From Campylobacteraceae bacterium (GTDB taxonomy: Bacteria > Campylobacterota > Campylobacteria > Campylobacterales > Sulfurovaceae), in NCBI GenBank assembly GCA_027014605.1, contig JALWDJ010000082.1:1-64000 (forward strand): a stretch of DNA of 64,000 nt, read 5' to 3'. The notes below the pieces were generated by a model. That model searched no databases and was not told where the DNA came from. It saw only the letters and a list, made by a program, of their open reading frames with translations. This document shows positions 1-64,000 of this stretch, one piece after another. The number at the start of each line of letters is the position of its first letter. The first letter of the stretch is position 1. The translations under genes were made by a program, and so were the position numbers.

Positions 1-50
1 TAAAAAAAGAATCTATAAAATATATTCTTGAAAACTATTACAGGGTTGCC

Positions 51-85
51 TAACTATAATTTTTTTTTATAATTAATTATAGTTA
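51..85. repeat. 11-bp inverted repeat downstream of the NERD gene
   Basis: TAACTATAATT and AATTATAGTTA form perfect 11-bp arms around an AT-only 13-nt spacer, just beyond the stop codon of the minus-strand NERD gene. It could act as an AT-rich transcription terminator in either direction. The plus-strand copy has a long T run in the loop rather than after the stem, so terminator function is inferred. Confidence 0.45.
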
Positions 86-110
86 CAGCTAGTGGATTGT
101 CTGTTTTGTG

Positions 111-728
111 CTAGTTTTGGTGACTCTTAAAAACAGTTATTGCTCCCATCTTATCTACACGGCTCTTCCAATCTGTAATAAATGAATCAGCTCTTAAAAA
201 ACCTTTGGGAAGTTTATCATTGGTTAGAGTTGTTTTTGGATTAATAAGAACTGTAGAAGATATTGGAATACCAAAAAGTTTTAAATTTTGAGGAAGTTCC
301 ATATTTTCTTTTAAAAATTCTGATAATATTTTTACATGTCGATTGTTCTGCTCTATTGGATTTGGAAAAGTTTGTATCTTATTTCCATATTTTACATTCA
401 ATGAACCATCAGCTTTAATAGTTAATTCACCTGAAAAGCTTTTACTCTCCAAAACTTCTATACCTAAATGATTAATAATAATATGGTCAATCTGAGCTAC
501 TTCTCCATTATGCTCTATTCGTATATCATGTAATAAAATATTTCTAGGATTATCTTTGAAATAAAAATCAAGATAGTAAGCATTATCTTTTTCAGCTTTA
601 TATCCGTTTTCAATTCGTTGTAAATCTGCTCTTATAAAAGCTCTTTGTTTTTCATTGTTACTTTTAACTAGTAACTCTTTTAGTTTAGCTATCTCTTTTT
701 CTTTAGAATCTATAGTTTTATATATCAT
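111..728 (-). CDS. NERD-domain (nuclease-related) protein
   Basis: This 205-residue protein has a charged helical N-terminus (about residues 1-45, rich in Lys/Glu) followed by a NERD domain at about residues 65-140. The segment AQIDHIIINHLGIEVLESKS carries the Asp and the Glu-x-Lys expected of the PD-(D/E)xK-like core. NERD proteins are predicted nucleases or DNA-processing accessories; the exact substrate is unknown. There is no C-terminal zinc ribbon or helicase, which some family members have. The gene is monocistronic, opposes the neighbouring FAD oxidoreductase gene and is flanked by very AT-rich DNA, so it may be an accessory acquisition. The family call is fairly safe; the role is open. 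Confidence 0.8.
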   Translation of the reverse strand: MIYKTIDSKEKEIAKLKELLVKSNNEKQRAFIRADLQRIENGYKAEKDNAYYLDFYFKDNPRNILLHDIRIEHNGEVAQIDHIIINHLGIEVLESKSFSGELTIKADGSLNVKYGNKIQTFPNPIEQNNRHVKILSEFLKENMELPQNLKLFGIPISSTVLINPKTTLTNDKLPKGFLRADSFITDWKSRVDKMGAITVFKSHQN

Positions 729-883
729 ATTTATAACCTTAATTATTATTAAAAATATTCTATTAATTTATTAAATTATACTATAACTTAATAAATTTGA
801 GTTTTAAGTAGTTTATTATTATTAAGATAGTATATGGCTATAAATAAATAAAACATAGGAGAACGGCTTTTAAAGCTAAATAA

Positions 884-1993
884 ATGAAAAAAAAATACAA
901 TACAGTAGTCATTGGTGCAGGAATAGCAGGGTGTTGCTCTGCCTATTTTCTAAAAGAGAAAGGTATAGATGTCTTAGTAGTTGATAGAAGTGGAGTATCT
1001 GCTACAGGTGGTTCTTCTGCTGCTGGTGCATTTATCTCTCCAAAGATAGGAAAGGGTTCACCACTTCAGACTCTTACAAATGAGGCTTTTAATTTTGCAG
1101 TAGAGTTCTATTCAGATAGATTTCATAGATATTTTACTCAAACAGGGGTTATTAGATTACTAAAAGATAAGGTTGATGCTAAGAAGTTTATGGCGTATGA
1201 GAAGTTTAATAGTGCTAAGAGAAGGGTTTTAAATAGAGATGAGTTAAGAGAGTATGGAATTAAAGATGAAGATATAGCTTTTCTCTTTGAAGAGGCTGGA
1301 GTATGTGATGCACCTCATCTATGTAGAGCTATTATAAGATATATTGACTATCTACAGTATGATGTTAGAGAGTTAAAATATATAGATGGCTATTGGCATA
1401 TAGGCTCTATAGAGGCTCAAAATATAGTTTTAGCTACAGGATATCAGAATAATCTATTTGATATGAGATATATGGGTGTAAAGGGTTTATGGGGAAGTAG
1501 AGGGGACTATATAAGCAGTTTAGATTTAAAAGTTAGTATGCACAAAAAAATCTCTATCTCATCTAATATAGATGGTATTATAAAGATTGGTGCAACACAT
1601 ATTAAATCTAAAGAGCCATGTATATCTTGTGACGGTAAGCCTCTAAAGTCTTTGGAGAAGATAGCTTCAACTATGGTTGATAGTAGTGATTTTAGATTAA
1701 AAGAGACATTTTGTGGTATGCGTTCATCATCAAAAGATTTCTTTCCTCTTGTTGGAGGAGTAATAGATACAAAATATATGTTAGAGACATATCCTAAGAT
1801 ACTAAAAGGTGCAAAACCTCCAATTAAGAAGATAAAAAATCTATATATATGTAACGGTCTGGGTGGTAGAGGATTTGTGTTTGCTCCATTAATGGGTAAG
1901 ATATTGGCTGATTTTATTATAGATAAGAGAGAGATAGATAGTAGAGTAAATCCAGATAGACTCTTTTTAAAGTGGTGTAGAAAATTGGTTTAG
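884..1993 (+). CDS. FAD-dependent oxidoreductase, free-standing MnmC C-terminal-domain type
   Basis: A 369-residue DAO-family flavoprotein. It opens with a Rossmann dinucleotide motif, VVIGAGIAGCCSAYFLKEKG, then GGSSAAGAFISPKIGKGSP, which matches the FAD domain of the bifunctional tRNA enzyme MnmC. The C-terminal NLYICNGLGGRGFVFAPLMG is the usual FAD-contacting end. In MnmC this domain removes the carboxymethyl group from cmnm5(s2)U34 of tRNA. The methyltransferase half of MnmC is absent, so this is the oxidoreductase half alone. Context fits tRNA modification: tgt follows after 33 nt and mnmA is 13 kb away. The nearest purine-rich ribosome-binding motif (AGGAGA, about 857-862) lies unusually far from the ATG, about 20 nt. 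A different amine substrate cannot be excluded. Confidence 0.78.
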   Translation: MKKKYNTVVIGAGIAGCCSAYFLKEKGIDVLVVDRSGVSATGGSSAAGAFISPKIGKGSPLQTLTNEAFNFAVEFYSDRFHRYFTQTGVIRLLKDKVDAKKFMAYEKFNSAKRRVLNRDELREYGIKDEDIAFLFEEAGVCDAPHLCRAIIRYIDYLQYDVRELKYIDGYWHIGSIEAQNIVLATGYQNNLFDMRYMGVKGLWGSRGDYISSLDLKVSMHKKISISSNIDGIIKIGATHIKSKEPCISCDGKPLKSLEKIASTMVDSSDFRLKETFCGMRSSSKDFFPLVGGVIDTKYMLETYPKILKGAKPPIKKIKNLYICNGLGGRGFVFAPLMGKILADFIIDKREIDSRVNPDRLFLKWCRKLV

Positions 1994-1994
1994 A

Positions 1995-3154
<1,160 letters not shown>

Positions 3155-3200
3155 GATTGTGATAAAATCCGACAATTATTGAGAGTTAGGATAAGAAAAT

Positions 3201-5249
3201 ATGACAAAATCACTTTTAATTGAGATAGGTGTAGAGGAGCTTCCTGCCATTCCTCTACTAAAAATTTTAAAAAATATTGAAAAATCTTGGGCAGATATAT
3301 TAAAAGAGTATAGATTAGACTCTGAGTTTGAGTTTCTATATACCCCACGAAGATTAGTTCTTCTACATAAAGATATACCTCTTAAACAGCAAGATAGTAT
3401 AACAGAGCTATTTGGACCTCCTATTAGTGTAGCTATTAGAGATGGAGAGATTACAAGAGCTGGAGATGGTTTTGCTAGGAAGTGTGGAGTATCTTTTGAT
3501 AAGTTAGATAGAGCTACTAAAAATGGAAGAGAGGTTTTATACTTTAAGAGAGAAGAGATTGGAAAAGATACTAAAGAGCTTTTAGAGGAGATGATAAAAA
3601 AATGGATAGCCTCTATGAGTTTTGGTAAAATGATGCGTTGGGGGGATAGAAGAGATGAGTTTATTCGTCCTATTAGATGGCTACAGGTTAGATTAGACAA
3701 TGAGAGTATAGATATAACTATATTTGGAGTAAAATCTGATACTAAAACTTTTGTCCATAGAGTGGTATCTTTTGAGCCTATTAATCTAAAAGTAATTAAT
3801 GAGTATGAAAATATATTAAGAGATGGAAAAGTTATTCTATATCCTAAAGAGAGAGAAGAGATAATAGTCTCTCAATTTGATAGTTTAGAAGAAAGGCATA
3901 ATATTAAGATAGAGAGAGATAAATCTCTATTAGATGAGGTTGTAGCAATTACAGAAAATCCAAAGGCTCTATTAGGAACTTTTGATAAGTCATTTTTAGA
4001 GTTGCCACCAGAGGTTATTATTGCATCTATGAAAGAGCATCAGAGATATTTCCCTGTATTTAAAGATAATAGACTTAGTAACCAATTTATAGTTGTATCT
4101 AATGGAGTAACCGATGACTACTCTAAAATCATAGCAGGAAATGAGAGAGTTTTAAAACCACGACTATCTGATGCACTCTTTTTCTATAGAAATGATTTAA
4201 AGAGGGGATTATCAACTAATGGATTAGAGAAGATTACATTTATGGACTCTCTAGGGAGCTTAAAGGATAAGATAGATAGAGAAAAGGCTATATCTCTAAG
4301 AGTTCTTGGCTTATATATGGATAGAGTAGAAGAGGAGAGTAACAAAAGTTCAAAAGAGTTAGTTATGCTTATGGAAGAGGCTGTAGAGTTAGCAAAAGCA
4401 GATTTAACTTCAGAGATGGTATATGAGTTTACAGAGCTTCAAGGCTTAATGGGTTACTACTATGCTAAAGCTTTAAGAAAAGATAGTTTAGTTTTTAATG
4501 CTATAAAAGAGCAATATTACCCTTTAGGAGATGGAGCTAAACTCCCATCATCAATATTCTCTTCAATTTTATCTATCTCAATTAAACTAGATACACTTAT
4601 TGGACTATTTAGTATTGGTAAAATTCCAACAGGCTCAAAAGACCCATTTGCATTAAGAAGAGCTGTAAATGGTATTATTAGAATGGTTATTGAGTATGAT
4701 TTAGATTTTAATATAGATAATATTTTAGAATTAACCAAAGAGCTATACAGAGATTATAATAGAGAGAAATTAATAGATTTTATCTTAGAGAGAGTCTATA
4801 AGATTTTAGATGCCAATCCATCTGTTATCTCTGCTGTTTTAAGCTCAGGTGAGAGAGATATTAATAAGATAGCTAAAAAGGTAGATGCTCTAAATAGTAT
4901 TGTAACTCAAAAGAGTTTTAAAGAGCAATTTTCAACCTTTAAGAGAGTTGCAAATATCTCTAAAGATATAGATTTAAATCAAGAGCTTATTATTAACGCT
5001 ATGCTATTTCAAGATAGTATAGAAAATAAGTTATATAATAGATATATAGAGGTTATATCAAAAGATTACTCCAGCTATAAAGATAGATTAAATGGACTCT
5101 TCTCTCTAAAAAATGAGTTAGATAGATATTTCGATAATATTATGGTAAATGTTGAAGATAGAAGTATAAGGGAGAATAGAAAAAATATGATAGCATCTAT
5201 ATATAAATCTTTTCGAGAGATTGCTGATATTAAAGAGATTTCTATCTAA
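3201..5249 (+). CDS. glyS: glycine--tRNA ligase beta subunit
   Basis: A 682-residue GlyS of the bacterial alpha2beta2 glycyl-tRNA synthetase. It starts with the family signature LLIEIGVEELPA and contains the conserved SFGKMMRWG and KEHQRYFPV blocks; the C-terminal part is the anticodon-binding region. The beta subunit recognises tRNA-Gly, while the catalytic alpha subunit GlyQ is encoded elsewhere because it is not in this window. A -10-like GATAAAAT lies just upstream. The stop codon is followed one base later by the likely TTG start of the next gene, so the two are probably translationally coupled. Confidence 0.97.
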   Translation: MTKSLLIEIGVEELPAIPLLKILKNIEKSWADILKEYRLDSEFEFLYTPRRLVLLHKDIPLKQQDSITELFGPPISVAIRDGEITRAGDGFARKCGVSFDKLDRATKNGREVLYFKREEIGKDTKELLEEMIKKWIASMSFGKMMRWGDRRDEFIRPIRWLQVRLDNESIDITIFGVKSDTKTFVHRVVSFEPINLKVINEYENILRDGKVILYPKEREEIIVSQFDSLEERHNIKIERDKSLLDEVVAITENPKALLGTFDKSFLELPPEVIIASMKEHQRYFPVFKDNRLSNQFIVVSNGVTDDYSKIIAGNERVLKPRLSDALFFYRNDLKRGLSTNGLEKITFMDSLGSLKDKIDREKAISLRVLGLYMDRVEEESNKSSKELVMLMEEAVELAKADLTSEMVYEFTELQGLMGYYYAKALRKDSLVFNAIKEQYYPLGDGAKLPSSIFSSILSISIKLDTLIGLFSIGKIPTGSKDPFALRRAVNGIIRMVIEYDLDFNIDNILELTKELYRDYNREKLIDFILERVYKILDANPSVISAVLSSGERDINKIAKKVDALNSIVTQKSFKEQFSTFKRVANISKDIDLNQELIINAMLFQDSIENKLYNRYIEVISKDYSSYKDRLNGLFSLKNELDRYFDNIMVNVEDRSIRENRKNMIASIYKSFREIADIKEISI

Positions 5250-5250
5250 T

Positions 5251-6111
5251 TTGAAATTTTATAGAATATATATAGAACTAACAAATATATGTGGACTTAA
5301 GTGTTCATTCTGTCCAACTAAAGAGTTACCTAATGATATTATGAGTTTAGATTTTTTTGAATTTATAATTAAACAGGCTAAATTTTTTACAAAAGAGATA
5401 GCTTGTCATGTGGTAGGTGACCCTCTGACTCTCTCTAATCTATCTAAATATTTAGATATTATATATAGATACGGTATGAGGGCAGTCATTACTACAAGTG
5501 GATATTACATCAAAAATCATAACTTAAAAACACTTTTTCATCCTGCTATTAAACAGATAAATATATCTCTTAACTCTTTCAATAAAAATGATAAGAGTAT
5601 ATCTTTTAGAGAGTATATAGAGCCTATATTAAATATATGCAATAAAAAATTAGAGTTAAATAGAGATATATTTATAAATCTTAGGATTTGGAATTTAGAT
5701 GAGGTTATGAGTGAGAGAGAGTTTAATAGTAAAATTTTCAACACTCTAAACTCATTTTTTGGAGTAAATTTAGACAATCTAAACCTAAAAGGAAAAGATA
5801 GAGTTAGGTTGGATAGTAAAATTATCCTCCACTTTGATAACTATTTTGAGTGGCCATCTCTAAATAATCAAATCTATGGAGATGGGACTTGTCAAGGATT
5901 AAGCTCTCATATAGCAATCCTTGTTTCAGGAGTAGTTGTACCATGCTGTTTAGATAGTAATGGAGTCATATCATTAGGAGATTTAAAACAAGAGAGCTTA
6001 AAAGAGATACTATCTAATACGAGAGCTTCTAATATACGAGATGGATTTAGAAAATATAGATGTAGTGAAGAGTTATGTTTGAAGTGTAGCTATAAAAATA
6101 GATTTAATTAA
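5251..6111 (+). CDS. radical SAM protein with SPASM-like C-terminal cysteines
   Basis: A radical SAM enzyme of about 286 residues. The N-terminal NICGLKCSFCP is the CX3CX2C motif that binds the SAM-cleaving 4Fe-4S cluster. A second set of cysteines at the C-terminus (GTCQG, PCCLD, RCSEELCLKC) looks like a SPASM-type auxiliary-cluster domain. Such enzymes often modify peptides or mature cofactors; the substrate here is unknown. The start is uncertain. The ORF opens with TTG at 5221 inside glyS, but TTG at 5251, just after the glyS stop, gives MKFYRIYIELTNICG, which I prefer because the extra N-terminal residues look non-family. A structured non-coding stretch follows it. Confidence 0.85.
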   Translation: MKFYRIYIELTNICGLKCSFCPTKELPNDIMSLDFFEFIIKQAKFFTKEIACHVVGDPLTLSNLSKYLDIIYRYGMRAVITTSGYYIKNHNLKTLFHPAIKQINISLNSFNKNDKSISFREYIEPILNICNKKLELNRDIFINLRIWNLDEVMSEREFNSKIFNTLNSFFGVNLDNLNLKGKDRVRLDSKIILHFDNYFEWPSLNNQIYGDGTCQGLSSHIAILVSGVVVPCCLDSNGVISLGDLKQESLKEILSNTRASNIRDGFRKYRCSEELCLKCSYKNRFN

Positions 6112-6127
6112 AAAAAATAATAAGTTC

Positions 6128-6192
6128 GATAACTTTTAATGGTTTTGTAATCAAAAAAAGGGAAATAAAAATGATGGATATTAAAAGTTATC
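6128..6192. repeat. 13-bp inverted repeat after the radical SAM gene
   Basis: GATAACTTTTAAT (6128-6140) and ATTAAAAGTTATC (6180-6192) are perfect 13-nt arms separated by 39 nt. The gene-free stretch 6112-6385 (274 nt) also contains a G-rich hairpin (6194-6243) and then only AT-rich DNA. The stem is too AT-rich and the loop too long for a standard terminator. Confidence 0.6.
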
Positions 6193-6193
6193 T

Positions 6194-6243
6194 ATGAGAG
6201 CCTTTAGGGAAATAAGGGGGAGTTGGGGGATTAAGACTCTCAT
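6194..6243 (+). other. G-rich hairpin/possible tiny ORF in an AT-rich gap
   Basis: ATGAGAG (6194-6200) pairs with CTCTCAT (6237-6243). The loop holds GGG, GGGGG and GGGGG runs, striking in a genome this AT-rich and suggestive of G-quadruplex potential. The same bases could encode a 20-codon peptide (MRAFREIRGSWGIKTLMRKL) overlapping an 8-codon ORF (MMDIKSYL) preceded by AAAAAGGG. I cannot say which reading, RNA or peptide, is real. Confidence 0.35.
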
Positions 6244-6385
6244 GAGAAAATTATAGCGAAAAAAAACTATAAAAAGAAGTATTTTTTAAAAAAATTTAAA
6301 AAAAACTTAAATTTTAAATATTAATAATTTCTTAATGTTTCTTGATATTTAAAGCTAAATCTATTAAAACATTTTAAGTTTATTT

Positions 6386-8335
6386 TTATTTTAAGTATTC
6401 CAATTCCTCTTGAAGTTCAAGAAGCTCTAAATATCTATCACTCTTTTTTTCATACTCATCTTCTAACTCTTTTAACTCACTAGCCACTTCACTTAGTCCT
6501 CTTTGCATATAGCACTCTGGATTTGATAGGCATTTATTAAGTTCATCTATTTTACTCTCAAGCTCTTCTATAATATTAGGAAGTCTATCTAAATCTCTCT
6601 GGTCTTTATAGCTAAGTTTAGTCTGTTTTTTTATTTTAGTAGGAGTAGTAATTTTAATCTCTTTTTTTATCTCATTATCTATTTTATATAGTTCATTTAT
6701 ACTCTTTTCAATAGATAGATACTCACTATAGTTTTGATATGATTCTTCAACAACTCCATCTCCTTTAAATATAAGAAGTTTAGATGCAATTTTATCTATA
6801 AAATATCTATCATGACTTACAAATATTAATGCCCCTTGAAAGTTTATTAACTTCTCCTCTAAAATATTTATGGTTTGAATATCAAGGTCATTTGTAGGCT
6901 CATCTAATATAAGACAATCAACTTTTTTTGTAAAGAGGAGTGCTAAGGCTATTCTATTCTTCTCTCCTCCACTAAGATAACCTATCTTTTTTGTTAGATA
7001 CTCTTCAGGAAATAGAAAACTCTTTAGATAGGCATATATGTGCATAGATTTTCCATTATCAAGCTCTATCCTATCTCCACCTTTTGGCAAGAATGTCTCT
7101 ACTATGCTCTTGTTATCATCTAACATCTCTCTATGCTGGTCAAAATATCCTATTGAGAACTCTCCTTTTTTTATAACTCCTCTATCTGGCTCTATTCTTC
7201 CAAGAAGTATTTTAAGTAGTGTTGATTTTCCAGAGCCATTATGTCCTACTACTGCTATTTTGTCTCTTTGTAAAATTCGTATAGTTAGATTTTCAATAAG
7301 ATTTTTTCCACCTATAGAGTAGCTTAAATCCTCAATATCAAATAGCATCTTCTTTTTAGATATTGAACCCTCAGAGTTAAAACTCTTTTTCTCTCTCTCT
7401 AACTCAATCATCATTTTTCGTATAAGAGTTGGGTCTTTTTTTGCTTTCTCTCTTAGCTCAAATACCCTCTTTTTTCTACCTTGATTTCTTGTAAGTCTAG
7501 CTCTAACCCCTCGATTTAACCACTCTTCCTCTTTTTTTAAAAATCTTAGCAAATTCTCATGCTCTTTTTTCATACTTTGCATTCTTTGCTCTTTTTTAAC
7601 TAGGAATTGGTCATACCCTCCACTATAAGATACTATACTCATATCTTCAATCTCAACAATACGAGTAGCAATAGTATTGATAAAGTGTCTATCATGAGAT
7701 ATAATTAAAAGAGTAAACTTCTCTTTAATTAAAATATCTTCTAAAAACTCCACCATATATACATCAAGATGGTTAGTTGGTTCATCAAGTAGTAGAATAT
7801 CAGGTTTTTTTAGTATAAGAGATGCTAAAGCTACTCTTCTCTGCTCTCCACCAGATAAACTATTTACATCTCTATATTCATACTCTTTTAGCTTAAACTC
7901 TTGTAGGACTCTCTCTATTTTATCATCTAAATTCCAAGCATTATGGTGGTCAAGATATGTAACTATATTAGAGTGTTCTTCTAGTAGTGCTTTATTATTA
8001 AAATCACTAGAGAGAAGATTGGATAACTCATCATATCTCTCTTTTGCCTCTTTAAGCTCTGTTAATTCAGCCTCTATAGCATCTCTTACATTTAGATTAT
8101 CTTTAAACTTTGGATTTTGACTTAATGAGTCTATGATTACTCTGCTATTTATAACTCTGCGTCCACTATCAGGCTCAATCTCATTAGATATAATCTTAAG
8201 TAGTGTTGACTTTCCACAACCATTTTGTCCAATAATAGCAACTCTCTCCCCCTCATTAAGTGTAAAATTCACCCCTTTTAAGAGTTGTTTCACATCATAG
8301 TTTTTATCAATATCAAATAGACTAATAAGTGCCAC
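6386..8335 (-). CDS. uup: ABC-F family ATPase, Uup-like
   Basis: A soluble 649-residue protein with two ABC domains and no membrane segment. Domain 1 has Walker A GQNGCGKST, signature LSGGEQRR and Walker B LLLDEPTNHLD. Domain 2 has GHNGSGKST, LSGGEKNR and LILDEPTNDLD. A charged linker of about 70 residues joins the two, as in ribosome-binding ABC-F proteins. The C-terminal 60 residues form a predicted coiled coil (ELESKIDELNK...), the Uup-type DNA-binding tail. ABC-F proteins act on the ribosome as translation factors; Uup also affects precise excision of transposons in E. coli. The gene faces away from cbiD and shares the 8336-8411 gap with it. Confidence 0.92.
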   Translation of the reverse strand: MALISLFDIDKNYDVKQLLKGVNFTLNEGERVAIIGQNGCGKSTLLKIISNEIEPDSGRRVINSRVIIDSLSQNPKFKDNLNVRDAIEAELTELKEAKERYDELSNLLSSDFNNKALLEEHSNIVTYLDHHNAWNLDDKIERVLQEFKLKEYEYRDVNSLSGGEQRRVALASLILKKPDILLLDEPTNHLDVYMVEFLEDILIKEKFTLLIISHDRHFINTIATRIVEIEDMSIVSYSGGYDQFLVKKEQRMQSMKKEHENLLRFLKKEEEWLNRGVRARLTRNQGRKKRVFELREKAKKDPTLIRKMMIELEREKKSFNSEGSISKKKMLFDIEDLSYSIGGKNLIENLTIRILQRDKIAVVGHNGSGKSTLLKILLGRIEPDRGVIKKGEFSIGYFDQHREMLDDNKSIVETFLPKGGDRIELDNGKSMHIYAYLKSFLFPEEYLTKKIGYLSGGEKNRIALALLFTKKVDCLILDEPTNDLDIQTINILEEKLINFQGALIFVSHDRYFIDKIASKLLIFKGDGVVEESYQNYSEYLSIEKSINELYKIDNEIKKEIKITTPTKIKKQTKLSYKDQRDLDRLPNIIEELESKIDELNKCLSNPECYMQRGLSEVASELKELEDEYEKKSDRYLELLELQEELEYLK

Positions 8336-8411
8336 AAAGCAATCCTTTTTTACGTAATTATAGTGTGTTAATTTTAATCTGTTATAATTAAAAAAAAGTG
8401 AATTATATAAG

Positions 8412-9374
8412 TTGAGTAAATTAAAAAGAGGATATACAACAGGAGTTCATGCATTAATTGCTTTTAAATCAGCTCTGGAAGCATTTTTAGTTACAAGGGA
8501 AAAATCTATATCTATTACAAATAAGATGGATAATGATGACCTTGATGTAACTAGGGGGTGTGAAATTGTTGTAACTGTATCAGATAGATTAGAGGATTTA
8601 GAGTTAAATTCTAAACCTCATCAAGCATATAAATTTAACGCGCTTAATATATATGCAGGAGTTGGAGTTGGAATTGTAACAAAAGATGGACTAAAACCTC
8701 CTAGAGGATATCCTGCAATAAATCCAATACCACTTAATGCGATTAAAAATATATATAGTAGTTTTAACCATAATATAGAAGAGATATTTGTAACTATATC
8801 TGTAACCAATGGAGAGGAATTAGCAAGACAGACAGCAAATGAGAAGGTTGGAGTAGTTGGTGGTATATCTATCTTAGGTACAACAGGATTTGTAAAACCT
8901 ATCTCAAGCTCTGCTTATCTTGATAGTATAAAAACAGAATTAAATTTTGCTAAAAGTAATGGATATAGAGAGGTTGTATTAACTCTTGGAAATAGCTCTT
9001 TTGCTAAGGCTAAAGAGATGTATAATATAGAACAGATAGTAGAGATTGGTAATTTTGTATATGACTCAATAGAGATTGCAAACAGTATTGGAATTAAAAA
9101 GATTGTATTTATCTGTGGTATTGGTAAAGCTACTAAAGTTATGCAAGGGTATAAAAATACCCATAATAGATTTGGGCAGATTGATTTTAGACTACTTCAA
9201 AAAGAGATTTTAAGAGAATTTAATATTTTAGTAGATATAGAGAGGGTCAAAACTGTAAGAGGAGTTATCTTAGGTTTAAATAAAGATAAGTTCTATAAAT
9301 TAATAAAAGATAGAGTGAATAACAGAATAAAACTATGGTTTCCGACAATTAAGATAGATACTTTAATTATCTAA
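8412..9374 (+). CDS. cbiD: cobalt-precorrin-5B (C1)-methyltransferase CbiD
   Basis: A 320-residue CbiD that methylates C-1 of cobalt-precorrin-5B using SAM in the oxygen-independent cobalamin route. The N-terminal LKRGYTTGVHA resembles the RxGyTTG start of the family, and GVGIVTKDGLKPPRGYPAINPIPL is the characteristic central block. The start is TTG at 8412; there is no ATG nearby. A TATAAT lies about 25 nt upstream. It stands apart from the other cbi genes (55.1-59.0 kb) and precedes rseP by 35 nt. Confidence 0.93.
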   Translation: MSKLKRGYTTGVHALIAFKSALEAFLVTREKSISITNKMDNDDLDVTRGCEIVVTVSDRLEDLELNSKPHQAYKFNALNIYAGVGVGIVTKDGLKPPRGYPAINPIPLNAIKNIYSSFNHNIEEIFVTISVTNGEELARQTANEKVGVVGGISILGTTGFVKPISSSAYLDSIKTELNFAKSNGYREVVLTLGNSSFAKAKEMYNIEQIVEIGNFVYDSIEIANSIGIKKIVFICGIGKATKVMQGYKNTHNRFGQIDFRLLQKEILREFNILVDIERVKTVRGVILGLNKDKFYKLIKDRVNNRIKLWFPTIKIDTLII

Positions 9375-9409
9375 AGGGTATAATACTTTAAATTAAATCT
9401 AGGATTTTT

Positions 9410-10489
9410 ATGGGTATTTTTATTGCATTATTAGTTTTATCGTTTTTAATCTTTTTTCATGAATTGGGTCACTTTTTAATGGCTAAATTTTTTGATGTAA
9501 AGGTTGATGTGTTTAGCATAGGATTTGGGAAGAGACTCTTTACAAAAAAAATTGGAGATACAGAGTGGAGTATATCTATTATTCCATTAGGTGGATATGT
9601 AAAGATGAAGGGGCAAGATGATAGTAATCCACTAGCTAAAAATTATGATAGTGATAGTTATACAGCTAAAAAGCCTTGGCAGAGGATACTTATACTTTTA
9701 GCAGGACCATTTGCTAATTTTTTTGTAGCTTTTATTCTCTATTTTACAGTTTCTCAGATTGGAACATATCTATCTCCACTATTTAACTATTCACACTATA
9801 TATCACCTACCATTGGTACATTCTCTAGTGACTCACCTGCAAAAGAGGCAGGATTAAAAGAGGGAGATAAGATAGTTAAGATTAATGGCATAGAGATTAA
9901 AAATTGGGATAGTATAGGTAAGAGTATTCAAAAATATAATGATAGTATAGAATTTACTATATTAAGAGCTAATCAAGAGTTAACTTTTAATATTAAACCT
10001 TTAATCAAAGAGCAGAAAAATAAATTTGGAGAGATTATTAAGAGAAAAATTATCGGTATTGCTCCTAAGATTACTAATAATATATTAAAATTTTCTCCAA
10101 TTGACGGTATTATTTTTGCATATAATGAGACTGTTTATGCTTCCACAATGATTTTTAAGAGTGTTGAGAAACTAATTACAGGTTCAGTTCCAGCTAATCA
10201 ATTAGGAGGAGTAATATCTATTGTAGATATTACATCAAAAGCTAGTCAATCAGGATTGATAGCTCTTCTACTTTTTACAGCACTAATCTCTGTAAACTTA
10301 GGAGTTCTAAATCTTCTCCCAATACCTGCACTTGATGGTGGACATATTATGTTTAATATATATGAGATAATAACAAGAAAAGCTCCAAGTGAGAAGATGA
10401 TGTATAGATTGACCATAGTTGGATGGGGAATTTTACTCTCCCTTATGCTACTTGGAATATATAATGATTTAAATAGGCTATTAGGATAG
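9410..10489 (+). CDS. rseP: RIP metalloprotease RseP (M50 family)
   Basis: An inner-membrane site-2 protease of 359 residues. The zinc-binding HELGH is in the first transmembrane helix (FFHELGHFLMAKFF). A PDZ domain covers about residues 130-210 (GLKEGDKIVKINGIEIKNWD), and the C-terminal NLLPIPALDGGH supplies the third zinc ligand region. Family members cut transmembrane anchors of regulators and remnant signal peptides. A -10-like TATAAT is just upstream. The next gene starts 3 nt after the stop, so the two are one transcript. Confidence 0.96.
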   Translation: MGIFIALLVLSFLIFFHELGHFLMAKFFDVKVDVFSIGFGKRLFTKKIGDTEWSISIIPLGGYVKMKGQDDSNPLAKNYDSDSYTAKKPWQRILILLAGPFANFFVAFILYFTVSQIGTYLSPLFNYSHYISPTIGTFSSDSPAKEAGLKEGDKIVKINGIEIKNWDSIGKSIQKYNDSIEFTILRANQELTFNIKPLIKEQKNKFGEIIKRKIIGIAPKITNNILKFSPIDGIIFAYNETVYASTMIFKSVEKLITGSVPANQLGGVISIVDITSKASQSGLIALLLFTALISVNLGVLNLLPIPALDGGHIMFNIYEIITRKAPSEKMMYRLTIVGWGILLSLMLLGIYNDLNRLLG

Positions 10490-10492
10490 ATT

Positions 10493-11167
10493 ATGAGAGA
10501 GAGATTAAGAGAAAATTTAGATAGAGTTATTTGGAATATTGAACAGGCAAGAATTCAAGTTAGTGAACACCATATTGTAAAACTAGTTGCAGTTGGAAAA
10601 TATAGTGATGAAGAGAGTATAAGATTACTATATGAATTAGGACAAAGAGCATTTGCAGAAAATCAAGTTCAGCAGTTAGCCAATAGAGTTGAGAGTTTAA
10701 AATCTCTTCCAATAGAGTGGCATATGATAGGTACTCTTCAGACAAATAAGATAAATAGGCTAATTGAATTAAAACCATATCTACTACAATCATTAAGTTC
10801 TTTAAAATTGGCAGAAGCATTAAATAGTAGATTAGAAAAAAAAGAGACAACTATGAATGCTCTACTTCAAATAAATTCTGCTAATGAAAACAGTAAATCA
10901 GGTGTTAAGGTAGATGAGGCAGTTGATATATATCAAGAGATAAAAGAGAGATATCCTCATATAAAACTAAAGGGTGTAATGAGTATTGGAGCTTTAAGTA
11001 GCAGTAAAAAAATAGTTCAAAAGAGTTTTGAGACTACTTACAATATATATGAGAAATTAAAAAGAGATGGGGCAGAGATATGTTCTATGGGTATGAGTGG
11101 GGACTATGAATTGGCTATTAAGTGTGGTTCAAATTTAGTTCGTATTGGTTCAAAAATATTTAAATGA
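10493..11167 (+). CDS. YggS-family pyridoxal phosphate homeostasis protein
   Basis: A 224-residue single-domain PLP-barrel protein (PLPHP/YggS). The PLP lysine lies in KLVAVGKYSDEE near residue 36. The conserved motifs IEWHMIGTLQTNK and SMGMSGDYELAIKCGSNLVRIGS are clear. It binds PLP without a known catalytic reaction and buffers vitamin B6 and amino acid metabolism. It lies between rseP and the FIST kinase gene with short gaps (3 and 9 nt), consistent with one operon. Confidence 0.94.
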   Translation: MRERLRENLDRVIWNIEQARIQVSEHHIVKLVAVGKYSDEESIRLLYELGQRAFAENQVQQLANRVESLKSLPIEWHMIGTLQTNKINRLIELKPYLLQSLSSLKLAEALNSRLEKKETTMNALLQINSANENSKSGVKVDEAVDIYQEIKERYPHIKLKGVMSIGALSSSKKIVQKSFETTYNIYEKLKRDGAEICSMGMSGDYELAIKCGSNLVRIGSKIFK

Positions 11168-11176
11168 GGTATATAG

Positions 11177-13294
11177 ATGAGACAGTTAGTACACTACTAT
11201 AGTGACTTTGATACATTTAAAGAGTGGTATCAAGAACATAATATTAAAAATTCAGAAAAATTAATAATTGAGATTAACTATCCAAGTGATGATATTAAAT
11301 ATATACAGAATATTTTAGATAGACTAAATACAATATTTCCTGATGCAACAATAGTTGGTATGCAGAGTTTTGCAAGTTTTATAAAACATCAGATTTCAGA
11401 TTTAAATAGACAACCTATTATTTCTATAATAGAGTTAGAGACTAGTTCTGTATCATCTTTAGTTTTAGATTTGAGTAAAAACTATATTCAACAAGATTGT
11501 AATGAGTATAAAATAGATAAAAATCATATACAGAAATTTTTACAATCAGATACAGAGGCAATTGAAATTTTATCTAGTTTTAATAATTGTCAAACCTCAT
11601 CATTTATAAACTCTTTAGGTAAAGATTTCAGTCATCTTAAGATTTTTGGTGGTGGTGCTACAAGTAAATCACCAAATAGCAATAAATCATTTATATTTCA
11701 TAAAAATAAAATATATACAAATGCTATCATATTAATTTTTTTACATGGAGAGAATTTAACAGTTGAGTTATATCAAGCATTTGATTGGAAACCAATAAGT
11801 AAAAAAAAGAGAATTACTAAAGCTAAAAATTCAACAATACTTAGTATGGCAAATAATCCTGCATTAGATATATATAGAAAATATTTCCCAAATATAGAGG
11901 AGAATAGGTCTGTATTTTTACAAGTTCCACTATTTATTACAAAAGAGAATATCTCATATACGGTTCATATATTAGATACTAATTTAGAAGAGCAGAGTAT
12001 CACAACAGCTCAGAAATTAAATCAAAATGATATTGTTCAACTCTCTATTGGAAACTATAATGCGATGATGAATAGAATACAAGAGATATATAACTTTTTA
12101 TCATCTACTCCAGCAGAAGCATTATGGATTGGAGCTAATGTATCTTATGAGTATGGTTTTAGAATACCAATTAAACACTATATATCAAATATTAAAGATA
12201 ATAATCATATATTTGGATATATGACAGCACAAGAGTATTTTAATGAGGAAAATCATCCAAATACATATCATAATCATACATTTATTATGGCAGTACTTAG
12301 TGAATCCAATAGTAGTCATATAGATTTAGTAGAGTATAAAGAGACAAATATTACACCTTTTGAGATTGCAAATAAAAATCTCTACTCAATTATGCACAAA
12401 ACAGCAAATGAGCTTAACCGTTTAACTGAAAATTTAGAGATTAGAGTAGAGCAGAGAACAAAAGAATTAAAGACATTAAATGATGAATTACAAATTAGAA
12501 TTGATGATGCTGTAAGAGAGGTAAAGAGACAGACAGCAATTATGAACCAACAATCAAGACTTGCATCTATGGGAGAGATACTTGAAAATATTGCTCATCA
12601 GTGGAGACAACCATTAAATTCTGTATCTTGGATATTAAATGATATAAAGATAAAAACAGAACTTGGTATGCAAGATAGTATTAATATAGAAGAGGTAACA
12701 GATAAGATAAATAACTCTATACAGTTTCTCTCCAATACAGTTGATGATTTTAGAAGATTTGTAGATAAATCTGATATGCCTCAAACATTTAATCTTAAAA
12801 AAACTATAGAGTCAACTATAAAACTGATTGGAGATACCTTTAAGAGATTAAATATTAAAGTAGAGCTTGATTGTGAACCTGATATTAAATATAAAGGGTA
12901 TGAAAATGATATAAAACATACCATTATGAACCTTCTTAATAATGCAAGAGATGCTTTTGAGGAGAATAATATTACAAATGGTAAGATAACTATTAGAGTC
13001 TATCATGAAAAAGATGAACTTATTATTACAGTACAAGATAATGCAGGAGGTATTCCTAAAAAAATTTTGAAAAATATCTTTGATCCATATTTTACTACTA
13101 AACATAAAACAAAAGGTACAGGTTTAGGGCTATATATGAGTAAAAATATGATAGAGAGGGTTCATGGTTCTATTGAGGTATTTAGTATATTAAATGAAAA
13201 GACAACATTTGTTATTAGATTACCAGATGAGGGTGCTGTACCATCATCTAAAAAGGGGATAAAATATGAAGAACAATTAGAAGAGGAGGATTAA
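11177..13294 (+). CDS. FIST-domain sensor histidine kinase
   Basis: A 705-residue cytoplasmic kinase with no clear transmembrane helix. Residues 1-380 resemble FIST N and C sensory domains, thought to bind small ligands. A coiled coil follows (about 400-455), then HisKA with the phospho-acceptor His474 in [12 protein letters not shown]. The HATPase domain has an N box [13 protein letters not shown]1 VQDNAGGIP and G2 [10 protein letters not shown]. No receiver domain or response-regulator gene is adjacent, so the partner is elsewhere. The last codons contain AGAGGAGGA, the ribosome-binding site for the next gene. A link to metal sensing is inferred from position only. Confidence 0.88.
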
Positions 13295-13299
13295 ACATT
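13282..13299 (+). promoter_or_regulatory. Shine-Dalgarno and AUU start of the metal-ABC ATPase
   Basis: AGAGGAGGA (13282-13290) lies 6 nt before ATT at 13297, which opens the ATPase reading frame as (M)PIIEIKNLSFAYD. No ATG, GTG or TTG occurs in that frame between the upstream stop (13267) and codon TTG at 13438, which is already beyond Walker A. AUU is therefore the best start. Confidence 0.6.
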
Positions 13300-14034
13300 C
13301 CTATAATTGAGATAAAAAATCTATCTTTCGCTTATGATAAGTATACCATTTTAGAAGATATAAATTTAGAGATAGAGAGTAAAGATTTCCTTGCTATTAT
13401 TGGTCCTAATGGTGGAGGAAAATCCACACTTCTTAAATTGATATTAGGTTTAATTCCAACTCAAAAGGGTATTATCAAAACTTTTGGAGAGATACCAAAA
13501 AAAAATCTATCTAAAATAGGTTATGTTCCACAAGATACAAATATAAATACAAATTTTCCAATTAAAATAATTGAGGTTGTACTTATGGGACATATTGGAA
13601 CTAAGAGACCTATATTTGGATATGCAAAAGAGGAGATTATGTGTGCTATGGGTGCATTAGCACAAGTTGGAATGGAAGAGTTTTCTCAAAAGAAGATAGG
13701 TGAACTATCAGGTGGACAGAGACAAAGAGTAATGATAGCAAGAGCCTTATGTGCTAATCCTAAGATTTTAATATTAGACGAGCCAACTGCTAGTATAGAT
13801 ATTGATGGACAGAAAAAAATATATGAACTTCTAAAAGCTCTAAATAGAGATATTACTATAATTGTAGTTAGTCATGATATATCTATTGTACTAGAGTATG
13901 CAAATAAGATAGTACATATCAACAAAAGACTCACATATCATCAATTAAATCAAAAAGAGAGAGAGAAGTTAAATATGGCAGGACACTTTTGTGAAGTTGA
14001 ACTATTTAATATATTAAAAGGCAATAGTAGATGA
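13297..14034 (+). CDS. zinc/manganese-type ABC transporter ATP-binding protein (AUU start)
   Basis: The ORF track begins this gene at TTG 13438, which would remove Walker A. Read from ATT at 13297 it is 245 residues, the normal ZnuC/MntB-type length, beginning PIIEIKNLSFAYDKYTILED. Walker A is IIGPNGGGKST, signature LSGGQRQRVMIARAL, Walker B ILILDEPTASID, and the switch His is in VVSHDIS. It energises uptake of a divalent metal through the permease that overlaps it by 4 nt. No periplasmic binding protein gene is adjacent. The kinase stop codon lies between the SD and the start, so coupling to the upstream gene is likely. The metal cannot be assigned from sequence alone. Confidence 0.87.
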   Translation: MPIIEIKNLSFAYDKYTILEDINLEIESKDFLAIIGPNGGGKSTLLKLILGLIPTQKGIIKTFGEIPKKNLSKIGYVPQDTNINTNFPIKIIEVVLMGHIGTKRPIFGYAKEEIMCAMGALAQVGMEEFSQKKIGELSGGQRQRVMIARALCANPKILILDEPTASIDIDGQKKIYELLKALNRDITIIVVSHDISIVLEYANKIVHINKRLTYHQLNQKEREKLNMAGHFCEVELFNILKGNSR

Positions 14035-14849
14035 TAGAGGCTCTATCTTATGAGTTTATTCAAAATGCTCTTATCGCAGGTATTTTAGTATCTATTGTTT
14101 CAGGGATAATTGGTTCATTAATTGTTGTAAATAGAATGGTATTTTTAGCAGGGGGCATAGCACATACCTCTTATGGAGGTATTGGACTTGCTATATTTTT
14201 AGGATTTCCATTTTTTTTGGGTGCATCTCTATTTGCTGTTACTTCTGCATTAATTATTGCGTCGATTACACTTAACCATAGAGATAGAGTTGATACATTT
14301 ATTGGCTTAATGTGGGCTGTTGGTATGGCTTTAGGAGTAGTATTTATAGATTTAACTCCTGGATATAAAGGTGATTTAATGAGTTATCTATTTGGTTCAA
14401 TTTTATCTGTAAGTCATAGTGATTTATACTATATGATATTACTATTAATATCTACTATATTAATAGTAACACTAAAATATAGAGAAATCTTAGCTGTATC
14501 TTATGATATTGAGTATGCTAAACTTAGAGGAATTAATGTTAGATTTTACTATACACTAATTTTAGTACTATCAGCACTTAGTGTAGTAGTTGCCATTAAA
14601 ATAGTGGGACTTATTTTAGTAATTGCACTACTTACAATTCCTATCTATATTGCTGAAAAATTATCAAATACTCTATATATGATGATGATACTATCTGGTA
14701 TATTTTCATCTATATTTACTGTTTTAGGACTGATTATATCATATATATATAATATCTCTTCAGGTGCATCTATTATTTTAATATCTGCTATCTGTTTATC
14801 CCTATTTTTAATATATCAGAAGTTAAAGTTTGATTATAAAATTAGATAG
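14031..14849 (+). CDS. metal ABC transporter permease (ABC-3 family)
   Basis: A polytopic 272-residue inner-membrane permease with about 7-8 hydrophobic helices. VVNRMVFLAGGIAHTSYGGIGLAIFLG is the ABC-3 family signature seen in ZnuB/MntC-type zinc or manganese importers. Its start overlaps the ATPase stop (ATGA, 4 nt), indicating a coupled pair. The C-terminal end overlaps the start of folK by 20 nt. Confidence 0.93.
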   Translation: MIEALSYEFIQNALIAGILVSIVSGIIGSLIVVNRMVFLAGGIAHTSYGGIGLAIFLGFPFFLGASLFAVTSALIIASITLNHRDRVDTFIGLMWAVGMALGVVFIDLTPGYKGDLMSYLFGSILSVSHSDLYYMILLLISTILIVTLKYREILAVSYDIEYAKLRGINVRFYYTLILVLSALSVVVAIKIVGLILVIALLTIPIYIAEKLSNTLYMMMILSGIFSSIFTVLGLIISYIYNISSGASIILISAICLSLFLIYQKLKFDYKIR

Positions 14850-15360
14850 AGATAATATTCTATATTTTAGTAGATATTATCCATATATAAAAAAGGTAGA
14901 GTTAAATAAGAGATTAAAATATAAAGCACTACTTGGAATTGGTGGAAATATTGGAAATGTAAGAAGAAGATTTAATCATCTATTTATATTTTTAAAAAAA
15001 TCTCCATATATTGAAATATTTGAGACAGCACCAATTCTTAAAAATCCACCATTTGGATATTTAAATCAGAGATATTTTTATAACTCACTAATTTATGTGA
15101 AAACATGTTTAAAACCTAAAGCACTTTTACGATATATTCTCCATTTAGAAAAAAAATTTAGTAGAAGGCGTTCCTTTCAAGACGCACCTAGAACGCTAGA
15201 TATTGATATAATTTTTTATGAAGATATTATTATGGACTCTAAAGAGTTAATCTTACCTCATCCTTCATGGAGAAATAGAGCATCAGTTTTAACTCCTATG
15301 AGCTATATGAAATCTTCTTACATTAAATATATCTATCTTAAAAAGAAAGGTAAAAAGTGA
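14830..15360 (+). CDS. folK: 2-amino-4-hydroxy-6-hydroxymethyldihydropteridine pyrophosphokinase
   Basis: A 176-residue HPPK that transfers pyrophosphate from ATP to the pterin in folate synthesis. Recognisable blocks are [38 protein letters not shown] and the catalytic [12 protein letters not shown] followed by [16 protein letters not shown]. The first 30 or so residues precede the domain; the TTG start at 14830 overlaps the permease gene, and a later start cannot be ruled out. The stop overlaps the GTG of mnmA by 4 nt. Confidence 0.93.
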
Positions 15361-16376
15361 GTAAAAAAGTTTTAGTAGGTATGAGTGGTGGAGTCGATTC
15401 GACTGTTACTGCTGTTTTACTACAAAAAGAGGGATATGAGGTTGTAGGAGTATATATGAAACTTCATGAAAAAGAGGGGTATCATGAAGAAAATTTCAAA
15501 AAAGTTAAAAGAGTGGCTAACTATTTAGGCATAGATGTATATTTCCATGATTTATCAATAGATTTTAAAAATGAGGTATATGACTATTTTGTCAACACAT
15601 ATAGAGATGGACTTACCCCTAATCCATGCGTAATGTGTAATAGAACTATTAAGTTTGGTAAAATGGTTGAGTTTGCCAACTCTTTAGGGATTGATAGAGT
15701 AGCAACAGGTCACTACCTTAAGTGTGATGGAGAGTTTTTCTATATGGCAGAAGATAAGAGTAAAGACCAGAGCTACTTTGTAGCACAAGTAAAAAAAGAG
15801 ATACTTCCCAAACTCATATTTCCTCTAGGCTCATGGATAAAAGATGATGTTAAAGCATTTGCTTCAAAGATTAAACCTTTAAAGGATTTTGCAACTCAAA
15901 AAGAGAGTAGTGAGATATGTTTTGTAGAGAATGACTATACCAAAATCCTAGAAAAACATGTGAATATAGATAATATTGGAGAAACTATAAACTCTAAAGG
16001 TGAAGTAGTAGGAACTCACAAAGGCTATATGCACTACACCATAGGAAAGAGAAGAGGGTTTAGAGTAGAGGGGGCTCATGAACCACATTTTGTTTTAGCT
16101 ATTAAACCAGAGCGTAATCAGATAGTAGTTGGTAAGAGAGATGAATTGGAGGTAAGAACCTTTAATATTAAAAATATAAATATGTTTGAAAATTTAAAAA
16201 ATTTTAGAGCCTCTGTAAAGGTAAGATATAGAACAAGAGCTATTGAATGTAGTGTTAAGATAGATAACAATATAGGTTTAGTAGAGCTTAATGAACCTGT
16301 TTATGGATTGGCATTTGGACAGATAGCTGTATTTTATGATAATAATAGAGTTCTTGGTTCAGGAGTTATATATTAA
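15357..16376 (+). CDS. mnmA: tRNA-specific 2-thiouridylase MnmA
   Basis: A 339-residue PP-loop enzyme that adds sulfur to U34 of Lys, Glu and Gln tRNAs. The ATP-binding loop is [12 protein letters not shown]. The catalytic cysteines are in [15 protein letters not shown] and in [10 protein letters not shown], which together form the persulfide/disulfide pair. GHYLKCDG and KDQSYFVAQ complete the family set. It starts with GTG overlapping folK. Its product is the s2U half of the modification the MnmC-like oxidoreductase at 884-1993 would finish. Confidence 0.96.
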
Positions 16377-16442
16377 TTAAAATCAAATTTTAACCAAATA
16401 GATTGTAATATATTATAAATCTAATATATACGAGTAATTACT

Positions 16443-16970
16443 ATGCGTTTAATTTACATTATTATTTCAGTTCTATTATTTATAGATGGTTGTACTTCAA
16501 CTCAACATATAAAAAAGGAGAAAATAGTTATCCATACTCCAATTATATCAAACAAAGTAGATATAATTACTCCTAATCCAACTCCTTTTATTGAAGAACA
16601 GATTGTAGAGAATAAAAAAAAGATAATTATTAAAAAAAGGCATAAAAATAGTCAGTTAAAAAAGATAATGAATAATTTAGATTATATTCTATTTTCTAGA
16701 ATAAATTTTGAGGTTCAAGAGGGGGAAGATGACCTATTTTTTACAAAAAATGGTAAAAAAACATTGAGAAAATTTATAGCAGATACAAAAAAGATTAGAT
16801 ATCTATATCCTAATGCAGATGATGAGTATATTAGATTATCGAAAGCTCTAACTAAAGCCTCTATTAAATTATATAAGATAGTAGAGGCTAAAAAGATGGA
16901 GTGGGTAAGACCACAAGTGGAAAATATTATTAATATATGTAATAGCTGTCATGATATATATGGATTTTAA
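16443..16970 (+). CDS. lipoprotein with C-terminal c-type haem motif
   Basis: A 175-residue predicted lipoprotein. The N-terminal hydrophobic stretch ends in a lipobox-like LFIDGC. A Pro/Lys/Ile-rich linker of about 50 residues leads to a helical domain. The last residues contain CNSCH, a CXXCH haem-attachment site, placed at the very C-terminus as in four-helix cytochromes c'. I infer a membrane-tethered monohaem cytochrome facing the periplasm. Electron partner and ligand are unknown; gas binding, as in cytochromes c', is possible. It stands between mnmA and the fumarase genes with gaps on both sides. Confidence 0.7.
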   Translation: MRLIYIIISVLLFIDGCTSTQHIKKEKIVIHTPIISNKVDIITPNPTPFIEEQIVENKKKIIIKKRHKNSQLKKIMNNLDYILFSRINFEVQEGEDDLFFTKNGKKTLRKFIADTKKIRYLYPNADDEYIRLSKALTKASIKLYKIVEAKKMEWVRPQVENIINICNSCHDIYGF

Positions 16971-17081
16971 GGATTACAATACTTCACATAGGTAGATATA
17001 TCTTGTATAATATTAATATATATCTATAATCTTAATAAAGGTAGATGTAGAATATTCTAAACTATATAAATAGGAGTCTTT

Positions 17082-17933
17082 ATGAGAGAGATAGAATTTG
17101 ATGTTATAGTCAAAGCTGTTAGAGATATTATAGTACATTGTGGAACAGATTTACCACAAGATACTTATGATGCATTAAAAGAGGCAATGGAAAATGAGAA
17201 ATCTCCAGTTAGTAAAGAGGTAATTAGACAAATTTTAGAAAATGCCAATATTGCTAAAAATGAGAAGAGACCACTATGTCAAGATACGGGTTTAGCTGTA
17301 TTTTTTGTAAAAGTTGGAGATGAGGTTAAAATTAAAGGTGGTCTCTTAAAAGATGCTATAAATAAGGGGACGGAGCAGGGTTATAGAGATGCCTATCTTA
17401 GAGCCTCTACTTGTGAGCCATTTAGCAGAGCAAATCTAAAAGATACAGTTGGATATAATCTACCAGCAATTATTCATTTTGATATTGTAGAGGGTGATAA
17501 GATAGATATAGAGTATGCTGCAAAGGGTGGAGGAAGCGAAAATGTTAGCCGTGCTAAAGTATTTCCACCTGCCGCAGGAAAAGATGGAATTGTAGAGTAT
17601 GTAAAAGAGGTTATCTCTGATGCAGGAGGAAATCCTTGTCCTCCAATTACTGTAGGTGTTGGAATTGGTGGAACATTTGAAAAAGCAGTAATTAGCTCTA
17701 AACATGCACTATTTAGAGATATTGGAACTAGAAATCCAGACCAAGAACTAGATGAGTTAGAGCAGAGAATATTAACAGAGATTAATAAGCTTGGAATTGG
17801 TGCTATGGGAATGGGTGGAACTAAAACAGCATTAGCTGTTCATATTGAAGCTAATCCTTGTCATATTGCATCACTTCCAGTATCTGTTAATGTTCAATGT
17901 CACTCATCAAGACACACACATATTACTATATAA
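17082..17933 (+). CDS. class I fumarate hydratase, alpha subunit
   Basis: A 283-residue N-terminal-type subunit of the two-subunit, 4Fe-4S class I fumarase/tartrate dehydratase family. Cysteines in RPLCQDTG, STCEPFSR and NPCPPITVGVGIGG are in the positions that bind the cluster. It interconverts fumarate and malate in the TCA or reductive TCA cycle. The beta subunit begins 9 nt downstream with its own SD (AAGGAG). Tartrate dehydratase is the main alternative, but fumarase is the usual role in this lineage. A TATAAT lies in the 16971-17081 gap. Confidence 0.92.
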   Translation: MREIEFDVIVKAVRDIIVHCGTDLPQDTYDALKEAMENEKSPVSKEVIRQILENANIAKNEKRPLCQDTGLAVFFVKVGDEVKIKGGLLKDAINKGTEQGYRDAYLRASTCEPFSRANLKDTVGYNLPAIIHFDIVEGDKIDIEYAAKGGGSENVSRAKVFPPAAGKDGIVEYVKEVISDAGGNPCPPITVGVGIGGTFEKAVISSKHALFRDIGTRNPDQELDELEQRILTEINKLGIGAMGMGGTKTALAVHIEANPCHIASLPVSVNVQCHSSRHTHITI

Positions 17934-17942
17934 GGAGATAAA

Positions 17943-18500
17943 ATGGCACAATATACTCTAACAACACCACTAACTAGTGAAGATACAAAAAAATTAAAAG
18001 CAGGTGATACTGTTCTACTCAATGGAACTTTATATACAGCAAGAGATGCTGCACATAAGAGATTAGTTGAACTTATAGAAAAGGGTGAAGAGTTACCTTT
18101 TGATATAAAGGGTTCAGTCATATATTTTGTAGGACCAACTCCTCCAAAACCAGGTGACCCAATAGGTAGTGCAGGACCTACTACTAGTTATAGAATGGAT
18201 AGTTACTCCCCAACAATGTTAAAACATGGTTCAAAAGGTATGATAGGAAAAGGGAAGAGAAGCCAAGAGGTAAAAGATGCTTGTGTTAAGTATGATGGTA
18301 TCTATTTTGGAGCAACAGGGGGAGCGGGAGCTTTACTTGGAAAAAAGATAACCTCATCTGAAGTTATAGCATATCCAGAGTTAGGTCCAGAGGCTGTTAG
18401 AAAGATAACCGTTAAGGATTTCCCTGTAACTGTAATTAATGATACCTATGGAAATGACCTATATGAGCAGGGTAGAGCAATGTATGAAGTAAAAGATTAA
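17943..18500 (+). CDS. class I fumarate hydratase, beta subunit
   Basis: A 185-residue C-terminal-type subunit that completes the fumarase with the gene before it. The motifs GPTTSYRMDSYSP, MIGKG and the glycine-rich FGATGGAGALLGKKI are family hallmarks. It carries no iron-sulfur ligands, as expected. The stop is followed by a short gap with a GATAGAAT -10-like element before the cation efflux gene. Confidence 0.93.
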   Translation: MAQYTLTTPLTSEDTKKLKAGDTVLLNGTLYTARDAAHKRLVELIEKGEELPFDIKGSVIYFVGPTPPKPGDPIGSAGPTTSYRMDSYSPTMLKHGSKGMIGKGKRSQEVKDACVKYDGIYFGATGGAGALLGKKITSSEVIAYPELGPEAVRKITVKDFPVTVINDTYGNDLYEQGRAMYEVKD

Positions 18501-18549
18501 TAATAGACTTTTTTAGATAGAATTTCATCTATTTAAAAAAGGAATTATT

Positions 18550-19440
18550 ATGTCTATTCAAAAAAAGGCAACTATTATAGCTACTATGGTAGCTACAACT
18601 CTAACTATAGTAAAATTCTCTATAGGTGTAGCCTCAGGTTCAATTGCTCTTTTAGCCTCAGCAATTGATTCTCTATTAGATACTGTTATATCTATATTTA
18701 ATTTTTTTGCTATTAAAAAATCTGAAGAAGAAGCTAATGAAAAATTTCAGTATGGAAAAGGTAAAGTTCAAGCAATTGCAGGGGTAATTGAGGGGACAAT
18801 AATTACTATCTCGGGACTCTATATTATATATGAAGCTATCTCTAAAGCTATATATGGAAAAGAGACAGAGCTTTTAAACTCTGCTATTTTAGTAATGGTT
18901 ATATCTATAGTGGTTACATTTTTTCTTGTTAGATATCTTTTAAATGTAGCTAAAAAGACAGATAATATAGTAATTAAATCTGATGCTCTTCACTATAAAA
19001 CAGACCTTTTAAGTAATGGTGTTATCTTACTATCTTTGATAATTGTCTATTTTACAGGATGGAATATTGTTGATGCTATATTTGGACTTGGAATTGGAGT
19101 ATATATTATATATTCAGCTTATGAGATTATAGAAGAGGGGATATATATTTTACTTGACCACTCTTTAGACAGAGATGTAATAGCTCAAATAGAGAAAATT
19201 ATCGAAAATCAACCTAAAGTAAATAGTTACCACTGGTTAAAAACTAGAACAGATGGAACAAATAATTTTGTAGAGTTTCATTTAGTATTAGAACCAGATA
19301 TGAAACTCTTAACAGCACATAGGATTTCAGATGAGATAGAGGATAAGATAAAAAAGATAGATAGTAAGAAAAAGTGGATAATTACACCACACTATGACCC
19401 TTATGATGATGAGGATATAAATAATGGTGTTTTACAATGA
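18550..19440 (+). CDS. cation diffusion facilitator (FieF/ZitB-type efflux protein)
   Basis: A 296-residue CDF antiporter of the inner membrane with six predicted helices and a cytoplasmic C-terminal domain. Metal-site residues are visible in SAIDSLLDTV (helix II) and SDALHYKTDLLSN (helix V). The C-terminal region WLKTRTDGTNNFVEFHLVL and LLTAHRISDEIEDK is the dimerising metallochaperone-like fold. It exports Fe(II), Zn(II) or a related ion against protons. It overlaps hemD by 4 nt, so the two are co-translated, perhaps for convenience rather than function. Confidence 0.93.
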   Translation: MSIQKKATIIATMVATTLTIVKFSIGVASGSIALLASAIDSLLDTVISIFNFFAIKKSEEEANEKFQYGKGKVQAIAGVIEGTIITISGLYIIYEAISKAIYGKETELLNSAILVMVISIVVTFFLVRYLLNVAKKTDNIVIKSDALHYKTDLLSNGVILLSLIIVYFTGWNIVDAIFGLGIGVYIIYSAYEIIEEGIYILLDHSLDRDVIAQIEKIIENQPKVNSYHWLKTRTDGTNNFVEFHLVLEPDMKLLTAHRISDEIEDKIKKIDSKKKWIITPHYDPYDDEDINNGVLQ

Positions 19441-20066
19441 TGATATATCTACTTTCACCTTTAAAAAGAGATAAAACTATATCTCTTCCTATGATTAGAT
19501 TTGAGACAACTGCTACTAAGATAGATTTTTTAGATATTGATACTCTAATGTTTACATCAAAACAGGCAGTAATAACTGCTAATAATATAGATAAAAGTTG
19601 GAAAAACTATTCATCTATTGCTATAGGTGGAGCTACAAAGGCTAAAATAGAGGAACTTGGAGGAGAAGTAATATTTTATCCTAAAAAATTTTATGGAAAG
19701 GAGTTAGCCTCTAATATAAAAGAGTTTTTTAGCCATAGAAAAATTTTATATCTTAGACCCCAAAAAGTATCTTTTGATAGTAGAGCTTTTTTAGAAAAAG
19801 ATGGGATTAATCTAAAAGAACAGATTATATATAAAACTCTATGTAAAAAATATCTTTCAAAAGATAAACCTATAAAGGGTGCAACTATTATATTTACTTC
19901 ACCATCAACAATTAACTGTTTTTTTAAAAATTTTAGTTGGGATAGTAGCTATACAGCTATTTTAATAGGAGAAGCAACAAAGACTCATCTTCCTAAATAT
20001 TGCAAATATAAAGTTGCTGATAAACCTCTAATAGACTCATGTATAAAAAAAGCCCTTGAGGTTTAA
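19437..20066 (+). CDS. hemD: uroporphyrinogen-III synthase
   Basis: A 209-residue protein with the weakly conserved HemD pattern: DTLMFTSKQAVITA, AIGGATKAKIEELGG, KILYLRPQKVS, IIFTSPSTINCFF and ILIGEATKTHL. The enzyme closes hydroxymethylbilane to uroporphyrinogen III, the branch point for haem and cobalamin, both of which have genes here (hemA and cbi). Low sequence identity is normal for this family, but the motif order is clear. Confidence 0.87.
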   Translation: MMIYLLSPLKRDKTISLPMIRFETTATKIDFLDIDTLMFTSKQAVITANNIDKSWKNYSSIAIGGATKAKIEELGGEVIFYPKKFYGKELASNIKEFFSHRKILYLRPQKVSFDSRAFLEKDGINLKEQIIYKTLCKKYLSKDKPIKGATIIFTSPSTINCFFKNFSWDSSYTAILIGEATKTHLPKYCKYKVADKPLIDSCIKKALEV

Positions 20067-20074
20067 TAATATTA

Positions 20075-20524
20075 CTATTTAAACATTTTTCCTATCATAT
20101 CCATAGCACCATCAACACCACCAACTTTTTCTAACATATCATTGACAAATGAGTTCTCTCCACTAGTTACTTTATCCACTAAATTAGGAATTGCATCAGC
20201 TAAAGCTTTTTTTGCACTATCTAAATTTATACCTAAACTTGATGCAAATTCAGATATTTTATCCTCACCTAAAAGGTCAGTAATTCCTTCTGTTGAGATT
20301 GGCTTATTTTCCCCATTACCTATCCAAGAGCTAATTGTCTCACTAAAGTTTCCATCTGATATTTTAGATAAAATTGAGCTTAAATCAATACTCTCTCCAT
20401 CTTTCCCATTAAAAATATTACTTAAAGCATTTGTAATTGAGTTACTATCAAGATTTGTAGTATTTTCATCACTATTACCCTTAATAATATCAGCACCCAT
20501 ATTAAATATCTCTGTTAAATCCAT
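20075..20524 (-). CDS. YidB/DUF937-like protein
   Basis: A 149-residue acidic, low-complexity protein without signal peptide. The C-terminal half, EGITDLLGEDKISEFASSLG then AKKALADAIPNLVDKVT, follows the YidB-type pattern (ALG..., LA...LP...VDK.T). The N-terminal half is rich in Asn, Ser and Asp. Function in this family is not established. It is convergent with hemD (8-nt gap) and downstream of the PAS gene. Confidence 0.65.
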   Translation of the reverse strand: MDLTEIFNMGADIIKGNSDENTTNLDSNSITNALSNIFNGKDGESIDLSSILSKISDGNFSETISSWIGNGENKPISTEGITDLLGEDKISEFASSLGINLDSAKKALADAIPNLVDKVTSGENSFVNDMLEKVGGVDGAMDMIGKMFK

Positions 20525-20576
20525 CTATAATCCTTTTTTTTATATAAAAAGTAAGTATATCTGAAAAATATTTAAT

Positions 20577-21191
20577 CTAAACTGCATGTTGATACTCCTT
20601 GGAGTAATTATGACTATTATTACTATTTAAAAAGGCTTTTTTCATTAAATTAAAAAGTTTTTCCATTAAACTTTTAGGTTTTACAATATCTTCCATAAGT
20701 TGATGATAATTAGTATGTCTCTCATCTAAGTAGCCTTGTAAATATACTAAAGATGCTTCCATACCATGTCTCTTTTCTATATCTAAAAGAGCTTCATATA
20801 AATCTTCAATAGCTTCAACTGCTTTTTTTGATGCAGGTCGTCTAAATGCTATATAACTATTAATTTGTCCATTAATATCTCTATGGTTTTCAAAATCTGT
20901 TGTAACCCAATAATATTTGCCTGATTTTGCTAAGTTTTTAACTATAGCTGTAATATTTCCACCACTCTGTATAGTTTTCCACATCAAATAAAATATGGCT
21001 CGTGGCATATCTGGATGTCTTAATATATTGTGTGGTACACCTATTAATTCATTTCTATCATACCCTGAAACTTCACAAAAATAGTCATTAGCATATAGAA
21101 TTTTCCCATTCTTATCTGTCTTACTAACAATAATTTTTTTTGAATTTATCTTTATCTCTTCATCTATTGGCAATGGTCTATAAATCTGCAT
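20577..21191 (-). CDS. PAS-domain protein, Aer/CetB-like
   Basis: A 204-residue protein with one PAS domain at about residues 20-125. GKILYANDYFCEVSGYDRNELIGVPHNILRHPDMPRA is the typical Aer-type PAS that binds FAD in energy taxis receptors. No signalling output follows: only a helical tail of about 80 residues, ending in a basic amphipathic stretch. This matches the split arrangement of Campylobacter CetB, where the PAS protein works with a separate methyl-accepting partner. No such partner is adjacent. FAD binding is inferred from family. Confidence 0.82.
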   Translation of the reverse strand: MQIYRPLPIDEEIKINSKKIIVSKTDKNGKILYANDYFCEVSGYDRNELIGVPHNILRHPDMPRAIFYLMWKTIQSGGNITAIVKNLAKSGKYYWVTTDFENHRDINGQINSYIAFRRPASKKAVEAIEDLYEALLDIEKRHGMEASLVYLQGYLDERHTNYHQLMEDIVKPKSLMEKLFNLMKKAFLNSNNSHNYSKEYQHAV

Positions 21192-21294
21192 AACTACCCT
21201 TTTTATTTTTCATTAAAAGTAAGTATAACAGTAGAATTGGCACTAATAGTGAAAATAATAAAAAATATTTTATTAGTTAATTAATTTAATTTTA

Positions 21295-21313
21295 AAGTTA
21301 TATTAAATAACTT
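21295..21313 (-). terminator. Possible AT-rich terminator after dsbD
   Basis: AAGTTAT (21295-21301) and ATAACTT (21307-21313) form a 7-bp stem with a 5-nt loop, six bases beyond the dsbD stop. On the minus strand a TTTAAAATT tract follows. The stem has only one G-C pair, so it is weak. Confidence 0.35.
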
Positions 21314-21318
21314 CTTAT

Positions 21319-23109
21319 CTATTTAATAGATTTTAATATTTTTAATAAAGCCTCAGGTTTTATAAATCCTGTTATAGATTTTTGAGGTAGATAGCTATTA
21401 TTTTTATCAAAAAAGATAATATTTGGAGTTCCGAAGAGATGATATTTTTTCAGAAGAGCCTTATCTTCATCTGTATCGTTTGTAACATCTATACTAATGA
21501 ATTTAAATCTTTTCATCTCAGCTTTTACTCTTTTATCTGGAAAAGTTATCTCTTCAAGTTCTCTACATGCTGGACAAGTTTTTTTATTAAAATCAACCAT
21601 AACAAGCTTCTTACTCTCTTTTACCTCCTTTAATAATCTATCTATTGAGTAACCAAGAGTTGGTTTACTATTCTCTTTATCTTCTATAGTATTTTTGCTA
21701 TTAGATGTTATATTATTAATAACTTTTTGTGTTGTAAATTTTTCAAAAGGGTGTAGCATAGAGGTTGAACCACTAAGCATACCTATAAATAGAGAAGTTC
21801 CATATACCAATAGAACAAAAGATAATAGTTGAAATAGTTTAGTAGCTCCAATTCTCTCTTTGCTACTATTAAATACACCCATATATATTGCTGTACCCAT
21901 AAATAGAAGAGACCATAAAAGTATAGTAAGTGATGGTGGTAGCACTTTTCCAAACATAAATATGGCAAGTCCTAACATAATAACTCCAAAGACTTGCGAT
22001 ACTACTGTCATCCAACCACCTGGTTTTGGCATAAATTTACCTGCTCCAATACCAACTAAAATTAGAGGAAGTCCCATACCTAAACTCATAACAAACAGAG
22101 CAACTCCTCCTAAGAGGGCATCACCTGTTTGAGATATAAATATAACAGCTCCTGCAAGAGGAGGGGCAACACAAGGCCCAATTATGAAAGCAGATAGAAA
22201 ACCCATAATAGCAGTTCCTAAAATTCCACCCCTGCCTTGTGCATTATCACTTACACTATTAATTTTAGATTGCCATTTTGCTGGTAATTGAAGTTCATAA
22301 TAACCAAATAGTGAAATTGCTAATGCAAAAAATAGAATACCAAAGAGTGATAAAACCCATCGATTTTGCATTGCAGATTGAATATCAGCCCCAAGTAGTC
22401 CAGATATTACTCCAACAGCCGTATATGTAATTGCCATAGATAAGACATATATTAATGATGTAAAAAATCCTCTCACAGCACTAGGTTCTCTTGTTCCTGA
22501 TTGAGATACAATAATAGAAGATAAAATTGGTATCATAGGAAAGATACATGGAGTAAGTGCTAATAGTAGTCCTAATATTAAGAATAGAAAAATAATAAAA
22601 GTAGAACTCTCACTTTTTAGCACATCTACTATATTTCCTGCATTAGATTCATCTGTTAGACTCATTATTTTACTAAAAAAGCTAGGTTCAGGTGTCTTGA
22701 ATTTATATCTCTTTTTTATAGTATTATAACAGATACCATTATCAGAGCAACCTTGTAGTTCTATCTCAAAAGTATAATTACCTTTAACTTTTGAAGTTAT
22801 TTGTGAGATTGGGATATTAACCAATATGGATTTTTCATAAACCATATTACCATTAACTTTATGAGCTTTTGGTCTAGTAACATTTAACTCAAATTTTTTA
22901 GGTTCTATAATCCTATATTTTAATGATTTATCTGTAATATGAATTTTTTTACCTAAAATAATTTTAGTCTCTATCATATCTCCATTTTCAACAGCAGAGA
23001 CTTTAAATGCCTCTTCTGGTGATAAAAAATTTGATTGACCTTTTAAGGCCGAACCAAAATCAGCATTTAAAAAAAGTGTTACTAATAAAAATAATTTCAA
23101 CATTCGCAT
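21319..23109 (-). CDS. dsbD: thiol:disulfide interchange protein DsbD
   Basis: The ORF track opens at 23226, but the signal peptide MRMLKLFLLVTLFLNADFGS begins at ATG 23109, preceded by AAAAAGGG at about 10 nt, so I use that start (596 residues). The periplasmic alpha domain (about 20-150) has the redox cysteines in GCSDNGICYN. An eight-helix membrane domain follows, with its cysteines in ALTPCIFPMIP and IGPCVAPPLAG. The C-terminal thioredoxin-like gamma domain has TCPACRELEE. It passes electrons from cytoplasmic thioredoxin to periplasmic thiols, including cytochrome c maturation. Confidence 0.93.
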   Translation of the reverse strand: MRMLKLFLLVTLFLNADFGSALKGQSNFLSPEEAFKVSAVENGDMIETKIILGKKIHITDKSLKYRIIEPKKFELNVTRPKAHKVNGNMVYEKSILVNIPISQITSKVKGNYTFEIELQGCSDNGICYNTIKKRYKFKTPEPSFFSKIMSLTDESNAGNIVDVLKSESSTFIIFLFLILGLLLALTPCIFPMIPILSSIIVSQSGTREPSAVRGFFTSLIYVLSMAITYTAVGVISGLLGADIQSAMQNRWVLSLFGILFFALAISLFGYYELQLPAKWQSKINSVSDNAQGRGGILGTAIMGFLSAFIIGPCVAPPLAGAVIFISQTGDALLGGVALFVMSLGMGLPLILVGIGAGKFMPKPGGWMTVVSQVFGVIMLGLAIFMFGKVLPPSLTILLWSLLFMGTAIYMGVFNSSKERIGATKLFQLLSFVLLVYGTSLFIGMLSGSTSMLHPFEKFTTQKVINNITSNSKNTIEDKENSKPTLGYSIDRLLKEVKESKKLVMVDFNKKTCPACRELEEITFPDKRVKAEMKRFKFISIDVTNDTDEDKALLKKYHLFGTPNIIFFDKNNSYLPQKSITGFIKPEALLKILKSIK

Positions 23110-23309
23110 CTGATTTAATCCCTTTTTGAAAGTGAATAGTGTATATAGTACTATACATAAAATATCTATAGTACTATAGCGAATGAAGTGTAAAATTTTC
23201 GTTAATAGAGCGATAAAAAGTGCCAATAATTATCATATTTTTAATATTTTATAAAAAAGTACTACTTATGCTCTAAATTTACTATAAAAAATATAAAAAA
23301 GGATTTATT

Positions 23310-24830
23310 TTGTTACTTAATTTAGAAAATCAAGATTCACTCTATTTAAAGGAGTATAGCAATACGCTAGTTAATTGGTTTCCGTGGGGGAAAGAGAGTT
23401 TCCAAAAAGCAAAAGATGAGAAAAAACCTATTTTTTTATCTATAGGATATAGTGGTTCTGTTCTATGTAAAAAGATGAAAGAGGAGTCATTTAATAGTAA
23501 AACTATTGCTGATTTATTAAATAGAAATTTTATATCTATAAAAGTAGATAGAGATGAGAGAGTCGATATTGATAGATTTTATAAAAAAGTATATAAATTA
23601 ATGAATGGACAGAACTGCTCATCACCTATCTCTATTTTTATGAGTGAAGATTTAGAGCCATTTTATAGTGTTGCCTATATTCCCACATCTCCAAGAGGAA
23701 ATGTACTTGGATTTCAAGAACTTTTAGAGGTAATTATAGAGAAGTATAAGAATGATAAAGATACTCTAAAGGAGAAAGGGCAAGAGGTACTCTCATATAT
23801 AGAATCAAAATATAAAAAGATAGAGGCAACTAGATTAAATAGTACTATATTAAAAACTATAAATTTGCATTTAGATGAGGTTTTTGATAGAGAAAATGGT
23901 GGTTTTGGAGATACACCTAAATTTCTTCAAATATCTATATTAAATTTAATTTTAGAATATTATAAAATTAATAACCAAGATAAAATTTTAAGTAAATTAA
24001 CTTTTACACTTGAAAATATGGCAAATAGGGAAATTTTTGATATTAAAAGAGGTGGGTTTTATAGGTATGCTAATGAGAAAGATTGGAGCAATCCAAGATT
24101 AGAGAAGATGAGTTATGAAAATGCTAATATAACCTCTATCTATATAGAAGCTTATAAGATTACAGATAATAGTTTATATAGAGATATTGCTATTAAAAAT
24201 ATAGATTTCATCTATAACTATTTTTATAAAGGGTCTCTTTTTGGCTCAAATTTAATAGAAAATAGAGATGGTTCTATATTTATAGATGATAAAGTAGTAA
24301 CATCTTTTAATGCTATGATTATAGATATGTTATTTTTAGCATCTACTATAGACAATAGATATTTAAATATTGCAGTAGATGCTTTAGATACTCTATTAGA
24401 TAGATTTTATATTAATGGAGAGTTATATCATACTAATAATATAATTGGATTTTTAGAAGATTATGCCTATTTAGGTTTAGCTCTCTTAAGAGGATATGAG
24501 GTAACTTCTAATCAAGAGTATCTTGTATTAACTCAATCAATTTTAAATAGTGCTATTGATAGATTTTATAATTATGGAAGGTGGAAATTTTCTAATAGTG
24601 ATATAGTTATATATGATGAGATATATGATATAGATTATCCATCAGCTACCTCTAAGATATTATATCTAATAGAGAGAATTTCACCATTAGTTGAGGGAGA
24701 TTATAGTCATATACTATTTAAAACTTTAGAATTTAACTCATATAATCTAATGCGTCAACCCCTAAGTTATCCAGAGATGAGTAGAGTTTTATTACTATAT
24801 TTAAAAGATGATATAATTACAAAAAAATAG
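23310..24830 (+). CDS. YyaL/DUF255-family protein with degenerate thioredoxin-like site
   Basis: A 506-residue protein of the YyaL/SPATA20 family. The N-terminal thioredoxin-like DUF255 domain is clear (NTLVNWFPWGKESFQKAKDE, then KPIFLSIGYS). Where the family usually has CHWCH the sequence reads GSVLCKKM, so one cysteine and both His are missing. GGFGDTPKF marks the C-terminal (alpha/alpha)6-like domain. The usual length is about 600-700 residues, so it is also shortened. The start is TTG after AAAAAAGGA. Function is unestablished even for intact members. Confidence 0.85.
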   Translation: MLLNLENQDSLYLKEYSNTLVNWFPWGKESFQKAKDEKKPIFLSIGYSGSVLCKKMKEESFNSKTIADLLNRNFISIKVDRDERVDIDRFYKKVYKLMNGQNCSSPISIFMSEDLEPFYSVAYIPTSPRGNVLGFQELLEVIIEKYKNDKDTLKEKGQEVLSYIESKYKKIEATRLNSTILKTINLHLDEVFDRENGGFGDTPKFLQISILNLILEYYKINNQDKILSKLTFTLENMANREIFDIKRGGFYRYANEKDWSNPRLEKMSYENANITSIYIEAYKITDNSLYRDIAIKNIDFIYNYFYKGSLFGSNLIENRDGSIFIDDKVVTSFNAMIIDMLFLASTIDNRYLNIAVDALDTLLDRFYINGELYHTNNIIGFLEDYAYLGLALLRGYEVTSNQEYLVLTQSILNSAIDRFYNYGRWKFSNSDIVIYDEIYDIDYPSATSKILYLIERISPLVEGDYSHILFKTLEFNSYNLMRQPLSYPEMSRVLLLYLKDDIITKK

Positions 24831-24852
24831 TACCATGTGAGGGGAGAGGATT

Positions 24853-25560
24853 ATGCTTAAAAAAATAATAGTAACTATAGTTATAGCTCTATTAATAATT
24901 GGATGTAAAGAGGAGGTAAAAAAAGATAGTAATCTTACAAAAAAATTACTTAAAGAGAAAAAGAGTAGTATTAAAGAGCAAAATATCACTAAAGAGGAAG
25001 AGATAGTTCCAGAGGAAACAACTATAACTGATAATGAATATAATAGTGAACAATTAGAGTTAAAAACAGCATTAGAGAGCTATTTAGAGGAGTTAAAGTC
25101 TCTAAATATAGAAGGTATTATAGATATGACATATCCTAAACTATTTATTCCTATTAATAAAAATATGTTTAGAAGATATATTGATAGCATCATAACTTCA
25201 AAAGATATTACAATAGAATCTTTTGATACAAATATTACTAATATTGGAGATATACAATCTTTTAATAATGGGGAGTTTGCTAGAGTAGAGTATAAGAGTA
25301 TAATAAGATTGGCATTTATAAATCCAAATTTATATAGTGATAAACTTAGTATGAGAGTTTTAAATGATGCTTTAACTAGTAAATATGGTAGTGATAATAT
25401 TCAAATAGATACTTTAAATAGAGAGATTATTATAAAAAGAGATGAGAAATTATTAGCAATAAAAGAGAAAGATAGTGATTGGAAATTTATTGGAGATAAT
25501 AAAGAGTATAGACGACTATACCCTCAGATTATACCTCTAGATATATTATCTCAAATCTAA
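24853..25560 (+). CDS. Predicted lipoprotein of unknown function
   Basis: A 235-residue protein starting MLKKIIVTIVIALLIIGCKEE, a signal peptide with lipobox IIGC. A Lys/Glu-rich linker (about 20-60) leads to a mixed alpha/beta C-terminal domain with no motif I recognise. It is 22 nt after the YyaL-like gene, so probably co-transcribed. It ends tail to tail with dnaE, their stop codons overlapping by 3 nt. Confidence 0.75.
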   Translation: MLKKIIVTIVIALLIIGCKEEVKKDSNLTKKLLKEKKSSIKEQNITKEEEIVPEETTITDNEYNSEQLELKTALESYLEELKSLNIEGIIDMTYPKLFIPINKNMFRRYIDSIITSKDITIESFDTNITNIGDIQSFNNGEFARVEYKSIIRLAFINPNLYSDKLSMRVLNDALTSKYGSDNIQIDTLNREIIIKRDEKLLAIKEKDSDWKFIGDNKEYRRLYPQIIPLDILSQI

Positions 25561-28500
25561 GTAACTTCTATTCCAAGCTCTTTTGCTTCATCAATAATCA
25601 TTTCAGATACTCTCATATTGGACTCTATAATAATATCTGACTCTTCTGATTTAATTTTTAATTGGAGTGGTCGTTTTCCTTGATATTTCTGAACTAGACA
25701 GTATAACTCTTCAATAATTTTAGTATTAGGCATAAGATTAATAGATAATATAATAGGTGGGAGTATTGGTTCTGGAGTATGTATAATTTCTTTTTTTATA
25801 TTAATTTTCTCTTTTCTTGCTTCTTTTAGAGACTCTATCTTTAATATACTTATTTTAGTAGATTTTTCATCTCTACTAATCCTAACTTTAAAAGCTATTG
25901 GTTTATCTAAGTCAAACTCCTCCTTTAACTCATTTAATTTATTTTCAAAAAGCATTAACTCAATATTTCCATGTAAATCCATAATATTGGCAATTCCAAA
26001 TTTATTTCCTCTTTTAGAGATTTTTTCTGTTATTGAGTCTATTTTACCAATAAGTAAAGTTTGTGAGCCATCTGCTAAATCATCTATCTCTGAGCTAAGA
26101 GTATATGTAATATTTTTAAGCTCTTCTCTATATTCATCTAATGGGTGACCAGATACATAAAATCCTAAAGACTCTTTTTCTAATTCTAGTAACTCTAAAA
26201 GTTTATACTCCTCTATTTGTTTTATATGAATATCGACTCTTTTCATATCCTCATCATCACTAAATAGAGAGCCTATAACTTGTTTTTTAGCTAACATTGC
26301 TCTACCAGCCTCTCCCACAAGATACTCTATATTTGTAAGTAGAGCTTTTCTTGTATATCCAAAAGTATCAAATGCTCCTGCTTTGATGAGTGTCTCTATA
26401 ACTTTTTTATTTACTTTACTAGCATCAATCCTTGATATAAAATCACTCATATCTTTAAACTCTCCACCTTCATTTCGAGTTTTCATAATAGAGTTAATAG
26501 CTACATCTCCAGCTCCCTTTAATGCACCCATTCCAAAAAATACAACATTCTTACCATCTATGGTATCAGCTTGAAATACTAAATCCGAACGGTTAATATC
26601 TGGTGGGAGAAGTTCTATATTTAATCTTTTTAACTCATCTATATACTTTACAACCTTATCTGTATTGTTTTTCTCTAAAGTTAAGATTGCAGACATAAAC
26701 TCTGTTGGGTAGTAGTATTTTAAAAAAGAGGTATAAAATGTTATCATAGCATAGGCTGCTGAGTGAGATTTATTAAATCCATACCCTGCAAATTTAACAA
26801 TTAAATCAAAAAGTTCTTCAGATTTTTCTCTATCAAACCCTCTCTTCTCTGCACCATTTGCAAACTCTCCTTTTAATCTATCCATCTCCTCTTTAATCTT
26901 TTTCCCCATAGCCCGTCTAACTAAATCAGCTCCACCAAGAGTAAATCCACCAATAGTTTGAACTATCTGCATAACCTGCTCTTGATATACAATAACTCCA
27001 TAGGTAGGTTTTAAGATGGGTTCAAGTTCAGGAAACATATAAGTAGTCTCTGCCCTTCCATGTTTTCTCTCAACAAAATCATCAAGCATTCCAGATTCCA
27101 TAGGGCCAGGGCGATAGAGTGCTAACATAGCAATAATATCTTCAAATCTACTAGGTTTAAGTTTTTTAGATAAATCTTGCATACCTGCTGATTCTATCTG
27201 AAATAGTCCTAAAGTATCTCCTGTAGATATATACTCATATACTTTAGGGTCATTTATATCTTGATGTACAAAATCTACTCTCTTTCCATATCTCTTCTCT
27301 ACAAGTTTGTTTGCCTCTTCAATAACAGTTAGAGTCTTTAATCCCAAAAAATCAAATTTAATTAAATCAACATCTTCAACATATTTACCATTATATTGAG
27401 TAGCTAATATATCTTGTCCTGTTGGTTTAAATATAGGTGTTTTTTTCCAAAGCTCTTCATTAGATATTACAACTCCAGCAGCGTGTGTTCCTGCATTTCT
27501 ATTTAATCCCTCTAGGGCTAATGCAAAATTCCAAACTCTCTTAGCACGAGGATTTGTCTCTATTAACTCTTTTATCTTCGGCTCTTTTTCAAAAGATTTT
27601 TTTAAATTAATCCCCAATTCATCAGGGATTAATTTTGCCATCTTATCGGCTTCTGAGTATGGCATATCAAGAACTCTTGCTACATCTCTTATAACCCCTT
27701 TAGCTTGGAGCTTACCAAAAGTGATAATTTGAGCCACATTATATCTACCATACTTATGAATAACATAGTCTAATATCTCTTGTCGTCTTGCTTGACAAAA
27801 ATCCATATCAATATCTGGCATACTAACCCTTTCAGGATTTAAAAATCTCTCAAAAAGTAACCCATAAGGTAGAGGGTCAATATCTGTAATTTTTAGAGAG
27901 TAAGCAACAAGCGAACCTGCGGCTGAATTATGCACAATATAGTTAGAGGTTGTATATGAGTGGTCATCTTCTACCGTAAAATCATAGACTTCTCTTTTCT
28001 CTTTTTTATGTTTAGTAATTTTTCTTACTTTTAGTTTTATATAATCTTTCTCTATCTTATAGATATTTTGTCGCTCTTTTGGAATATCATAAATTGAGCC
28101 ATTTGAGGGAATTTTTATTATATATTTAGACTCTTTTTTCTCTATAGAAGATGGAATACCAACTTGGAAAATTAAATTTCGTACCTTTAAGGCTTCATCT
28201 AATGAGTTGAATTTAGATATTAAATCTTCTCCTCTAAGAGTAAAATATCTATCTAACTCTTTTAATATACTATCTTCTTTACTTTTTAATATTTTAGGGA
28301 TAGGTACAACTAACCAATCTTTAGTAGTTATATCTTGTGCCTCTCTCCATCTATTATCTCCTATATATATTTTATGGTCTTTAGTTAGCGTAATATGATT
28401 AATAAGGTCTCCATAAAAAGTGGAGATAGTTAATAACTCCTCTTTTATATCATACTTAAAACACTCTGTAACTTTTTTTAGAGTGTTATTATTAGTTAAA

Positions 28501-29753
28501 ACCGTATCTCCCACTTTAATTTTATTAATTTTTTTAGTTTCTATTTGATTTTTCGTAATATAATAAACTAAAGCGTCTTCTGTTAAACAACCTCTTCCAG
28601 GTCCTACAGGAATACCCATCTCTTTAGCTTTACTTACAAACTCCCAAACAATAAGCATATATCCAGGAAATTTCATAGAGTTAATAATATCCATCTCTCT
28701 TTTAAGTCTATCTCTATACTCTTGGTGTTTTGTTTTTGGAACAATTTTTAATCTCTCTTCTAAACCTTTTTTAGACTCATGAATAAATAGTACCTTATCA
28801 TTCTCTAAAGAGTACTCTTTTTGGGGTTCAGGAAGAGTTATCCCTGCTAATTTTGCTCTCTCTCTTGTAAATTTAAAATTTGGTGGAGTTGGATTTCCAA
28901 GTTTAATCTCTAAATTACACTTATCTGCTATCTCTTGAGTATTGCTTATAGCTTCTGGAATATCTGCAAATAGTTTTGCCATCTCTTCAGGAGATTTAAT
29001 ATAAAATTCATGAACAGAGTGACGCATTCTATCAGGGTCATCATATAGTTTATTCATAGCAATACACATAAAAACTTCATGTGCATCCGCATCCTCTTTT
29101 AGAGTGTAATGGGTATCATTTGTAGCTATTAATTTTATGCCTGTCTCTTGACTTAATCTAATTATATCTTTATCTATATTATATTGATGGTCAATTCCAT
29201 GACGCATAATCTCCATATAAAAATCATCTCCAAAAACCTCTTTGTATCTTAAAGCTACCCTCTTTGCTTCTTCATACCCTTTAGCACCATTTTTAATATT
29301 TTTTTCACTCATATTTAAATGCCAGTTTATCTCACCTTGAAGACAAGCAGATGAACAGATTAACCCCTCATGGTTCTCTTTAAGTAATTTCCAATTAATC
29401 CTAGGATAGTAGTAGAACCCATGAATATAGGCTTGTGAACTTAGATACATAAGATTTTTATATCCTGTATTATTTTTTGCATATAGACATATATGAAATC
29501 TCTCTCTTGTACTTTTATCTTCGATATTACTCTCATTATGAATATAGGCTTCCATTCCAATAATAGGTTTTATTCCCTCTTTTTTCATTGTGTTGTAAAA
29601 GGTTATTGTACCAAACATATTGCCATGGTCTGTCATAGCCACAGAATTCATTCCTAACTCTTTAATTTTTTTCGCTAAGATGTCAATCTTATTTGCTCCA
29701 TCAAGCATAGAGTATTCTGTATGTAGGTGTAGATGTGTATACTTAATTGACAT
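25557..29753 (-). CDS. dnaE: DNA polymerase III alpha subunit, interrupted by an intein
   Basis: The replicative polymerase catalytic subunit, 1398 residues as translated. The PHP domain opens with HLHLHTEYSMLDG. The catalytic palm has GPGRG...SAAGSLVAYSL and the aspartates of PDIDMDF (Asp647, Asp649). The rest follows the usual C-family order: FDFLGLKTL, LYRPGPMESGM, YQEQVMQI and the C-terminal OB-type domain. Residues 389-609 are an intein; removing them leaves 1177 residues, a normal DnaE length with GPGRG joined to SAAGS. The gene follows feoB on the same strand but is separated by a long hairpin. Confidence 0.97.
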   Translation of the reverse strand: MSIKYTHLHLHTEYSMLDGANKIDILAKKIKELGMNSVAMTDHGNMFGTITFYNTMKKEGIKPIIGMEAYIHNESNIEDKSTRERFHICLYAKNNTGYKNLMYLSSQAYIHGFYYYPRINWKLLKENHEGLICSSACLQGEINWHLNMSEKNIKNGAKGYEEAKRVALRYKEVFGDDFYMEIMRHGIDHQYNIDKDIIRLSQETGIKLIATNDTHYTLKEDADAHEVFMCIAMNKLYDDPDRMRHSVHEFYIKSPEEMAKLFADIPEAISNTQEIADKCNLEIKLGNPTPPNFKFTRERAKLAGITLPEPQKEYSLENDKVLFIHESKKGLEERLKIVPKTKHQEYRDRLKREMDIINSMKFPGYMLIVWEFVSKAKEMGIPVGPGRGCLTEDALVYYITKNQIETKKINKIKVGDTVLTNNNTLKKVTECFKYDIKEELLTISTFYGDLINHITLTKDHKIYIGDNRWREAQDITTKDWLVVPIPKILKSKEDSILKELDRYFTLRGEDLISKFNSLDEALKVRNLIFQVGIPSSIEKKESKYIIKIPSNGSIYDIPKERQNIYKIEKDYIKLKVRKITKHKKEKREVYDFTVEDDHSYTTSNYIVHNSAAGSLVAYSLKITDIDPLPYGLLFERFLNPERVSMPDIDMDFCQARRQEILDYVIHKYGRYNVAQIITFGKLQAKGVIRDVARVLDMPYSEADKMAKLIPDELGINLKKSFEKEPKIKELIETNPRAKRVWNFALALEGLNRNAGTHAAGVVISNEELWKKTPIFKPTGQDILATQYNGKYVEDVDLIKFDFLGLKTLTVIEEANKLVEKRYGKRVDFVHQDINDPKVYEYISTGDTLGLFQIESAGMQDLSKKLKPSRFEDIIAMLALYRPGPMESGMLDDFVERKHGRAETTYMFPELEPILKPTYGVIVYQEQVMQIVQTIGGFTLGGADLVRRAMGKKIKEEMDRLKGEFANGAEKRGFDREKSEELFDLIVKFAGYGFNKSHSAAYAMITFYTSFLKYYYPTEFMSAILTLEKNNTDKVVKYIDELKRLNIELLPPDINRSDLVFQADTIDGKNVVFFGMGALKGAGDVAINSIMKTRNEGGEFKDMSDFISRIDASKVNKKVIETLIKAGAFDTFGYTRKALLTNIEYLVGEAGRAMLAKKQVIGSLFSDDEDMKRVDIHIKQIEEYKLLELLELEKESLGFYVSGHPLDEYREELKNITYTLSSEIDDLADGSQTLLIGKIDSITEKISKRGNKFGIANIMDLHGNIELMLFENKLNELKEEFDLDKPIAFKVRISRDEKSTKISILKIESLKEARKEKINIKKEIIHTPEPILPPIILSINLMPNTKIIEELYCLVQKYQGKRPLQLKIKSEESDIIIESNMRVSEMIIDEAKELGIEVT
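27927..28589 (-). mobile_element. DnaE intein, 221 residues, with degenerate endonuclease region
   Basis: Residues 389-609 of the dnaE product. Block A starts with the nucleophile Cys389 (CLTEDALVYYI). Block B is HITLTKDHKIYIGD with the T-x-x-H pair Thr457/His460. Block F is VYDFTVEDDHSYTTSNYIVHN, ending in the penultimate His608 and terminal Asn609, followed by Ser610 as +1 nucleophile. All canonical splicing residues are present, so activity is likely. Between B and F are about 125 residues without a visible LAGLIDADG motif. The part KFNSLDEALKVRNLIFQVG ... YIIKI resembles the tail of a LAGLIDADG endonuclease, so it looks like a decayed homing intein. It sits at a highly conserved active-site position, the usual location for inteins. 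Confidence 0.93.
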
Positions 29754-29800
29754 ATATTTATTTACCTTTTATTATAAATTTTTTTAATATATTCTGTTAT

Positions 29801-29833
29801 GTTTATCTCAATTATATCAAAATTGAGATAAAC
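29801..29833 (-). terminator. 13-bp perfect hairpin between feoB and dnaE
   Basis: GTTTATCTCAATT and AATTGAGATAAAC are perfect 13-bp arms around a 7-nt loop, 15 nt beyond the feoB stop and 48 nt before the dnaE start. This suits a terminator for the iron operon, but no T tract follows on the minus strand. An operator or mRNA-stabilising hairpin is an alternative. Confidence 0.5.
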
Positions 29834-29847
29834 CTCTATGAGAATAT

Positions 29848-31947
29848 TTAAATTAAAATTCTATAGGTAATAAAGCTAAATATCCATGCTGTAACTGTAG
29901 TAAATATAAATAGATAAACTAGATATTTATATCCTCCTGCCTCTTTGGCAAATACCATGGAAGCTGCTAAACAAGGTAAATAAATCATTACAAAGACAAT
30001 AAATGACATAGCTGAAGCAAAAGAGATATTTCTTTTTAGCTCATGAGCTAAAGCATTACTATTTTCATCAACATTATCACCAATAGCATAGAGTACTCCA
30101 AGTGTTGAGACAACAACCTCTTTGGCTGCTAATCCTGCTTCTAAGGATACTGTCATTTTCCAATCAAATCCTAGAGGTTTAAAGAGTGGTTCAGTAGCTT
30201 TTCCAATTTTTCCTAAGTAACTCTGTTCCAATTTTTTCATTTTAAGTTCATTTTCTAATTTTTTTGCCTTGTCCTTACTACTTTTCTCTATTTTAGCTTG
30301 ATAACTTTTCTCTAAAAGAGGTTGATTTGGATAGGTGGCTAATATCCAGATTAAAACTGAAGCTCCCAGAATAAATGTACCTGCTTTTTTCACATAACTC
30401 TTAGCATTATTATATACTGTATGCCAAATTAATGTAAAAGATGGAAAACGATACTTTGGCATCTCCATTACAAATGGCTCATCTTTACCTTTAAATATTA
30501 CTACTCGTAAAATTTTTGCCATTACTAGACCAAGCATTGCTCCTGAAATATATATAAGAAATAGAATATTTCCAGCTCTATCTGCTCCAAAAAATGCCCC
30601 TGTAAAGAGTACATATATAGGTAGTCTTGCTCCACATGACATAAATCCAATAATAAATAGAGTAATTAGTCTATCTTTTTCACTCTTAAGTGTTCGTGCA
30701 GCCATATAGGCAGGAACAGAACAGCCAAACCCTGTTACAAGAGGAATAAAACTTTTTCCGTGCAATCCAAACTTATGAAAAAAACCATCAAGTAGAAAGG
30801 CAACACGACTCATATATCCAGTGGTTTCTAAAAGAGCTATTCCAATATATAACATAATAATATTAGGCAAAAAGAGCAGTACTGCTCCAACTCCAGAAAT
30901 AACTCCATCGACAATAATATTTCTTATAAAATTATTACTAATATTTGAACCTACCCAATTACCAAAAGCTCCAATAACTTTATCTATCCAATCCATTGGA
31001 ATTGCACCAAGTGTAAAAGTTAGTTGAAATAGTCCCCACATTAAAAATAGAAAAATTGGGATACCTAAATATTTATTTATTAATACCTCATCTATCTTTT
31101 TTGTTAAATCTTTTTTTCCTCTATTTCTTTGACACTTTACAGTCTCAAGATGAATACCACGAACAATAGCATTATACTCATTTGCTTTTATCTCTCTTAT
31201 ATCTTTGGTTTCATGATGTGTATATAGATGTTGTAATGATTTAAGAAGGATGGGTTGTAATTCCATCATAATGGGTTTATCATGTAATTGAGTATAAAGT
31301 TCTTCATCTTCAAAAAGAACTCTTATAGCTACCTCTCTATTTGATAAATCTCGTAATTTAAATCCTTTTTGATTTAAAAATCTCTCTATAGTTAATATCT
31401 CTTTTTCCATAGCATCACTATAGAGAATATTTGACTTAATTCTCTCTTGACTATCAGCTACCTCATGCACCTTTTCAAGTAGCTCTTCTACTCCCTCTTT
31501 GGTATTTGCAGAAACTAAAACAACAGGTACACCAATAATCTTTTCTAACTGTTTAATATCTATCTCAATTCCCTCTTTTTTAGCCTCATCTGCCATATTA
31601 AGAGCTAGTACCATTTTTTTATTTAGTTTTAAAAGCTCTAAAGTAAGTAGTAGGTTTCGTTTTAAGTGCGTAGAGTCTAGAACATTAATAATAACATCAT
31701 ATTTCTCATTAAGTAGATAATTATGTGCAACTTTTTCCTCTTTAGAAAAGCCACTAATAGAATAAGTTCCTGGTAAATCAATCATCTCAAATATATGACA
31801 GTGATGTTCAAAACAGAGTTCAGTTTTTTCTACGGTTACTCCTGAAAAATTTCCTACCTTTAGTCCATTTGAGCCACTCATAGCATTAATAAGCATGGAT
31901 TTACCAACATTTGGTTGTCCTGCTAAGACGATTTTAATTGTATCCAT
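29848..31947 (-). CDS. feoB: ferrous iron transporter B
   Basis: A 699-residue inner-membrane Fe(II) transporter. The N-terminal G-protein domain has G1 GQPNVGKSM, G2 GNFSGVTVEK, G3 DLPGTYS and G4 NMADE. About eight transmembrane helices follow in two Gate halves, with GFGCSVPAYMAARTL the conserved cysteine-containing gate motif. It starts one base inside the feoA stop, the normal feoAB coupling. Iron regulation is inferred from the Fur-type box at 33289. Confidence 0.97.
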   Translation of the reverse strand: MDTIKIVLAGQPNVGKSMLINAMSGSNGLKVGNFSGVTVEKTELCFEHHCHIFEMIDLPGTYSISGFSKEEKVAHNYLLNEKYDVIINVLDSTHLKRNLLLTLELLKLNKKMVLALNMADEAKKEGIEIDIKQLEKIIGVPVVLVSANTKEGVEELLEKVHEVADSQERIKSNILYSDAMEKEILTIERFLNQKGFKLRDLSNREVAIRVLFEDEELYTQLHDKPIMMELQPILLKSLQHLYTHHETKDIREIKANEYNAIVRGIHLETVKCQRNRGKKDLTKKIDEVLINKYLGIPIFLFLMWGLFQLTFTLGAIPMDWIDKVIGAFGNWVGSNISNNFIRNIIVDGVISGVGAVLLFLPNIIMLYIGIALLETTGYMSRVAFLLDGFFHKFGLHGKSFIPLVTGFGCSVPAYMAARTLKSEKDRLITLFIIGFMSCGARLPIYVLFTGAFFGADRAGNILFLIYISGAMLGLVMAKILRVVIFKGKDEPFVMEMPKYRFPSFTLIWHTVYNNAKSYVKKAGTFILGASVLIWILATYPNQPLLEKSYQAKIEKSSKDKAKKLENELKMKKLEQSYLGKIGKATEPLFKPLGFDWKMTVSLEAGLAAKEVVVSTLGVLYAIGDNVDENSNALAHELKRNISFASAMSFIVFVMIYLPCLAASMVFAKEAGGYKYLVYLFIFTTVTAWIFSFITYRILI

Positions 31948-32171
31948 TATAATTTTTTCACCTCTATCTCTTTTGCCTCATCGGCTCTAAGTCCAATAAG
32001 TGTACCCTCAACATTTATCTCTATAGTCTGTTTACCAAGAGAGTATGCTTCTACACTTAGTTCACTACCTCTTACTACACCAAAAGATGCTAATCTTATT
32101 TTTAAATCTTCACTGGTATCTATTTTTTTAATTACAGCTCTATCACCTTTGTTTAACTCTGAAAGTTTCAT
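31947..32171 (-). CDS. feoA: ferrous iron transport accessory protein FeoA
   Basis: A 74-residue SH3-like protein (MKLSELNKGDRAVIKKID, then IRLASFGVVRGSELSVEAYS) that helps FeoB in the cytoplasm. Its stop overlaps the feoB start by one base. The porin-like gene ends 11 nt upstream, suggesting one transcript porin-feoA-feoB. Confidence 0.95.
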   Translation of the reverse strand: MKLSELNKGDRAVIKKIDTSEDLKIRLASFGVVRGSELSVEAYSLGKQTIEINVEGTLIGLRADEAKEIEVKKL

Positions 32172-32182
32172 ATGTTCTCCTT

Positions 32183-33205
32183 TTAAAAATTATAATTAGT
32201 AAAAAATCGTACCATTTTACCATCATTATACATATCTGAATAGATTAGATTTAATGAGAGATTTTTATTGAAAGTATAATATGTCATATAATCAGTCTCA
32301 TTTTCACCTTTATCAAAATTAACATGAGTTATAGCTAGATTTATATCATTTATAGAGTATTCTCCACCTATTAAAATAGCCTCTTGATTATTTACATCTG
32401 CTATAGTATGGTCTTCTGATGAGGTAAAAAATGGTCCTCCACCAAAACCATTACTTATTACTCCATCTGTTTTATTATATGCTGTAGCTAATATTAATTT
32501 ATCTAAATTTACATTAGCTAAGATACCAAAAGCAGAGTTATTATTACCTTGAGTTGTATATTGAGTTGATAGATTAAACTGTTCATTTTCATATCCAATT
32601 TCAAAGTAGTTAAAATCTTTACTATCTAATTTATAATGCCATGCTTGAATTGTTGTATCTTTTACACCCTCATATATAATACCTGCTGTTAATACTGCCT
32701 CATTAGAGTTTTGCATTCTATTAAACTCTTCAGCTCTATTGGTATCAACTCCTGCCCATCTATTAAGAGAATTTAAAATAAGTGTGGTATCCTTTATATC
32801 ATTGTTTGAAAAGGTTATACCCTGAAAGGTATTTGGAATCATAGCAATATCATCGCTATCTGCATAAGGAGTATCAACTATTTGTCGTCCAATCTTTAGA
32901 ATACTTTTTCCTAATTTTGTTTGAATATAGGCTTCACCAAGAATAGAATAACTATTATTATTTGAGTCTAAAAACATTTCTTCACTATCTTTTCCCAAAA
33001 GAGCATTTGTTGTATAAAATCTTGCATCTAAACTTATGCCATATATTAAGTCTCTTTTTATTCCAAGATTTCCACCTAGAGAGAGAGTTGAAGATTTTTT
33101 TCCTATATCATTTTTTATTCTAACTCCACCAAATCTTAATTGACCATCTACATCTAATGCTTTTGCATTTATAAGAGCTAAAAATATTAAACTTAATTTT
33201 CTCAA
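32183..33205 (-). CDS. Outer-membrane porin-like beta-barrel protein
   Basis: A 340-residue protein with a short signal peptide (MRKLSLIFLALINAKA) followed by alternating beta-strand sequence and a terminal Phe, the outer-membrane insertion signal. GLRF-like strands and KIGRQIVDTPYADSDDIAMIPNTFQGITF resemble the OprD-like porins of Campylobacterota. Being first in the porin-feoA-feoB row and next to a Fur-type box, it may admit iron complexes or respond to iron limitation. Substrate cannot be read from the sequence. Confidence 0.78.
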   Translation of the reverse strand: MRKLSLIFLALINAKALDVDGQLRFGGVRIKNDIGKKSSTLSLGGNLGIKRDLIYGISLDARFYTTNALLGKDSEEMFLDSNNNSYSILGEAYIQTKLGKSILKIGRQIVDTPYADSDDIAMIPNTFQGITFSNNDIKDTTLILNSLNRWAGVDTNRAEEFNRMQNSNEAVLTAGIIYEGVKDTTIQAWHYKLDSKDFNYFEIGYENEQFNLSTQYTTQGNNNSAFGILANVNLDKLILATAYNKTDGVISNGFGGGPFFTSSEDHTIADVNNQEAILIGGEYSINDINLAITHVNFDKGENETDYMTYYTFNKNLSLNLIYSDMYNDGKMVRFFTNYNF

Positions 33206-33288
33206 AATATAATCCCCTTATTTTTAATAACTATAATTTTATATTTTAAATAGAATAATATCTTTTTTTTCTTAAAAAAATAGTAAAA

Positions 33289-33305
33289 ATGATAATTGTT
33301 ATCAT
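33289..33305. promoter_or_regulatory. Fur-type box between the porin-feoAB group and the NosL-like pair
   Basis: ATGATAATTGTTATCAT is a near-perfect palindrome (TGATAA-TTG-TTATCA) matching the Fur consensus half-sites. It lies 84 nt upstream of the minus-strand porin gene and 73 nt before the plus-strand gene at 33378, so it could control either or both. Assignment is by pattern. Confidence 0.65.
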
Positions 33306-33377
33306 AATAATAGTAAAAAATCTCAATATTATAAATTTTCTGCTAAAATCTACATAAATTTAAAAAAGAGGAATATT

Positions 33378-33899
33378 TTGAAATCTTTAAAACCAATATT
33401 AATAATTATTACAATAATATCTATAATTATTATAGTTTTTTTAATATTAGCTCAAAAACAGAATATGGTTACCCTTATAAAGGGTAATATTTCACATCAA
33501 CCAATAGATATAATTCCTTATCACTATCAAGATAGTCAGTGTGGTATGGTAATAGATAATCTTAAATATGTATCTGAAGTTATATCTCCTGATGGTAGAA
33601 CATGGTTTTTTCATGACCATGGAAATATGATAAAATGGATAGAGGAGAGGGATTTTAAAGATAAAGCTATCATTTGGGTACATGCTATAGATACAAATAG
33701 ATGGATAGATGCAAAAAAAGCTTACTATACTAGAGATGAAGATACACCTATGAAGTATGGATTTGGAGCTTATGAGAGTAAAAAAGATGGAACTATCTCA
33801 TTTAGTAAGATGAGATTATTAACTCTAAGAGGTGAGACTATGGTAAATCCAATCATTAGAAAAGAGTTACTTAAAAAGAGAGAGAATGGAAGCAATTAG
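33378..33899 (+). CDS. NosL-like membrane-anchored protein
   Basis: A 173-residue protein with one N-terminal transmembrane helix and a periplasmic domain. QCGMVIDNLKYVSEVISPDG and FFHDHGNMIKWIEE follow the NosL pattern (C-x-M and a later aromatic/His/Met row) used for Cu(I) binding. NosL proteins deliver copper to nitrous oxide reductase, but no nos gene is nearby. A copper-chaperone role for another enzyme is inferred. The next gene overlaps by 14 nt, indicating a coupled pair. The start is TTG after AAAGAGGAA. Confidence 0.72.
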   Translation: MKSLKPILIIITIISIIIIVFLILAQKQNMVTLIKGNISHQPIDIIPYHYQDSQCGMVIDNLKYVSEVISPDGRTWFFHDHGNMIKWIEERDFKDKAIIWVHAIDTNRWIDAKKAYYTRDEDTPMKYGFGAYESKKDGTISFSKMRLLTLRGETMVNPIIRKELLKKRENGSN

Positions 33900-34626
33900 T
33901 ATATTATCTATTATCACAATTGCATTTTTAGGTTCATTTAGCCACTGTATTGGAATGTGTGGAGGTATCGTTATTGCATATAGTAGTACGAAACTAGAAG
34001 ATAATTGGAGTAGAAAAAAACAGGCCATGGCTCATATTCTCTACTCATTTGGAAGAGTTACTACCTATGTTATATTAGGTGCAATATTTGGTTTTTTAGG
34101 TGGTGTTGCTATGTTTAATAATTTAGCTAATGGAACACTACTCATTATTGCAGGTATATTTATGATTTTAACAGGTCTATCTCTTTTAGGAAAAATAAAA
34201 TTTTTAACTCTTATAGAACACTCTCTATCTAGTTCAAATTGGTATAGAAAAATTTTTAAAGAGTTGCTTCATACAAAGACTCTTACAAGCTTTTTTATAT
34301 TGGGACTTATTAATGGACTACTCCCTTGTGGTTTAGTATATTTTTTTGCAGTAACATCTGCTAGTACAGGTAGCCCTTTTTATGGAGCTTTGGTTATGTT
34401 TATCTTTGGAATTAGTACAATTCCAGCTCTTTTTAGTTTAGGTTTTTTTATAGGATTATATAAAAATAGTAACCTTAGAGATATAATCTTAAAATTGGCA
34501 TCAATAAGTGTGATTATATTTGGAATTTATACTATTAAAAATGGGTATGAGTATATTAAATATCCTCAAAAGAGTATAAGTGAGTGTTGTGAATTTAATC
34601 CAGATGAGATAGACAAAAGCAAATAG
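33886..34626 (+). CDS. DsbD-2/SafE-type copper-related membrane protein
   Basis: A 246-residue protein with about six transmembrane helices. The motif FSHCIGMCGGIVIAY near the N-terminus and LINGLLPCGLVYFF in the centre are typical of the UreH/DsbD_2-like family found next to cytochrome oxidase and copper maturation genes. The paired cysteines may bind or translocate Cu(I), or pass thiol electrons. With the NosL-like gene it makes a plausible copper delivery pair, for instance for cbb3 oxidase. That role is inferred. Confidence 0.8.
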   Translation: MEAISILSIITIAFLGSFSHCIGMCGGIVIAYSSTKLEDNWSRKKQAMAHILYSFGRVTTYVILGAIFGFLGGVAMFNNLANGTLLIIAGIFMILTGLSLLGKIKFLTLIEHSLSSSNWYRKIFKELLHTKTLTSFFILGLINGLLPCGLVYFFAVTSASTGSPFYGALVMFIFGISTIPALFSLGFFIGLYKNSNLRDIILKLASISVIIFGIYTIKNGYEYIKYPQKSISECCEFNPDEIDKSK

Positions 34627-34701
34627 TGAGTTTTTTTGTAGCAGAATATAGATTTATTCTATTTTGTTAATATATTAATTTCTATAATATATTATATAAG
34701 A

Positions 34702-34854
34702 TATAATTCAGACATCTATTAGAGGTGATAAGTAGGGAAATAGTTTGCATTTATGTGACTATTGGCATATATTTTTATATATGTTTACGCAATCCGAACA
34801 GACTTCAAACGATAGTCTAAAGAGACTTAAAATCTATTAATTTAAGGATATTAA
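34702..34854 (+). promoter_or_regulatory. atpE promoter and structured 5' leader
   Basis: A perfect TATAAT (34702-34707) begins a leader of about 140 nt before atpE. In it GACTAT (34757-34762) pairs with ATAGTC (34812-34817), CATATAT pairs with ATATATG around a TTTT loop, and GTCT-AAAG-AGAC forms a small hairpin near the start codon. TTTAAGGA provides the ribosome-binding site. No known riboswitch motif is visible. Translation control of the abundant c subunit is possible. Confidence 0.45.
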
Positions 34855-35163
34855 ATGAAAAAGTTTTTTCTACTTTTCTTAGTACTTGGTGCTGTTGCGT
34901 TTGCTAGTGAAGATGGTGCTTCTATGATTAAAGCATACTCTGTTGTTGCTGCTGGTATTGGTCTTGGTCTTGCGGCACTTGGTGGTGCTATTGGTATGGG
35001 TCATACTGCTGCTGCTACTATTGCTGGAACTGCAAGAAATCCTGGACTTGGTGGCAAACTAATGACAACTATGTTTATTGCTCTTGCTATGATTGAAGCA
35101 CAAGTTATCTATACACTTGTTATTGCGCTTATTGCACTATATGCAAATCCATTTATTGGATAA
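34855..35163 (+). CDS. atpE: ATP synthase F0 subunit c
   Basis: A 102-residue proteolipid with an N-terminal leader-like hydrophobic extension (MKKFFLLFLVLGAVAFASED) typical of the lineage, then two helices joined by a polar loop (TARNPGLGG). The ion-binding Glu is in FIALAMIEAQVIYTL. It lacks an obvious Na+-type Gln/Ser-Thr set, so a proton ring is likely. The gene stands alone, away from the other atp genes, after a long leader, which fits its high stoichiometry. Confidence 0.96.
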   Translation: MKKFFLLFLVLGAVAFASEDGASMIKAYSVVAAGIGLGLAALGGAIGMGHTAAATIAGTARNPGLGGKLMTTMFIALAMIEAQVIYTLVIALIALYANPFIG

Positions 35164-35192
35164 TCAATAATATTTAAAGCTTAAATAAGCTT

Positions 35193-35213
35193 AGAGTGGT
35201 ATAATTCCACTCT
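35193..35213 (+). promoter_or_regulatory. tRNA-Leu promoter embedded in a hairpin
   Basis: AGAGTGG (35193-35199) and CCACTCT (35207-35213) form a perfect 7-bp stem whose 7-nt loop contains TATAAT (35200-35205). The box is suitably placed for a start just before the tRNA at 35221. The stem may also end atpE transcription, though no T tract follows. Confidence 0.5.
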
Positions 35214-35220
35214 ATAAAAA

Positions 35221-35304
35221 GCATCAGTGGTGGAATGGTAGACACGCGGGCTTGAGGGGCTCGTGCTTTACGGCGTGGAGGTTCAAATCCTCTCTGATGC
35301 ACCA
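35221..35304 (+). tRNA. tRNA-Leu (anticodon GAG)
   Basis: An 84-nt class II tRNA including an encoded CCA. The acceptor arms GCATCAG and CTGATGC pair perfectly, the D loop contains GGTAGAC, and the anticodon stem CGGGC/GCTCG encloses TTGAGGG, giving anticodon GAG for leucine CUC/CUU. An extra variable arm follows (about TGCTTTACGGCG) and the T arm is GAGG-TTCAAAT-CCTC. The long variable arm is as expected for Leu. Confidence 0.95.
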
Positions 35305-35429
35305 CTATTTCTAACATATTATTTAAATAACATATAACATTAATGTTCTTTTTTAATCTTTAAATAATTTTAATCAACCAATTTTAAGTACATTAAGATA
35401 CAATTCCATAGTTAAAACAAGGGGTATAA

Positions 35430-36143
<714 letters not shown>

Positions 36144-36157
36144 ATTAGGAGTTTGAT

Positions 36158-36364
36158 ATGAAAATAGAAAAATTGACAGCAAAAGCTTTAGAGAGACTTA
36201 ATTTTGACAGATATCTTTTGGCAGTTTCTGTTGGTAAAAGAGCTGAAGAGATAGCAAAAGGAGCATCACCTTTAGTAAAGATGGATCCAACTGTCGATAA
36301 GTTTACTGATATTGCATTAGTAGAGATTGCTGAGGGTAAGATTATTATTTCTGATGAAGGTTAA
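36158..36364 (+). CDS. rpoZ: RNA polymerase omega subunit
   Basis: A 68-residue omega subunit. It opens MKIEKLTAKALERLNFDRY and contains SVGKRAEEIAKGA, the helix that clamps the beta' subunit. It precedes spoT by 5 nt, the same order as rpoZ-spoT in E. coli, where omega contributes to ppGpp binding by the polymerase. The neighbourhood therefore links transcription and the stringent response. Confidence 0.94.
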   Translation: MKIEKLTAKALERLNFDRYLLAVSVGKRAEEIAKGASPLVKMDPTVDKFTDIALVEIAEGKIIISDEG

Positions 36365-36369
36365 CTATT

Positions 36370-38508
36370 TTGGAAGCTCTACTTAGTAAAGCAGAGAGTA
36401 TCTCTACAATAGAAGAGGCAGAAAAACTTCTCTTCTCTTATACAAATCCAAATTCACAAATTATCTACAAAGGTTTAAATCTAGCCAAAGAGGCACATAG
36501 AAATCAGACTAGAAAGAGTGGAATCCCCTATGTTATTCATCCAATCTTAGTAGCTACATTTACAGCACTTATATCAAATGATGAGGCTATGATAGTTGCT
36601 GGACTCTTACATGATGTAGTTGAAGATACTCATTATACAATAGAAGAGATAGATGAGATATTTGGACAAGATATAGCTTTTTTAGTTGAGGGATTAACTA
36701 AAATAGAGGTAATTCGTGATGAGGAGCTTATCCCATCTACCTCTGATAAAAAATTAATATCATCTGCTCTAACTTTTAGAAAAATGCTTTTAACTTCTAT
36801 AAAAGATGTGAGAGTTTTAGTTGTTAAGTTGTGTGATAGACTACACAATATGATGACCCTCTCTGCTCTACCTAAAAATAAACAGATAAGAATAGCTGAA
36901 GAGACAATGGTTGTATATGCTCCTATTGCTCATAGACTTGGTATATCTCAGATTAAAAATCGTCTTGAAGATTTAAGTTTTTACTATATATACCCTAAAG
37001 CATACCAAGAGATAGATAATTATATAAATAAACATAGACAAAATCTAAAACTAAAACTAAATACTTTTATACAGAAGATAAAAAAATTAATAATATTAAA
37101 TGGATTTAAAGAGAAAGATTTTGAGATATTTGGTAGAGTAAAACACTACTACTCTATGTATCAGAAGATGCAGAGAAAAGGAATTGGTGTTGATGAGATA
37201 TTAGACTTAATTGCTATTCGTATCTTAGTAAAAGAGGATATTGATTGCTATAAAATCTTAGGTATTCTACATATAAACTATAAACCTATAATATCAAGAT
37301 TTAAAGATTATATTACCTTGCCTAAAGAGAATGGATATAGTACAATCCATACAACTCTATTTAGTGATGATGGAATTGTTGAGACTCAAATTAGAACCTA
37401 TGAGATGCATAAAGTTGCAGAGTTTGGGATTGCAGCTCACTGGAGATATAAAGATGGTAGAAGAGATAAGCAAGAGGTCAATTTAGATTGGCTAGAGTCA
37501 CTTCAATATCAAGATGAGTCAATAGAGGAGTTTTTTGCTCTAGCTAAGGGTGATTTATTCTCTGATGATATATCTGTATTTTCTCCAGCAGGAGACAACT
37601 ATACTCTTCCAAGAGATGCTGTAGCTTTAGATTTTGCCTATGCAATTCACTCTGATATTGGTAAAAGTGCTGTATCTGCACTAATAAATAAACAGAAATC
37701 TCTTCTATTAACACCTCTTAAAAATGGGGATATTGTAAAAATTATTACAGGTAAAGAGCCATCTGTTCACTGCTCATGGATAGATAGTGTAAAGACAAGT
37801 AGAGCAAAAGAGGGGATAAAAAACTCATGCAGACAGAGAATAAGAGAGTGTAATAGTCTAAGTGCAGTTAATATATTCTCACTACTATTTGATATGCCTA
37901 TAGATAGAGTCCAGATGTTATTTGATATATGTAAATCTAAAGAGAATGCCTTTAAGCTTACTAGTAATAGACATATATATAAAGAGGTATTAGATAGATT
38001 TATAGATAGCTATAAAGATTTAAATAGAGATTTTATATACCCAAAAGAGTTTGTAAAAGAGCATTTTAAAGTTATTAGTAATAAGCCTATAGATAATATT
38101 GAGTTTGATTACTGTTGTCACCCTAAAGTTGGTGATAATATAGTAGCTTTCTATAGAGAAGATAAAACTATAGTTATTCACCATAAATTATGCAAAGAGG
38201 CATATAAAAAGATGTTAAATCATGAACCTATGGTTTATATATCATGGGTTAGTAGTAAATCTGCTCGTTATCAACTTCTTATTAGTCTTCAAAATCGTCA
38301 AGGTGTATTAGCAGAGCTTCTTCATAAGTTAGCTATTATGGATTTAAATGTACTTAGTATCTCTCTTGGTATTACAAATAGTGAGAGTGCAGAGTTTTGT
38401 AAAATAGAGATAGAGACTAAAGAGCAAAATAGTAAAAAATTAAGAGATAAATTGAGTAAGAAATTTAAACTAGTTGATATTATTAGTCTAAATGATGCTT
38501 ACAAGTAA
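36370..38508 (+). CDS. spoT: bifunctional (p)ppGpp synthetase/hydrolase
   Basis: A 712-residue RSH enzyme. The N-terminal HD hydrolase domain retains HDVVEDT, so hydrolysis should be intact. The synthetase domain has GRVKHYYSMYQKM and TQIRTYEMHKVAEFGIAAHW. A TGS domain (ISVFSPAGDNYTLPRDAVALDFAYAIH) and a C-terminal ACT domain follow. It makes and breaks the alarmone in response to starvation. The start is TTG at 36370. A single long RSH is usual for this group. Confidence 0.96.
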   Translation: MEALLSKAESISTIEEAEKLLFSYTNPNSQIIYKGLNLAKEAHRNQTRKSGIPYVIHPILVATFTALISNDEAMIVAGLLHDVVEDTHYTIEEIDEIFGQDIAFLVEGLTKIEVIRDEELIPSTSDKKLISSALTFRKMLLTSIKDVRVLVVKLCDRLHNMMTLSALPKNKQIRIAEETMVVYAPIAHRLGISQIKNRLEDLSFYYIYPKAYQEIDNYINKHRQNLKLKLNTFIQKIKKLIILNGFKEKDFEIFGRVKHYYSMYQKMQRKGIGVDEILDLIAIRILVKEDIDCYKILGILHINYKPIISRFKDYITLPKENGYSTIHTTLFSDDGIVETQIRTYEMHKVAEFGIAAHWRYKDGRRDKQEVNLDWLESLQYQDESIEEFFALAKGDLFSDDISVFSPAGDNYTLPRDAVALDFAYAIHSDIGKSAVSALINKQKSLLLTPLKNGDIVKIITGKEPSVHCSWIDSVKTSRAKEGIKNSCRQRIRECNSLSAVNIFSLLFDMPIDRVQMLFDICKSKENAFKLTSNRHIYKEVLDRFIDSYKDLNRDFIYPKEFVKEHFKVISNKPIDNIEFDYCCHPKVGDNIVAFYREDKTIVIHHKLCKEAYKKMLNHEPMVYISWVSSKSARYQLLISLQNRQGVLAELLHKLAIMDLNVLSISLGITNSESAEFCKIEIETKEQNSKKLRDKLSKKFKLVDIISLNDAYK

Positions 38509-38527
38509 TAAATAATTAGAGGTAACT

Positions 38528-39733
38528 ATGTCAAATATTAAGATAGCATTAGATGAGATACGAAGAGGTGTATCTGAAATTATAGATATAAAGAGAATAG
38601 AGTCTCTTATTGAAAAATTCTATAGAGATGGCTCAACCTATAGTGTAAAGGCAGGGTTTGACCCAACTGGTGCAGATTTACACTTAGGACATACTGTCTT
38701 ACTTCAGAAGTTAAGAATTTTTCAAAATCATGGAGCTACTATTCAACTTCTAATAGGTGATTTTACAGCAACTATTGGTGACCCAACAGGTAAAAGTGAG
38801 ACTAGAAAAGTCTTAGATAGAGATACTATCTTAAAAAATGCTAAAACCTATCAAGAGCAGGTATTTAAGATTTTAGATAGGAGTAAAACAGAGGTAGTAT
38901 TTAACTCTACATGGTTAGATAAGTTGGGTGCTAGTGGATTAGTAGAGCTTACTACACTATTTAATGTAGCTAGAATGTTAGAGAGAGATGATTTTGAGAA
39001 GAGATATAAGAGTGGTAAGAGTATATCTATATCAGAGTTTATATATCCACTTCTACAAGGTTATGATAGTGTTGTGTTAAAATCAGACATAGAGATAGGT
39101 GGTACAGACCAGAAGTTCAATCTCTTAATGGGACGATATCTACAGAGAGCATATCAACTTAATAAGCAACAAGCTATATTGATGATGCCAATATTAGAGG
39201 GGCTTGATGGAGTTGCTAAGATGAGTAAATCTCTAAATAACTATATTGGTATAACTGAAGAGCCAAAAGATATATATGCTAAAGTTATGTCAATATCAGA
39301 TAATCTAATGTGGAGATATTATGAGATACTAAGTGATAAATCTTTAAAAGAGATAGAAAAGATGTTACAAGATGTAGAAAATGGACTACTACACCCTAAA
39401 AAAGTTAAAGAAAATCTAGCTTTAGAGCTAACTACTAGATTTTATAATGAAGAGTCTGCTACTATGGCAAAGAGTGAATTTGATAAAGTATTTAAATCAA
39501 ATAAACTACCTACTGATATGGTTAAATTTGAGGTTGAAGATGGTATTTGGATATGTAAAGCATTAGTTGAGATTGGACTAGAGCCATCAACTTCACAAGC
39601 TAGAAGAGATATTAAACAAGGTGCAGTACGAATTGACCAGAAGAAAATCTCTGATGAGAAGATAAATTTAAAAAAGGGTAGATATATCTTGCAAGTAGGT
39701 AAAAGAAAATTTGCAAAAGTAGAGGTAAAATAG
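38528..39733 (+). CDS. tyrS: tyrosine--tRNA ligase
   Basis: A 401-residue class I synthetase. The HIGH-like motif is in DLHLGHTVLL, KMSKS is KMSKSLNN, and the substrate pocket has GGTDQKFNLLMGR. A C-terminal S4 RNA-binding domain (STSQARRDIKQGAVRIDQKK) recognises tRNA-Tyr. The stop codon overlaps the GTG start of the next gene by one base. Confidence 0.97.
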   Translation: MSNIKIALDEIRRGVSEIIDIKRIESLIEKFYRDGSTYSVKAGFDPTGADLHLGHTVLLQKLRIFQNHGATIQLLIGDFTATIGDPTGKSETRKVLDRDTILKNAKTYQEQVFKILDRSKTEVVFNSTWLDKLGASGLVELTTLFNVARMLERDDFEKRYKSGKSISISEFIYPLLQGYDSVVLKSDIEIGGTDQKFNLLMGRYLQRAYQLNKQQAILMMPILEGLDGVAKMSKSLNNYIGITEEPKDIYAKVMSISDNLMWRYYEILSDKSLKEIEKMLQDVENGLLHPKKVKENLALELTTRFYNEESATMAKSEFDKVFKSNKLPTDMVKFEVEDGIWICKALVEIGLEPSTSQARRDIKQGAVRIDQKKISDEKINLKKGRYILQVGKRKFAKVEVK

Positions 39734-40839
39734 TGTCGTTTAAATCTTTTAAAATTGGTAAATATACCATAGAAAAGCCTATTGTTCAAGGTGGTATGGG
39801 AGTTGGTATATCATGGGATAGATTAGCAGGGACTGTTAGTAAAGAGGGTGGACTAGGTGTCATCTCATCTGTTGGTACAGGAGTATATAAAAATAGAGCC
39901 TATGCCGATAAGGTAGTGGGTAAAGGGCATAGACCACTTGATGCAGTTAACTTCTACTCATATAGAGCATTAAAAGAGATATTTAATAATGCACGAAAAA
40001 TATGTGGAGATAAACCTTTAGCTTGTAATGTTCTATATGCCCAAACTGATTATAATCGCGTAGTAGAAGATGCTTGTAGCGCAGGAGCTAATATAATTAT
40101 TACAGGTGCAGGACTCCCTCTTAGTATGCCAGAAGCTACAAAAAATTATCCAGAAGTAGCATTAGTTCCTATTGTATCAACAGCAAAAGCTCTAAAAATC
40201 CTCTGTAAGAGATGGAAAAAGACTCACAATCGATTACCAGATGCTATAGTTGTAGAAGGCCCTCTTAGTGGTGGACATCAAGGATTTAAATATGAAGAGT
40301 GTTTCAAAGAGGAGAATAGATTAGAAAATATACTACCTCTTGTAGTTAAAGAGGCTAAAAATTGGGGAGATATACCTGTTATTGCAGCAGGTGGGATTTG
40401 GGAACATAAAGATATAGTTAGAATTTTAAGCTTGGGAGCTACTGCTGTACAGATGGGTACACGATTTATTGGTACAATAGAGTGTGATGCAAGTGATGTT
40501 TTAAAGCAGACTATTATTGATGCTAAAGAGGAGGATATTAAACTATTTAAATCTCCTGTTGGTTATCCTGCTAGAGGAGTTAAGAGTCAACTTCATAGAG
40601 ATATTGAGGCTAAAAAAGCTCCAAAGATTGCTTGTATCTCAAACTGTGTTGCACCTTGTAATCGTGGAGTAGAAGCTAAAGCAGTTGGTTACTGTATTGC
40701 AGATAGATTAACTGATGCCTATGATGGGATTAAAGAGAGTGGACTCTTCTTTACAGGTGCTAATGGTTATCGTCTAAAAGAGATAATAACCGTAAAAGAA
40801 CTTATGGAGAAGTTAATGAATGGAGAAGATAATTCATAA
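39733..40839 (+). CDS. nitronate monooxygenase family flavoprotein
   Basis: A 368-residue FMN-binding TIM barrel of the NMO/2-nitropropane dioxygenase family. QGGMGVGISWDRLAGTVSKEGG and GPLSGGHQG form the flavin and active-site loops, followed by IAAGGIW and the phosphate-binding ATAVQMGTRF. Family members oxidise nitronates or act as FabK-like enoyl reductases, so the natural substrate is uncertain. It begins with GTG overlapping tyrS and overlaps amiC by 20 nt. Confidence 0.88.
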   Translation: MSFKSFKIGKYTIEKPIVQGGMGVGISWDRLAGTVSKEGGLGVISSVGTGVYKNRAYADKVVGKGHRPLDAVNFYSYRALKEIFNNARKICGDKPLACNVLYAQTDYNRVVEDACSAGANIIITGAGLPLSMPEATKNYPEVALVPIVSTAKALKILCKRWKKTHNRLPDAIVVEGPLSGGHQGFKYEECFKEENRLENILPLVVKEAKNWGDIPVIAAGGIWEHKDIVRILSLGATAVQMGTRFIGTIECDASDVLKQTIIDAKEEDIKLFKSPVGYPARGVKSQLHRDIEAKKAPKIACISNCVAPCNRGVEAKAVGYCIADRLTDAYDGIKESGLFFTGANGYRLKEIITVKELMEKLMNGEDNS

Positions 40840-41932
40840 TAGAAAAATTATAATTTTATCTCTTGTATTATTTTTTTCAAATAGTATATTTGCAAGTAAC
40901 TATTTTGTAAAGAGTGAGATAAAAAATGGAGAACTAAAACTATATTTCTCCTCTAATATAGAGGGAGTTAAATATTTTACTATTCCTACTAAAGATGGTA
41001 CAACTAAATTTGTATATGATATATATGGTGCAACTCTTCCAAAAGGTAAAGGTATATCAGATAATAGTTATGAAACTGTTGAATCATTTAGAATAGCACA
41101 AAATAGTAGTGAAAGGGTAAGAGTAGTTATTAAATCATCACAAAAATCCTTAAATAGACATGCCTATAGAGATAATATATTAGTAATTCCTCTAAAAGAT
41201 AATCAAGATGCCTCTATATCTGGTAGAACTATTGCAAATATTGGTAAAAAACATAAAAGAATTGTAGTAATAGATGCAGGACATGGAGGAAAAGATAATG
41301 GAGCAACATGTTGTAGGGGTATAGTTGAGAAAAAAATTGTACTTAGTATTGCTAAAAAGGTAAAAGTTAAATTAGAGAATATGGGATATAAAGTCTATAT
41401 GACTAGAAGTGGTGATAGATTTGTCAAACTTCCTAAAAGAACTGAGTTTGCCAATAAAAAGATGGCAGATGTTTTTGTATCTATCCATGCAAATGCTGCA
41501 CCAAGCCTAAGAAGAGCAAAACTCTTTAGAGGAATTGAGGTATATTATCTGTCTCCAGCAAAATCTGAGAGGGCTAAAAGAGCTGCTGAAAAAGAGAACA
41601 GTGTAATGTTTGAGAATAAAGATTATTATACAAAAAATGCCTATCTATCACTTTTAAATAGAGAAAAGATTATAGAGTCTCATAAATTAGGCTTAGATGT
41701 TAGAAGAAATATAGTAAAAAATCTTAGAAAAAGATATAAAATTGATGCTGGTGGTGTAAAAACAGCTAATTTTTGGGTATTAGTTGGTGCACAAATGCCA
41801 TCTATTTTAGTTGAGGTTGGATATATAACAAATCCAATTGAGGGAAAAAATTTACTAACAGATAGATACCAATCTCTCTTAGCTAAAGGAATTGCTAAAG
41901 GAATTGATAGATATATAAAGAATAACTATTAA
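40820..41932 (+). CDS. N-acetylmuramoyl-L-alanine amidase (Amidase_3)
   Basis: A 370-residue exported cell-wall amidase that cuts the stem peptide from MurNAc during septation. A signal peptide (IIILSLVLFFSNSIFAS) is followed by an AMIN-like beta domain at about 30-135. The zinc catalytic domain has VVIDAGHGGKDNGA, SIHANAA and VEVGYITNP. It overlaps the NMO gene by 20 nt. It belongs to the AmiA/B/C class. Confidence 0.93.
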   Translation: MEKIIHNRKIIILSLVLFFSNSIFASNYFVKSEIKNGELKLYFSSNIEGVKYFTIPTKDGTTKFVYDIYGATLPKGKGISDNSYETVESFRIAQNSSERVRVVIKSSQKSLNRHAYRDNILVIPLKDNQDASISGRTIANIGKKHKRIVVIDAGHGGKDNGATCCRGIVEKKIVLSIAKKVKVKLENMGYKVYMTRSGDRFVKLPKRTEFANKKMADVFVSIHANAAPSLRRAKLFRGIEVYYLSPAKSERAKRAAEKENSVMFENKDYYTKNAYLSLLNREKIIESHKLGLDVRRNIVKNLRKRYKIDAGGVKTANFWVLVGAQMPSILVEVGYITNPIEGKNLLTDRYQSLLAKGIAKGIDRYIKNNY

Positions 41933-41968
41933 TTAAATTCCTTTAATAAAAATATATATTTATAAAAA

Positions 41969-41995
41969 TTTTCTACTCCTCTTCGGAGTAGAAAA
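41969..41995 (-). terminator. Intrinsic terminator for icd
   Basis: TTTTCTACTCC and GGAGTAGAAAA form an 11-bp stem with a 5-nt loop between convergent amiC and icd. On the minus strand the stem is followed by an ATTTTT tract, so it should end icd transcription. Confidence 0.7.
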
Positions 41996-41999
41996 AAGA

Positions 42000-44180
42000 T
42001 TATATGGCATTAATAATAGAGTTTAATGTAGCCGATGGACGCATAGCCTTCTCTGCCAACTCATCATTAGGTTTATAATATCCTCCAATATCAGCAGGCT
42101 TACCCTCAACAGCTAATAACTCTTCAATAATCTTAGCCTCATTCTCTTTAAGAGATTTTGCAATAGGAGTAAACTTATCTGCTAATTCAGAGTTAGAACC
42201 ATTTGCAAGTGCCTCAGCCCAATATAGTGCTAGATAGTAGTGAGAAGCTTTATTATCAGGCTCTCCAGCTTTTCTTGATGGTGCTTTATTATTATCAAGA
42301 TAACCCTCATTTGCCTTATCTAATGCCTCTGTTAGAGCTTGAAGTTTTTCATCAGAGTGTTTTCTTCCCAGAAATCTAAGTGACTCAGCTAGAGCTAAAA
42401 ACTCACCAAGGCTATCCCATCTTAAGTGACTCTCTTTTAAGAATTGGTCAACATGTTTAGGTGCACTTCCTCCAGCACCAGTCTCATATAGTCCACCACC
42501 AGCTAAAAGAGGAACTATAGATAACATTTTAGCAGATGTTCCAAGCTCTAAGATTGGATACATATCTGTTAAGTAGTCTCTTAAAACATTTCCTGTTACA
42601 GCAATAGTGTTTTTACCCTCTCTCACTCTTGCATTAGTAAATTTAGTAGCAGATGCAATATCCATAATCTGAATATCTAAACCGTCTGTATCAAATTCAG
42701 GAAGATATTTTTCTACTTTTTTAATCATCTGTGCATCATGAGCTCTTTTGCTATCTAGCCAGAAGATTGTAGGTACTTTTTCAATACTTGCTCTCTCAAC
42801 TGCTAGTCTTACCCAATCTTTGATTGGAATATCTTTTGCTCTACTCATTCTCCAAATATCACCAGCTTCTACATCAAAGCTCATTAACTCTGTTCCATCT
42901 TTAGCAGTAACAGTTACTTTTCCATCTTCTGCCATCTCAAAAGTTGTCGGATGAGAACCATACTCTTCAGCTTTTTGAGCCATAAGACCAACATTTGCTA
43001 CAGAACCCATAGTAGCCACATCAAATTGACCATTTCTTACACAATCTTTTAGCATCTCTTCATAAAAAAGTCCATAAGATGCATCAGGAATAACAGCAAC
43101 ACACTCTTTTGCATCACCATTTCTATTCCACTGTTTACCACCCTCTCTTACAACTACAGGCATAGATGCATCAATAATTACATCATTAGAGGCATTAAAG
43201 TTTGTTTGACCTTTGTCTGAATTTACCATTGCAATCTCAGGAGAATCAGCATCAACTACAGCTTTAAATGCAGCTAAAATTTCAGCCTCTTTTTCATGAC
43301 CTGCAATCTTCTTCTCAATATCAGATATACCAAGTCTAGCATTAACCCCCAGCTCTGCAAAAGTATTAGCATACTTTTCAAATACAGGAGCAAAAAATAC
43401 CTCTAATGCATGACCAAACATAATTGGATCAGAGACTTTCATCATAGTAGCTTTTAGGTGAATTGACCAGATAACACCCCTTTCTTTTGCTTCATCTATT
43501 GTTTTTTGAATAAATGCTCTAAGTTTTTTAACAGACATAAATGTACCATCAAGAATTTCACCATCTAGTGCATCTATTGTCTTTAACTCTTTACCATTTA
43601 GAGCAATAGTAACCTTTTGTGCTTTATCTATAGTTACAGATTGTTCATTTGAATAGAAATCTCCATCTCCATTCATATGTGCAACATAAGCTTTTGAGTT
43701 TTTGGCAAATGGCTTAAGTTTATGTGGGTGGTTTTGAGCAAACTTCTTAACAGCTTTTGCTGCTCTTCTATCTGAGTTTCCTTCTCTAAGAACAGGGTTA
43801 ACAGCTGAACCTAGACATGGATTATATTTGGCTCTAATTGCCTCTTCGTCAGGTGTTGAAGGGTTTTCAGGAAAATCTGGAATATCATACCCTTGAGATT
43901 GAAGTTCTGCAATACACTCTTTAAGCTGACCAATAGAAGCTGAAATATTTGGAAGTTTAATAATATTTGCATCTGGTTGATGTACTAATTTTCCTAACTC
44001 TGCTAAATTATCCTCTGCTAGATCCATTGCGGCAAGAACTCTTCCTGCTAATGAGATATCTGAAGTCTCAACAGTAACTCCTGCTGATTTTGTAAATGCA
44101 TTTACAATTGGTAACAATGAATAGGTAGCTAATGCTGGAGCTTCATCAATTTTTGACCATATAATTTTTGGTAATGACAT
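42000..44180 (-). CDS. icd: NADP-dependent isocitrate dehydrogenase, monomeric type
   Basis: A 726-residue monomeric Icd (the dimeric type is about 420). It oxidatively decarboxylates isocitrate to 2-oxoglutarate, or runs in reverse in reductive TCA bacteria. Typical blocks are PKIIWSKIDEAPALATYSLLP at the N-terminus, LREGNSDRRAA, HLKATMMKVSDPIMFGHALEVFF and GTSAKMLSIVPLLAGGGLYETGAGGSAPKH. The gene has its own short leader and lies opposite a tail-to-tail amidase. With fumarase at 17 kb it represents the central carbon cycle in this window. Confidence 0.97.
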   Translation of the reverse strand: MSLPKIIWSKIDEAPALATYSLLPIVNAFTKSAGVTVETSDISLAGRVLAAMDLAEDNLAELGKLVHQPDANIIKLPNISASIGQLKECIAELQSQGYDIPDFPENPSTPDEEAIRAKYNPCLGSAVNPVLREGNSDRRAAKAVKKFAQNHPHKLKPFAKNSKAYVAHMNGDGDFYSNEQSVTIDKAQKVTIALNGKELKTIDALDGEILDGTFMSVKKLRAFIQKTIDEAKERGVIWSIHLKATMMKVSDPIMFGHALEVFFAPVFEKYANTFAELGVNARLGISDIEKKIAGHEKEAEILAAFKAVVDADSPEIAMVNSDKGQTNFNASNDVIIDASMPVVVREGGKQWNRNGDAKECVAVIPDASYGLFYEEMLKDCVRNGQFDVATMGSVANVGLMAQKAEEYGSHPTTFEMAEDGKVTVTAKDGTELMSFDVEAGDIWRMSRAKDIPIKDWVRLAVERASIEKVPTIFWLDSKRAHDAQMIKKVEKYLPEFDTDGLDIQIMDIASATKFTNARVREGKNTIAVTGNVLRDYLTDMYPILELGTSAKMLSIVPLLAGGGLYETGAGGSAPKHVDQFLKESHLRWDSLGEFLALAESLRFLGRKHSDEKLQALTEALDKANEGYLDNNKAPSRKAGEPDNKASHYYLALYWAEALANGSNSELADKFTPIAKSLKENEAKIIEELLAVEGKPADIGGYYKPNDELAEKAMRPSATLNSIINAI

Positions 44181-44287
44181 ATATCAATCCTTATGTGTAG
44201 TTTAATAGCATGAGTTTAGCAACTTTTTTTAAATAGGAGAATTAAACTCCATTTTACTAATAGCTCTATTTTTTATCTGTTTCTTTA

Positions 44288-44623
44288 CTACACAGATAGT
44301 TTTTTATCTCTTTTAATATTTTCAATTATAAAAATTGCTTTAGAAAATAGTCTATATAAATCTATATCCTTTCTACATATATCTTTATATCTCTCATAAG
44401 ATACAATTACTCTCTTAGCTCTATCTTTAGATTTTTCTCTATTTCTTTTTATATGCTCGAAAGCGATACTAGCATTAATCAACCCCTTTACAAGATTTTT
44501 TAGTGGATGGTTAGATTTTCTAAGTGGATGCCAAACCTCTTCTAATGTCTCATGTGCATCGAAATATTCTCTTTTTTTCAATAATCTAATATACTCTTTT
44601 AGTCCATCTTCTAAGTTTCTCAT
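44288..44623 (-). CDS. DUF309-family protein
   Basis: A 111-residue helical protein with the DUF309 signature FDAHETLEEVWHPL and LVKGLINASIAFEHI. The conserved His, Glu and Trp suggest a metal or small-ligand site; the function is unknown. It is upstream of icd on the same strand with a 107-nt gap. Confidence 0.85.
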   Translation of the reverse strand: MRNLEDGLKEYIRLLKKREYFDAHETLEEVWHPLRKSNHPLKNLVKGLINASIAFEHIKRNREKSKDRAKRVIVSYERYKDICRKDIDLYRLFSKAIFIIENIKRDKKLSV

Positions 44624-44680
44624 CTAATATATCCTTTTCTTATTTTATGGTATAATTTTATTCTTAAGAAAGGATTAATA

Positions 44681-45184
44681 ATGCATATAATTATAGTGCT
44701 AGTTATCTCATTTTATACACTCTTTGCAGATGGAGGACTGCTTAGAGTAGATTGGACAAATGTCTCTACTATAAAACAGAAGTTAAAAGTGATACCAAAA
44801 GAGTTAAGAGATAAGATAAAAAGTGTAACACTACCTGTATATCTACCAAACTACTATATAAATAGTAAAAATATAAAAGTTGTAGCAGATAAAAATTTTT
44901 ATGCTATTACAGTTTTTTTAAAAGGTGCTAGATTATTAGTTAGAGGAGATAGAACATATCAGATGGTAATAGAAGATAAAAAACATCGATTTAAGATAGA
45001 AAAACCATCTATAGATAAGATTATACATGCAGAGGGTATGGCTACAATAGATTTTCAAAGACATGGTATAGACTACTCAATGGTTTTAGAGTGTGATAAT
45101 CCAGATAGAGATAAGAGATGTAGAGAAGATAATTTTTTAAAAGATTTATATAGAAGATTATCTTTTATAGGTGGAAAAAAATGA
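44681..45184 (+). CDS. Exported protein of unknown function
   Basis: A 167-residue protein with an N-terminal signal peptide (MHIIIVLVISFYTLFADGG). The rest is a small alpha/beta domain with one region, VTLPVYLPNYYI, that might be conserved among Campylobacterota; I do not recognise a family. It has a TATAAT promoter and an AAGAAAGGA ribosome site and overlaps the M23 peptidase gene by 4 nt, so the two products probably share a periplasmic job. Confidence 0.72.
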   Translation: MHIIIVLVISFYTLFADGGLLRVDWTNVSTIKQKLKVIPKELRDKIKSVTLPVYLPNYYINSKNIKVVADKNFYAITVFLKGARLLVRGDRTYQMVIEDKKHRFKIEKPSIDKIIHAEGMATIDFQRHGIDYSMVLECDNPDRDKRCREDNFLKDLYRRLSFIGGKK

Positions 45185-45930
45185 GATATAAAATATCTAT
45201 CTTAATAGTTTTACTTCTCTTCTCAGGTTGTATTAAAAAATATCAATATAATGGAAATGAGTTAAAAAGATTTGTATATACACCTGCAGGAGTATTAGTT
45301 CCACCAAATAGTGGAAAAGGTAGATATGGAGATAACTATATATATGCTCCTAATATCCGTTTTCCTCTTGAGAAAGCTCCTGCTTATATAAATTCACAAG
45401 TCTATGGAGTTGGTGGTATGTATGGGAGGAGAGGTAATTTATGTGATAAGAGAAACTATCAATACCCATGGCATGATAACTATTGTGAAAAACGCTCATG
45501 GGCAATGCCTCTCTGTCCAGCAGGGAAGGGACATCAGGGAGTAGATATAAGAGCCTCAACTTGTGAAAATAGAAAATATTATGCAGTAGCAGTTGAAGAT
45601 GGAGTTATTAGCTATATTGGTAGATATAGCCTATATCTAAGAGGAGTTAGTGGTAGAACATATCGATATCTACATCTAGCTTCAGATAGTTTAAGAGTTA
45701 GAATTGGAGATAGAGTAAGAAGAGGGCAGAGATTAGGTTTAGTTTCAGATAATATGGGAGATACAAAAACATCTATCCACCTACATTTTGATGTAAAAGA
45801 GACTCTTCTAATTAATGGAAAACCACAAAGGGTATTTGTACCAATATATACATCATTAATAGATGCTTATAAGAGATTATTAAAAGGGCTAGTAACTGTT
45901 AAAACAAAAATTGTAGAAATATATAAATAA
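45181..45930 (+). CDS. M23-family peptidase lipoprotein
   Basis: A 249-residue lipoprotein (LLLFSGCIKKY lipobox) with a LytM-type peptidase domain. GHQGVDIRAS supplies the H-x3-D zinc ligands and SIHLHFDV the H-x-H ligands, so the active site appears complete. It should cut peptidoglycan cross-links or anchor to the wall. LRVRIGDRVRRGQRLGLVSDN is the usual loop. It is coupled by 4 nt to the exported protein upstream. A ncRNA promoter begins just 3 nt after the stop. Confidence 0.88.
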   Translation: MRYKISILIVLLLFSGCIKKYQYNGNELKRFVYTPAGVLVPPNSGKGRYGDNYIYAPNIRFPLEKAPAYINSQVYGVGGMYGRRGNLCDKRNYQYPWHDNYCEKRSWAMPLCPAGKGHQGVDIRASTCENRKYYAVAVEDGVISYIGRYSLYLRGVSGRTYRYLHLASDSLRVRIGDRVRRGQRLGLVSDNMGDTKTSIHLHFDVKETLLINGKPQRVFVPIYTSLIDAYKRLLKGLVTVKTKIVEIYK

Positions 45931-45933
45931 GTA

Positions 45934-45962
45934 TTGACATCTGTTATATATTATGTTAAAAT
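45934..45962 (+). promoter_or_regulatory. Strong -35/-10 promoter for the putative stable RNA
   Basis: TTGACA (45934-45939), a 17-nt spacer and TAAAAT (45957-45962). A full -35 box is unusual in this window, where other promoters show only a -10. It suggests a constitutively strong transcript starting at about 45969. Confidence 0.75.
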
Positions 45963-45968
45963 ATCCTT

Positions 45969-46262
45969 ACCATAACAAATATAGGCAGATATATTTTATG
46001 AAATATGCATTAAGAGATATTATGGTTTTGTGGAGTAAGATGGCTGAAATAAATCTAATCTGACACATATAAAACAGAGACCCATAGTCGGTATTATTTG
46101 ATAATTATATCATCAAGTCCCACCAATTCTGTAATACGATAGGAAAGGGAGATAAAGTAGGGAGCAAGGATTCTGCAAAAAGAACTTGCAATAAGCTTGA
46201 ATTAGCCTATGAAGTACCTACAAACGTCGCAAAATATTGAAGTTATAAATATTTTGCTATTT
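45969..46262 (+). ncRNA. Putative stable structured RNA
   Basis: The 366-nt gap between the M23 gene and tatD has no credible ORF. It has a consensus promoter at its 5' end and a 10-bp hairpin (GCAAAATATT/AATATTTTGC, 46229-46257) plus a T-rich tract at its 3' end. Paired elements include TTGAT/ATCAA (46098-46116), GTATTA/TAATAC (46091/46132), GCAAG..TTCT/AGAACTTGC (46164-46189) and ATAGGC/GCCTAT (45981/46205). The long-range pair and central apical hairpin give a rod-like fold. I see no tmRNA, RNase P or SRP RNA motif. A 6S-like RNA is a guess by shape. tatD follows with its own SD. Confidence 0.6.
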
Positions 46263-46296
46263 TATAGCTTTATATAGATATTTATGGACGGAGACC

Positions 46297-47079
46297 ATGA
46301 TAATAGATACACACTGTCACTTAGATGACAATAGATATATAGATGATTTAGATGAGGTATTAAAAAGAGCTAAAGAGAGTGGAGTTACAAAATTTATAAT
46401 TCCAGGGGCAGACCCAAAGAGTTTAAGAAGAGCTGTAACACTTAGTCAAAATTATAAAGAGATATATTTTGCTGTTGGAGTTCACCCTTATGATGCAAAA
46501 GAGTATAAAAGAGAGTTTTTAGAGGAATTTATAACCCACCCTAAGTGTGTTGCAGTTGGTGAATGTGGATTAGACTACTATAGATTACCTAAAGATAGAG
46601 ATGAGATAAAAGAGCAGAAGAGACTTCAAAAAGAGGTGTTTATAGACCAAATAGAGTTAGCAAATAGATTTAATCTCCCTCTAATAGTTCATATTAGAGA
46701 TGCCTCTATTGACTCTTTAGATATATTAAAAGAGTATGCAGGAGATAAAGGAGGAGTACTACACTGCTATAATGCAAATGAGGAGTTACTTAAACTATCT
46801 AATAGTTTCTATTATGGTATTGGTGGAGTCTTAACCTTTAAAAACGCAAAAAAATTAGTTAAAGTCTATCCTAAAATCCCACAAAATAGACTTATTATAG
46901 AGACAGATGCTCCATATCTTACACCACATCCATATAGAGGAAAAAGAAATGAACCAAGTTATACTAGATTAGTGGCCTTTAAAATGGCAGAACTATCTGG
47001 CGTAGATGAGTCTATAATAGAGAATATTACATATAAAAATTCTCTAAAACTATTTGATAAAATAGAAAACAACATCTAA
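46297..47079 (+). CDS. tatD: TatD-family metal-dependent hydrolase
   Basis: A 260-residue TIM-barrel DNase-type hydrolase. IIDTHCHLDD starts the metal site, GECGLDYYR the glutamate, and ETDAPYLTPHPYRGKRNEP the C-terminal Asp and substrate loop. TatD proteins act as 3'-5' exonucleases on single-stranded DNA or RNA. The ATG is preceded by GGACGGAG. It directly follows the ncRNA candidate. Confidence 0.95.
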   Translation: MIIDTHCHLDDNRYIDDLDEVLKRAKESGVTKFIIPGADPKSLRRAVTLSQNYKEIYFAVGVHPYDAKEYKREFLEEFITHPKCVAVGECGLDYYRLPKDRDEIKEQKRLQKEVFIDQIELANRFNLPLIVHIRDASIDSLDILKEYAGDKGGVLHCYNANEELLKLSNSFYYGIGGVLTFKNAKKLVKVYPKIPQNRLIIETDAPYLTPHPYRGKRNEPSYTRLVAFKMAELSGVDESIIENITYKNSLKLFDKIENNI

Positions 47080-47127
47080 CATCTCTATAGAAACACTAAA
47101 TATTAATTAAAATTAGATATTTTTATA

Positions 47128-47158
47128 TTTTATATAAAATATCTTTTATATAAAATAT
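47128..47158. repeat. Tandem copies of TTTTATATAAAATAT
   Basis: Two identical 15-nt units (47128-47142 and 47144-47158), one base apart, each containing the palindrome ATTTTATATAAAAT-like core, lie in the 150-nt gap before the transglycosylase gene. They could be a regulator site or a chance feature of very AT-rich DNA. Confidence 0.4.
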
Positions 47159-47229
47159 AATTATTTATTTTAAGGTTTATTTTAAGTTTATATCCAATAT
47201 AATATTTATATATTATAAAAGGATTATAA

Positions 47230-48144
47230 ATGAAAAAAATCTTAATAATTTTAATATTTTTATATACTAGACTTTTTTCAAATATAGTAGAGGATTTCCC
47301 TGACCATAATTATGTATTAAATGAGTTTGGTATTGATGAAAGCTATATTTATGATAGAGATTTTCAGAATTTTGTATATAAGAATAGAAGAAAGTTCACA
47401 AAGATATTTATTAGAGCAATAAATCGTGGACAGTTAATAATCCCTACAATGAGAGAGATAATGTATCAAAAGGATATATCACCTCTTTTTATCTATCTAG
47501 CTATGGTAGAGTCTGCATTTAAGACTCATGCTATATCATCTTCATCTGCTGGTGGACTCTGGCAATTTGTAAAAGCAACAGCAATAGATGAACATTTAAT
47601 AGTAAATGACTATATCGATGAGAGATATGACCCTATAAAGGCTACTGTTAAAGCTATTGATTATCTATATAAAATTCATGATAGCTATTTAGGTAAATGG
47701 TATCTAACTGCTATGGCATATAATTGTGGTGCAGGTTGCGTTCAACAATCTATAGAGAAAGCAGGAACGGATAAATTATCTACTCTTATTAATCCTAATG
47801 CAAATTATATTAGAAAAGAGACAAGAGATTATATTAAAAAAATTTTACTTTTTGCTCTAATTGGAGAAAACTATCTCTTTAAAAGAGATGATAATTTAGG
47901 TGCAATAAAATATAAATTTGATTATGATATGATTACTCCTGTTAGAGTTAGAGATGGAGAAAGATTAGAAAATATAGCTTCTCTATTAAGAATGGATTAC
48001 TCTATTTTAAAAAAGATAAATCTACATTTAAAAAAGGATTTTGTACCACCTAATAGCAATGTTAGAGTAAATATACCAACTTCTCGATTATATATGTTTC
48101 GTACATTATATCAACAGAGACAAGCTTATAATATATATAGATAA
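47230..48144 (+). CDS. lytic murein transglycosylase with LysM-like end (MltD-type)
   Basis: A 304-residue exported enzyme that cleaves the glycan strand of peptidoglycan. The signal peptide runs to about residue 18. The SLT domain has the catalytic Glu in MVESAFKTHAISSSSAGGLWQF and the later TAMAYNCGAG. The C-terminal VRDGERLENIASLLRMDYSILKKIN is one LysM-like repeat. It is followed after 10 nt by a SPOR-domain gene, an association common for septal wall enzymes. Confidence 0.9.
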   Translation: MKKILIILIFLYTRLFSNIVEDFPDHNYVLNEFGIDESYIYDRDFQNFVYKNRRKFTKIFIRAINRGQLIIPTMREIMYQKDISPLFIYLAMVESAFKTHAISSSSAGGLWQFVKATAIDEHLIVNDYIDERYDPIKATVKAIDYLYKIHDSYLGKWYLTAMAYNCGAGCVQQSIEKAGTDKLSTLINPNANYIRKETRDYIKKILLFALIGENYLFKRDDNLGAIKYKFDYDMITPVRVRDGERLENIASLLRMDYSILKKINLHLKKDFVPPNSNVRVNIPTSRLYMFRTLYQQRQAYNIYR

Positions 48145-48154
48145 AGGATGGATT

Positions 48155-48580
48155 ATGAAACTTAAAAATATTATGCTACTTTTTGCCACCATATTTATAG
48201 CAAGGAGCGAAGAGATAAGTCAAGATATTCATATTTATAATAAGAAAACAAGCTTTAATAATAGCTATAATAGACTCCCTATGTCAACACAAGTTTGTGT
48301 TGGAGATAGCTGTATGGCAAGTTTTGTAACATCTAAAAAAAAGAGGCTAAATTTAGTATCTATTCAAGTTGGAGCATTTAGACGATATGAAGGTGCAAAG
48401 ATATATGCACATAGATATGGAATATTAAGTAATAGATATAAGACTGTTATTAAAAATGGATTTAAATCCAATAGACCAATATATAGAGTTCAAATAGAGG
48501 GATTTTCTAATGAAGATGAAGCTAACGCATTTATTGAAAAATATCCTATATTATATGACTCTTTTTTAGTTAGTAGATAG
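48155..48580 (+). CDS. SPOR-domain protein
   Basis: A 141-residue exported protein whose C-terminal SPOR domain (about 65-138) contains VSIQVGAFRRYEGAKIYAHRYG and PIYRVQIEGFSNEDEANAFIEKY. SPOR domains bind denuded glycan at division sites. The N-terminal signal peptide is FATIFIARSEE-like. With the upstream transglycosylase it forms a small wall-remodelling pair. Confidence 0.87.
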   Translation: MKLKNIMLLFATIFIARSEEISQDIHIYNKKTSFNNSYNRLPMSTQVCVGDSCMASFVTSKKKRLNLVSIQVGAFRRYEGAKIYAHRYGILSNRYKTVIKNGFKSNRPIYRVQIEGFSNEDEANAFIEKYPILYDSFLVSR

Positions 48581-48597
48581 ATTTTAATTTAATTTTA

Positions 48598-48620
48598 GCC
48601 AATATAGTTATAATATTGGC
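48598..48620 (+). promoter_or_regulatory. Hairpin-borne -10 box directly before an ATG
   Basis: GCCAATAT and ATATTGGC (48598-48605, 48613-48620) form an 8-bp stem. TATAAT (48609-48614) sits in the loop and right arm, only 6 nt before the ATG at 48621. There is no ribosome-binding site, so the transcript may be leaderless. Confidence 0.45.
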
Positions 48621-48932
48621 ATGAATAGAAATATAAAGAGACTAATCTTTTTTACTTCAATACTCCTTATAACTCTAATAGTAGAGATTATATATATAGA
48701 AAGTATAAGAGGATTAACTAAAGAGACTATTAAGAATAAGAGAGATTTTGTTAAAATCACAAAATCTCCAGACCTTGCAATATCTACAGAGAGTTTCTAT
48801 ATTCGACATAGAACTCTATCTAATATATCAGATATATGTAGAGAAGATAGCTCTTTAAGAGAGTATTTCCCCTCGACCTTTATCTATTCTTATTCACACA
48901 TCTTAAATCGAGGTTTTTATGAAAAAGATTAA
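48621..48932 (+). CDS. Single-pass membrane protein, first gene of an ABC/thiol operon
   Basis: A 103-residue protein with one N-terminal transmembrane helix (RLIFFTSILLITLIVEIIYI) and a short, probably periplasmic tail with one Cys. I recognise no family. Its end overlaps the permease gene by 14 nt, so it is likely co-translated. Lack of an SD and the adjacent -10 box suggest a leaderless start. Confidence 0.68.
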   Translation: MNRNIKRLIFFTSILLITLIVEIIYIESIRGLTKETIKNKRDFVKITKSPDLAISTESFYIRHRTLSNISDICREDSSLREYFPSTFIYSYSHILNRGFYEKD

Positions 48933-50115
48933 GATAAATCTATATCTATTGGAGTTTTCAATAAATGCACTACTTAGAGCAAAAGCTAAAAATATATCTA
49001 TATTAGTTATATTTACTCTATTGGTTGCACTATTAAGTTCAATATTTTTTATTAGTAACTCTATTAGATATGAACTAGAGAGTGCAGTAGATAGTCTGCC
49101 TGAGATTATTGTTCAAAAGGTAAAGGGTGGAAGAGAGTATGATATAGAGATAGATAGAGTTGATAGTATCATTGCAATTAATGGAGTTAAGAGTGCCATA
49201 GCTAGAGTTTGGGGATATTACTACTTTGCAAATGCAGGTGTGAACTTCTCTATTATTGGGATAAATCAGTATGGAGAGCAGTATAAGAGTAATTTAGAGA
49301 GAATAACTAATAGAATAGACTTTGATGCTTTAGAAGCAAATAGTAGTATGTTAGTTGGAGTTGGTGTTAGAGATATTATGAAACAGAACTACTATAACAA
49401 CTATTTTAACTTTATTAAGCCAGATGGAAAACTAAAAAAGATGATATTAGCAGGGGTTTTTAAAGATGATACTATATTAGAGTCTAATGACATAATCTTA
49501 ATGAGCCAAAAAGATGCAAGAGAGATATTGGGATTATCCTCTTCTATGGCAACAGATATTGTAGTAAAGGTAGCTAATCCTAAAGAGCTATCTACTATTG
49601 CAGAGAAGATTAGATTTATATATCCAGATACAAGAGTAGTAACTAAAGATGATTTAAAGATAAGCTATAAAAATATATTTGACTATAAGAGTGGACTCTT
49701 TTTAGCTCTATTTACTATATCTCTATTTATATTTTTTATAATAGTATATGATAAGAGTAGTGGATTAAATAGTGAAGAGAAACGAGAGATAGGTGTATTA
49801 AGAGCTGTTGGTTGGAGTATTGATGATATTTTAAAAGAGAAGTTTTATGAGGCATCTATCATATCTATTATTTCATATCTATTGGGGGTAGTAGTAGCAC
49901 TTTTTTATGTATATATATTAAATGCACCTCTTTTAAGATATATATTTGAAGGATACTCAAAACTAAAAACACCATTTGAGTTACCTTTTACTTTTATATT
50001 AGATATAAGTACATTAGCTATAATATTCTTCTTATCTGTTCCAATATATATTGGAGCTACTATTATTCCAGCTTGGAGAGCATCATCTTTAGATGTTGAT
50101 GAGGTGATTAGATGA
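48919..50115 (+). CDS. FtsX-type ABC transporter permease
   Basis: A 398-residue inner-membrane permease of the MacB/LolE fold. It has one N-terminal helix, a large periplasmic MacB-PCD-like domain (about 45-260) and three C-terminal helices with the FtsX core (SGLNSEEKREIGVLRAVGWSIDDILKEKFYEA). It overlaps the ATPase gene by 4 nt. These transporters use ATP to move or release lipids, lipoproteins or peptides, or drive periplasmic changes; the cargo here is unknown. Confidence 0.9.
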   Translation: MKKIKINLYLLEFSINALLRAKAKNISILVIFTLLVALLSSIFFISNSIRYELESAVDSLPEIIVQKVKGGREYDIEIDRVDSIIAINGVKSAIARVWGYYYFANAGVNFSIIGINQYGEQYKSNLERITNRIDFDALEANSSMLVGVGVRDIMKQNYYNNYFNFIKPDGKLKKMILAGVFKDDTILESNDIILMSQKDAREILGLSSSMATDIVVKVANPKELSTIAEKIRFIYPDTRVVTKDDLKISYKNIFDYKSGLFLALFTISLFIFFIIVYDKSSGLNSEEKREIGVLRAVGWSIDDILKEKFYEASIISIISYLLGVVVALFYVYILNAPLLRYIFEGYSKLKTPFELPFTFILDISTLAIIFFLSVPIYIGATIIPAWRASSLDVDEVIR

Positions 50116-50765
50116 TAGTTTTAAAAAATATTACAAAAGAGTATGAGAGTATAATAGCTCTAAAAGATATAAACTTAAAGATAGATAGTGGAGATTTAGT
50201 TGTATTAAAAGGTGTTAGTGGAAGTGGAAAGAGTACAATTCTATCTCTTATAGCAGGTATTAACCGTCCAACGGTAGGAGAGGTTATTGTAGATAATAAG
50301 AGAGTATCTAAACTTCAAGATAGATTTGCTTCACTATATCGTAGAGAGAGTATAGGTTTTATTTTTCAGAGATATAATTTAATTCCAAATTTAACAGTAA
50401 GAGATAATATATTAACTCCTCTAATTCCGATTAATCTAAGGGAAGATGAGATTAATAAGAGATTAGATAGAGTATTGAAACAGTTTAATATAATAGAGAA
50501 GAGAGATATCGTTGTTAAAAACCTATCAGGTGGAGAGCAACAGAGAGTTGCAATAGCTAGAGCATTAATTAACAATCCAAAAGTTATAATTGCAGATGAG
50601 CCAACAGCAAATCTTGATGAGAAATTATCTCTAAGCTTTATAGATATAATAAAAAATCTAAAAGATAGAAAAAAGACAATAATTATAGCTACTCATGACC
50701 CTCTATTTTTTAATCTGGATATTATAGACAGATTAGTAGAGATAAGAAATGGAAAAATCTTATGA
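50112..50765 (+). CDS. ABC transporter ATP-binding protein (LolD/MacB type)
   Basis: A 217-residue ATPase matching the permease before it. Walker A is LKGVSGSGKST, the signature LSGGEQQRVAIARAL, Walker B VIIADEPTANLDE and the H loop IIATHD. It overlaps both neighbours by 4 nt, so three proteins are made in step. Confidence 0.93.
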   Translation: MIVLKNITKEYESIIALKDINLKIDSGDLVVLKGVSGSGKSTILSLIAGINRPTVGEVIVDNKRVSKLQDRFASLYRRESIGFIFQRYNLIPNLTVRDNILTPLIPINLREDEINKRLDRVLKQFNIIEKRDIVVKNLSGGEQQRVAIARALINNPKVIIADEPTANLDEKLSLSFIDIIKNLKDRKKTIIIATHDPLFFNLDIIDRLVEIRNGKIL

Positions 50766-51721
50766 TATTAATACCCGAAGTAATATCTATTTTAATATTA
50801 AACACTCTCTTTTTTATATTTGCTACTATTGCATTTTTTCTATCTATAAAAATAGCTATCCATTGGGATTTTAATAAGAGTACAAAAGAGCAGTATAGAT
50901 TAGAAAAAGAGAGTTTTTTAGTATCTACAATTATAAAATATATATTTATCTTAAAAATTTCTTTATTTCTATTTTTTATATTTACACTAGATAAGATTTC
51001 AGACCTTATAACAGGTGCTATGTGTGCATCTGGTGTTATTACTGCTACTAGTTATGGGGTATATCTTTTAGCTATTAAGCTATTTAATATATATATATTT
51101 GGATTGTGGTTATCTATCTCATATCTTGATACAAAAAGAGAGGATTTACCATATACAAAGATAAAATTTGAACTATTTATAGTAGCATATCTATTTTTTA
51201 TTATAGAGTTGATACTTATGTGGCTAATGTTTAGTAGTATAGATATAGATAAGATAGTAAGCTGTTGTGGTACACTATTCTCATCTTCAGCTCAATCTCC
51301 AATAGGTGATATTATTAGAATAGAACCAACTATACTATTGACTATTTTTTATATAACTTCTCTACTTCTATTTATTTTTTATAAACATAGAATTAAATAT
51401 CTATTTGCAGTAACAAATATACTATTTATAATTATCTCTATTATAACTCTAATCTCTTTTTTTGGTACATATATATATGAGTTGCCAACACATCACTGTC
51501 CATTCTGCTTTTTACAAAAAGATTACTATTACATAGGCTATCTAATCTATACTCTTTTATTTATAGGCTCATTTAATGGATTAAACTCTGGAGTTATGGA
51601 GGTTTTAGGAGAAGATGCTTCTAATAGTTATAGATACTCTTTAATCTTTAATACTCTATATATAGTTTTAGTTACACTATATCCAATTAGCTACTATATA
51701 AAAAATGGAGTTTGGTTATAG
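50762..51721 (+). CDS. Cysteine-bearing polytopic membrane protein
   Basis: A 319-residue protein with about eight transmembrane helices. Cysteines occur in three places: GAMCASGVITATSYG, KIVSCCGTLFSS and THHCPFCFLQKDYYY. The last resembles the CxxC of DsbB-like or VKOR-like proteins but the family is not clear to me. It is tightly coupled with the ABC pair, so the operon may be a redox-linked or metal-linked ABC system. Function unknown. Confidence 0.8.
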   Translation: MILIPEVISILILNTLFFIFATIAFFLSIKIAIHWDFNKSTKEQYRLEKESFLVSTIIKYIFILKISLFLFFIFTLDKISDLITGAMCASGVITATSYGVYLLAIKLFNIYIFGLWLSISYLDTKREDLPYTKIKFELFIVAYLFFIIELILMWLMFSSIDIDKIVSCCGTLFSSSAQSPIGDIIRIEPTILLTIFYITSLLLFIFYKHRIKYLFAVTNILFIIISIITLISFFGTYIYELPTHHCPFCFLQKDYYYIGYLIYTLLFIGSFNGLNSGVMEVLGEDASNSYRYSLIFNTLYIVLVTLYPISYYIKNGVWL

Positions 51722-51757
51722 ATTTAGATATACTAACAGAAAAGGAAATATAATTAT

Positions 51758-52432
51758 ATGAAACGATATGATATTGAAATTTTTAATAGATTAGACCAGA
51801 GTTTCGAACAGAACTTTATAAAATATGGAAAAGTAGTATCATATAAAAGAAGAGAGACTCCATTTTTAAATGGAGAGTTAGAAAAATTTTTTTATATTGT
51901 ACTAAAAGGAAAAATCAAAACTTATCAGATAAATTTAGAGAACTCAAAAGAACAGACTATATTTATCTATAGAACAGGAGATATGTTTGATACAATAATA
52001 CTTCTTGATGGAAAGCCACATGATATTATGTATGAGGTTTTAGAAGATATTGAGCTTTTAGAACTACCTATAGGTAAAGTTAGAGAGTGGTTAAAAACTA
52101 ATGAGCAGTTTAATAGACACTTTTTCCCATATATAGCTTCACAAATGCGTCAAACAGAGGAGTTAGCTACAGATTTATCACTTCTTCCAACATCTGAAAG
52201 ATTATCTAAGATACTTCTAAGAAATATAAATCCTAATGATAAGTATCATCAACTACTTCAAAATTTATCTAAAACAGAGATTGCAAAGCTTATAGGTACA
52301 GTTAGAAATGTAGTAGAGAGACATCTAAAAGAGTTGGAGGAGAGAGAGATTATTAAAAATCGGAGAAAAAAGATATATATTAAAGATGTGAAAAAACTTC
52401 TTCAAGAGTCAAATCAACTGCTTTTAACCTAA
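51758..52432 (+). CDS. Crp/Fnr-family transcriptional regulator
   Basis: A 224-residue regulator with a cyclic-nucleotide-binding-like sensor domain (about 20-135) and a C-terminal winged helix, LSKTEIAKLIGTVRNVVERHLKELE. No cysteine cluster is seen at the N-terminus, so it is not a classic oxygen-sensing FNR. It may respond to NO, redox or a metabolite. It follows the ABC operon by 36 nt, suggesting it controls it or the Hsp20 genes; a terminator separates it from the latter. Confidence 0.9.
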   Translation: MKRYDIEIFNRLDQSFEQNFIKYGKVVSYKRRETPFLNGELEKFFYIVLKGKIKTYQINLENSKEQTIFIYRTGDMFDTIILLDGKPHDIMYEVLEDIELLELPIGKVREWLKTNEQFNRHFFPYIASQMRQTEELATDLSLLPTSERLSKILLRNINPNDKYHQLLQNLSKTEIAKLIGTVRNVVERHLKELEEREIIKNRRKKIYIKDVKKLLQESNQLLLT

Positions 52433-52443
52433 AAAAAGATTTA

Positions 52444-52475
52444 AAATGCCACTAAAGTGGCATTTCTTTTTCCTC
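52444..52475 (+). terminator. Intrinsic terminator after the Crp/Fnr gene
   Basis: AAATGCCACT and AGTGGCATTT form a 10-bp arm pair, then a TTTCTTTTT tract. It is the strongest rho-independent signal in this half of the window and stops transcription before the Hsp20 promoter. Confidence 0.85.
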
Positions 52476-52484
52476 TTTATATCA

Positions 52485-52490
52485 TATAAT
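52485..52490 (+). promoter_or_regulatory. -10 box of the hsp20 cluster
   Basis: TATAAT 39 nt upstream of the first Hsp20 ATG, after a terminator. No heat-shock sigma-32 motif or HrcA (CIRCE) repeat is visible in the 90-nt leader. Confidence 0.55.
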
Positions 52491-52528
52491 TTCACCATAA
52501 ATAAAAAAATATAAAAAAAGGATGAAAA

Positions 52529-52963
52529 ATGTTAGTAAGAAGATATGAACCATTTAATGATATTAGAAGAAGTTTTGACCTTATAAACTCTATTATAAAT
52601 AGTATTGAAGATAAAAGAGGTGAGCAAGAGCTTGTTGATTTTATACCAAAGGTAAATACTAGAGAGACAGGAGGGGCTTACCATATTGAAGTGGAGTTAC
52701 CAGGAGTTAAGAAGAGTGATGTTGATATTAAAGTTGATGGTAATATTTTAACTATCTCTGGTGAAAGAAAAGTTAGAGAAGAGGTAAAAGATGAGGATTA
52801 TCAAAAGATAGAGAGTAGATATGGAGTATTTTCTCGTTCATTTACACTTCCAGAAAAAGTTGATATTTCAAATATTGAAGCAGAATTTAATGATGGTATT
52901 TTAGAGATAACAATTCCTAAATTAAAAGTTGATACTTCAAGTAAAAAGATTGAGATTAAGTAA
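52529..52963 (+). CDS. small heat shock protein (Hsp20), cytoplasmic, first of three
   Basis: A 144-residue alpha-crystallin protein. The N-terminal helical arm leads to the core PKVNTRETGGAYHIEVELPGVKKSDVDIKVD and ends with the LEITIPK tail that binds neighbouring dimers. It holds unfolding proteins until refolded by DnaK/ClpB. It has an SD AAAAAAGGA. Tandem sHSPs in this group are not unusual, but three in a row, one exported, are. Confidence 0.95.
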   Translation: MLVRRYEPFNDIRRSFDLINSIINSIEDKRGEQELVDFIPKVNTRETGGAYHIEVELPGVKKSDVDIKVDGNILTISGERKVREEVKDEDYQKIESRYGVFSRSFTLPEKVDISNIEAEFNDGILEITIPKLKVDTSSKKIEIK

Positions 52964-52976
52964 TAAGGAGTTTAAA

Positions 52977-53417
52977 ATGGCTGTTACAAAAGATAAAATT
53001 ATTGAAAACGGAAAGAAATTAGTTAATAGTGTAGAAGAACATGTAGAGAAAGGTTTAGATATTGCAAAAGAGGCTTTGGGTAATGTAGCAAGACATCTAC
53101 CTTTAGCAAATTTTGCTAGACATAGTAGTGATACTTATGATATTGAGGTAGATTTACCAGGTGTTAAAAAAGAGGATATTGAGATAAAAATTGAAGATGA
53201 CTACTTAACTGTAAATGCTATAAGAAAAACTAAAAAAGATGTAAAAGAGGAAGATTATTATCTATGTGAGAGTAGTTATGGTTTAATCTCAAGAAGCTTT
53301 ATACTTCCAAAAGATGTAGATAGAGATAAAATATCTGCTAAATATGAAGATGGAAGATTATATATCTCTTTAGAGAAAGAAGAGACTAGAAAAGCTAGAA
53401 ATATATCAATAAAATAG
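52977..53417 (+). CDS. small heat shock protein (Hsp20), second of three
   Basis: The ORF track starts at 52929 inside the previous gene. I start at ATG 52977, which follows TAAGGAG, giving 146 residues MAVTKDKIIENGKK. The alpha-crystallin core DTYDIEVDLPGVKKEDIEIKIED is clear, but the tail (YISLEKEETRK) lacks the canonical I-P-I/V motif, so oligomer assembly may differ. It begins 13 nt after the first Hsp20. Confidence 0.93.
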   Translation: MAVTKDKIIENGKKLVNSVEEHVEKGLDIAKEALGNVARHLPLANFARHSSDTYDIEVDLPGVKKEDIEIKIEDDYLTVNAIRKTKKDVKEEDYYLCESSYGLISRSFILPKDVDRDKISAKYEDGRLYISLEKEETRKARNISIK

Positions 53418-53434
53418 ATAGATAAAGGATAAAT

Positions 53435-53944
53435 ATGAAAAATTTAATAAAAATAGCATTAATTACTATCCCATTGAGTCTAGCTTATGCAGACTCAAAT
53501 ATTACAGGATATGATTTATTTAAAAATGACCCTCTTATCAAACATTTCCAAAAGATACAAGCTGATATGGATAAAATGTTTGAAGAGCTTCATAATAATA
53601 TGTTTAAAGAGATGAAATTAAATCCTACTCTTACAACAAAAGATTTTTCATTTTCTCCAGACACAGACTTAGTTGATAAGGGTGACAAGTATGAATTAAA
53701 GATGAATTTAGCAGGAATGGATAAAAATAGTATTAAAATAGATATTAAAGATAACTATTTAAGCGTTCAAGCTAAGAGTGAAGATAAAAAAGAGGAAAAA
53801 AAGGGTGATAAGGTAATTTTCCAAGAGAGACATTTAGGTGTAATTCAAAGAGGAATGACTCTTCCAAAAGATGCTGATGGCTCAAAATATACAAGTGATT
53901 ATACAAATGGAGTCTTAACAATTACAATTCCTAAAAAGAAATAA
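53435..53944 (+). CDS. exported Hsp20-family protein, third of three
   Basis: A 169-residue alpha-crystallin protein with an N-terminal signal peptide, MKNLIKIALITIPLSLAYADS (likely cut after AYA), so it should act in the periplasm. The core KGDKYELKMNLAGMDKNSIKIDIKD and tail LTITIPKKK are intact. It follows the second sHSP by 17 nt. Periplasmic sHSPs are rarely described. The location is inferred from the signal peptide only. Confidence 0.88.
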   Translation: MKNLIKIALITIPLSLAYADSNITGYDLFKNDPLIKHFQKIQADMDKMFEELHNNMFKEMKLNPTLTTKDFSFSPDTDLVDKGDKYELKMNLAGMDKNSIKIDIKDNYLSVQAKSEDKKEEKKGDKVIFQERHLGVIQRGMTLPKDADGSKYTSDYTNGVLTITIPKKK

Positions 53945-53950
53945 GATAAT

Positions 53951-54898
53951 TTAAATTGGGAGGTAGATTTTATCTATTAGTTCATTATATTCACTCTTTA
54001 ATGAGCTATCAATAGTAATCCCACCTCCACTCTTATAGTAGAGTCTATTTTCCTCTTTTTCAATAAATCGTATCATAACAGCAGAGTATAGATTATTTCC
54101 GTCAAATATTCCAAATACACCTGTATAAAATCTTCTATTATAGTTCTCTATCTTATCTATAATATCAACTGTACTTCTTTTAGGTGTACCTGTAATTGAA
54201 CCAGCAGGTAGAATTTTATCTAATATTTCTCCTAAGTTATCTCTCCAATTATATGATAGTTTAGCAGTTATTTTAGAGCTTACTTGAAGTAGCTCCTTAT
54301 TTCCTGCTTTTATCTTATCTATGTATCTGAACTTCTCTACTTTAATATTAGTTCCAACCATGGATAAATCATTACGCATTAAATCAACAATCATAATATG
54401 TTCTGCCATCTCTTTTTGATTAGACAATATCTTCTCTTTTGCATTTAAAATATTTGCTTCAATAGTACCCTTCATTGGATATGTAGAGATAATATTATCT
54501 TCTATCTCTATAAACTTTTCAGGAGAAAAACATATAAATTCGTCTCTATAATATAGTTTATATTTTGCTTTTGAATATCTAAAAATCTCAAATAGAGATA
54601 GATTTGTATCTATTGGAGTCTTAAATGTTAGATTTAAAAGATATGTGTTTCCTGATTTAATCTCTTCTAAAACTCTATTTAGAGACTCTCTATATAGATT
54701 AAAATCAACTATAGACTTTTGAAAAAAGAATTTTTTATCTATTGGCTTGGCTCTGTAGTTTCTATAGTTATCTATCTTAAAAAAAATATCCCTATTCATA
54801 ATATTTTTAAGAGGTTCTATGATTTTTCTACTCTTATCATAAGAGATAATAAATAAAAAAGGTTCTCTCTTTTTAGCTAATTGTGTAATTTTATCCAT
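53951..54898 (-). CDS. pabB: aminodeoxychorismate synthase component I
   Basis: A chorismate-binding enzyme making 4-amino-4-deoxychorismate for folate (or, less likely, anthranilate). The core has SGNTYLLNLTFKTP, FICFSPEKFIEIE, YPMKGTIEA, MIVDLMRNDLS and GSITGTPKRSTVDIIDKIE. The track opens at TTG 55000, but MDKITQLAKKREPFLFIISYD (ATG 54898) begins where homologs usually do, giving 315 residues; the extra 34 residues look non-conserved. No SD supports either start strongly. folK lies at 14.8 kb. PabA is not here. Confidence 0.87.
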   Translation of the reverse strand: MDKITQLAKKREPFLFIISYDKSRKIIEPLKNIMNRDIFFKIDNYRNYRAKPIDKKFFFQKSIVDFNLYRESLNRVLEEIKSGNTYLLNLTFKTPIDTNLSLFEIFRYSKAKYKLYYRDEFICFSPEKFIEIEDNIISTYPMKGTIEANILNAKEKILSNQKEMAEHIMIVDLMRNDLSMVGTNIKVEKFRYIDKIKAGNKELLQVSSKITAKLSYNWRDNLGEILDKILPAGSITGTPKRSTVDIIDKIENYNRRFYTGVFGIFDGNNLYSAVMIRFIEKEENRLYYKSGGGITIDSSLKSEYNELIDKIYLPI

Positions 54899-55122
54899 TA
54901 CTAGTTTACAATCAATTCTTATTATAATATTTATACAACTATAGTATCTAAACTCTAAGATTATATTCTTTAAATATCTCTTTGATTTCATTCCAAACAA
55001 TAAGGGTAATTTTAATAGAAGTTTCTTTTCTTGTTAACATTAAAGTTCCTTTTTAAAATTTATTTTACTTCGTTTGAATTATATTGTCAAGTTCTTATTT
55101 TAATTATTAAAAGCTATTTTGA

Positions 55123-55128
55123 TATAAT
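55123..55128 (+). promoter_or_regulatory. -10 box of the cbi operon
   Basis: TATAAT in TTTGATATAATTTTT, 21 nt before the GTG of cbiET. No cobalamin riboswitch (B12 box) is seen in the 150-nt gap. Confidence 0.6.
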
Positions 55129-55149
55129 TTTTATTAAAAAAGAGCTTAG

Positions 55150-56316
55150 GTGTTAACAGTTATAGGTAATGGAATGGGAGATTATAATTTTAGTAATCTC
55201 TCATCAATAGATATAGATAGATTTGATAGAGTAGTATGTGATAAGAACTTTCAAGAGGAGAGAGAAAATCTTTTAAAGTTAAACTTTAGAGATGCTAAAG
55301 AGTATATTTTAGAGAATTATAGAGAAGAGAATATTCTATATGTAGTCACAGGTTCACCCCTTTTTTTTAGTGCAGGTATATTAATTGCTAAGAAGTTGCC
55401 AAAAGATATGGTTAAAATAGTTAATAACACCTCATCAAAAGATTATCTTTTAGAAAAATTGATGATAAGTGAAAGTGAGGTTGACTATTTCTCACTCCAT
55501 GGAAGAGATAGAATAGATTTAACCAGATTTTTAACAAATAGATATACCTTTATTCTGTGTGATAGATTTAGTATAGATAAAATAAGAGAGGCTACAAAAT
55601 ATCTAAATAGCAGAGATATAGAAGTTACTATTGGGTATAAACTCGGTTATAGTAATGAGGTAATAGAGCATATAGATATATTTGGAAATGGTTATAGAAG
55701 ATTTGATTTAAGAAAGCCTTTTGTCTTATTAATTAAAAGACTCTTTACTCCAAAATTACCAATAAGTAGAGATTTTGAGTTTAAAACAGAGCGAGGAATG
55801 ATAACAAAAGAGTATAAGAGAAATCTATCACTTCAAAATCTTGACCTAAGAGCCAATCAGATACTTTGGGATATTGGGGCTGGTAGTGGTAGTTGTGCTA
55901 TTGAGGCATTTAAGAGATATAGAGTAAAGACTCTTCTATTTGAAAAGCAACCACAGAGAGCCAATTTTATAAAAGAAAATCTATCATATCATTTTGTTTG
56001 TGATACATCTCTTTTCGAGGGAGATGCAGAGGAGATATTTGATACTATAGAGGATAATCCAGATAGAATTTTTGTAGGTGGTGGAGGCGAAAAGGTAATA
56101 TCTAAACTACCATATCTATATAATAGATTAAATAGTAGTGGAGTTATATTAATTAATGCTATTACACTTAAAAATCTAACTCAGATGTTGAGCGTTTTAA
56201 ATAGTGCTAATATAGAGTATAGTGTTATATCTCTATCTTTAACCACATATAAAGGAAAATTGGATTTAATAGAGCCAGAGAGACAACTTTTCCAAATAAA
56301 GGTAATAAAAGAGTGA
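55150..56316 (+). CDS. cbiET: CbiET: cobalt-precorrin-7 (C5)-methyltransferase / cobalt-precorrin-6B (C15)-methyltransferase
   Basis: A 388-residue fusion. The N-terminal CbiE half (about 1-195) is a tetrapyrrole methylase, starting LTVIGNGMGDY with VVTGSPLFFSAG. The C-terminal CbiT half (about 215-388) is a class I SAM methyltransferase with ILWDIGAGSGSCAIEAFKRY and decarboxylase-associated FVGGGG. It methylates C5 and C15 in the oxygen-independent cobalamin route. It begins with GTG. Fused CbiET is a common variant. Confidence 0.93.
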   Translation: MLTVIGNGMGDYNFSNLSSIDIDRFDRVVCDKNFQEERENLLKLNFRDAKEYILENYREENILYVVTGSPLFFSAGILIAKKLPKDMVKIVNNTSSKDYLLEKLMISESEVDYFSLHGRDRIDLTRFLTNRYTFILCDRFSIDKIREATKYLNSRDIEVTIGYKLGYSNEVIEHIDIFGNGYRRFDLRKPFVLLIKRLFTPKLPISRDFEFKTERGMITKEYKRNLSLQNLDLRANQILWDIGAGSGSCAIEAFKRYRVKTLLFEKQPQRANFIKENLSYHFVCDTSLFEGDAEEIFDTIEDNPDRIFVGGGGEKVISKLPYLYNRLNSSGVILINAITLKNLTQMLSVLNSANIEYSVISLSLTTYKGKLDLIEPERQLFQIKVIKE

Positions 56317-57038
56317 TATATTTTATTGGAGCAGGTTCAGGTGACCCAGAGCTTATTACAATTAAAGCTCAAAAGATTTTACAAAAGGCAGATGTAGTTC
56401 TATATACAGGCTCACTTGTACCAAGAGAGGTTTTAAAGTGGTGCAAGGAGGATGCTATTATAGAGGACTCACAAGGTATGAAATATCTTCAAATCTTTGA
56501 TTTTTTAGAGAAGTATAGAGATAAAATAGTAGCAAGAGTACATACAGGAGACCCATCTCTATACTCAACTATCGCTAAACAGATAGCATTTCTAAAGAGT
56601 AAAAATATAGAGTATAGAGTTATAGCAGGAGTCACAGCTAGTTTTGGAGCAAGTGCAAGTTTAGGGATAGAATATACAATTCCAGGGGTATCTCAAACTC
56701 TAATTATCTCAAGAGTAGAAGGAAGAACTCCAAATCCCGAGAGTCTAAAAAATATTTTAGCTTGTAAAAACTCCTCATTAGTCTTTTATCTATCTATTAC
56801 ACTTATTAAAAAACTAAAAAGAGAGGCATTAAAGGCAGATTATCCATTAGATACTCCATGTTGGGTAGTTGAAAAGGCTACATGGAAAGATGAGAGAGTA
56901 TATAGAGGAACACTAGAGGATATAGAGGAGAGAGTCTCCCATATTAAAGGGGTTGCAGTTATACTATTGGGAGATTTTCTATATCAACAAGAGAGTATAG
57001 AGTCACATCTATATCGAAAGCCTCTTTTAAAATCTTAA
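56313..57038 (+). CDS. cbiF: cobalt-precorrin-4 (C11)-methyltransferase CbiF
   Basis: A 241-residue tetrapyrrole methylase: FIGAGSGDPELITIKAQKILQKAD, VVLYTGSLVPREVL, VARVHTGDPSLYSTIAKQ and VIAGVTASFGASASLG are diagnostic. It adds the C11 methyl group from SAM before ring contraction is completed by CbiG. It overlaps cbiET by 4 nt. Confidence 0.94.
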   Translation: MIYFIGAGSGDPELITIKAQKILQKADVVLYTGSLVPREVLKWCKEDAIIEDSQGMKYLQIFDFLEKYRDKIVARVHTGDPSLYSTIAKQIAFLKSKNIEYRVIAGVTASFGASASLGIEYTIPGVSQTLIISRVEGRTPNPESLKNILACKNSSLVFYLSITLIKKLKREALKADYPLDTPCWVVEKATWKDERVYRGTLEDIEERVSHIKGVAVILLGDFLYQQESIESHLYRKPLLKS

Positions 57039-57077
57039 GGAACTTTAGCTACTATTCTAAAAAACTAAGGAGTTAAA

Positions 57078-57245
57078 ATGGCAGTACCAAATGATATTGG
57101 TTGTAGTAATGATAGATGTAAAGAGTCACCTAATTGTCAAAGAACAGTTATATATGAAAATGGAACGGCAAGAGAGGTAAAAAGCTTTGGTGGAACACCA
57201 GAGAAGGGTTGTGGTAAATTTCTACCTAGAGAAGATAAAAAGTAA
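57078..57245 (+). CDS. Cysteine-rich 55-residue protein within the cbi operon
   Basis: A 55-codon ORF missed by the ORF track. It opens MAVPNDIGCSNDRC and ends CGKFLPREDKK; four cysteines (9, 14, 20, 45) suggest a metal- or iron-sulfur-binding mini-protein. ATG 57078 follows TAAGGAG at good spacing, and its stop is 2 nt before the cbiG GTG, so the spacing fits a true operon member. I know no family; a chelation or cobalt-handling role is only inferred. Confidence 0.75.
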   Translation: MAVPNDIGCSNDRCKESPNCQRTVIYENGTAREVKSFGGTPEKGCGKFLPREDKK

Positions 57246-57247
57246 TA

Positions 57248-58264
57248 GTGAAGAAAATAGCAGTAGTAACTATTAATCAACCAAGTCTAAATAGTGCTTC
57301 TAGGCTTATGCACTATTTAGATGGTTATGAGGTTGATATATATGGAAAGAAAAATTTAAAACATAATTTAGATAATCTTAAAATATATAATAAATTAGAT
57401 GATATTCTACCTTTAGCTTGGAAGAGATATGATGCCATACTATGTATCTTAGCAATTGGTGCAGTTGTAAGAAAAATTGCACCTCTTCTAAGAGATAAAT
57501 CTAGCGACCCAGCTATATTGGTAATTAATCTAGCTTTAGATAAGATAGTTCCTCTCCTAAGTGGACATTTAGGTAGAGCAAATGAATTAGCAAATGATTT
57601 AGTAGAGAGACTACCAAATGCTATTAATTTTATCTCAACTGCAACTGACCAAACTAATACAATAGCATTTGAGATGTTAGCTAAGAAGAGAGATTGGAGA
57701 ATTGAAAATTTAAAAGCTTTAGCCAAAATCTCAAATAGACTATTAAACAAGCAAGAGGTTAAAGTTGCAACATATAAGAGTATATTTGACTCTATTCCAG
57801 ATAGAAAAAACCTAAAATTGGTTGACTTTAGTAGTATTGATTTAGATAGAGTTGTTATATCTCCATTAGTTAAATCTAACTCTTTAACTCTTATACCAAA
57901 AGTATCTATAGGAATTGGGTGTAATAGAGGAACTAGCTCTATTGAGATTAGAGAGGCTTTTTTAGATTTCTTAGAAAAGTATAATCTAAAATTAGAGGAT
58001 ATTAAAAATATTAACTCATTTAGTGCTAAATCTGATGAGGTTGGACTATTAGATTTTGCAAAAGAGTATAATTTTAAGATAGAGTTTTTTACTAAAGAGG
58101 ATATAAACTCATTTCAAGATAGCTTTTCAAAATCTGCCTCTACAAAGTTTTTTGGATTAAAGGGAGTAGCAGAGCCTACTGCCATTTTAGGCTCAAACTA
58201 TCAAGAGCTTATTATAAAAAAAGAGGTTTATAATAGAAAAATAACAATAGCAGGAGCAGTATAG
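57248..58264 (+). CDS. cbiG: cobalt-precorrin-5A hydrolase CbiG
   Basis: A 338-residue protein that opens the lactone ring of cobalt-precorrin-5A, losing acetaldehyde. The N-terminal VVTINQPSLNSASRL and central PAILVINLALDKIVPLLSGHLGRANELA are followed by the C-terminal IGIGCNRGTSSIEIREAFLDFLE. The start is GTG. It supports the anaerobic pathway together with cbiD. Confidence 0.93.
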   Translation: MKKIAVVTINQPSLNSASRLMHYLDGYEVDIYGKKNLKHNLDNLKIYNKLDDILPLAWKRYDAILCILAIGAVVRKIAPLLRDKSSDPAILVINLALDKIVPLLSGHLGRANELANDLVERLPNAINFISTATDQTNTIAFEMLAKKRDWRIENLKALAKISNRLLNKQEVKVATYKSIFDSIPDRKNLKLVDFSSIDLDRVVISPLVKSNSLTLIPKVSIGIGCNRGTSSIEIREAFLDFLEKYNLKLEDIKNINSFSAKSDEVGLLDFAKEYNFKIEFFTKEDINSFQDSFSKSASTKFFGLKGVAEPTAILGSNYQELIIKKEVYNRKITIAGAV

Positions 58265-59046
58265 TGGCAAAGAGATTATATATATTAAGTTCTGGTGCAG
58301 GTGGCACTAAATATATGACAACAGAGGCTCTAAGGGCATTGGAGGATTGTGAAGTAGTTGTAGGGTATAGAAACTATGTAAAAGAGCTAAAAGAGCTAAT
58401 AGGAGATAAACCTGTTTTTATGTCTGGAATGACAAAAGAGATTGCTAGATGTCAAGAGGCTATAAATTATGCTAAAGAGGGAAAGATAACCTGTATTATC
58501 TCAAATGGAGATGTTAATGTATTTGGAATGGCAACTTTAATAGTTGAGCTAATTGATAAGCAGGATTTATGGGACGAGATAGAGCTAATATCTATTGCAG
58601 GTGTAACATCTTTTTTAGCAACAGCTTCAAGGATTGGTGCGCCTATTAGCCAAGATTTTGCAGTTATATCTCTATCAGATAAGTTAACAGATATAGATAT
58701 TATAGATAATAGAGTTAGAAACTGTTTAGATGCTGATATGGTTTTAGGGATATATAATCCAAAATCAAGAAAGCGAATTTTACCATATCAAAATTTTCTA
58801 AAAGCTCTAAGTGAAGGAGAAGAGAGAATTGCAATAATTGCATCTCATGTTGGAAGAGATAAAGAGAAGATTACTATAACAGATACTACAGATTTAATCA
58901 AACAAGATATTAATCACTCAGAGATTACTATGTCCACTCTAATTATTGTGGGTAACTCTCAAACTAGATTAACAAAAAATGGACTTGTTCTAACTCCAAG
59001 AGGTTATCTAAATAAGTATGATATGAGTGGAGAGATTAAAAAATAG
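58264..59046 (+). CDS. cbiH: cobalt-precorrin-3 (C17)-methyltransferase CbiH
   Basis: A 260-residue tetrapyrrole methylase with LYILSSGAGGTKYMTTEALRALEDC, CIISNGDVNVFGMA and VLGIYNPKSRKR. It methylates C17 and contracts the ring, feeding CbiG's substrate. It starts with GTG overlapping the cbiG stop by one base and ends the operon. Other steps (CbiC, CbiL, CbiA, CobU/S etc.) are not in the window. Confidence 0.93.
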   Translation: MAKRLYILSSGAGGTKYMTTEALRALEDCEVVVGYRNYVKELKELIGDKPVFMSGMTKEIARCQEAINYAKEGKITCIISNGDVNVFGMATLIVELIDKQDLWDEIELISIAGVTSFLATASRIGAPISQDFAVISLSDKLTDIDIIDNRVRNCLDADMVLGIYNPKSRKRILPYQNFLKALSEGEERIAIIASHVGRDKEKITITDTTDLIKQDINHSEITMSTLIIVGNSQTRLTKNGLVLTPRGYLNKYDMSGEIKK

Positions 59047-59106
59047 TTATATTATATTAATTTTGATAAAATTATAAAAATAAAAATTAATTGGATAATA
59101 TATATA

Positions 59107-60369
59107 ATGGACTATTTACAAATTATAGGTGGCAGTACCCTAAAGGGTAGTGTCATAATTTCTGGTGCAAAAAATTCAGCTCTTCCTCTAATTGCAAGTA
59201 CAATTTTATCAAACAGACCTGTAAAATTAACAAATCTTCCTAATGTTGTAGATATTAGAACTCTATTAAAATTATTAAAAATGTTAGGTGGAGAGATAGA
59301 GCATAATGGAACAACTGTTACTATTAATAATGCTAATATAAACTCAACTAAAGCTGTATATGAGATTGTATCTAAGATGAGAGCATCTATTTTAGTCTTA
59401 GGACCTCTTTTAGCTAGATTTGGAGAGTGTGAAGTTAGTCTCCCCGGTGGTTGTGCTATTGGGCAAAGACCTATAGATTTACACTTAAAAGCACTTGAAG
59501 CGATGGGTGCTAAGATTGAGATAAAAGGTGGATATGTAAGAGCTGAAGCACCATATGGACTAAAAGGAGCTAGAATAGTATTTGATAAAATTACAGTTGG
59601 TGGAACTGAAAATATTATTATGGCAGGAGCTTTAGCCAAAGGTGTGACAACTATTATAAATTCAGCAAAAGAGCCTGAGATAGTTCAACTATGTGAAGTT
59701 ATAAGAGATGCAGGTGTAAAGATAGAAGGAATTGGAACAAGCACTATTACTATTTATGGAACTAACCAAGAACCTTTAGAATTTAAAGATATAAAAATTA
59801 TTCCAGATAGAATAGAAGCAGGTACATATCTATGTGCTGGAGCAATTACAAACTCCTCAATTACTCTAAAAGAGATAAATCCTACACATATTCAATCATC
59901 AATAGATAAATTGGAGGCTATGGGGTGTAGTTTTGATATAAAAGAGAAAGAGTTAACAATCTATCCAACTAGCCGACTAAAACCTGTAAACATTATAACT
60001 TCAGAGTATCCCGCATTTCCAACTGATATGCAGGCTCAATTTATGGCAGTAGCTACAATGGCTATTGGTGAGTCTCTTATTGAAGAGAGACTATTTGAGA
60101 ACCGTTTTATGCATGTGAGTGAACTTAATAGATTGGGAGCTGATATATGGTTAAAAGGTAGTGTTGCCTCTGTTCGACCTGTAGCAGAGCTAAATGGAGC
60201 TGATGTTATGGCAACAGATTTAAGGGCTAGTTCAGCACTAGTTTTAGCAGGACTTGTTGCAAAAGGGGTTACAAATATAAGAAGAATATACCATCTTGAT
60301 AGAGGATATGATAACCTTGAGGGCAAACTTCTATCACTTGGAGCTAATATTAAGCGATTAAGTGAATAG
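59107..60369 (+). CDS. murA: UDP-N-acetylglucosamine 1-carboxyvinyltransferase
   Basis: A 420-residue MurA, first committed enzyme of peptidoglycan synthesis, adding enolpyruvate to UDP-GlcNAc. The catalytic cysteine is in [16 protein letters not shown], and [29 protein letters not shown] and [13 protein letters not shown] are the substrate loops. The Cys form is sensitive to fosfomycin in related enzymes. It is followed 45 nt later by DUF2018, which has its own promoter. Confidence 0.97.
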
Positions 60370-60385
60370 TTATCTATTAATTTGA

Positions 60386-60391
60386 TATAAT
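60386..60391 (+). promoter_or_regulatory. -10 box upstream of the DUF2018-ispB-hemA-proS operon
   Basis: A perfect TATAAT in TTTGATATAATC, 24 nt before the ATG, with GGAGA as ribosome-binding site. Confidence 0.6.
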
Positions 60392-60414
60392 CTAAATAAA
60401 AAAGTGGAGATAAG

Positions 60415-60687
60415 ATGAATATTTTTGACGATGATGATGCATTTGTAGGAACACCAAAGAGTAATTTCTTCTCGATTGCTAGAACTGCTAATCAAAATAT
60501 AGTAGAGATGGAGTTAGATAAGATGTTTAGACGATTTGCTGTGGCTGAAAAGATTTTAGAAGAGAAGGGTCTTGAAGAGGAACATGAGAGACTTATGAGA
60601 AATATGGTTATAGATAAAGAGTTAGATGATAGAACAAATAGTCTATATATAGAGCTTGTAGGTAACATAGTTACTCAGTGCGAATAG
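60415..60687 (+). CDS. DUF2018-family protein (HP0242-like)
   Basis: A 90-residue helical protein (MNIFDDDDAFVGTPKSNFFSIAR, then HERLMRNMVIDKELD) matching DUF2018, a family I know from Campylobacterota. Helicobacter HP0242, a member, folds as a knotted homodimer. Function is unknown. Position before ispB-hemA-proS is the same as in Helicobacter, a good lineage marker. Confidence 0.87.
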   Translation: MNIFDDDDAFVGTPKSNFFSIARTANQNIVEMELDKMFRRFAVAEKILEEKGLEEEHERLMRNMVIDKELDDRTNSLYIELVGNIVTQCE

Positions 60688-60691
60688 TAAA

Positions 60692-61588
60692 ATGATAAGT
60701 GCCGTTGAGAGAAAAATAGAGCAGTATATTAGAGAGCTTAAAGATAAGAGAGTCTTATCGCTCTATAAAAAACTGTCAAAAGGTAAGCGATTACGCACAA
60801 AGTTGATTTTAAAGATTGCAGGAGATAGCATAAAGGCTATTAAGACAGCCTCAACTGTTGAGTTAATTCATACAGCTAGTCTATTACATGATGATGTAAT
60901 AGATGATGCCAATACTAGAAGAGGTAAAATATCTGTTAATGCTAGTGATGGAAACAAGAGTGCTATTATGATGGGAGATATACTCTACTCTAAAGCCTTT
61001 TTTGAGTTAATAGATATATCACCTCTTATAGCAAAAGTTATCTCAAATGCTGTTGTAGAGCTTAGTTTAGGTGAGTTAGCTGATGTTGAGTTATCTAAGA
61101 GATTTCATACCAATAGAGATGCCTATCTAAAGATGTTATACCAAAAGACTGCATCACTTATGGAGGCTAGTGCAGAGGCTGGAGCTATTTTAGCTGGAAA
61201 ACCAAGAGATGCCTATAGAAAATATGGGAGAAATTTAGGATTAGCTTTTCAGATGATAGATGATATTTTAGATATTACTTCAGATAGTAAAACTTTAGGA
61301 AAACCTACTCTTCATGATTTTACAGAGGGAAAAGTTACACTTCCATATATGTATCTATATGAGGTCTTAGCTCATGAAGATAGAGAGTATCTTCTGTGTC
61401 TGCATAAAAAGAGATTGAGTGAAGATGAGGCTCTATGGATAAAGAGTGCTATGAAGAAGTATGGAATTATTGAAAAATCCTATAACGAAGCAAAAGAGCT
61501 TATAGAAGAGGCAATAGAGTTAATGGAGTCTGTTGGAGAGAGAGATTTATCTAATATTGCAAGAGCCATGATAGAAAGAGAGTTCTAA
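60692..61588 (+). CDS. ispB: polyprenyl diphosphate synthase (octaprenyl-type)
   Basis: A 298-residue trans-prenyltransferase. The first Asp-rich motif is LLHDDVIDDA and the second QMIDDILDI, flanking the GKRLRTKLILK substrate site. It extends allylic diphosphates by head-to-tail addition of isopentenyl diphosphate for quinone side chains. The chain length cannot be read with certainty. It begins 4 nt after DUF2018 and ends 1 nt before hemA. Confidence 0.95.
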   Translation: MISAVERKIEQYIRELKDKRVLSLYKKLSKGKRLRTKLILKIAGDSIKAIKTASTVELIHTASLLHDDVIDDANTRRGKISVNASDGNKSAIMMGDILYSKAFFELIDISPLIAKVISNAVVELSLGELADVELSKRFHTNRDAYLKMLYQKTASLMEASAEAGAILAGKPRDAYRKYGRNLGLAFQMIDDILDITSDSKTLGKPTLHDFTEGKVTLPYMYLYEVLAHEDREYLLCLHKKRLSEDEALWIKSAMKKYGIIEKSYNEAKELIEEAIELMESVGERDLSNIARAMIEREF

Positions 61589-61589
61589 T

Positions 61590-62894
61590 ATGTCATATCA
61601 AGTTGTTTCATTTAACCATAAAAATTGTGAACAGAATTTAAGAGAGAAGTTAGCTTTTTCATCTAATGAAGAGATAGCTACAATGCTAAATAAGCTTACA
61701 GGGTTTGAGTTTATAGAGGAGGCTTATATATTATCTACTTGCAATAGGGTAGAGATAGTCATAGCTACAAAAGATGCCTTTTCAAGTTATCATGCAATAC
61801 TTGGAATGCTTAGTCTAAAATCTGGACTTAGTTTTTTTGAGTTAAAGGGAATGGACGGAAGATATGATGATAAAGAGGCAATTAGACATATATTTGCAGT
61901 TGTATCTTCACTAGAGTCACTTGTTATTGGTGAGTCTCAAATTACAGGACAGGTTAAAGATGCTTTTCGCTTCTCATACCAAAATGGAACGGCAGGTGCA
62001 AAACTAAACCGTGTAATCTCCTATGCCATTAAGTGTGCAGCTGAAGTTAGAAATGTAACAGATATATCTCGTTACCCTCTATCTATAGCTTCAGTTGCCG
62101 TAACACAAGCATATAAGATATATGGAGATAATATTACAGGTATGAGTGCTGTTGTGATTGGTGCTGGAGAGATGGGCTTAATTGCTATTAAAAATCTATT
62201 GCGATTAGGGTGTGATATTATAATATTGGGTAGAGATAGAGATAAATTAAAAGCTATTGCAAAAGAGTTAGGTGATGATGTAAGATTTGATACAATGGAA
62301 CATCTTCATAAATATCTCAATAAATATCGTTTACTCTTCTCTGCTACCTCATCAGAAGATACTATTATTAAATCAGAGATGATAGAGAATGATAATATAG
62401 ATAGAGTATGGTTTGATATGGCAATTCCTAGAGATATTGACGATATGAATTTAGATAGACTTCAACTATTTAGAATAGATGATTTAAAGGGTATCTCAAA
62501 AGAGAATTATGCACTCAAAGCAGAACAGGCAAATAGAGCAAGAGATATAGTAGATAGATATAGAGATGAGTTCTATAAGTGGCTTAGAGCATTATCTATT
62601 GAGCCAATTATAAAAGATATGAGACTTCAAGCAAAAGATGCTATATCTAAAGAGCTTAATAGAGCTATAAAGAAAAAATTTGTGCCACAAGAGTATAGAA
62701 CTAATATGGAGAAGATGGCAGAACAGATGTTTAACCGTTTTTTACATAATGCTACTCAAAACTTAAGAGAGTGTTCATCTAAGAGTACATCAGCAAAGAG
62801 AGTTGAGGCTATAAGAGAGATATTTAATATAAAAATAGATGAGAAAGATATAAAAAAATATAAGCAAGAACACCATAAAAAAGGATATATATAG
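61590..62894 (+). CDS. hemA: glutamyl-tRNA reductase
   Basis: A 434-residue enzyme that reduces glutamyl-tRNA to glutamate-1-semialdehyde for tetrapyrroles. The catalytic Cys is in [12 protein letters not shown]; the NADPH domain has [16 protein letters not shown] and the dimer helix lies at the C-terminus. Its stop overlaps the GTG of proS by one base. It starts the same pathway as hemD (19.4 kb) and the cbi genes. Confidence 0.96.
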
Positions 62895-64000
62895 TGAAGT
62901 TTTCAAGACTATTAATACCAACAACAAAAGAGAGTCCAAATGATGCCATACTGCCATCTCATAAACTCCTTCTTAGAGCAGGATTTATTCAACAATCTGG
63001 TGGAAGTGGACTATATAATTTTCTACCATTAGGAAAAATTACACTAGATAGGGTTAGAGCCATAGTTAAAGATGAGTTAGACAAGGCAGGTTGTCAAGAG
63101 GTACATCTTCCAATAGTAACACCTATTACTCTATGGGAAGAGACAGGCAGAGCAGATAAGTTTGGAAAAGAGCTTTTAAGATTTAAAGATAGACATGAGA
63201 ATAGTTTTGTACTTAGTCCAACAAATGAAGAGGCTATGGTAAATCTTGTTAGACAAACAGTAAAGAGTCATAGACAACTACCTGTAAATATGTATCAGAT
63301 TAATTGGAAATTTAGAGATGAGGTTAGACCACGATTTGGACTTATGAGAGCTAGAGAGTTTTTAATGAAAGATGCCTATAGTTTCCACTCCTCAACAGAA
63401 GATATGATACGAGAGTTTAATCTTATGGAGGAGACATATAAAAAGATATTTAGAAGATTAGGCTTAGATTTTAGAGTGGTTGAGGCTGATAGTGGAGCTA
63501 TTGGTGGAAGTGGCTCTAAAGAGTTTATGATTTTAGCCGATAGTGGTGAAGATACTATTATGGTCTGTAGTAGTTGTGAGTTTGGAGCTAATATTGAGGT
63601 TTTAGATGAGAATGAAAAGAGTTGTCCTAAGTGTGGGGGAGAGCTTACTAAAACAAAAGGGATAGAGGCAGGTCACATATTTCAGTTGGGTACAACCTAC
63701 TCTAAACCTATGAGAGCAGAGTTTTTAAACAGAAACCAAAAATTAGAGCCTTTTATTATGGGAACTTATGGTATTGGCGTTAGCCGACTCTTAGCAGGGA
63801 TTATAGAGCAGAACCATGATGATAGAGGCTGTATCTGGACAAAAGAGTCTGCACCATTTTTAATTGATATTATTGTAGCTAAGGCTAAAGATAAAAATCA
63901 GATGGAGGTAGCTACTAAACTATATAATAATCTATTAGAAGAGGGTATATCTATAATCTTAGATGATAGAGTAGATAAAAAGAGTGGCTTTGGAGTGAAG
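62894..64000 (+). CDS. proS: proline--tRNA ligase, window-truncated, lacking the editing insertion
   Basis: Only 369 codons fit before the window ends. The start is GTG at 62894. Motif 2 is [21 protein letters not shown] and motif 3 [13 protein letters not shown]; the C-terminal anticodon domain has begun ([12 protein letters not shown]). Between VCSSC (Cys225, Cys228) and CPKCGGE (Cys244, Cys247) only 15 residues remain, where bacterial ProRS normally carries an editing (INS) domain of about 180 residues. The two CXXC pairs make a zinc-ribbon-like stub. Loss of post-transfer editing of Ala-tRNA-Pro is predicted. The rest of the protein looks normal. Confidence 0.95.

Follow-up and report, generated by a model that had tools for sequence, protein, structure and literature searches.

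The window, a stretch of 64,000 nucleotides from contig 82 of a 97-contig, 1.98-Mb Campylobacterota genome, carries three tandem hsp20 genes on the plus strand. The first two (p1, 52529-52963; p2, 52977-53417) encode proteins of 144 and 146 amino acids with N-termini of the ordinary cytosolic small heat shock protein (sHSP) type and C-terminal ends KKIEIK and NISIK, which contain IEI and ISI motifs, respectively. The third (p3, 53435-53944) encodes a protein of 169 amino acids that lacks such an I-x-I tail and is predicted to be exported. The genes are separated by 13 bp (p1-p2) and 17 bp (p2-p3), and we infer that they are co-transcribed as one operon. The open reading frames agree fully with the three-paralog Hsp20 cluster described in an earlier note on this DNA, and all three match the HSP20 family PF00011 (E = 5e-25, 1e-23 and 2e-20 for p1, p2 and p3).

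Directly upstream of the operon, on the same strand, lies the gene for a 224-residue transcription regulator of the Crp family (51758-52432; PF00027, E = 2e-11; PF13545, E = 6e-12), a candidate regulator of the operon with a cNMP-binding-like domain and a Crp helix-turn-helix. The iron-sulphur cysteines of FNR are absent from this protein, which has no cysteine in its 224 residues. Between the regulator gene and the hsp20 genes are a perfect 16-bp palindrome, TGCCACTAAAGTGGCA (52447-52462), which is a candidate operator, and a TATAAT (52485-52490, plus strand) that we read as a possible -10 box of the operon promoter. If this reading is correct, the centre of the palindrome would lie near -42, the position of a class II Crp activator.

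The N-terminus of p3, MKNLIKIALITIPLSLAYA/DSNITG, has the typical make-up of a Sec signal peptide (residues 1-19, 53435-53491, plus strand), with the n-region MKNLIK, a hydrophobic core and an A-Y-A motif, after which cleavage is predicted (AYA/DS). Signal peptides were called with a home-made scorer for a positive n-region, a hydrophobic core and an AxA-like site, together with reading by eye; among the 54 open reading frames of the window the scorer called ten, two of them apparently falsely, at the N-terminus of a flavoprotein and at a helix of a transporter. The same scorer found no signal peptide at any start of p1 or p2. The contrast between the third Hsp20 and the first two, as drawn in the earlier note, is therefore upheld by scorer and reading, and the signal is conserved in the orthologues of p3, whose AxA-type motifs are AYA, IQA, IHA and SHA. 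On these grounds p3 is very probably an exported protein. An uncleaved hydrophobic N-terminus would make it an inner-membrane protein whose chaperone domain faces the periplasm, or give it a lipid-proximal role like that of membrane-stabilising sHSPs. The cleavage of p3 is a prediction, and some members of its group in the tree (such as L103) have longer hydrophobic segments and weaker cleavage sites; in p3 and its orthologues, however, the AxA-type motif stands directly behind a short hydrophobic core, and we regard membrane anchoring as unlikely.

Residues 80-169 of p3 (53672-53941, plus strand) form an alpha-crystallin domain according to Pfam, AlphaFold and Foldseek. The match to PF00011 (E = 1.7e-20) scores 73 bits against a cut-off of 20.8. 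An AlphaFold model based on an alignment of 42 sequences has a mean pLDDT of 78, with low values over the signal, a helix at residues 33-58, and block means of 81-97 over the alpha-crystallin domain (near 90-97 over most of it). The top Foldseek matches listed are all sHSPs (5zs6, 6l6m and 1gme, E about 1e-6). Judged by sequence and model, p3 is a member of the Hsp20 family, and the alpha-crystallin fold of its domain is strongly indicated by the model. Its score falls below every NCBIfam equivalog cut-off. The protein ends in ITIPKKK directly behind the last beta strand and thus has no I-x-I tail (C-terminal tails were read by eye). A tail of the I-x-I/V type is typical of oligomeric sHSPs, and membership of the family is possible without it. 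Since the tail is missing, we predict that p3 forms small assemblies; its assembly and activity could be altered or reduced.

A fourth Hsp20 (p4, 176 amino acids) is encoded at a distance, on contig 5 of the host genome (G000; L004:1243-1773). It too has a signal peptide at its N-terminus and an alpha-crystallin domain in its model, so p3 is not the sole exported copy in this genome.

To place p3 within its phylum, we scanned 249 Campylobacterota genomes with PF00011, of which 74 gave a match. Nearly all loci from the scan, together with 20 loci found by translated search of genome contigs, yielded 144 distinct open reading frames. A signal peptide was present in 38 of these, all of them from Campylobacterota in a sample drawn mostly from that phylum, and the scorer found none at any allowed start of the remaining 106. 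At least one exported Hsp20 occurs in 25 of the 74 Hsp20-bearing genomes and in 13 of the 14 that belong to the family of the window. In ten orthologous operons (L005-L014; the first gene of L008 is lost at a contig edge) two cytosolic copies are likewise followed by an exported one, whose identity to p3 ranges from 55 to 99%. Furthermore, the predicted exported proteins differ in composition from their cytosolic relatives: 37 of the 38 mature sequences are free of cysteine, whereas 20 of 99 cytosolic sequences contain it, and the median pI is 8.3 as compared to 5.1. Given the 38 proteins with a signal, the 106 without and their separation in the tree, the signal of p3 is no artefact of annotation. 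An alpha-crystallin chaperone outside the cytoplasm, as the earlier note had proposed from a single gene, is thus made probable by the signal itself, its conservation in some ten operons and 38 proteins, the separate clades, the depletion of cysteine and the higher pI. In the operon at L014:3147-3527, and also at L240, the first cytosolic hsp20 carries an in-frame deletion that fuses FTLPEKVDTGNI to the C-terminal IEI tail and removes the last strands of the alpha-crystallin domain.

Two leads on export were set aside. Plasmid-borne tblastn matches to p3 in Cupriavidus and Aestuarium are apparently cytosolic Hsp20s without signal peptides. SMUL_0547, an Hsp20 of Sulfurospirillum multivorans that is 20-60x higher with tetrachloroethene, was considered as well; genome G235, which we take to be this organism from the gene position, has only a cytosolic Hsp20, with the regulator present and the palindrome upstream.

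In a tree of Hsp20 proteins, built from an alignment from which signal peptides had been removed, two groups of exported proteins are resolved: A, with 28 rows (p3 and p4 among them, support 99/96), and B, with 8 rows (99/94). The cytosolic proteins of Campylobacterota form a third group of 37 rows (99/91), and each of the three occupies one side of a branch. Because A and B stand apart from the cytosolic proteins, the tree lends no support to an origin of p3 as a recent duplicate of p1 or p2 that acquired a new leader. An AU test does not reject a single clade for the two exported groups (p = 0.395), which leaves one or two origins of exported Hsp20s. In three genomes of family f7 (L041, L053 and L057) it is a group-B gene that occupies the third place of the operon, which suggests that an exported copy has been coupled repeatedly to a cytosolic pair; common descent of these third-place copies has an AU p of 0.116 and is not excluded. 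The tails also differ between branches. Group A members without a tail are p3 and its orthologues, L015-L017, L088, L094, L100, L103 and L104, and a group A sub-branch (L105-L113) has Met-rich N-terminal helices and, in most members, long Lys/Ser-rich tails; group B tails are of the IPI or a related kind. The N-terminal helices are strikingly rich in methionine in L106, L110, L111, L113 and L114, for example MQMKQMEQMRRQMDAMF; such helices may bind metal or touch the membrane.

Relatives of the Crp-family regulator were found near hsp20 genes at about 38 loci in several families. We searched for the palindrome as the consensus TGCnACnWWnGTnGCA, with at least 15 of 16 positions matched, in the 200 bp that precede the first hsp20 gene. 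It was present at 33 of 55 loci in regulator-positive genomes and at 0 of 36 in regulator-negative genomes (Fisher p = 2e-10, ignoring the kinship of genomes), and a downstream control gave 0 of 91 loci. Across 41 genomes of the family the pattern occurred 93 times, compared with 7 times for the reversed control. The host genome has five exact sites, which lie before the hsp20 operon, 65 bp before dnaK (L247), 95 bp before a yfdX (L130), 80 bp before a DUF1931 gene (L129) and inside a gene (L237); a site with one mismatch (L132) precedes hdeD and an amino-acid permease gene. Similarly, in relatives the palindrome precedes dnaK, clpB (with ctpA divergent), htpX, yfdX and hdeD-like genes, as well as the exported hsp20s L100, L114, L216 and L217, several of the neighbouring genes being named by sequence reading. 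YfdX was found in 30 genomes, 22 of which are among the 44 that bear the regulator. From this co-occurrence we consider it quite likely that the regulator acts through the palindrome as a pair, by putative binding, and together they seem to mark out a proteostasis regulon in Campylobacterota that comprises hsp20, dnaK, clpB, htpX, yfdX, hdeD and DUF1931 genes. The suggestion that the cluster is tuned to several compartments gains support in this form, as one operon with a candidate operator that also stands before other periplasmic stress proteins. The p4 gene has no palindrome, nor do 11 of 13 stand-alone exported hsp20s in regulator-positive genomes, so co-regulation is no general property of exported Hsp20s.

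The regulatory half of this explanation has a competitor in which the palindrome ends transcription of the regulator gene and is no operator. In the window a T-rich run follows the palindrome, so a terminator role for the regulator gene is also conceivable. The sequence itself is conserved across families beyond what a hairpin would need, however, many loci have no T-run behind it, and it stands before dnaK, yfdX, htpX and clpB away from the regulator gene; a terminator in place of an operator is accordingly improbable. Two further palindromes deserve mention. In the regulator-negative genus g9, TGCTACCTAAGTAGCA lies about 60 bp ahead of leuA (L140-L143, the four loci read, and other loci in most of the genus); we took it as unrelated, and it is probably a different site or a leader element. 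A related but distinct palindrome, TGCGACTTTAGTCGCA, occurs in several relatives (L199, L200, L203 and L204) and is perhaps the site of a second regulator with shifted specificity.

In relatives among the Campylobacterota, HrcA and HspR control dnaK and other chaperones. To our knowledge, the palindrome before dnaK in the host genome is neither an HrcA nor an HspR element. No HrcA was found at E 1e-10 in the family of the window, and the matches in 195 of the 249 genomes are partial ones that never reach the model cut-off in the phylum. We found no description in the literature of a Crp-family heat-shock regulator with the palindrome TGCnACnWWnGTnGCA. In function the nearest counterpart is the tLST/LHR island, whose gene set of two sHsp20s, YfdX1/2, HdeD and the HtpX-like orf15 (PMC8290217) overlaps the genes near the palindrome here. 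The tLST genes form an island under the MerR-like Orf1, whereas yfdX, hdeD and dnaK of the host genome are dispersed on other contigs, apparently under other regulation, of Crp type; a contiguous island of clpG/clpK, sHsp20, yfdX, hdeD and a MerR-like orf1 was not found in this genome. In addition, the sHsp20s of tLST are discussed with the disaggregase ClpG and not as exported proteins.

Among bacterial sHSPs such as IbpA/IbpB of E. coli and Hsp18 of Clostridium, p1 and p2 are ordinary members. With these proteins p3 has in common the alpha-crystallin domain, the predicted fold and a helical N-terminal arm; it differs from them in its Sec signal, the absence of cysteine and of an I-x-I tail, and its separate exported clade. 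In its proposed role, the holding of unfolded proteins without ATP, p3 resembles the periplasmic chaperones HdeA/HdeB, Spy, Skp and SurA of E. coli, which are of unrelated sequence; HSP20 is the sole Pfam match of p3, which places it outside the HdeA/HdeB family. ATP-independent chaperone activity has been measured for YfdX, which is probably periplasmic (PMC4941729). A survey of proteostasis in acidophiles lists Hsp20 as a stress holdase, separate from the periplasmic chaperones (PMC10490939). Periplasmic or extracytoplasmic sHSP or Hsp20 was not found as a phrase in the literature covered, which leaves out most subscription papers.

Taken together, p3 is likely a Sec-exported, ATP-independent periplasmic holdase that is made together with cytosolic Hsp20s under a Crp-family regulator; we judge the holdase function by itself to be about as likely. 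We propose that under denaturing stress the regulator would switch on chaperones of both compartments at TGCnACnWWnGTnGCA, the palindrome that also stands before dnaK, yfdX and hdeD in the host genome and, in relatives, before clpB, htpX and other exported hsp20s. In the cytosol, p1 and p2 would hold clients for DnaK and ClpB. The p3 protein would be exported unfolded by Sec, trimmed after AYA, fold, and dimerise through its alpha-crystallin domain; the dimer and its helical N-terminal arm would then bind periplasmic and outer-membrane proteins that unfold under heat, acid or other denaturing stress. Such clients may be held without ATP until they refold spontaneously or are cut by proteases of the HtrA type, CtpA or HtpX. 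The host genome encodes an HtrA-like protein that scores below the curated DegP cut-off.

It is also conceivable that p3 is exported and serves, as a dedicated factor with an alpha-crystallin fold, in the biogenesis of outer-membrane proteins or of redox enzymes in the periplasm, and not as a stress holdase. The scarcity of palindromes at stand-alone exported copies and the varied neighbourhoods of those genes would fit such a role, but p3 itself sits in a candidate stress operon and the four other exported copies noted above have the palindrome; we consider this function doubtful. Least probable by far is a cytosolic p3 translated from a downstream start, which the earlier note had named as a finding that would speak against it: residues 45 and 48 are encoded by ATG, but ahead of residue 45 there are just two start codons, the ATG at 53435, which has AAAGGA as a good ribosome site upstream, and, at codon 14, a TTG that lacks a Shine-Dalgarno sequence, and a start at M45 or later would remove conserved residues in the segment that follows the conserved signal.

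In the usual description, sHSPs are holdases of the cytosol (or of eukaryotic organelles) that pass their clients to ATP-driven Hsp70 and Hsp100. A branch of exported members across a phylum would have to work without ATP and without these partners, and through it what an sHSP can do alone would become testable in vivo. The novelty of p3 among Hsp20s lies in its compartment, in the distinct exported clade to which it belongs and in its control circuit. Hsp20s, whose study has normally centred on the cytoplasm, probably protect the ATP-free periplasm as well, and the regulator and its palindrome offer a concrete, checkable proteostasis regulon over two compartments. The earlier note was right on the sequence and is probably right on its meaning. 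To a wider proposal we give even chances, namely that Campylobacterota have an ancient alpha-crystallin branch dedicated to the periplasm and an undescribed Crp-type regulator that, through a single palindrome, induces quality control both in the cytosol (DnaK, ClpB, Hsp20) and in the envelope (exported Hsp20, YfdX, HtpX, HdeD, CtpA), replacing HrcA in families without it.

Several exported hsp20 genes have suggestive neighbours. At L015:3151-4387, L016 and L017 a stand-alone copy lies near an HdeD-like (DUF308) gene, divergently in L015 and L016, with permease and ClC-type genes close by, a stress neighbourhood. At L101:1115-2792 and L102 an exported hsp20 lies directly 5' of genes that we read as encoding a peroxiredoxin-like protein and a Fur/PerR-like regulator, hinting that these copies are under oxidative-stress control.
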